Shown one piece after another: positions 1-21,191 of a stretch of DNA of 21,191 nt. The translations under genes were made by a program, and so were the position numbers. The first letter of the stretch is position 1, and every line of letters starts with the position of its first letter. This stretch comes from a virus, in the IMG/VR virus record IMGVR_UViG_3300044845_000343, positions 1 to 21,191 of that record; one strand, 5' to 3'. A model generated the notes under the pieces. It was not told where the DNA came from. It made no database searches and saw only the letters and a list, made by a program, of their open reading frames with translations.

Positions 1-162
1 CTCTGTTAGCTCCTCGGTGTTTTTGTAAAGGTTGCCAAACTTTTCCTCACGCCGGTCAATAATCAAAAGCTTGCCCATTGTGAATACGGCATACCAACCG
101 TAGTTATACATCAAGCTCATCTCATTGGGCTTGTTTACATAAAATGCTGGGTTCTCATTCAT
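1..162 (-). CDS. Hypothetical protein, 3' end outside the window
   Basis: This leftward reading frame starts at the ATG complementary to 160-162 and is still open at base 1, giving 54 residues beginning MNENPAFYVN. A GGAG Shine-Dalgarno sequence lies about six bases upstream of the ATG. The ATG overlaps the TAA of the upstream gene by one base (TAATG), as at most junctions of this operon, which supports translational coupling and the choice of start. The visible part is rich in aromatic residues, with a hydrophobic stretch around YGWYAVFTMGKLLIID followed by charged residues. I do not recognise the family and assign no function. It is the most distal gene of the leftward operon that can be seen here. 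Confidence 0.7.
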   Translation of the reverse strand, partial: MNENPAFYVNKPNEMSLMYNYGWYAVFTMGKLLIIDRREEKFGNLYKNTEELTE

Positions 163-731
163 TAGTTTCTCCTTAGTGGGAATGCGTCAGCCAAGCTGTA
201 GTCCTGACCAGATTCCCAATCGATTGTGCCATCCTCTTGTAGGATGACTCCTGCTTGCTTATAGATGGTTTCGTCAATTTCTACACAGTAGTCATCAATC
301 TCCCCATCTTTGATTGTTGCTTCTCCGATAAAGCAAACGCCTTCCTCGTAGTAGCGGTGTTCAACCTCGACCGGATACTTCTCGGTGAATTGGGCCCAGA
401 AGTTGATGTTCGGTGCCCAAGCTGTCTGGTAGCTCAAGAGAATCTGACCAACATCATTACTTCTGTAAGCGTCAGAAACATCCCACTTGGTTCCCCAGTT
501 AGCTAACGACCAGTCATACCAGTTGTCGTATTCGATACTTGTGTTGCCAGCTAGAGCGCTTGTGAACTTGTCGCTACCGCCAGATGAGGTGGTATCCCTC
601 AAGTGCTCTGGTAGTGGCACAAAGTCGTTCATCTGGAAACCGTTTTCGTTTTCGCTGATGATGTTGTCAATCTCGGTAAGGACTTCTGGTGAGCCCTTGA
701 TTACTATCTCGTTGTCGCACCAATTTGGCAT
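162..731 (-). CDS. YubB/Api92-like ferredoxin-fold protein
   Basis: The 189-residue protein begins MPNWCDNEIVI, and around residues 69-84 it has the run NWYDWSLANWGTKWDV. Both are hallmarks of the YubB/Api92 family (ferredoxin-like fold) known from phages and conjugative plasmids. The family is common in accessory early regions and its biochemical role is unsettled, so only the family is called. The rest is acidic and aromatic-rich, with no transmembrane segment. Its start overlaps the preceding gene's stop by one base (TAATG), and its own stop overlaps the next start in the same way, so it is translated as part of the leftward operon. Length is normal for the family. Family assignment rests on motif recognition, not a search. 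Confidence 0.8.
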   Translation of the reverse strand: MPNWCDNEIVIKGSPEVLTEIDNIISENENGFQMNDFVPLPEHLRDTTSSGGSDKFTSALAGNTSIEYDNWYDWSLANWGTKWDVSDAYRSNDVGQILLSYQTAWAPNINFWAQFTEKYPVEVEHRYYEEGVCFIGEATIKDGEIDDYCVEIDETIYKQAGVILQEDGTIDWESGQDYSLADAFPLRRN

Positions 732-1060
732 TAGACATTCTCCATTTCATATTCAGGTAAATTACCAAGCCACTCAAGAAGTAGCTGGCGTGTTTCATCT
801 CGGGTTAGGAAATCAAACCCTATCCAGTTGTCGTAGTCGGTGAGTCCGGTTTTGATTACGGCTTCTGGGTCATCCCCCTCGATCAAGTAAGCCACCAAGC
901 TGGGCTGGGTCGCCAAATCGAAAGTGATTGAGTAATACTTGCTTGTGTTGGTCTGAACCGTTCTTGAAGTAGGGTCATAAGCCTGCTCGTAAGCGGTCAA
1001 GGTCAAGGACTTATCATCTTGCGACCATACATTTAGGTCGTAGTCATCTCTTACAGTCAT
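731..1060 (-). CDS. Hypothetical small acidic protein
   Basis: A 109-residue protein beginning MTVRDDYDLNVWS, with no recognised domain, signal peptide or membrane segment. It is acidic and rich in Tyr, Trp and Thr, like its operon neighbours. It starts at an ATG whose A is the last base of the upstream TAA (TAATG) and ends the same way into the YubB/Api92-like gene. Its frame is intact and it sits inside a chain of coupled genes, which is good evidence that it is expressed. Function is unknown. A role in host takeover is plausible from position only. Confidence 0.75.
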   Translation of the reverse strand: MTVRDDYDLNVWSQDDKSLTLTAYEQAYDPTSRTVQTNTSKYYSITFDLATQPSLVAYLIEGDDPEAVIKTGLTDYDNWIGFDFLTRDETRQLLLEWLGNLPEYEMENV

Positions 1061-1332
1061 TAGTAAATCGGTGTCCCTTCTGAATCAGTAATCGAGAAGT
1101 TCTCCTCGAGCAAGGATGGCCCCTCTGACTGAATCGATAGCATAAGCTCCTCGACCGAGTTAGCCATTACATACTCCATAAAACTCTCAAAGCTGTAATC
1201 GTTATCGTTGTCTTTGATAATCTCTAGGAACTGCCCTAGCGTCTGTTTGGTGTTCCAAGTGATAGTTAGTTGGGCATTTAGGGTCTGCCCGACTCTCTGA
1301 AGCACTCCTTCAATAATGTCGTTGTCGTTCAT
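1060..1332 (-). CDS. Hypothetical small acidic protein
   Basis: The start is set at the ATG complementary to 1330-1332, giving 90 residues (MNDNDIIEGVLQ...). This ATG has a strong AAAGGAG Shine-Dalgarno sequence a few bases upstream. A longer in-frame version would begin at 1404, run back into the upstream gene and lack a ribosome binding site, so it is rejected. The protein is acidic, has a likely helical N-terminal half and a conserved-looking stretch around FESFMEYVMANSVEELM, and has no zinc or membrane motif. I do not recognise the family. It is joined to the next gene by a TAATG overlap, while a 28-base gap separates it from the gene upstream. Confidence 0.72.
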   Translation of the reverse strand: MNDNDIIEGVLQRVGQTLNAQLTITWNTKQTLGQFLEIIKDNDNDYSFESFMEYVMANSVEELMLSIQSEGPSLLEENFSITDSEGTPIY

Positions 1333-1360
1333 TACTTTCTCCTTTGTTATTGTGTTATGT

Positions 1361-1552
1361 CTAACCGTATTGGTTTTCGAGGTGGTTGTCAATTGCTTGG
1401 TCAAAGCACCGGTCGCATTTTAGGAACCAGCTTTTCTTGACCCCGAAAGGTCTGCCGACAATAAAGCCTCCAGCGTCGAACCCTTCATACTGTTGGGTAT
1501 TTTCTGTTGTGAGTATTGTGTCGCAGTCAGCGCAAATGTGAATCGTGTTCAT
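1361..1552 (-). CDS. Zinc-ribbon microprotein
   Basis: A 63-residue protein with two CxxC knuckles, at Cys7/Cys10 (CADC) and Cys46/Cys49 (CDRC), about 35 residues apart. This is the layout of a zinc ribbon or rubredoxin-like metal site, so it probably folds around one Zn ion. Such proteins in phages often bind nucleic acid or host protein partners, but nothing in the sequence tells which. The start overlaps the upstream TAA by one base, and an AAAGGAAACGCATAATG junction supplies the ribosome binding site. The four cysteines and the coupling make it a confident gene. Function is inferred only as metal binding. Confidence 0.75.
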   Translation of the reverse strand: MNTIHICADCDTILTTENTQQYEGFDAGGFIVGRPFGVKKSWFLKCDRCFDQAIDNHLENQYG

Positions 1553-1746
1553 TATGCGTTTCCTTTCATTAGTTGGTCTTGTAGTAGTTCATTTGCTTCT
1601 TCATACTCGCTTGGGTGGTCGTAAGAATCTTCCCAAGTTTCAGTTTCGGTGTCCCATACTGAACCCTCATCAAAGTTGATTGAAACCTCGTGGTCAATAA
1701 AGAACTTGCCATCCTCGACGACAACTACGAAATGGTGTTGTAGCAT
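1552..1746 (-). CDS. Hypothetical acidic small protein
   Basis: The start is taken at the ATG complementary to 1744-1746 (MLQHHFVVVVEDG), giving 64 residues. An AAAGGAG sequence lies just upstream, and the ATG overlaps the stop of the newly identified gene 1746-1883 by one base. An upstream GTG at 1779 in the same frame would extend it by 11 residues into that gene and has no ribosome binding site. After a short beta-like hydrophobic stretch the protein is very acidic (clusters of Glu, Asp and Trp) and ends in GNA. No family is recognised. The acidic profile would suit a DNA-mimic or protein-binding role, but that is speculation. Confidence 0.7.
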   Translation of the reverse strand: MLQHHFVVVVEDGKFFIDHEVSINFDEGSVWDTETETWEDSYDHPSEYEEANELLQDQLMKGNA

Positions 1747-1883
1747 TATGCGTTCTCCTTTGGCTTTGAGATTCTCCACTCTAGGGTTTCTAGCGTGTCC
1801 TCGTCATACTCGCCGGTCGACCGCATTTCTGCGATTGAGTCGAGGATGTCGTTGATTACTGATTCGTATTCATCTGAAGTCAT
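1746..1883 (-). CDS. Hypothetical 45-residue acidic microprotein
   Basis: A short leftward gene starting at the ATG complementary to 1881-1883 (MTSDEYESVINDILDS) and ending at the TAA overlapping the next ATG at 1746. The evidence is contextual. An AAAAAGGAG Shine-Dalgarno sequence lies upstream, its start overlaps the stop of the membrane-protein gene by one base, and its stop overlaps the next start by one base. Without this gene there would be a 137-base hole in an otherwise gap-free operon. The protein is acidic, probably mostly helical, and ends in KPKENA. This nearly matches the end of its upstream neighbour because the ribosome binding site of the following gene is written into its last codons. 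Function is unknown. Confidence 0.72.
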   Translation of the reverse strand: MTSDEYESVINDILDSIAEMRSTGEYDEDTLETLEWRISKPKENA

Positions 1884-2092
1884 TATGCGTTCTCCTTTTT
1901 GATTAGTTGGTAATTCCAGATGGTCGTGAGCAGAATCAAGCTTGCGAGCGCAAGCAGGGCTCCGTTCCCAATTCGGGTGGCAATCGCCTGTGTGTGGTAT
2001 TCAGTTGTAGTCCAGAACAGAATCTGGTTTACGGTTGCGTCAAACAGAGCTACAAACATAGCTACGCTGGCGACAATCTTTAGCTTTCTCAT
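1883..2092 (-). CDS. Two-helix membrane protein
   Basis: A 69-residue protein beginning MRKLKIVASVAMFVALFDA. A first hydrophobic helix covers about residues 5-28 (ending near ILFW) and a second about residues 45-60 (ALLALASLILLTTIW). A short polar segment joins them, and the C-terminus is positively charged (IKKENA). This is the profile of a small inner-membrane hairpin protein. In a phage early operon such proteins can act in superinfection exclusion or host membrane alteration. A holin is less likely because the gene is not with the lysin and lies in the opposite, early-type operon. The start has a Shine-Dalgarno sequence (AAAGGAGAAAA). The stop overlaps the next start by one base. Confidence 0.72.
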   Translation of the reverse strand: MRKLKIVASVAMFVALFDATVNQILFWTTTEYHTQAIATRIGNGALLALASLILLTTIWNYQLIKKENA

Positions 2093-2109
2093 TTTTCTCC
2101 TTTGTTGTA

Positions 2110-2580
2110 TTACCAGCTCGACTGATAGTAAAAGTCGTAGTTGTTGAATTGCGGTGAGCGCAGGTAATTGGTAATTCTGGACTGGGTTTTCTTGAGTCCA
2201 TCAAAATACCAATCGTCATACTGAGTCGAACCGAAGAAGAAGCCGTCGGTTGTGGGCAGTAGTTCGTGTGCTAGCTGGCTATTGTCGAGAACCTTTAGGC
2301 AGGTGTCTGCCAGCTCTTGTAGCTGTTCTCTGGATACCCAATATTCTTTACAGTTGTCCTCGCCATTTTGGGCGTTGCGAACGAACCAGTCGTGAATACC
2401 ATTTTGCTTGCGCCAGTAGATAACCGGAATGCTGATCGTCATATTTAGCATTTCGGAATCGAGCTGGTCTGGTGTTAGTTCGAGGGTTTCTAAAATCTCG
2501 TCAAACACTTCTGGGTTCTTTTTGTAATAGTCATTGTTGGATGTGTAGGTTTTTGCGTATAGATACATATCTAGTCCCAT
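2110..2580 (-). CDS. Conserved 'MGLDMYL' phage protein of unknown function
   Basis: A 156-residue protein beginning MGLDMYLYAKTY. It contains YWRKQNGIHDWFV near residues 55-67 and NGEDNCKEYWVSREQL shortly after. This combination is widely seen in phage and plasmid hypothetical proteins, and I recognise it as that family, for which I know no established biochemical role. It is soluble and rich in Tyr and Trp. The start has an AAAGGAG Shine-Dalgarno sequence at suitable spacing. It is the second gene of the leftward operon, 17 bases after a 33-residue microprotein gene. The family is often found with YubB/Api92-like proteins in accessory regions, as here. Confidence 0.78.
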   Translation of the reverse strand: MGLDMYLYAKTYTSNNDYYKKNPEVFDEILETLELTPDQLDSEMLNMTISIPVIYWRKQNGIHDWFVRNAQNGEDNCKEYWVSREQLQELADTCLKVLDNSQLAHELLPTTDGFFFGSTQYDDWYFDGLKKTQSRITNYLRSPQFNNYDFYYQSSW

Positions 2581-2597
2581 ATGGGTTTTCTCCTTTG

Positions 2598-2699
2598 TTA
2601 GATGTTTTTCAGAATAGCAAGTATTTGGTCTACCTGCTCGTCGGTTAGTGTGTCTATTGCTTCTTGGTCAATTAGGTCTTTTGGTTCCCAAATTTCCAT
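2598..2699 (-). CDS. 33-residue microprotein, first gene of the leftward operon
   Basis: A short frame beginning MEIWEPKDLIDQEAID and ending ILKNI before a TAA complementary to 2598-2600. A strong AAAAAGGAG Shine-Dalgarno sequence sits about seven bases upstream of the ATG. A candidate extended -10 promoter lies about 40 bases upstream, which makes this the promoter-proximal gene. The product is acidic and predicted to be an amphipathic helix (TLTDEQVDQILAIL), like the small ribbon or helix proteins that bind host factors. It is too short for a family call. Confidence comes from the ribosome binding site, codon pattern and position. Confidence 0.6.
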   Translation of the reverse strand: MEIWEPKDLIDQEAIDTLTDEQVDQILAILKNI

Positions 2700-2735
2700 T
2701 TGTTGTTCTCCTTTTTGTTGAAATGTTATTTTGAT

Positions 2736-2744
2736 TGTATACCA
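2736..2744 (-). promoter_or_regulatory. Candidate extended -10 promoter of the leftward operon
   Basis: On the minus strand the sequence reads TGGTATACA, a TG-N extended -10 element. A start point near 2729 would give a leader of about 30 bases before the first ATG at 2699. No good -35 hexamer is seen at 16-18 bases, as for the other extended -10 boxes in this window. Confidence 0.4.
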
Positions 2745-2779
2745 ATTGTGTGAAAAAATGTTGCGGTTTTGTAAAATTG

Positions 2780-2947
2780 TTGGGTGTGTCGGAATTTATT
2801 TTTGGGGTTTTTGGGGGTTTTGGGTCAAATATGGTTCAGTTTGGTGCGTATTTGACCCAGATGGGGGTGGTTTCTACTACATAGTATTTATATATATTAT
2901 ATATTATTATAATATATATAGTAATAATACAGAGAGAGCCAGTTTTT
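2780..2947. other. Non-coding region with inverted repeats, G-runs and AT palindrome
   Basis: The non-coding gap 2700-2947 holds three structures. G-runs on the plus strand lie at 2782-2784, 2804-2807, 2813-2817, 2822-2824 and 2863-2867. A perfect 11-bp inverted repeat pairs 2821-2831 (TGGGTCAAATA) with 2849-2859 across a 17-base gap. A perfect 13-bp AT-only palindrome pairs 2889-2901 with 2908-2920 around a 6-base loop, with a further 5-bp outer stem (2884-2888 with 2926-2930). None is followed by a U-run that would make an intrinsic terminator. An easily melted AT palindrome beside protein-binding-type repeats is what a replication origin or operator region looks like. This is inference. 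Confidence 0.45.
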
Positions 2948-4030
2948 TTATTTATCGAGGTGAAGCTTACACCACGACATAGCGAACTGGTCTAATTGTT
3001 TGTTCGATAGGTAGCCCATCTCTACAAAGTCCTCGACTGAACCCATAAACATTCCTGAGTTGTCGAAGTATTCCCCGAACTCATTTGCCCAGTAATCTAC
3101 CACTTTTGGATAGCCGTAATACTCTGGCTCCTGAAGTCCTTGACCGGCTGGCTTGGGCATTGACTCATCCCAGTAGAAGCTGTCTAAGTCCTCGCCATAG
3201 TAGCCGTCAAGAACCTCGGCATAGTAGTCGTTTGGCAAAAATAACGCTGGGTCATTGTTGCTTGGGACTGAGTGCCCTCCAGAGGTCATAGAACGCCAGC
3301 CACCGTATCCGCCTGAGAACTTCTCTACATACTTAGGGTCAATATCTGGCAGGGTTTCTACATTGACTAGGGCACCGTTCTCGATCGTCAGAAGTGTGCG
3401 CTCTGAGATGGTTTCTAGGTAGATGGCATCTAGCTTGGCATTGTCTAGGGCTGTAAGCAACATAGCCTCGGTCGAAGCAAATACGAACGAACCGTCAGCG
3501 AGCATAGCGATAACTAGCGGTGAATAGCTAATGCGAGCAACCTTGAGTGTAAGCCGGTCGTTGTCATCTAGCCACGCAACAGAAGCGTCGCCGTCTAGCT
3601 TGTCGAAGCTGTCGGTATTGCGCTGGAACTCCTGAAGCAACGCTGGGATAACGCTGGAATCTACTTCTGGCAAGGTGTGTGGAATCTCGCCACGAACGGT
3701 TTGGTGATTGTAGATAACGCCGTTGTGAACTAACGCAACAGAACGGTCTGGCGATAGAACTGGGTGATTGTTGGCATTGTCAGTTGTAGAGCCGTGTGTA
3801 GCGTAGCGAGTGTGTAGAACTGCTACACGACTGCCTCGGGACATTGGCTTCATAGATAGCTGTGCGCCAGCTACATCACGCTTGTAGATACCCGAGCCAG
3901 TGCTAGACTGCCACGCATAACCAGAAGCCTGATTGCCTCTTACATCCATCTCACGCAATAAAGCCTTAGCTAACTTGCGAGGTTGAATTCTTGAATTTGT
4001 TGATAATGAAAAGCCTGCGATTGAACACAT
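2948..4030 (-). CDS. Class II glutamine amidotransferase (Ntn hydrolase) with C-terminal extension
   Basis: The enzyme should hydrolyse glutamine and pass ammonia to a partner active site. The start is set at the ATG complementary to 4028-4030, because that gives Met-Cys. Class II amidotransferases use Cys2 as the N-terminal nucleophile after Met removal, whereas the upstream GTG at 4039 would bury it. GlmS-like motifs follow in order: RGNQASG (31-37), HTRYATHG (73-80), the HP of NNHP (89-90), VHNGVIYNH (101-109), VDSSVIPALL (123-132), GDAS (147-150) and FASTEAMLL (184-192). The domain ends near residue 225. About 135 further residues, rich in Tyr, Asp and Gly and unlike any sugar-isomerase or synthase domain, form the C-terminus. 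The acceptor is therefore not glucosamine or asparagine by domain content. It diverges from an amidoligase gene across the control region, so the amidoligase is the likely partner. Total length is 360 residues. Confidence 0.88.
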   Translation of the reverse strand: MCSIAGFSLSTNSRIQPRKLAKALLREMDVRGNQASGYAWQSSTGSGIYKRDVAGAQLSMKPMSRGSRVAVLHTRYATHGSTTDNANNHPVLSPDRSVALVHNGVIYNHQTVRGEIPHTLPEVDSSVIPALLQEFQRNTDSFDKLDGDASVAWLDDNDRLTLKVARISYSPLVIAMLADGSFVFASTEAMLLTALDNAKLDAIYLETISERTLLTIENGALVNVETLPDIDPKYVEKFSGGYGGWRSMTSGGHSVPSNNDPALFLPNDYYAEVLDGYYGEDLDSFYWDESMPKPAGQGLQEPEYYGYPKVVDYWANEFGEYFDNSGMFMGSVEDFVEMGYLSNKQLDQFAMSWCKLHLDK

Positions 4031-4078
4031 AACTATCACGCTCTCTTTCTTTTTTCTATGTTGAGTTGTTATATATAA

Positions 4079-4107
4079 AGTCTATTGGATAAATAAAGTT
4101 ATGTCAA
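4079..4107 (-). promoter_or_regulatory. Promoter of the glutamine amidotransferase gene
   Basis: On the minus strand a perfect -35 TTGACA (complement of 4102-4107) is followed after 17 bases by TAGACT (complement of 4079-4084), a sigma-70/SigA type promoter. Transcription starting near 4072 would leave a leader of about 42 bases with a GAGAG ribosome binding site before the ATG at 4030. Confidence 0.65.
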
Positions 4108-4123
4108 GTAAGCGACACACCGG

Positions 4124-4207
4124 AAAAAGCCTCAGTTCCGAATCGGTATTCTTGCGCCCAAGAGAGAGGTATGAGTGCTCTGTGCCCGACTCGGAACTGA
4201 AGCCGTA
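4124..4207 (-). ncRNA. Candidate structured small RNA with its own promoter and terminator
   Basis: A leftward transcript from the promoter at 4214-4242 would start near 4207 and immediately enter an inverted repeat. The arms 4186-4200 and 4132-4146 match at 14 of 15 positions, and the one mismatch can be a G-U pair. The repeat closes with a T-run (complement of 4124-4128). The 39-base interior can form two hairpins: a 5-bp stem TCTTG/CAAGA with a GGCG loop, and AGAG/CTCT. Together these would make a three-way junction of about 84 nt. No reading frame explains it and no tRNA T-loop is present. It could also be only an operator or attenuator upstream of the amidotransferase promoter. Confidence 0.4.
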
Positions 4208-4213
4208 AATACC

Positions 4214-4242
4214 AAGCTACCCCACCGACCATCAGTTGTCAA
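4214..4242 (-). promoter_or_regulatory. Second leftward TTGACA promoter, upstream of the candidate small RNA
   Basis: On the minus strand TTGACA (complement of 4237-4242) is followed after 17 bases by TAGCTT (complement of 4214-4219). The predicted start is about seven bases before the long inverted repeat, which suggests the promoter serves the structured RNA and not directly the protein gene. Confidence 0.5.
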
Positions 4243-4254
4243 GTCTATTTGTCT

Positions 4255-4376
4255 ATTTGGGAATTTGCGCTCGCTAGGCACAAGTTTGGCATTTGGGAAT
4301 TTGCGAGCGCTCGGGCACTCGCTCGATCGATTTGGGAATTTGCGCTGGCGCTGGCACCCACACGCATTTGGGAATT
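4255..4376. repeat. Four ATTTGGGAATT iterons spaced 36-39 bp
   Basis: The 11-base core ATTTGGGAATT occurs perfectly at 4255-4265, 4291-4301, 4330-4340 and 4366-4376, so start-to-start distances are 36, 39 and 36. Each core is followed by a related GC-rich tail (TGCGCTCGCT, TGCGAGCGCT, TGCGCTGGCG and a diverged fourth copy) ending in GGCAC. The full unit is thus about 30 bp. Such iterons are typical binding sites for a replication initiator or repressor. No initiator gene is in the window. Confidence 0.75.
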
Positions 4377-4414
4377 CGGGCGAACGCTGGCACCCACGCA
4401 GGGGCAGAATAACG

Positions 4415-4495
4415 CTGAGAGTTTCCTGAGAGTTTCCTGAGAACGATTAGGCAGCTCAAACCCTGAGAGATTCCTGAGAGATTCCTGAGAGTTAG
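4415..4495. repeat. Six 11-bp CTGAGAG repeats at helical spacing, in two triplets
   Basis: Units begin at 4415, 4426 and 4437 (CTGAGAGTTTC twice, then a partial copy CTGAGAACG) and at 4463, 4474 and 4485 (CTGAGAGATTC twice, then CTGAGAGTTAG). Every step inside a triplet is exactly 11 bp, about one DNA turn, so a bound protein would see all three copies on one face. The triplets are 48 bp apart from start to start. The array lies between the iterons and the C-rich tract. Confidence 0.75.
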
Positions 4496-4503
4496 CTGTT
4501 AGG

Positions 4504-4557
4504 ACATTTGTTCGACTAAAGCAGCCTAAAATCGCAGATCGAAAATCGAACAAGTGT
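4504..4557. repeat. 12-bp inverted repeat in the control region
   Basis: ACATTTGTTCGA at 4504-4515 and TCGAACAAGTGT at 4546-4557 are inverted copies with one mismatch, 30 bases apart. It may be an operator or part of the same putative origin. No U-run follows, so it is not a terminator. Confidence 0.4.
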
Positions 4558-4786
4558 TCGACCCCTGCCCGACCCCGACAGATTCCCCGACCCCGACCCG
4601 ACCAAAACCGCCCAAAAGGGCAGACCCTCCAGAACGCCACAGAACGCCCACAGAAGCCACAGACCCCCGAAACCGCCCGACACTATGCCCGACCCCTGAA
4701 AACCCCCCTAGCGAGGTAATTGCGGAAACCTACAAAAAAAGCCCGAAAAGTTTGGAACGACACGCCGAGGAAAAAAGGTGCCAAGA
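4558..4786. other. C-rich non-coding tract
   Basis: This stretch is dominated by C on the plus strand, with the motif CCCGACCCC or close variants repeated (around 4567-4600 and 4676-4698) and further repeats of AGAACGCCACAG type near 4631-4660. A 102-codon GTG-started frame crosses it but encodes only Pro/Thr/Arg-rich low-complexity protein without a ribosome binding site, so no gene is called. The strand asymmetry begins here and continues into the amidoligase gene. Confidence 0.5.
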
Positions 4787-4787
4787 C

Positions 4788-4817
4788 TTGACAAGGCTAT
4801 GTCTAATGGTGTTGAAT
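4788..4817 (+). promoter_or_regulatory. Candidate promoter of the amidoligase gene
   Basis: A perfect TTGACA at 4788-4793 is followed after 18 bases by TTGAAT at 4812-4817, a fair -10. A start near 4824 would give a leader of about 43 bases containing the purine-rich AGAGAGAGAG run before the ATG at 4867. The -35 is strong and the -10 less certain. Confidence 0.45.
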
Positions 4818-4866
4818 AGAACCAAGGCAAAAGCCCCGACACACCAAGAGAGAGAGAGCTAAAAAG

Positions 4867-5721
4867 ATGACCGCTTACAACAGCACCCGCGAACAGGCAG
4901 AAGCAACCGCGCAACAGTTCGCCGATTACGCAAGGGAGCTAGAAAGCGCAACACCGCAAACCCTGAAAAGGACTTGGGGCTTCGAGATTGAAACCCCCGA
5001 CGCCGACATAATCGCCAACCGACTAAGCCACGCCGAGGGGAGAGTTATAGATTGTAAACAGGACGGAAGCGTTACGGGAGGCAACCAAGAATGTGATTGT
5101 GATTGCCGTTCTTGTGTCTACCATGATTGTAATTGCGACAATTGCGAGGACAACAACGACGGAGAGCCAGAGCACGATTGCGGGAACTCGGAGTGTATGG
5201 GACAGTATCAGGAGCTAACCTCAATTGGAGGACTAGACACCACACACCCCGAAGCCTTAGACATACTCACCCGCTATGGCTTGGAGAATTGCGACATCAA
5301 CGAAAGTTGCGGGCTTCATGTTCATGTCTGGGCAGGGGACTTGACCCCCTTACAGGTCGCACGAGTCCTCACCATTTACCGCCTAAGCCAAGACACAATG
5401 AACACGCTGGCAGGGCGCTCTGGTGTCTACTACGCCCAGAACAACCCAACCGAACACGAGGACGCCACACGATTGGGACACAACCCAGACGGGCGCAAAT
5501 ATTGGGCCGTCAATGTGAACCCCTATTTCAACTACCTAAACAACGGGACAGGCGTGCCAACGATTGAGTTTAGGCAACACGAGGGAACCAACGACACCAG
5601 CCGAGTAAGGGCATGGGCTCGCCTAATGGTTGCTATCTTGGACTACGCCAAAACAGACCGCCCCTTGTATTGGATAGGCAAAGCAACCGACTTGAGGGAA
5701 TTGCTGACCGCCCTAATCTAG
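4867..5721 (+). CDS. Amidoligase (COOH-NH2 ligase family, Amidoligase_2-like) with Cys-rich insert
   Basis: A predicted ATP-dependent ligase joining a carboxyl to an amine. The 284-residue protein shows the family's motifs in order: GFEIET (38-43), DGS (66-68), QELTSI (115-120), CGLHVHV (148-154) and TIEFRQHEGT (232-241). Acidic and His residues in these blocks form the metal-ATP site in this glutamine-synthetase-like fold. Between DGS and QELTS lies an insert (about residues 76-110) with nine cysteines, including CxCxC, CxxC and DCNCDNC, which probably binds zinc. The family is known to co-occur with class II glutamine amidotransferases, and one lies divergently at 2948-4030. The peptide or wall substrate cannot be read from the sequence. 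The start has an AGAGAGAG purine run upstream. A terminator follows within 15 bases, so the gene is monocistronic. Its coding strand is notably C-rich. Confidence 0.82.
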   Translation: MTAYNSTREQAEATAQQFADYARELESATPQTLKRTWGFEIETPDADIIANRLSHAEGRVIDCKQDGSVTGGNQECDCDCRSCVYHDCNCDNCEDNNDGEPEHDCGNSECMGQYQELTSIGGLDTTHPEALDILTRYGLENCDINESCGLHVHVWAGDLTPLQVARVLTIYRLSQDTMNTLAGRSGVYYAQNNPTEHEDATRLGHNPDGRKYWAVNVNPYFNYLNNGTGVPTIEFRQHEGTNDTSRVRAWARLMVAILDYAKTDRPLYWIGKATDLRELLTALI

Positions 5722-5735
5722 CCCCAGACCGCCAG

Positions 5736-5771
5736 AGGGCGAGAGCGCAACCCCTAGCCTCTCGCCCTTTT
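5736..5771 (+). terminator. Intrinsic terminator after the amidoligase gene
   Basis: A perfect 10-bp stem AGGGCGAGAG (5736-5745) and CTCTCGCCCT (5759-5768) with a 13-base loop is followed by a short T-run (to 5771). It begins 15 bases after the amidoligase stop codon. Confidence 0.75.
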
Positions 5772-5880
5772 GGCACACCCAACCAAAGAAATCACTTTAT
5801 TGGTAATTTTTTAGCTCGTAACGAGTCTAGGAACCGTATGAGTTCAATCGCCAAAATCAGCCATTTAGGACCACCCCCCT

Positions 5881-5893
5881 TATAATAAGAAAC
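5881..5893 (+). promoter_or_regulatory. Consensus -10 box giving a leaderless start
   Basis: A perfect TATAAT at 5881-5886 is seven bases from the ATG at 5894, and there is no Shine-Dalgarno sequence. RNA initiated at normal distance would begin at the start codon itself. No clear -35 is present. It opens the rightward packaging operon. Confidence 0.6.
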
Positions 5894-6106
5894 ATGAAGT
5901 TCATTGTCAAAATGTGGGGGAGCGATCCCTTGATTTTTGACATCCGACTTTTTGATGGAGTAGACCGGGATGGCATAAATGTCTACATCTGCAGAGTCAA
6001 CAACGCAACATTTTATTTCGAGTCGAAAGCAGACGATGAAGTCTGGACCATCCTCGACAACGCAATCTTTGCACTAAAAGAATTCAGACAAAAAGAGGCG
6101 AGCTAA
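5894..6106 (+). CDS. Hypothetical protein opening the rightward operon
   Basis: A 70-residue protein beginning MKFIVKMWGSDPLIFD, with no recognised domain. It is probably a small alpha/beta protein: beta-like hydrophobic stretches in the first half and a helix at the end (WTILDNAIFALKEF). The start is chosen because a perfect TATAAT lies seven bases upstream, which fits leaderless initiation. It is the first gene of the packaging operon, two bases before the next gene, so it may serve terminase function or be unrelated cargo. Function is unknown. Confidence 0.65.
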   Translation: MKFIVKMWGSDPLIFDIRLFDGVDRDGINVYICRVNNATFYFESKADDEVWTILDNAIFALKEFRQKEAS

Positions 6107-6108
6107 AA

Positions 6109-6309
6109 ATGGCAGACTCAAAAAATTTCGCCACACAATTTTTGACCAAACCAGCATCAAGCAGATCACTCACCGACCCTGTGCCCGAAGAAGAACCTGC
6201 AGAGGAAACCGAACTGCCAACGCCTCAGTTAATGATTGACAGCCTGTACCAGATTCTGATGAAGCGCCTTGATGAGATCGAAGAAAAGATTGACAAACTA
6301 AATGGGTAA
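6109..6309 (+). CDS. Small coiled-coil protein upstream of the terminase genes
   Basis: A 66-residue protein with a disordered N-terminal half rich in Ser, Pro and Glu (PEEEPAEETELP) and a C-terminal helix (IDSLYQILMKRLDEIEEKIDKL) with the heptad spacing of a coiled coil. It starts two bases after the preceding stop and overlaps the small-terminase-like gene by eight bases, so translation is coupled. Small acidic coiled-coil proteins are common beside phage terminases, but I do not recognise a named family. A regulatory or oligomerisation role in packaging is conjecture. Confidence 0.65.
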   Translation: MADSKNFATQFLTKPASSRSLTDPVPEEEPAEETELPTPQLMIDSLYQILMKRLDEIEEKIDKLNG

Positions 6310-6799
6310 AGAAGTAGCAGCACTAGATGAGATTCTGCTACGCCTAGCAGCTAACGGTGCCTCAGCAGATGAGATCGAAAGACAAACTGGGATTCCGGCA
6401 GCGCAGGCTGTAATGCACATCAAGAAGATTCTGCAGTCGCGCGACATCTGGACCGAGTTTGAGCGCCGTCAGCTTTTGCTTCGAGAACTAAACGAACTCA
6501 AAGAGTCAATGCGCCAGAACGCGCTGGAGATGAAAGACCCGCAATCAGCACGCCTGTTGTTGCAGACGCTACAGACAATCGCCCAAAGGTTAGATTCTGA
6601 ACAAAAGCAGTTGGATGTCGACATCGTGAAGGTAACCGAACACCAAGCTAAGGTGATGGGCCGGGCGTTTGACATTGCGTTGAATTACATGAAGACTGAG
6701 TTGATGAAGCTCTACCCCGAGGTGTCTCGCGGGGAGCTGGATTCGATTGCACAAGAAGGTTTGATTAAAGCAAAGTACGACCTAGCTGCGGAGAAGTAA
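6302..6799 (+). CDS. Putative terminase small subunit
   Basis: A 165-residue helical protein. Residues about 8-45 look like a helix-turn-helix (EILLRLAANGASADEIERQTGIPAAQAVMHIKKIL, split as helix, ASADEI turn, recognition helix). Residues about 50-115 look like a long charged coiled coil, the usual plan of small terminases that recognise pac or cos DNA and oligomerise. It lies two genes upstream of TerL and shares coupled overlaps with both neighbours. The call rests on architecture and position because small terminases diverge strongly in sequence. An alternative is another DNA-binding packaging accessory. Confidence 0.65.
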   Translation: MGKEVAALDEILLRLAANGASADEIERQTGIPAAQAVMHIKKILQSRDIWTEFERRQLLLRELNELKESMRQNALEMKDPQSARLLLQTLQTIAQRLDSEQKQLDVDIVKVTEHQAKVMGRAFDIALNYMKTELMKLYPEVSRGELDSIAQEGLIKAKYDLAAEK

Positions 6800-7023
6800 T
6801 GTCGATAAGCGAAACCTGCAGTTGCGGGGCATCTTTCAGTGCCGAGCGTAATGACGAGCTGAAGTTGCTAAACCAGTGGCGTGAACAGCACAAGTGCTCT
6901 TACCCCAAGCAAGGCGATTTGGCAATCATGGATACCTCTAGAAATGAATTAGCGCCTGACTTTATCGAGCCTGAACTGCACATTGGATTCAGGCGTACTG
7001 AGGAAGATGACGACGATGATTGA
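6799..7023 (+). CDS. Small Cys-containing protein beside TerL
   Basis: A 74-residue protein with CSCGASF near the N-terminus (Cys7, Cys9) and a later HKC (His32-Cys34), a probable small zinc-binding module. It ends in a run of Glu and Asp. The start overlaps the previous TAA by one base (TAATG), and its end overlaps the chosen TerL start by eight bases. Zinc-knuckle proteins of this size next to terminases may be HNH remnants or packaging accessories. The HNH catalytic motif itself is absent here. Function is unknown. Confidence 0.65.
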   Translation: MSISETCSCGASFSAERNDELKLLNQWREQHKCSYPKQGDLAIMDTSRNELAPDFIEPELHIGFRRTEEDDDDD

Positions 7024-8548
7024 TGACGTAATCGACAGCGTTGTAAAAGACCTGCAGACAAAATCTAAACAAGAACTTTACTATGATGACCCAGTGCTTT
7101 GGGCAGAAGAAGTTCTCGGCGCTGAGCTGTACTCCAAGCAAAAGGAAATGCTGCGCTCACTTGCTGCCAACAAACGCACCGCAGTAAAAAGCGCCCACTC
7201 AACTGGCAAGAGCTACACAATGGGAATCGCCGCTTGCTGGTGGGTTGCAACCCGTGGACCGAACTCGCTAGTTGTGTCAACCGCCCCGACCTACGCACAG
7301 GTAAATAAGATTCTTTGGGAAGAAATCCGCAAGCACTACGTGGAGCACAACTTGCCCGGCAAGATTACCCAAGGTGACGAATGGAAAGTCCCGGTCGAAG
7401 GTTATGACGAAAAGGGAAACAAGCGCGTAATTGAAAAGCAGGTTGCCTTTGGGCGAAGACCTGCCGACATGGACATGAGCGCGTTCCAAGGTTTGCACCG
7501 ACCTGATGGTGTTTTGTTTTTAATTGACGAGGCAGTTGGTTGCCCGGAGATGATCTTTACCGCAGCAGAAGTTAACACCACCGCTGAGAACTGTCGCATC
7601 CTTGCAATTGCTAACCCTGATGATTACCAGAGCGCATTTGGGAAAATCTTTAAGCGCAATGACCAGACCTGGAATCAGATGACGATCTCCGCGATGGACA
7701 CCCCAAACTTTACCGGTGAGCCAGTGTCTAAAAAACTTGGTGAGCTTTTGCCACAGCCAAACTGGGTTGAGGACATGAAGACCCAGTGGGGAGAGGAAAG
7801 CTCCAGATTCAAGAGCAAGATTCTCGCTGAGTTTCCAGAAGAGTCCGACTCAATGTTCTTTACTCAAACCGCAATTGACAAAGCTGTGGATTGCGACCTG
7901 CCAGAGAACATGGACATCCCTTGCGTAATGGGCGTTGACGTTGCTCGCATGGGTGATGACTACAACAGCATTTACATCAACCGTGGTGGCAGACTCCGCT
8001 TGCACTCAACTTGGAACAAAGTGACTTTGACCGAAACCGCTGGGCGAATCCACAGGGCTGCAATTGACAACGCGGCTACCGAAGTGCGTATTGACGGCTC
8101 GGGAATCGGTGCCGGTGTGATTGACATCCTGATGAACGACTCAAGCTACGACCGCAAGAGCTACAGGGTAATCTCAATGATTGGTTCTGGTAAATCCCCA
8201 GATACTTTGCGCTGGCTAAACGCTCGTGCTTTGTATTACGACCAGATGCGAGAAAAGATGCAGCAGGGCGTACTGGACATTGACTTTGATGACCAGAAGC
8301 TACTAGATGAAATGCTGATGATTAAGTTTAAGTTCTCCCCCAAAGGTGGAATCCAGATTGAATCCAAGGATGACATGCGCTCTCGCGGAATGAAATCCCC
8401 TGACAATTTGGATGCTGCAGTCTACGCCTGCGGAGAGATTAGCGCGATTGTTGACAATCCTTATGCCGATTATGAGCAGGGAACTATCTTTAATCTTGAC
8501 CCATGGGCCATGCTTGAGATGGGCGATAGACGCGGAATGCCGCTATAA
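7016..8548 (+). CDS. terL: Terminase large subunit (packaging ATPase and nuclease)
   Basis: This motor protein pumps DNA into the prohead and cuts it. A Walker A-type loop lies at about residues 58-66 (KSAHSTGKS), followed by TAPTYAQV, a Walker B LFLIDEA with catalytic Glu, and the coupling motif AIANPDD. The C-terminal RNase H-like nuclease has its first Asp in MGVDVARMGDD, a second acidic site in VRIDGSG and a third in DNLDAAV. At 510 residues it is complete. The ATG at 7016 is preferred over 7007 and 6983 because a GAGGA Shine-Dalgarno sequence is well spaced for it, and because it gives the same eight-base overlap seen at 6302. It lies directly before the portal gene, the standard packaging order. 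Confidence 0.95.
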   Translation: MIDDVIDSVVKDLQTKSKQELYYDDPVLWAEEVLGAELYSKQKEMLRSLAANKRTAVKSAHSTGKSYTMGIAACWWVATRGPNSLVVSTAPTYAQVNKILWEEIRKHYVEHNLPGKITQGDEWKVPVEGYDEKGNKRVIEKQVAFGRRPADMDMSAFQGLHRPDGVLFLIDEAVGCPEMIFTAAEVNTTAENCRILAIANPDDYQSAFGKIFKRNDQTWNQMTISAMDTPNFTGEPVSKKLGELLPQPNWVEDMKTQWGEESSRFKSKILAEFPEESDSMFFTQTAIDKAVDCDLPENMDIPCVMGVDVARMGDDYNSIYINRGGRLRLHSTWNKVTLTETAGRIHRAAIDNAATEVRIDGSGIGAGVIDILMNDSSYDRKSYRVISMIGSGKSPDTLRWLNARALYYDQMREKMQQGVLDIDFDDQKLLDEMLMIKFKFSPKGGIQIESKDDMRSRGMKSPDNLDAAVYACGEISAIVDNPYADYEQGTIFNLDPWAMLEMGDRRGMPL

Positions 8549-8552
8549 AGCA

Positions 8553-8567
8553 TGATAGAATAACTTT
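8553..8567 (+). promoter_or_regulatory. Extended -10 promoter giving a leaderless portal mRNA
   Basis: TGATAGAAT (8553-8561) is a TG-N extended -10 element. The portal ATG at 8568 is only six bases after it and has no Shine-Dalgarno sequence. No -35 is visible. The same TG-R-TAGAATA sequence recurs at 10037, 13316 and 14923. Confidence 0.55.
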
Positions 8568-10016
8568 ATGGAAGATAATCTAGACATTTCTGCTCTTAAT
8601 GAGCAATTTAAGCGACTTGAAACCGAAAATTTCGAACTTTCTGAGAGTTTAGCTAATCTTTCTATGATGCTAGACAACCAAGGTTGGAATCCTCTTTATG
8701 ATTCACAAAAGGGCGGAATCCTTCTTGAGGATCTAAAACGCGCTTCACTGCAGCTTCGAGAGCTTGCAATTGGCAATCCACTAATAAAACGAGGCGCAAA
8801 GTTACGCTCATCTTACGTGTGGAGCCGTGGAGTTAACTTCCCTAGAGTCAATTCCAGAGTTCGCAACAAGATGTTTAGCACACAAAACGAGCGTTTTATC
8901 TTCTCATCTGAGGCTTACGAAGAGCTAGAGATGGCAGCTTACACAGACGGCAACGTCTTCCTGCTTGGTCGTGACAGTGATACACAGTTCACTCGCATCC
9001 CACTATCTGAGATCAGCGGAGTAATGACCGACCCTGACAACAACGAAATTGTTTGGGCTTTCCGCAGAACTTGGGACCGCAAGAACGGTCCGATTACCAA
9101 AGAGATTATTCGCTGGTACTACACAGACAGCTATCCTTCAAACCGCCGTCGTGCAACTAACGTTCAGAACTCTGCTGGAATTAACGAGATCGCCGAGACC
9201 GGCTACACAATGTTTTACCATTCCTTCAACCGTCAGGTTGGTTGGACATTTGGAGTTCCTGACGCGCTATCTGTAATTGCTTGGGCCAGACTGTACCGTG
9301 AGTTCCTAGAGAACGGTGCAATCATGACTAAAGCTTTGGCACAGTTTGCCTACAAGCTTTCTTCAAAGGGTCGCAGCGGAATCTCAAACGCTGCAGCCAA
9401 GATCGCAGTACCAGATGGTCAGGCTAACCGAGTTGGTGCAACCGCTGCTATGGGTAGCGATGTTGACCTAATCCCAATGCCTAAGGCTGGAGCTGGATAC
9501 GACTTCGAAAGCGGTAAGTCCCTAGCTTCTATGATTGCTTCTGGTTTGGAAGTTTCGGTTGTTGCACTTCTTGCAGACCCAGGAACCTCTGGTTCTTACA
9601 GCACTGCACAGACTCTTGACACCCCGACCCAGAAGGCTATGGAAGTCCGTCAAAGATCTTGGGCCTCACTAATGAAGCGGATTTTGCGCTACTTGGGTGC
9701 TCCAAACGAGATGGAAATTACTTGGCCTTCAATCGAAACCGAGCCTACACACCGTATGGTTCAGGCGCTTTCGATGGCTTGGGAATCTGGAATCTTGGAA
9801 GCTGATGAGTTCCGTATGGCAATCCTTGACATCCTTGATATTGTGCCAGTTCAGGTCACTCCGCCTCGTGGCGTAATGATGCCAAACAACGTTGAGTACG
9901 CAGCAAGCACAACCAACGATGCACCTGCAAATGGTGTGACACCATCGCAAGGTAACTCTGGTGCAGTCGGCGCACTTGCAGATGGCGACAACGAGCTCCG
10001 CGATAATAATCTCTAA
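8568..10016 (+). CDS. Portal protein
   Basis: The dodecameric portal forms the head vertex through which DNA passes and on which TerL docks. The 482-residue length, its place immediately after terL and before the capsid protease, and its content support this. Seen features are an N-terminal coiled coil (about 1-35), a wing region with GNPLIKRGAKLRSSYVWSRG, a FTRIPLSEISGVMTDP beta segment, and a helical stem/clip with GTSGSYSTAQTLDTP near residues 343-357, a motif typical of actinophage portals. The C-terminal 50 residues are Asn/Gly/Ala-rich and probably disordered. The start is set by the extended -10 six bases upstream, and the next gene begins after 59 bases. Confidence 0.88.
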   Translation: MEDNLDISALNEQFKRLETENFELSESLANLSMMLDNQGWNPLYDSQKGGILLEDLKRASLQLRELAIGNPLIKRGAKLRSSYVWSRGVNFPRVNSRVRNKMFSTQNERFIFSSEAYEELEMAAYTDGNVFLLGRDSDTQFTRIPLSEISGVMTDPDNNEIVWAFRRTWDRKNGPITKEIIRWYYTDSYPSNRRRATNVQNSAGINEIAETGYTMFYHSFNRQVGWTFGVPDALSVIAWARLYREFLENGAIMTKALAQFAYKLSSKGRSGISNAAAKIAVPDGQANRVGATAAMGSDVDLIPMPKAGAGYDFESGKSLASMIASGLEVSVVALLADPGTSGSYSTAQTLDTPTQKAMEVRQRSWASLMKRILRYLGAPNEMEITWPSIETEPTHRMVQALSMAWESGILEADEFRMAILDILDIVPVQVTPPRGVMMPNNVEYAASTTNDAPANGVTPSQGNSGAVGALADGDNELRDNNL

Positions 10017-10036
10017 AAGTTTTCGAATCACCCATG

Positions 10037-10045
10037 TGGTAGAAT
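10037..10045 (+). promoter_or_regulatory. Extended -10 promoter upstream of the protease gene
   Basis: TGGTAGAAT, identical in type to the boxes at 8553, 13316 and 14923, lies about 30 bases before the ATG at 10076. Unlike the portal gene, this start also has a Shine-Dalgarno sequence (TTGGAG). A second promoter here would allow the head genes to be expressed above portal level. Confidence 0.5.
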
Positions 10046-10075
10046 AACTTTTAGGTAATTACTTATTGGAGTCAT

Positions 10076-11080
10076 ATGGCAATTGAACTAAAAGAGAACT
10101 TGCCCCTATCCACAATTTCCGAATCCTCAGGCATGACCAAGCGCAAAAAAAGGCGTTGGGAAGCCAAAGTCATCGAATCTGGATGGGGCTCTTCTGGCTA
10201 TTACGGCGCTTCAATGCTTGCCGAGTTTGGTCCAAAAGTTTTTAAAGCTGGAACAAAAGTTTTTATGAACCACCCATCCGCAAGTGAAGCATCAGATCGC
10301 CCAGAGCGCGATGTTCACCAGCTTGCAGGCAAACTTGTTTCTGACGCTGTATTCCGTGAAAGCGGTCTGTACGCAGAAATTGAATTTTACTCGCATTACG
10401 CGCCAATCATTGAAGAGATGGCAGATGATGTTGGGTTATCAATCCACGCTCTAGGCAACGCTGTAGAAGGCGAAGCAGAGGGTCGGCAGGGACCAATCAT
10501 TGAATCGCTTGTTGAAGACCCCTTCACAAGTGTTGATGTGGTCACAGTAGCCGGAGCTGGCGGAAAATTCGTCGCTCTACTAGAAAGCTACAAACGAATA
10601 GGCGAAGCTGCAGAATTTGTAGCAGAAGCCGATACGGAAGGAAATGGAATGTCTATTACCAAGGAAGAATTTGATGCAGCTATTGCTGACCTCAAAGAGA
10701 CCTTCGTTGAGACTCTAAGCCCACTACGCGAATCGGTTTCGGTTCTTGTAGAGGCAGCTACCCCTGCCGAGACAGAAGCAACTGAAGAAGTAGAAGCAGA
10801 AGTTGCAGATGCCCTCGACCCAGTAGAGGTTGCAGAGAAGTTCAACGAGTCAGGACTGCCAAAGGTTGCGCTTTCACGCGTAGCAGAGGCACTAAAGTCC
10901 GAATCTAACACCAAATCAGTTGACGAGCTAATCACCGAAGAAAAGGCTTACGCCGACGCTATTCGTGCCGATGTAGCAGCAGCTGAAGAGACTGTTGGAT
11001 CTGTTCACGAAGCAAAAACTACATCCTTTGCGGATGAGTTTTCTGCAATCACCAGCCGCATCGCCGGCGCAAGAAAGTAA
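10076..11080 (+). CDS. Capsid maturation protease fused to scaffold domain
   Basis: The N-terminal domain (about residues 25-170) matches phage head-maturation serine proteases of herpesvirus-assemblin type fold. It has a MNHPS segment (His66), a RPERDVHQLAG segment, GLSIHALG with the likely nucleophile Ser122, and the strand SVDVVTVAGAGG (152-163). Residues about 192-334 are acidic and helical (ETFVETLSPLRESVSVL, EATEEVEAEVADAL, AADVAAAEETVG-like stretches), the usual form of an internal scaffold removed during maturation. The gene lies between portal and capsid genes, as expected. An internal ATG at 10649 with its own ribosome binding site may give a separate scaffold. The Ser/His assignment is by pattern and has not been verified by alignment. 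Confidence 0.82.
   Translation: MAIELKENLPLSTISESSGMTKRKKRRWEAKVIESGWGSSGYYGASMLAEFGPKVFKAGTKVFMNHPSASEASDRPERDVHQLAGKLVSDAVFRESGLYAEIEFYSHYAPIIEEMADDVGLSIHALGNAVEGEAEGRQGPIIESLVEDPFTSVDVVTVAGAGGKFVALLESYKRIGEAAEFVAEADTEGNGMSITKEEFDAAIADLKETFVETLSPLRESVSVLVEAATPAETEATEEVEAEVADALDPVEVAEKFNESGLPKVALSRVAEALKSESNTKSVDELITEEKAYADAIRADVAAAEETVGSVHEAKTTSFADEFSAITSRIAGARK
10649..11080 (+). CDS. Possible internally initiated scaffold protein
   Basis: Within the protease gene an in-frame ATG at 10649 is preceded by AAGGA at six bases spacing, a better ribosome binding site than many true starts here. It would give a 143-residue protein (MSITKEEFDAAIADL...) that is exactly the scaffold part without the protease. 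Lambda C/Nu3 uses the same in-frame nested arrangement. Direct evidence is only the site and the domain boundary. Confidence 0.4.
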   Translation: MSITKEEFDAAIADLKETFVETLSPLRESVSVLVEAATPAETEATEEVEAEVADALDPVEVAEKFNESGLPKVALSRVAEALKSESNTKSVDELITEEKAYADAIRADVAAAEETVGSVHEAKTTSFADEFSAITSRIAGARK

Positions 11081-11091
11081 GGAAAAAGTAA

Positions 11092-11442
11092 ATGGCTCTT
11101 AATGAAATTTACAAAGATGCAAACAGTCTTGTTTTCCCGGTCAACACTGCAGTAGTATCAGGCAATGTTGTTAAGGTTGGAGACATTGTTGGAGTTGCAG
11201 AAAACAGCGCCGTAACAGGTTCAGACGGCAACAAGTACGCTACTCTAAAGCTAGATGGTGCATTCCAGATGGCATCTAAGTCTGGCGACACATTTACCGT
11301 GGGTGCAAAGGCATATGGTGTTGCTAACAGCACCACCGGAATCATCCCTGAGGCTCAGGTTTCAGCAACTAGCGCAAAGCTAATCGGTCACGTAATCAAG
11401 GTAATCACTGGTTTCGTAGTCGTTCGCTTGGCACAGAACTAA
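11092..11442 (+). CDS. Capsid decoration protein (DUF2190-like)
   Basis: A 116-residue beta-rich protein. The pattern VSGNVVKVGDIVGVAEN ... GAFQMASKSGDTFTVGAKAYGV ... IGHVIK is that of the DUF2190 family of capsid stabilising or decoration proteins, which trimerise on the outside of the head. Length and place between the protease/scaffold and the major capsid gene fit. An AAGGA ribosome binding site precedes the ATG. It follows the protease gene by 11 bases in the same operon. Confidence 0.82.
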   Translation: MALNEIYKDANSLVFPVNTAVVSGNVVKVGDIVGVAENSAVTGSDGNKYATLKLDGAFQMASKSGDTFTVGAKAYGVANSTTGIIPEAQVSATSAKLIGHVIKVITGFVVVRLAQN

Positions 11443-11455
11443 GGAATAGGTAAAA

Positions 11456-12562
11456 ATGACCGAAAACATCACATCACGTCAGGTTGAGGCGGCGAAACTT
11501 CTCGAAGGTGCGCTACGCGGAGACCGCAACGACAGAATCAAGCTTCAGGAAGGTATCGCAACTAGCGACCTACCAGTTCAGCTTGCACCAGTTATCAACA
11601 AAATCTTGTTCCAGAACTACCAGGAGATTCCAAAGGTCTGGGACCAGTTCGCAACTCGTATTGTTGTAGATGACTTCCGCAAGCAGGAATACCTAAACCT
11701 TCGCTACGAAGACAAGGGACTAGACAACCAGGGCGACAAGTTCCGCGATGGTTCTCTACCTACCGTTGGCGAGTTCGACGAGTACCCAACTGCTGGATTC
11801 TTCTCAGTAACTGAGACAGACTTCGCAGTCAAGAAGGCTGGACAGAGAATTCGTTTCTCATGGGAAGCTGTTGTCAACGACAACAACATCTCAGTCCTAG
11901 AGCGTCTACCTATCGAGCTAGCTCAGAAGGCTGCCGGTAAGGAAGATGAGGAAGTTACCAAGCAGCTTGTAACTTCTTCTGGTCTAAACACCACCAACTT
12001 CAAGTCAGGTAACAACAACTTGTTCTCTGGAAACGGTGCACTAACCCTAGAGAACCTAGAGAAGGCTGTCGAAGCTGCTAACCTACAGCAGTACAACGGC
12101 AAGATCATTCAGCCAGTTACTCAGTTCGCATTGGTAATCCCACGCGCACTTGAGATGACTGCTCGCAGAATCTTCTCTGTTCAGGAAATCCGCACTCAGA
12201 ACGGAACCGGAGCTGGTTCAACAGTAACCATCACTGGCAACCCACTAAACGCATCTACATTCAACATCGTTGTAAACGACTGGTTGACTAAGATCAACTC
12301 TGGTGCAGGTGCCTACTGGTTCCTAATCCCAACCCCATCAGCAACCCTAAACCCAAGCGTTGTGCTTGGATTCCTACGCGGATACGAGACTCCAGAGCTT
12401 CGTGTTAAGGCTGCAGCTGGAAACTACGCAGGAGGCGGAGCTGTCCCAGACAACTACGGTTCCTTCGAGAATGACGACTGGCAGATGAGAATCCGCCACA
12501 CCGCAACCGGTGGATTCTTCATTCCAGCAGGTACCCTAGTCTCCACAGGAGCAGGTTCCTAA
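11456..12562 (+). CDS. Major capsid protein
   Basis: A 368-residue protein in the canonical place after protease/scaffold and decoration genes, preceded by an AAGGAATAGG ribosome binding site. The N-terminal 60 residues are helical and charged. Then come the aromatic/acidic segment GEFDEYPTAGFFSVTETDFAVKK (around 100-130, written here only as a landmark for the E-loop/P-domain region of HK97 folds), the spine helix LPIELAQKAAGKEDEEVTKQL and a C-terminal beta region (DNYGSFENDDWQMRIRHTATGG). DWQMRIRH-type endings are common in actinophage HK97-fold capsids. It is immediately followed by a strong terminator. No obvious protease cleavage site is assigned. Confidence 0.88.
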   Translation: MTENITSRQVEAAKLLEGALRGDRNDRIKLQEGIATSDLPVQLAPVINKILFQNYQEIPKVWDQFATRIVVDDFRKQEYLNLRYEDKGLDNQGDKFRDGSLPTVGEFDEYPTAGFFSVTETDFAVKKAGQRIRFSWEAVVNDNNISVLERLPIELAQKAAGKEDEEVTKQLVTSSGLNTTNFKSGNNNLFSGNGALTLENLEKAVEAANLQQYNGKIIQPVTQFALVIPRALEMTARRIFSVQEIRTQNGTGAGSTVTITGNPLNASTFNIVVNDWLTKINSGAGAYWFLIPTPSATLNPSVVLGFLRGYETPELRVKAAAGNYAGGGAVPDNYGSFENDDWQMRIRHTATGGFFIPAGTLVSTGAGS

Positions 12563-12576
12563 GAAGTAAATAAAAG

Positions 12577-12613
12577 ACCCCCACATAGGCGCTTGCTTGT
12601 GTGGGGGTTTTTT
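12577..12613 (+). terminator. Strong intrinsic terminator after the capsid gene
   Basis: The perfect stem ACCCCCACA (12577-12585) and TGTGGGGGT (12600-12608) with a 14-base loop is followed by an uninterrupted T-run to 12613. It begins 14 bases after the capsid stop and ends the head operon. Confidence 0.9.
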
Positions 12614-12676
12614 ACTAAGATAACTGAATAGCTCAAAAATGACCCTAGTACTAACGCAAGGAAAGGTAAGGTCACT

Positions 12677-13228
12677 ATGAAAAAACTATTAGCAATCGCT
12701 GCTATGACAATGACACTAACAACCTGTGGAATCACTGCAAATGCGGTAAGCCCAACAGGACAACCATTACAGGAGAGCGACCAACAATCTTTTATTGATT
12801 TGTTGATCGATATGAAAGAAACTGAGCAAGCAGAGCTCAGGGCAGAAATAATGCAATCAAGAATCCAATCCCTAAGCAAACATGTCGATAATACTTGGTA
12901 TGTTTTTTCTGGGATTACGCCAGATGGCTGGGACTGCTCAGGGCTGGTGATGTGGTTTTATTCTGAGTTTGGAATAGAGCTAGAGCACTCCGTGACTGCC
13001 CAGATTCATTCTGGAAGGGTTGTTGATGATCCAAAGCCTGGAGACATTGTTGCCTTCAAGCGTAATGGCTCAAGCGTTGGTTATCATAATGGGATTTATG
13101 TTGGGAATGACTTATACGTTCATGCCCCAAGGGAAGGGCGAAGAACAACACTTAGCTCGGTATCGGAATACGCAGGGAAACACTCGGATGTTGTTTACAC
13201 GAGAATATACCTGAGTGTGCTAGAATAA
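12677..13228 (+). CDS. Secreted NlpC/P60-type peptidoglycan hydrolase (candidate endolysin)
   Basis: The 183-residue protein has a Sec signal peptide: positive MKK, a hydrophobic core to about residue 20, and an ANA site at 21-23 for cleavage. After a helical linker comes an NlpC/P60 domain (about 70-183) with nucleophile Cys87 in WDCSGLV, His137 in GYHNGIYVG and a third polar site at His149 in LYVHAP. This family cuts D-Glu-to-diamino-acid bonds in peptidoglycan stems. No wall-binding domain is present. Cys17 is not in a good lipobox. A ribosome binding site (AAGGAAAGG or AAGGT) precedes the ATG. The gene stands alone between two terminators, and no holin is seen, so Sec export may replace one. 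It could instead be a virion or superinfection factor. Confidence 0.85.
   Translation: MKKLLAIAAMTMTLTTCGITANAVSPTGQPLQESDQQSFIDLLIDMKETEQAELRAEIMQSRIQSLSKHVDNTWYVFSGITPDGWDCSGLVMWFYSEFGIELEHSVTAQIHSGRVVDDPKPGDIVAFKRNGSSVGYHNGIYVGNDLYVHAPREGRRTTLSSVSEYAGKHSDVVYTRIYLSVLE
13218..13226 (+). promoter_or_regulatory. Possible extended -10 box at the end of the lysin gene
   Basis: TGCTAGAAT is formed by the last codons and stop of the lysin gene. It resembles the other TG-N-TAGAAT boxes, but only a 40-base non-coding stretch and a terminator follow. It may be chance, or it may start a very short RNA. Confidence 0.2.
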
Positions 13229-13266
13229 AGGAGCAGCGTCTCTCTCCTTCGCTGTTTGTTGTGTGT

Positions 13267-13312
13267 GAAAACCCGTCCTGTTGAGCTTATGTTCCGGGGC
13301 GGGTTTTCTTTT
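13267..13312 (+). terminator. Intrinsic terminator after the lysin gene
   Basis: Arms GAAAACCCG (13267-13275) and CGGGTTTTC (13300-13308) pair perfectly, continue inward with one mismatch, and are followed by TTTT. It isolates the lysin transcript from the fibre genes. Confidence 0.85.
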
Positions 13313-13315
13313 ACC

Positions 13316-13324
13316 TGATAGAAT
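13316..13324 (+). promoter_or_regulatory. Extended -10 promoter of the fibre operon
   Basis: TGATAGAAT lies nine bases before the ATG at 13334, directly behind the terminator of the lysin cassette, so transcription must restart here. The intervening AGGAGAACT holds a Shine-Dalgarno sequence that only a transcript starting very early would keep. Confidence 0.6.
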
Positions 13325-13333
13325 AGGAGAACT

Positions 13334-14730
<1,397 letters not shown>

Positions 14731-14731
<1 letters not shown>

Positions 14732-14922
14732 TGGCAATTCAAATTCAACTACGAAACGACACAGCAGCAAACTGGACTGCTGCTAATCCAGTTCTTGCTC
14801 AGGGTGAAGTGGGCTTAGAAACTGACACAAGATTATTTAAAATTGGCGATGGTGTAAAAACTTGGTCGCAGCTTTCATATGGTGCGCTAAATGTCACAAC
14901 AATCGATGGCGGAACCGCCTAA
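14731..14922 (+). CDS. Stand-alone Mtd-N-like fibre domain
   Basis: A 63-residue protein, MAIQIQLRNDTAANWTAANP onward. It resembles the major-tropism-determinant N-terminal-type domain that begins many phage fibres: I-Q-L-R-x-D-T-A-A-x-W, GEVGLETDT, FKIGDGVKTWSQL. The same domain starts the fibre at 16027, but here it is a complete gene ending in TIDGGTA. Its start overlaps the collagen-like gene's stop (TAATG), with no separate ribosome binding site. It may be an adaptor joining fibre to baseplate, or a remnant of a longer fibre. Confidence 0.75.
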
Positions 14923-14931
14923 TGGTAGAAT
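14923..14931 (+). promoter_or_regulatory. Extended -10 promoter before a fibre gene
   Basis: TGGTAGAAT overlaps the end of the Mtd-N-like gene and lies nine bases before the ATG at 14941. It is the fourth copy of the TG-R-TAGAATA box in front of a late gene. Confidence 0.5.
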
Positions 14932-14940
14932 AGAGATACA

Positions 14941-16026
14941 ATGCCAAATATTCCAACCAATATATCTTACGGAACCGTAACCGGTAGATTTATTCTCGCT
15001 TATGGCGACTCAAACGATTCTGGACCAGAGCCAGATGCAATTCCCGCAGCAGGTGCCGTTTACTTCACCGCTTCTCCAGTCTTTATTAAAGACGCTAGCG
15101 CTGATCCTGCAGCAGTAACAATTCTTCCTGCAGTTGTTGAGGCAACACTAGATTCTGATGGATACATCTGTGGATTTGGAACAACTCGTGGCGTAAACCT
15201 AGTTGCAACAGATGACCCACAAGGTAACCCAGTCAACTGGACTTGGCGTGTTGAGTTTAGACTTACCGACTCAGCTGGAACGCCTGTAGCGCTTCCGGGC
15301 TTTAGCTTCTCGCTGCCTAGTGGTCAGACAGTTGACCTTACGGTCCTTTCTCCAGTCCCAGACGCAAACGGAACCTTCTATCTAGTTGGCCCTACTGGTG
15401 CTACTGGTCCAGCTGGTCCAGCTAACGTTCTAAGCGTTTCCGGCACAACGACTGGTGCTGCTGGGTCAAGTGCATCTGTAACTATTTCTGGAACCTCACC
15501 AAATCAGTCTTTAGCATTTACAATTCCACGAGGTGACCAAGGTATTCAGGGAATCCAGGGTATTCAGGGTATTCAGGGAAACACTGGAGCGACTGGAGCG
15601 ACTGGTGCAACCGGTATTCTTTGGCAAGGCACTTGGTCAAATACTGTTGATTATATAAACAACGATGCAGTTTTCTATAACGGTGCATCTTGGTTCGCGT
15701 CAGGTAATCCACCAGTCGGAGAAATCCCAAGCCTAACTTCTACTTTCTGGTTCCCTTTGGCTTTGCAGGGAGCAACCGGACCGCAAGGTATTCAAGGTAT
15801 TCAGGGTATTCAGGGTGATCCTGGAAGCCTTAGCAACCTAGCTGTAACTGCCCCTATCACTTACAACTCAGGAACTTCTACAGTAGGCTTTAGCTGGTCG
15901 GGTACTACACTTGATGACATCGGAAACGTGTCTGTGGGAACACCGACTAACGGTGACCTGATAAAATGGAATAGCACTTCTAGCCTTTGGGAAAAAACCA
16001 ACATTATCGATGGAGGAACAGCTTAA
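14941..16026 (+). CDS. Mosaic tail fibre with collagen-like and carbohydrate-binding-like segments
   Basis: A 361-residue protein. An N-terminal beta domain (about 1-150) is followed by a short GPTGATGPAGPA triplet run, a beta linker, a run of GIQ triplets and GAT triplets (about 196-225), then WQGTWSNTVDYINNDAVFYN with a later FWFPL. The aromatic spacing of that last part resembles family 5/12 carbohydrate-binding modules (W...Y..ND.V.Y.G..W). A second GIQ run (about 280-292) leads to a C-terminal beta region ending in IDGGTA, the same ending as the preceding gene. It is likely a receptor-contacting fibre. The GIQ runs are encoded by near-perfect 9-bp DNA repeats. The carbohydrate-binding label is tentative. 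Confidence 0.78.
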   Translation: MPNIPTNISYGTVTGRFILAYGDSNDSGPEPDAIPAAGAVYFTASPVFIKDASADPAAVTILPAVVEATLDSDGYICGFGTTRGVNLVATDDPQGNPVNWTWRVEFRLTDSAGTPVALPGFSFSLPSGQTVDLTVLSPVPDANGTFYLVGPTGATGPAGPANVLSVSGTTTGAAGSSASVTISGTSPNQSLAFTIPRGDQGIQGIQGIQGIQGNTGATGATGATGILWQGTWSNTVDYINNDAVFYNGASWFASGNPPVGEIPSLTSTFWFPLALQGATGPQGIQGIQGIQGDPGSLSNLAVTAPITYNSGTSTVGFSWSGTTLDDIGNVSVGTPTNGDLIKWNSTSSLWEKTNIIDGGTA

Positions 16027-16827
16027 ATGCCAGTTCAAACTAAAATCCAGATTCGCAGAGACACCGCGACCAACTGGAGCTCGACCAACCCAACACTAGC
16101 TTCTGGTGAGATTGGTTTTGACACCACAAACAACCAGATGAAGATCGGTAATGGCTCAACCGCTTGGAACAGCTTAGATTACGCTTCTGGTGGAGCTTCT
16201 GTTGAAGTTTCTCAGACTGCACCTGCAAGCCCAGATGTTGGCAATGTTTGGTACAACTCAACCGAGGGTACTTCTTACATTTACTACGACAACTTCTGGG
16301 TTCCGCTTTCTCCAGCACTGACTGGTCCAGCTGGTAAGTTCACAACTTCCGACACAGCACCTGCAAGCCCAACAACAGGTGATGGATGGTTCAACTCCTC
16401 AACTGCGAAGCTTTTTATTTATTATGATTCCTTCTGGGTAGAAGCTACTAGCAACTACATCGGTCCTACTGGTGCTACGGGTGCTACGGGTGCGACTGGC
16501 CCTTCTGGAGATCCCACACTAACCCTAAATCAGCAGACTGCGTCTTACACAGCTGCACTCGCTGATGCCTCTAAGCTAGTTGAAATCTTAAACTCATCTG
16601 CAACTACTTTTAGTATTCCAACTGATGCAAGCGTAAACTTTCCAGTCGGTACTCAAATTAGCATTTTGCAAACTGGAACTGGTCAGGTAACTATAGCTGC
16701 AGTAACCCCAGGAACAACTACCGTGAACGCAACTCCCGGCTTAAAGCTACGGGCCCAGTGGTCAGCAGCAACTTTGATTAAGCGTGCAGCAAACCTATGG
16801 GTGGTCACAGGGGACTTGGTTGCTTAA
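16027..16827 (+). CDS. Tail fibre with Mtd-N-like N-terminus and twin aromatic repeats
   Basis: A 266-residue protein directly following the previous stop. Residues 1-58 are an Mtd-N-like domain (IQIRRDTATNWSSTNPTLAS; GEIGFDTTNN; MKIGNGSTAW) paralogous to the small gene at 14731. Next come two copies of a unit of about 45 residues with the pattern TAPASPxxGxxWxNS...IYYDxFWV, then a short collagen-like [13 protein letters not shown], and a C-terminal beta domain with VEILNSSATTFSIP and GLKLRAQWSAATLIKR, a fibre tip type common in phages. The stop overlaps the next start by one base (TAATG). Confidence 0.82.
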   Translation: MPVQTKIQIRRDTATNWSSTNPTLASGEIGFDTTNNQMKIGNGSTAWNSLDYASGGASVEVSQTAPASPDVGNVWYNSTEGTSYIYYDNFWVPLSPALTGPAGKFTTSDTAPASPTTGDGWFNSSTAKLFIYYDSFWVEATSNYIGPTGATGATGATGPSGDPTLTLNQQTASYTAALADASKLVEILNSSATTFSIPTDASVNFPVGTQISILQTGTGQVTIAAVTPGTTTVNATPGLKLRAQWSAATLIKRAANLWVVTGDLVA

Positions 16828-17381
16828 TGAGAATTCTTGGCGTAACTGCTAGTGGATTTACCCCACCAGGAGATTACGAGCTTATTCAAACCTATGTTTT
16901 AGGATCTGCTCAATCTTCTGTCACTTTCAGCAGCTTAGGTGATTACTCATCTACCTACAAGCACTTACAGATTAGAGCAACGGCTAGAGTAGCTGGTGCG
17001 AGTACAGGAGCAACTCTTACCTTTAGGCTAAACGGCGATACAGGTTCAAACTATTCATCTCACGAAATTACTGGTAACGGTTCAAGTGTAACTTCTTATG
17101 GTGAAGCAAATACGACTAGAGGATTCTTTGGTGTTTCACCCGGCAGTAGCTCAACTGCTAACGCATTTGGTTCTATGGTGTTTGATTTGTTAGACCCATT
17201 TAGCACTACAAAAAATAAAACAACAAGAACCTTTGGTGGCCAGACAAGCAACAATTTTGTTTATCTTTACTCTAGCTCGCACAGAAGCACAGCCGCAACA
17301 ACATCTATACAGATTTTTCACGTCGGTGGCTCTGATTTTGTAACTGGCTCTCGCTTCTCTCTCTACGGAATCCGTGGTTAA
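16827..17381 (+). CDS. Phage tail-fibre-associated beta protein, paralogue 1
   Basis: The start is the ATG at 16827, which overlaps the TAA of the preceding gene. An upstream GTG at 16797 would only add residues read from that gene. The 184-residue product is rich in Ser, Thr and Gly. It ends with VTGSRFSLYGIRG, and its middle has KNKTTRTFGGQTSNNFVYLYSS. Similar 'FSLYGI' proteins are known from many phage tail regions and are presumed virion surface components. Two relatives follow in tandem (17408 and 17897), sharing the ending and the TSI.I pattern before it. Exact function is unknown. Confidence 0.72.
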   Translation: MRILGVTASGFTPPGDYELIQTYVLGSAQSSVTFSSLGDYSSTYKHLQIRATARVAGASTGATLTFRLNGDTGSNYSSHEITGNGSSVTSYGEANTTRGFFGVSPGSSSTANAFGSMVFDLLDPFSTTKNKTTRTFGGQTSNNFVYLYSSSHRSTAATTSIQIFHVGGSDFVTGSRFSLYGIRG

Positions 17382-17407
17382 GTTGCCCAAAGAAATGAGA
17401 AAATAAA

Positions 17408-17887
17408 TTGCCTATCCCTACTTATACAGCTATTGCAACCGCAACCTTAACGGCAAATGCAAACTCTCTTACATTTTTAAATATAACCCAACAATATCGA
17501 GACATTATTTTGGTAACAAATATGCTTTCAAATATAGTTAATGAAGGATACATTGAATTTAATGCTAGTAGTTCAAATTTTACGATGCTAAGGATGTATG
17601 GCTTGTCAAGTTCAGTTGCCAGCAACACTTATACAACTAATAATCCAATAGCAACAACTACTGGAGGAAGTCATCACATTGTACAGATAGTAGACTATTC
17701 AGCAACAGATAAGCACAAAAATTTTTTGGTTAGAACTGCTCGAACTCCTGATAATTTTGTTTCCGCATGGGCTGGTAGGTGGGCTAGCACTTCTCAGATT
17801 ACATCAATAACGCTGAGGCCAAATCCGGGTGCAGGTGCTCAGTTTATTTCTGGATTTACAGCTAGCTTATACGGAATATTAGGCTAG
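17408..17887 (+). CDS. Phage tail-fibre-associated beta protein, paralogue 2
   Basis: A 159-residue protein starting at TTG (17408), the only plausible initiator in frame. The body (PIPTYTAIATATLTANANS) and the ending SGFTASLYGILG match its neighbours' plan, and the segment HKNFLVRTARTPDNFVSAWAGRW parallels the KNKTTRTFGG region of paralogue 1. There is no strong Shine-Dalgarno sequence, only a purine-rich leader. Its base composition is more AT-rich than the genes around it, suggesting separate acquisition or relaxed selection. It is probably a virion surface component. Confidence 0.65.
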   Translation: MPIPTYTAIATATLTANANSLTFLNITQQYRDIILVTNMLSNIVNEGYIEFNASSSNFTMLRMYGLSSSVASNTYTTNNPIATTTGGSHHIVQIVDYSATDKHKNFLVRTARTPDNFVSAWAGRWASTSQITSITLRPNPGAGAQFISGFTASLYGILG

Positions 17888-17896
17888 GATATAAGC
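17885..17896 (+). promoter_or_regulatory. Possible -10 box giving a leaderless start
   Basis: TAGGAT (17885-17890) is exactly six bases before the ATG at 17897, the same spacing as at 8568, 18677 and 20928. It overlaps the previous stop codon, and no ribosome binding site is present. Confidence 0.35.
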
Positions 17897-18403
17897 ATGA
17901 AACTTATAGAATCTAAAACTGTTGGCACAGCAGTTGCCTCAGTAGAGTTCACCTCTATCCCTCAAGATGGGACTGACCTCTTCCTAACTGTTTCCAGCAG
18001 AACTACTGGAGCTGGGCCAGATTGTTTCATTAGACCTAATGGTGCTACTACTAATTTTTCAGGTACACGGCTAAGAGGGAATGGCGTAAATGCTACATCA
18101 GTTGCGGAAACTACAATCTATGTAGAGAATTGTGTGTCTACCGATACGGCTTCGACATTTTCTAATAACTCGGTGTATTTTTTTAATTACACTTCTTCAG
18201 CTTTCAAGTCAATTTCAATAGACGCTATAAGAGAGAACAACGCCACAGATGCGAGGCAAGCAATTTTTGCTGCTCTTTGGTCTAACACCGCAGCGATTAC
18301 TTCAATTACGATTGTTCCTAGCTCCACTAACTTTGATGTTGGAAGTACCTTCTCGCTTTACAAAATTACAAAAGGCTCTGACGGAATAGCCACAGTAAGC
18401 TAA
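17897..18403 (+). CDS. Phage tail-fibre-associated beta protein, paralogue 3
   Basis: A 168-residue protein (MKLIESKTVGTAVASVEF) with the same overall plan as the two genes before it: N-terminal 'IESKTVG..V.SVEFTSIP', a middle AFKSISIDAIRENNATDA, and 'AITSITIVPSSTNFDVGSTFSLYKI' near the end (the last shared block, FSLYxI, followed here by a short extra tail). No Shine-Dalgarno sequence is seen. A -10-like TAGGAT is six bases upstream. It is probably a virion surface protein of the fibre cluster. Confidence 0.68.
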   Translation: MKLIESKTVGTAVASVEFTSIPQDGTDLFLTVSSRTTGAGPDCFIRPNGATTNFSGTRLRGNGVNATSVAETTIYVENCVSTDTASTFSNNSVYFFNYTSSAFKSISIDAIRENNATDARQAIFAALWSNTAAITSITIVPSSTNFDVGSTFSLYKITKGSDGIATVS

Positions 18404-18419
18404 CAAGAAAGAAAAGAAA

Positions 18420-18656
18420 ATGACAGAAATATTAACTAAGGTGATCATAGACTGCTCAACGGGTGAGACCACTGAAGTCCCACTAACATCAGAAGAACTC
18501 GCTCAGCGCGAAACCGATCGCCTAGCTTTTGAGGCAGCCGAAGTAGAGCGCCTAGCAGCCGAAGAAGCTCTAGCAGCACTCAAGGCATCCGCGAAGGCAA
18601 AGCTAGTTGCCGGCACCCCACTAACTGAAGAGGAAGCCTCTGTGCTAGTTATCTAG
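18420..18656 (+). CDS. Small helical Ala/Glu-rich protein
   Basis: A 78-residue protein. A short beta start (ILTKVIIDCSTGETTEVPL) is followed by one long Ala/Glu/Arg helix (about 24-65) and a final LTEEEASVLV. Small proteins with this plan occur after phage fibre genes, where some act as fibre chaperones or assembly factors. I cannot show that here. A purine-rich AAGAAAGAAAAG leader precedes the ATG. The gene is followed at eight bases by a consensus -10 box for the next gene. Confidence 0.62.
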   Translation: MTEILTKVIIDCSTGETTEVPLTSEELAQRETDRLAFEAAEVERLAAEEALAALKASAKAKLVAGTPLTEEEASVLVI

Positions 18657-18664
18657 CCATAAGG

Positions 18665-18676
18665 TATAATAAAACC
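18665..18676 (+). promoter_or_regulatory. Consensus -10 box, leaderless start (copy A)
   Basis: TATAAT at 18665-18670 within AAGGTATAATAAAACC is six bases before the ATG at 18677. A nearly identical element precedes the paralogous gene at 20928, so promoter and gene appear duplicated together. Confidence 0.6.
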
Positions 18677-18844
18677 ATGCCAGCAATCGATTTTCCAAGC
18701 AGCCCTACTAACGGGCAAGAGTTCACATCCGGGAACAGAACCTGGATTTGGGACGGAAGCGTCTGGAACTCTAAGGAGACCACCGCGATCCAAGAGCCTG
18801 ACATTCAGGCAAACTACATCCTGACCCTGATGTCAGCAATCTAA
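18677..18844 (+). CDS. Small FPSSPTNGQ tail protein (copy A)
   Basis: A 55-residue protein starting MPAIDFPSSPTNGQEFTSGN and continuing with RTWIWDGSVWNS. The 'FPSSPTNGQ...W.WDG..W' unit is widespread in phage tail and fibre proteins as a small beta module, sometimes fused and sometimes alone. Its N-terminal 30 residues are paralogous to the gene at 20928. The -10 box six bases upstream and the lack of a ribosome binding site indicate a leaderless start. It was found by reading the gap between the neighbouring genes. Confidence 0.72.
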   Translation: MPAIDFPSSPTNGQEFTSGNRTWIWDGSVWNSKETTAIQEPDIQANYILTLMSAI

Positions 18845-18860
18845 CTAGGAGCTACACTAA

Positions 18861-19166
18861 ATGCCAAATACACCAAAGACGCTCTTTAGAGGCGCTGCGA
18901 CTACAACTACAAGCACAACTTTGTATACTGTGCCTTCTGCGACTACCGCTGTGGTCACAAACCTTGTTGTTGCTAATACCGCCTCATCCGCTGGAACCTT
19001 TACGGTTTCCCTTAATGATGTATTGCTCGCTGACGCTGTATCAGTTGGCGCAAAAGATTCTGTTGTGCTAGATATCAAGCAGGTTCTTGCTACTACTAAC
19101 ACTATCAAGGGTGGTGCTTCGGCAACTACAATCAACTTCCACATCGGAGGAGTAGAGATCTCCTAA
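18861..19166 (+). CDS. Small beta-rich fibre-region protein ('LYTVPS' type)
   Basis: A 101-residue protein with TTLYTVPSATTAVVTNLVVAN and a second half LDIKQVLATTNTIKG...INFHIGGVEIS. This pattern is common in small phage tail proteins encoded near fibres, probably all-beta and oligomeric. The partial gene at the right edge (21163) appears to be a second copy in the same position after an FPTSP gene. A Shine-Dalgarno sequence (CTAGGAG) precedes the ATG, and the stop overlaps the next start by one base. Confidence 0.68.
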   Translation: MPNTPKTLFRGAATTTTSTTLYTVPSATTAVVTNLVVANTASSAGTFTVSLNDVLLADAVSVGAKDSVVLDIKQVLATTNTIKGGASATTINFHIGGVEIS

Positions 19167-20020
19167 TGGGCGTTTATAAATTTTCTGCTGCCGGAAGTTT
19201 TTTAACAGACAGAATCACATATAAGTCTGCAAAAGCTGGCTTTGCACCAGCTATTCAGTACCTCATCGTAGCGGGAGGCGGTGGCGGTGGACAGGGCTGG
19301 AATGACGGTGCCGGTGGTGGCGGTGCTGGAGGAATTTTATCTAGTCAGTCTTCAGAATATAGGCTAGCAACTAATTATGTTGTCAATGTTGGCGCTGGTG
19401 GTGCAGGCTCGACGAATGGTGGCACATCCTTCCTTAGCGCCTTTAATGCCTTCGCTCAAGGTGGCGGTTCAGGTGGCCCTGTTTCTCAAATTGCTGGTTC
19501 TAATGGTAATTCAGGTGGTTCTGGTGGTGGTGGTAGCCATGGTCAGACAACTCAAACAGGTCTTGGTGGTGCTGGAACTGCCGGTCAGGGTAACAATGGA
19601 GGAAACTCCTCTAGCGACGGTGGATTTGGTCAATGGAGCGGTGGTGGCGGTGGTGGTGCCGGCGCTGCAGGCGCAAACGCATCAGTCGGAACAGCTGGAA
19701 ACGGCGGAGCCGGCCTAAGTTCATCAATTACTGGAACCGCCGTCACTAGGGGCGGTGGAGGCGGTGGAAAAGGAATTACAAACGGTACTGGTGGGGCTGG
19801 CGGTGGAGCTGGTGGTGCAACTGCCAATGGCACTGCAAACACCGGTGGTGGTGGACGTGGAGCTGGTGGGCTAGGCGGTTCAGGAATTGTAATTTTGCGC
19901 TTCCCATCCACACTTACAATTACTATTGGTGCTGGGTTAACCAGTTCAAGTGCCACAGTCGGCTCTGATACGGTAGTAACATTTACAGCAGGAACTGGCA
20001 ACGTAAGCTGGGCAGCATAA
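19166..20020 (+). CDS. Glycine-rich tail fibre adhesin
   Basis: A 284-residue protein. A short N-terminal segment (about 1-30, FSAAGSFLTDRITYKS) leads to YLIVAGGGGGG and a long Gly-rich region (about 35-245) with many GGGGG, GGAGG and GGSGG runs, closing with SGIVILRFP (about 243-251) and a small beta tail. The YLIVAGGGGGG...IVILRF frame is the phage glycine-rich fibre domain. In S16-type adhesins such runs form packed polyglycine II helices whose loops read the receptor. The loops between Gly runs are therefore the likely specificity sites. It is coupled to the preceding gene by TAATG. Confidence 0.82.
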   Translation: MGVYKFSAAGSFLTDRITYKSAKAGFAPAIQYLIVAGGGGGGQGWNDGAGGGGAGGILSSQSSEYRLATNYVVNVGAGGAGSTNGGTSFLSAFNAFAQGGGSGGPVSQIAGSNGNSGGSGGGGSHGQTTQTGLGGAGTAGQGNNGGNSSSDGGFGQWSGGGGGGAGAAGANASVGTAGNGGAGLSSSITGTAVTRGGGGGGKGITNGTGGAGGGAGGATANGTANTGGGGRGAGGLGGSGIVILRFPSTLTITIGAGLTSSSATVGSDTVVTFTAGTGNVSWAA

Positions 20021-20033
20021 TGAAAGGCAATAA

Positions 20034-20558
20034 ATGCAAACGCTGGAAAGAATTTGCATCACTTGTAAGACCCTAAAGCCTTTCACGGATTTTCATAAAA
20101 ACAAGCTCACCAAAGAGGGTGTGACTAATAAATGTAAGGTTTGCAAAAATGAAGCCTCACGAATTAGATATGAAAAAAATGGCGCAAAAATGCGAGACCA
20201 AATGGCAACACAAAGAAAAGAAAATTACGAGCACAGAATAGAAATAGAGCGAGCCTCCAGATCTAGGCGAAAAGAGTTCCAAAGACCCCTTAAAAACGCT
20301 AGGCAGCAAATTCGCAATAGGTTGCTAGAGGCCAAACCCTTTGCCCTGAACAGCAAAGAAATTGCTAAGCTTTATGAAAAGCCTTGCTACAACTGCGGAA
20401 CATTTGAGAACCTTTCAATTGATCACATTGTGCCCTTGGCGCTAGGTGGCTCACACAGTATTGGTAATTTGATGACCCTATGCAGGAAGTGCAATGCTTC
20501 CAAGGGTAAAAAGCTACTGATACAATGGAAAATGTACTTAAAGAAAGTAGGTAACTAA
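20034..20558 (+). CDS. HNH endonuclease (free-standing, homing-type candidate)
   Basis: A 174-residue protein. The N-terminus has a zinc knuckle CITC (Cys8/Cys11) and CKVC (around 34-37). The middle is a basic helical linker rich in Arg and Lys. The C-terminal HNH domain has CYNC (about 117-120), DHIVPLALGGSHSIGNLM (catalytic His after Asp, then Asn) and LCRKCNASKGK. It would cut DNA using a single metal ion. It sits among fibre genes rather than near terminase, typical of a mobile homing endonuclease rather than a packaging HNH. An AAAGG sequence precedes the ATG. The next gene begins one base after its stop and lacks a normal start codon. Confidence 0.88.
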   Translation: MQTLERICITCKTLKPFTDFHKNKLTKEGVTNKCKVCKNEASRIRYEKNGAKMRDQMATQRKENYEHRIEIERASRSRRKEFQRPLKNARQQIRNRLLEAKPFALNSKEIAKLYEKPCYNCGTFENLSIDHIVPLALGGSHSIGNLMTLCRKCNASKGKKLLIQWKMYLKKVGN

Positions 20559-20559
20559 A

Positions 20560-20913
20560 ATCGCACACTACGCATTTTTAGATGACAACAACATTGTCAC
20601 TGAAGTAATCGTTGGCATTGACGAGACCGAGTTAATCGAAGATCTCGACCCAGAAACTTGGTACGGAAACTTCCGTGGTCAGGTCTGCAAGCGCACTTCT
20701 TACAACGGAAACTACCGCAAGAACTACGCCGGACTTGGCTACACTTACGACGCGGAACTTGACGCATTTATTGCACCTAAGCCGTTTGACAGCTGGGTAC
20801 TTGATGAAGACACCGCTCGCTGGGAAGCACCAGTTGCTTACCCGACTGACGGACTGACATATTCTTGGAACGAAGCAGAGCTTGCTTGGGACCTCGTAGA
20901 CTTTTCTGAGTAA
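20560..20913 (+). CDS. Conserved phage tail-region protein with apparent ATC start
   Basis: An open frame of 117 residues beginning (I/M)AHYAFLDDNNIVTEVIVG, with KRTSYNGNYRKNYAGLGYTY near 44-63 and KPFDSWVLDEDTARWEAPVAYP near 74-95. I recognise this as a widespread phage protein family, usually starting MAHYA or MSHFA. The frame contains no ATG, GTG or TTG at all. An upstream TAG (20548-20550) limits it, and the family's start position is occupied by ATC at 20560. A GTAGGT sequence seven bases upstream could act as a Shine-Dalgarno sequence, and the HNH stop is one base away, so reinitiation is possible. Either ATC is used or the HNH insertion crippled the gene. Confidence 0.7.
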   Translation: MAHYAFLDDNNIVTEVIVGIDETELIEDLDPETWYGNFRGQVCKRTSYNGNYRKNYAGLGYTYDAELDAFIAPKPFDSWVLDEDTARWEAPVAYPTDGLTYSWNEAELAWDLVDFSE

Positions 20914-20915
20914 GG

Positions 20916-20927
20916 TATAATAAAGCT
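20916..20927 (+). promoter_or_regulatory. Consensus -10 box, leaderless start (copy B)
   Basis: TATAAT at 20916-20921 within AAGGTATAATAAAGCT is six bases before the ATG at 20928. It differs from copy A at 18661-18676 at only two positions. Confidence 0.6.
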
Positions 20928-21158
20928 ATGGCAGCGATCGATTTCCCAACCAGCCCAACTTCAGGTCAAGTATTTACCGTCGGTAACATTACTTGGACAT
21001 GGGACAGCGCAGACTCTGTTTGGCGCTCAACCACTCTTGGTGCGCATGCTACTAGCCACGAACTTGGCGGAAGCGACGAACTAGCATTGGATGCCTCTCA
21101 GGTTTCCGGCATCGTTACTGATGCAAATCCACAAATATTCCTACTGATGGGAGCATAA
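20928..21158 (+). CDS. FPTSPTSGQ tail protein (copy B)
   Basis: A 76-residue protein. The N-terminal half (MAAIDFPTSPTSGQVFTVGN, then TWTWDSADSVW) is paralogous to the gene at 18677. The second half adds GAHATSHELGGSDELALDASQ, a small module common in phage fibres and neck-whisker-like proteins. It is preceded by the duplicated TATAAT element six bases before the ATG. The following gene starts four bases after its stop. Confidence 0.75.
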   Translation: MAAIDFPTSPTSGQVFTVGNITWTWDSADSVWRSTTLGAHATSHELGGSDELALDASQVSGIVTDANPQIFLLMGA

Positions 21159-21162
21159 TCAA

Positions 21163-21191
21163 ATGCCAACAACTTATAAAGTACTAGGTCA
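21163..21191 (+). CDS. Partial gene at right edge, probably an 'LYTVP'-type relative
   Basis: An ATG at 21163 opens a frame (MPTTYKVLG...) that runs off the window after nine complete codons. Position after an FPTSP gene and the first residues resemble the gene at 18861, so it is probably a second copy of that small fibre-region protein. Too little is visible for certainty. Confidence 0.45.

Follow-up and report, generated by a model that had tools for sequence, protein, structure and literature searches.

The window, a stretch of 21,191 nucleotides covering positions 1 to 21,191 of the IMG/VR record IMGVR_UViG_3300044845_000343, belongs to a virus of actinobacteria and carries a glutamine amidotransferase gene and an amidoligase gene on opposite strands, with a control region of 836 bp (4031–4866) between them (Table 1). 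The open reading frame of the amidotransferase is listed with a GTG start at 4039 (363 aa), and starting at the ATG at 4030 places a cysteine at position 2 of the protein (MCSIAGF..., 360 aa). Neither gene product matches a virion family and the packaging and head genes start at about 6302, in line with the preliminary description made from the letters of the sequence, which had placed both genes outside the structural set. Because a strong terminator lies between the amidoligase and the packaging genes, the amidoligase is probably not a gene of the late operon. Most of the short-form relatives likewise have a comparable hairpin no more than 100 nt from the stop codon of the amidoligase.

Table 1: Features of the amidotransferase–amidoligase locus (positions in the window).
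Feature	Position	Strand	Details and basis
Class II glutamine amidotransferase (Ntn glutaminase)	2948..4030	(-)	360 aa; Pfam, alignment, AF2, Foldseek
Promoter-like site for the amidotransferase gene	4079..4107	(-)	TTGACA-17-TAGACT, 10/12; consensus scan
18-bp inverted repeat 5' of the amidotransferase gene	4129..4203	(.)	89% complementary, 39 nt apart; repeat search
Four iteron-like repeats ATTTGGGAATTYGSGC	4255..4400	(+)	starts 4255, 4291, 4330, 4366; repeat search
Repeats of CCTGAGAG(T/A)TT	4411..4501	(+)	11-bp spacing; repeat search, 12 relatives
LexA-box site TCGAACAAGTGTTCGA, matching the actinobacterial consensus with no mismatch	4546..4561	(.)	consensus TCGAAC-N4-GTTCGA
Amidoligase_2 (PF12224) COOH-NH2 ligase	4867..5721	(+)	284 aa; Pfam, alignment, AF2, Foldseek
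Cys/His-rich insert (aa 76-110 of the amidoligase)	5092..5196	(+)	CxCxCx2Cx4HxCxCx2C...HxC...C
Intrinsic terminator directly 3' of the amidoligase	5731..5774	(+)	fold: -30.8 kcal/mol, z -8.5

The two proteins

By sequence and modelled fold, the amidotransferase is an intact class II glutaminase. It matches the Pfam families GATase_6 (PF13522) with 71.8 bits (cut-off 27) and GATase_7 with 53.9 bits, and its glutaminase domain (residues 1–235) is followed by a low-confidence linker (about 252–300) and a small variable C-terminal segment (about 310–360). C2, located directly after Met1, is invariant across 46 aligned amidotransferase sequences, as are R31, G32, H73, R75, T78, N103, G104 and D124, and alignment to the GlmS glutaminase revealed the residues of the glutamine site (HTR.AT.G, HNG and D). 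The AF2 model (pLDDT 83.7; GenBank-phage rows were left out of the AF2 input alignments) matched the GlmS glutaminase 1xff in Foldseek with an E value of 1e-15, indicating an Ntn glutaminase fold. A phmmer search of the PDB with the single sequence gave no match at E 1e-10, whereas a match was obtained with the amidotransferase profile. The GlmS models matched the glutaminase part alone (74 bits against a cut-off of 418) and no Pfam or NCBIfam match, including isomerase (SIS) domains, was found outside the glutaminase domain. Without an isomerase domain a GlmS-type role could be ruled out, and the earlier assignment is borne out, namely a class II enzyme that has Cys2 and GlmS-like motifs and lacks a synthase or isomerase domain.

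The amidoligase was recognized by PF12224 with 36.9 bits (curated cut-off 22), and E40, E42, D66, G149, H151, E234 and R236 are invariant in 41 sequences. The translated sequence contains all three motifs that had been read initially (GFEIET, CGLHVHV and TIEFRQHEGT). Its AF2 model has a pLDDT of 88.4 and a pTM of 0.86, and, with regard to the glutamine synthetase/GCS-like fold of the family, the best PDB matches in Foldseek were glutamine synthetase and YbdK, both weak with E values of 1e-3 to 2e-2 and TM scores of 0.33–0.36. This weak fold match (E 1e-3, TM about 0.33) is to be weighed against the function that we favour. No solved structure related to the amidoligase by sequence was found, and a sequence link to YbdK from E. 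coli was rejected as the hhalign profile comparison was not significant. The Cys/His-rich insert is probably a zinc cluster, and C78, C80, C83, C93 and C105 are present in 37 of the 41 sequences. The insert is absent from the amidoligases of the cultured-phage relatives, namely Arthrobacter, Alcaligenes and Bacillus phages.

Adjacency and the control region

Conserved adjacency had been put forward as the check on a joint function, which was expected to fail if related phages carried one of the genes without the other at random places, or if the amidotransferase clustered with another synthetase. Neither was seen: among 62 loci from IMG/VR the amidotransferase adjoins the amidoligase in all 57 that could be tested, 55 of them identified by profile search and two (L030 and L039) in which the contig edge cuts the amidoligase short, while in the remaining five the amidotransferase is too near to the contig end to judge its neighbours. 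The reciprocal search from the amidoligase side led to 16 loci, all on contigs already in the amidotransferase list, and pairs on the same strand occur in Arthrobacter, Pseudomonas PaP3 and Alcaligenes phages. Chance neighbours are ruled out by this adjacency in unrelated phages and by the reciprocal search. As the two genes are adjacent in every testable related viral contig, they are very probably functional partners. A host-derived gene pair was also considered and rejected, as two short-pattern scans of 84,980 bacterial and archaeal genomes, which reach close relatives only, revealed no relative. The same applies to a temperate phage with classical immunity, as a search for tyrosine integrases alone found none in 25 records.

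The preliminary description had the two genes transcribed away from a shared control region, and this region is indeed rich in repeats and far from random. In the window clade the genes are divergent and 0.3–1.2 kb apart, and the exact sequence TTTGGGAATT occurs in 33 copies in 12 nonredundant relatives compared to 0.2 in shuffles. Besides the perfect match to the actinobacterial LexA-box consensus (PMC9380542) a degenerate copy is located at 4500–4515, and across 37 loci the region 5' of the amidoligase contains 12 exact copies of CGAACN4GTTCG, whereas 200 shuffles gave 0.02 on average and never more than one. DnaA boxes are similarly enriched in the control regions of the relatives, with 20 observed and 0.9 expected. 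Together, the LexA-box sites, the iteron-like repeats and the DnaA boxes of the relatives suggest a candidate replication origin and SOS-type operator. Promoter-like sites are no commoner in the control region than in shuffles, making the promoter call for the amidotransferase a weak one. With divergent promoters the two proteins need not be equal in amount, an observation that counts against their joint action. One could speculate, with low confidence, that a minimal zinc-cluster amide synthetase is encoded in this actinophage clade by two divergent genes flanking the origin, and that the amidoligase is controlled by the host LexA or a phage mimic of it, so that DNA damage would switch on the modification of wall or peptide.

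Comparison with known systems

As stated in the preliminary description, these two families have been reported together in a system predicted to modify peptides or the wall (PMC5498523, PMC10580990), but the novelty implied by its word "candidate" has to be withdrawn, as such a cassette has already been described in phages. A "peptidoglycan modification cassette" was predicted by Iyer et al. 2009, as cited in PMC5498523 and PMC10580990. In the cassette of RIO-1, PSA-HP1, PaP3, LUZ24 and phiEco32, as in the window, a class II amidotransferase adjoins Amidoligase_2 outside the structural genes, and in PSA-HP1 the cassette is expressed immediate-early (PMC7082346). In contrast, the window clade has two genes only, without the cyclotransferase and the COOH-NH2 ligase, its genes are transcribed divergently from a region rich in repeats and its amidoligase carries the Cys/His-rich insert. 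The gamma-glutamyl cyclotransferase was found in 0 of 35 window-clade records (12 of 13 other records were positive) and the second COOH-NH2 ligase (PF14395) in 0 of 24, with PaP3 and the Alcaligenes phage being positive. ATP-grasp (PF08443) was not detected in 24 clade records by an insensitive search, in which the positive controls also fell under the cut-off. The OM43 phages MEP401 and MEP402, compared by description only, resemble the window in the family pair, as genes of PF12224 and PF13522 are reported together with no function given (PMC10580990).

The Arthrobacter phages (Salgado gp98/gp99, Laroye, Ottawa gp65/gp66) are, like the window virus, actinophages in which an amidoligase adjoins an amidotransferase, with 31–35% identity to the window in the glutaminase part. 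Unlike in the window, their pairs are located on one strand with a cyclotransferase upstream, and the amidoligase has no Cys insert. Phages with this type of cassette were known before; the new details are its stripped-down form, the probably metal-binding insert and the unusual control region. The protein families of MurT/GatD differ from those of the window pair on both sides, and the likeness is one of principle, with no claim of homology. It lies in the separate glutaminase half and ATP-using ligase half that MurT/GatD employs in bacterial wall amidation (PMC3267633).

Proposed function and alternatives

In our best explanation, to which we would give about an even chance, the two proteins make up a minimal amide synthetase that depends on glutamine and whose substrate is most likely a wall precursor. 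The amidotransferase would hydrolyse glutamine via its N-terminal cysteine, and the released ammonia, or less likely another amine, would be passed on to the amidoligase, which would use ATP to activate a carboxylate in a glutamine-synthetase-like site and convert it into an amide. The most likely target would be a carboxylate of the peptidoglycan stem peptide or its precursor, and the wall of the infected cell may thereby be altered, for example against competing phages or for the timing of lysis. Given that the clade lacks cyclotransferase and COOH-NH2 ligase, with ATP-grasp undetected as well, a simple amidation fits better than the multi-step amino-acid addition of the seven-gene cassettes. 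On the substrate side, no sequence feature points to peptidoglycan, an observation that counts against the wall as target.

It seems rather unlikely that the pair instead modifies an intracellular protein or peptide, either of the host machinery or of the virion, by amidating or adding to carboxylates in the course of take-over or counter-defence. The Cys/His-rich insert could bind a macromolecule, and a role of phage ATP-grasp ligases in modifying host proteins has been discussed (PMC7824862), but there is no target candidate, and the wall-modification cassette, with both enzymes in common with the window, is the one firm context. We regard as decidedly unlikely an auxiliary nitrogen-metabolism module that would serve phage growth by supplying nitrogen from glutamine to amino acids or gamma-glutamyl compounds, with no polymer being modified: its published support is a growth effect and not enzyme work, a GATase that frees the ammonia of glutamine does not assimilate nitrogen and the cyclotransferase of that scheme is missing from the window clade. 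That both genes act independently and are neighbours merely as flanks of a central origin or early–late switch would agree with their divergence around repeats, DnaA-box and LexA-box sites in the window clade but is very improbable, since unrelated phages have the same pair on one strand without the control region. DNA-base modification was considered as well and nothing points to it.

Wall remodelling by phage amidoligase cassettes has been predicted for more than 10 years and no biochemistry on phage amidoligases was found in the literature searched, in part because the described cassettes have five to seven genes. The amide synthetase proposed here, reduced to two proteins in this clade, is the minimal unit for purification, and a close equivalent of the pair in cultured Arthrobacter phages is accessible to deletion in the laboratory. 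Independently of this, the enrichment of LexA and DnaA boxes beside the amidoligase connects an accessory enzyme with SOS-type control and a probable phage origin, a connection that can be put to the test.

Pairing of amidotransferase and amidoligase

The class II amidotransferase (PF13522, GATase_6) and the amidoligase (PF12224, Amidoligase_2) of the preliminary description are both present, with scores above the curated cut-offs of their families. The window is a whole IMG/VR record of 21,191 bases and both genes were found again with 100% identity in a larger record (L001/G001, 42,818 bases). As portal and terminase are closest to those of Clavibacter, Arthrobacter and Microbacterium phages (identity about 40%), we infer that the host belongs to the Actinobacteria.

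With the amidotransferase as query 62 IMG/VR loci were found, and in 55 of them a profile search detected an amidoligase adjoining it. Two further loci (L030 and L039) show an adjacent amidoligase frame that is truncated as it runs off the contig, and five, in which no more than a few hundred bases separate the amidotransferase from the end of the contig, stand outside the adjacency count. A reciprocal search with three different amidoligases led to 16 loci, all 16 on contigs of the amidotransferase-derived list. Thus the proposed pairing survived the comparison with relatives, where either gene alone or a different synthetase next to the amidotransferase would have spoken against it. Arthrobacter phages, PaP3 and one Alcaligenes phage carry the pair on the same strand, and adjacency in the testable loci, the reciprocal search and these same-strand pairs together strongly support a functional link between the two genes.

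Features of the amidotransferase-amidoligase region (window coordinates unless a relative's locus is named)
Feature	Position	Strand	Remark
Amidotransferase gene	2948-4030	minus	family score above curated cut-off
Interval between the divergent genes	4031-4866		candidate replication origin and SOS-type operator
Candidate origin/operator in relatives	L064 6980-7970; upstream of amidoligase in L002-L020, L043-L048
Amidoligase gene	4867-5721	plus	family score above curated cut-off
Terminator-like hairpin with T-run	5731-5774		behind amidoligase; -30.8 kcal/mol, z -8.5

Properties of the two proteins

The amidotransferase gene encodes an intact glutaminase. The listed reading frame starts with GTG at 4039, and a start at ATG 4030 gives MCSIAGF with the nucleophilic cysteine at position 2. 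Among 46 aligned relatives C2, R31, G32, H73, R75, T78, N103, G104 and D124 are invariant, and the profile aligns with GlmS across these motifs. The AlphaFold2 model (pLDDT 83.7, residues 1-235 confident) matches the GlmS glutaminase domain 1xff with E 1e-15; confidence is very low at residues 252-287 and moderate in a small segment made up of the last 50 residues, whose sequence varies across the family. GlmS models matched the glutaminase part only, with scores far below their cut-offs, in agreement with the earlier view of GlmS-like motifs without a synthase or isomerase partner domain.

Downstream of this gene (window about 2823-2922) we observed TGGGTCAAATA...TATTTGACCCA, an inverted repeat, together with an AT-rich run resembling a palindrome; similar repeated sites, ATTTGATTC / ATTCGATTC, occupy the corresponding place in the relative L064 (about 5610-5660 and 5795-5895). 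These repeats are perhaps a second early-gene operator. In Arthrobacter phage Ottawa a perfect TCGAACTGGTGTTCGA lies within the amidotransferase coding sequence (L065:6614-6629). DUF1281 / Api92-like proteins are encoded nearby at 162-731 (DUF1281_C, 45.7 bits) and 2110-2580 (weak match).

The amidoligase gene encodes an intact-looking ligase, with E40, E42, D66, G149, H151, E234 and R236 invariant in 41 relatives. Its model (pLDDT 88.4, pTM 0.86) fits best to glutamine synthetases (E 1e-3, probability 0.93) and YbdK (probability 0.90), a fold assignment that is suggestive and not proven as the TM-scores are low. Between two core strands the window protein and 36 relatives carry a Cys/His-rich insert, in the window with nine Cys and two His (CDCDCRSCVYHDCNCDNC...HDCGNSEC). 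C78, C80, C83, C93 and C105 are found in 37 of the 41 amidoligases, the four exceptions being distant, and the aligned Arthrobacter, Alcaligenes and Bacillus phage amidoligases have no such insert. A zinc cluster would be its natural reading; AlphaFold2 models the insert with low confidence and places no metal. Long-form amidoligases (loci L022-L049) reach 500-630 aa through some 230 extra residues ahead of the ligase core.

Control region and transcription

The stretch separating the two divergent genes is more than a plain promoter region. It contains four iteron-like ATTTGGGAATTYGSGC repeats and a series of CCTGAGAG repeats spaced at 11 bp, and at 4546 lies a perfect TCGAAC-N4-GTTCGA palindrome. 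Across 37 nonredundant loci, exact CGAACN4GTTCG sites occur 12 times in the 760 bases that precede the amidoligase; 200 dinucleotide shuffles gave 0.02 on average and at most 1. The sites equal the LexA box determined for Streptomyces venezuelae, tCGAAC-N4-GNNCGa (PMC9380542). TTTGGGAATT is present in 33 copies in the upstream regions (shuffle mean 0.2) and in two copies in the other 463 kb of these loci, and DnaA-box sequences (TTATCCACA or TTGTCCACA) in 20 copies (shuffle mean 0.9), mostly in loci without the other repeats; as locus counts ignore relatedness, these comparisons indicate non-randomness and not a number of independent origins. Scanning the collection for a longer form of the TTTGGGAATT repeat gave ten stretches, nine on already known contigs of the clade and one on a new contig (L094), which starts within the interval and whose amidoligase adjoins the repeat. 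In all six contigs examined the cumulative GC skew reaches its minimum some 1-4 kb away from the interval; divergent transcription by itself could also account for the skew. Taken together, the repeats, the LexA-box and DnaA-box enrichment and the skew minimum suggest a candidate replication origin and a candidate repressor operator in the interval.

Since a strong hairpin with T-run follows the amidoligase, this gene is probably transcribed alone rather than at the head of the packaging operon, which weakens the idea of a role in late regulation. A similar hairpin is found in L064 (-32.3, z -7.2), and most short-form relatives have hairpins of differing sequence at this place.

Relation to known cassettes and proposed function

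The pair as such is already known from a putative peptidoglycan modification cassette of RIO-1-like and LUZ24-like phages (PMC5498523, PMC11945000, PMC3890496), and for OM43 phages the literature describes the two genes with no other partners (PMC10580990). Transcription of the PSA-HP1 cassette sets in directly upon infection (PMC7082346). In contrast to the RIO-1-like and LUZ24-like cassettes, the window clade (in which the two genes diverge from a repeat-rich interval) shares the pair without cyclotransferase (0 of 35 records searched, compared to 12 of 13 other records) and without COOH-NH2 ligase (PF14395; 0 of 24 records, with PaP3 and the Alcaligenes phage scoring in the same search), and this reduced form is new. 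Many of the searched records are fragments; G010 and G044, two records with identical 127-bp terminal repeats as in complete circular assemblies, lack both enzymes as well. ATP-grasp was not detected in the clade either, an absence that is not firm as the controls themselves scored below the cut-off.

Members of the class II amidotransferase family supply a partner synthase with ammonia, and GS-like amidoligases use ATP to make amide bonds. Together the two proteins could plausibly act as a glutamine-dependent amide synthetase, with a working principle like that of MurT/GatD. With the other cassette enzymes lost, plain amidation is more likely than a multi-step addition, and from the cassette context a wall precursor would be the best guess for the target.

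In the tail region of the window a long collagen-like protein with Gly-X-Y repeats is encoded at 13334-14731, and an HNH / endonuclease VII-like gene (20034-20558) is inserted amid tail-fibre and collagen-like genes.
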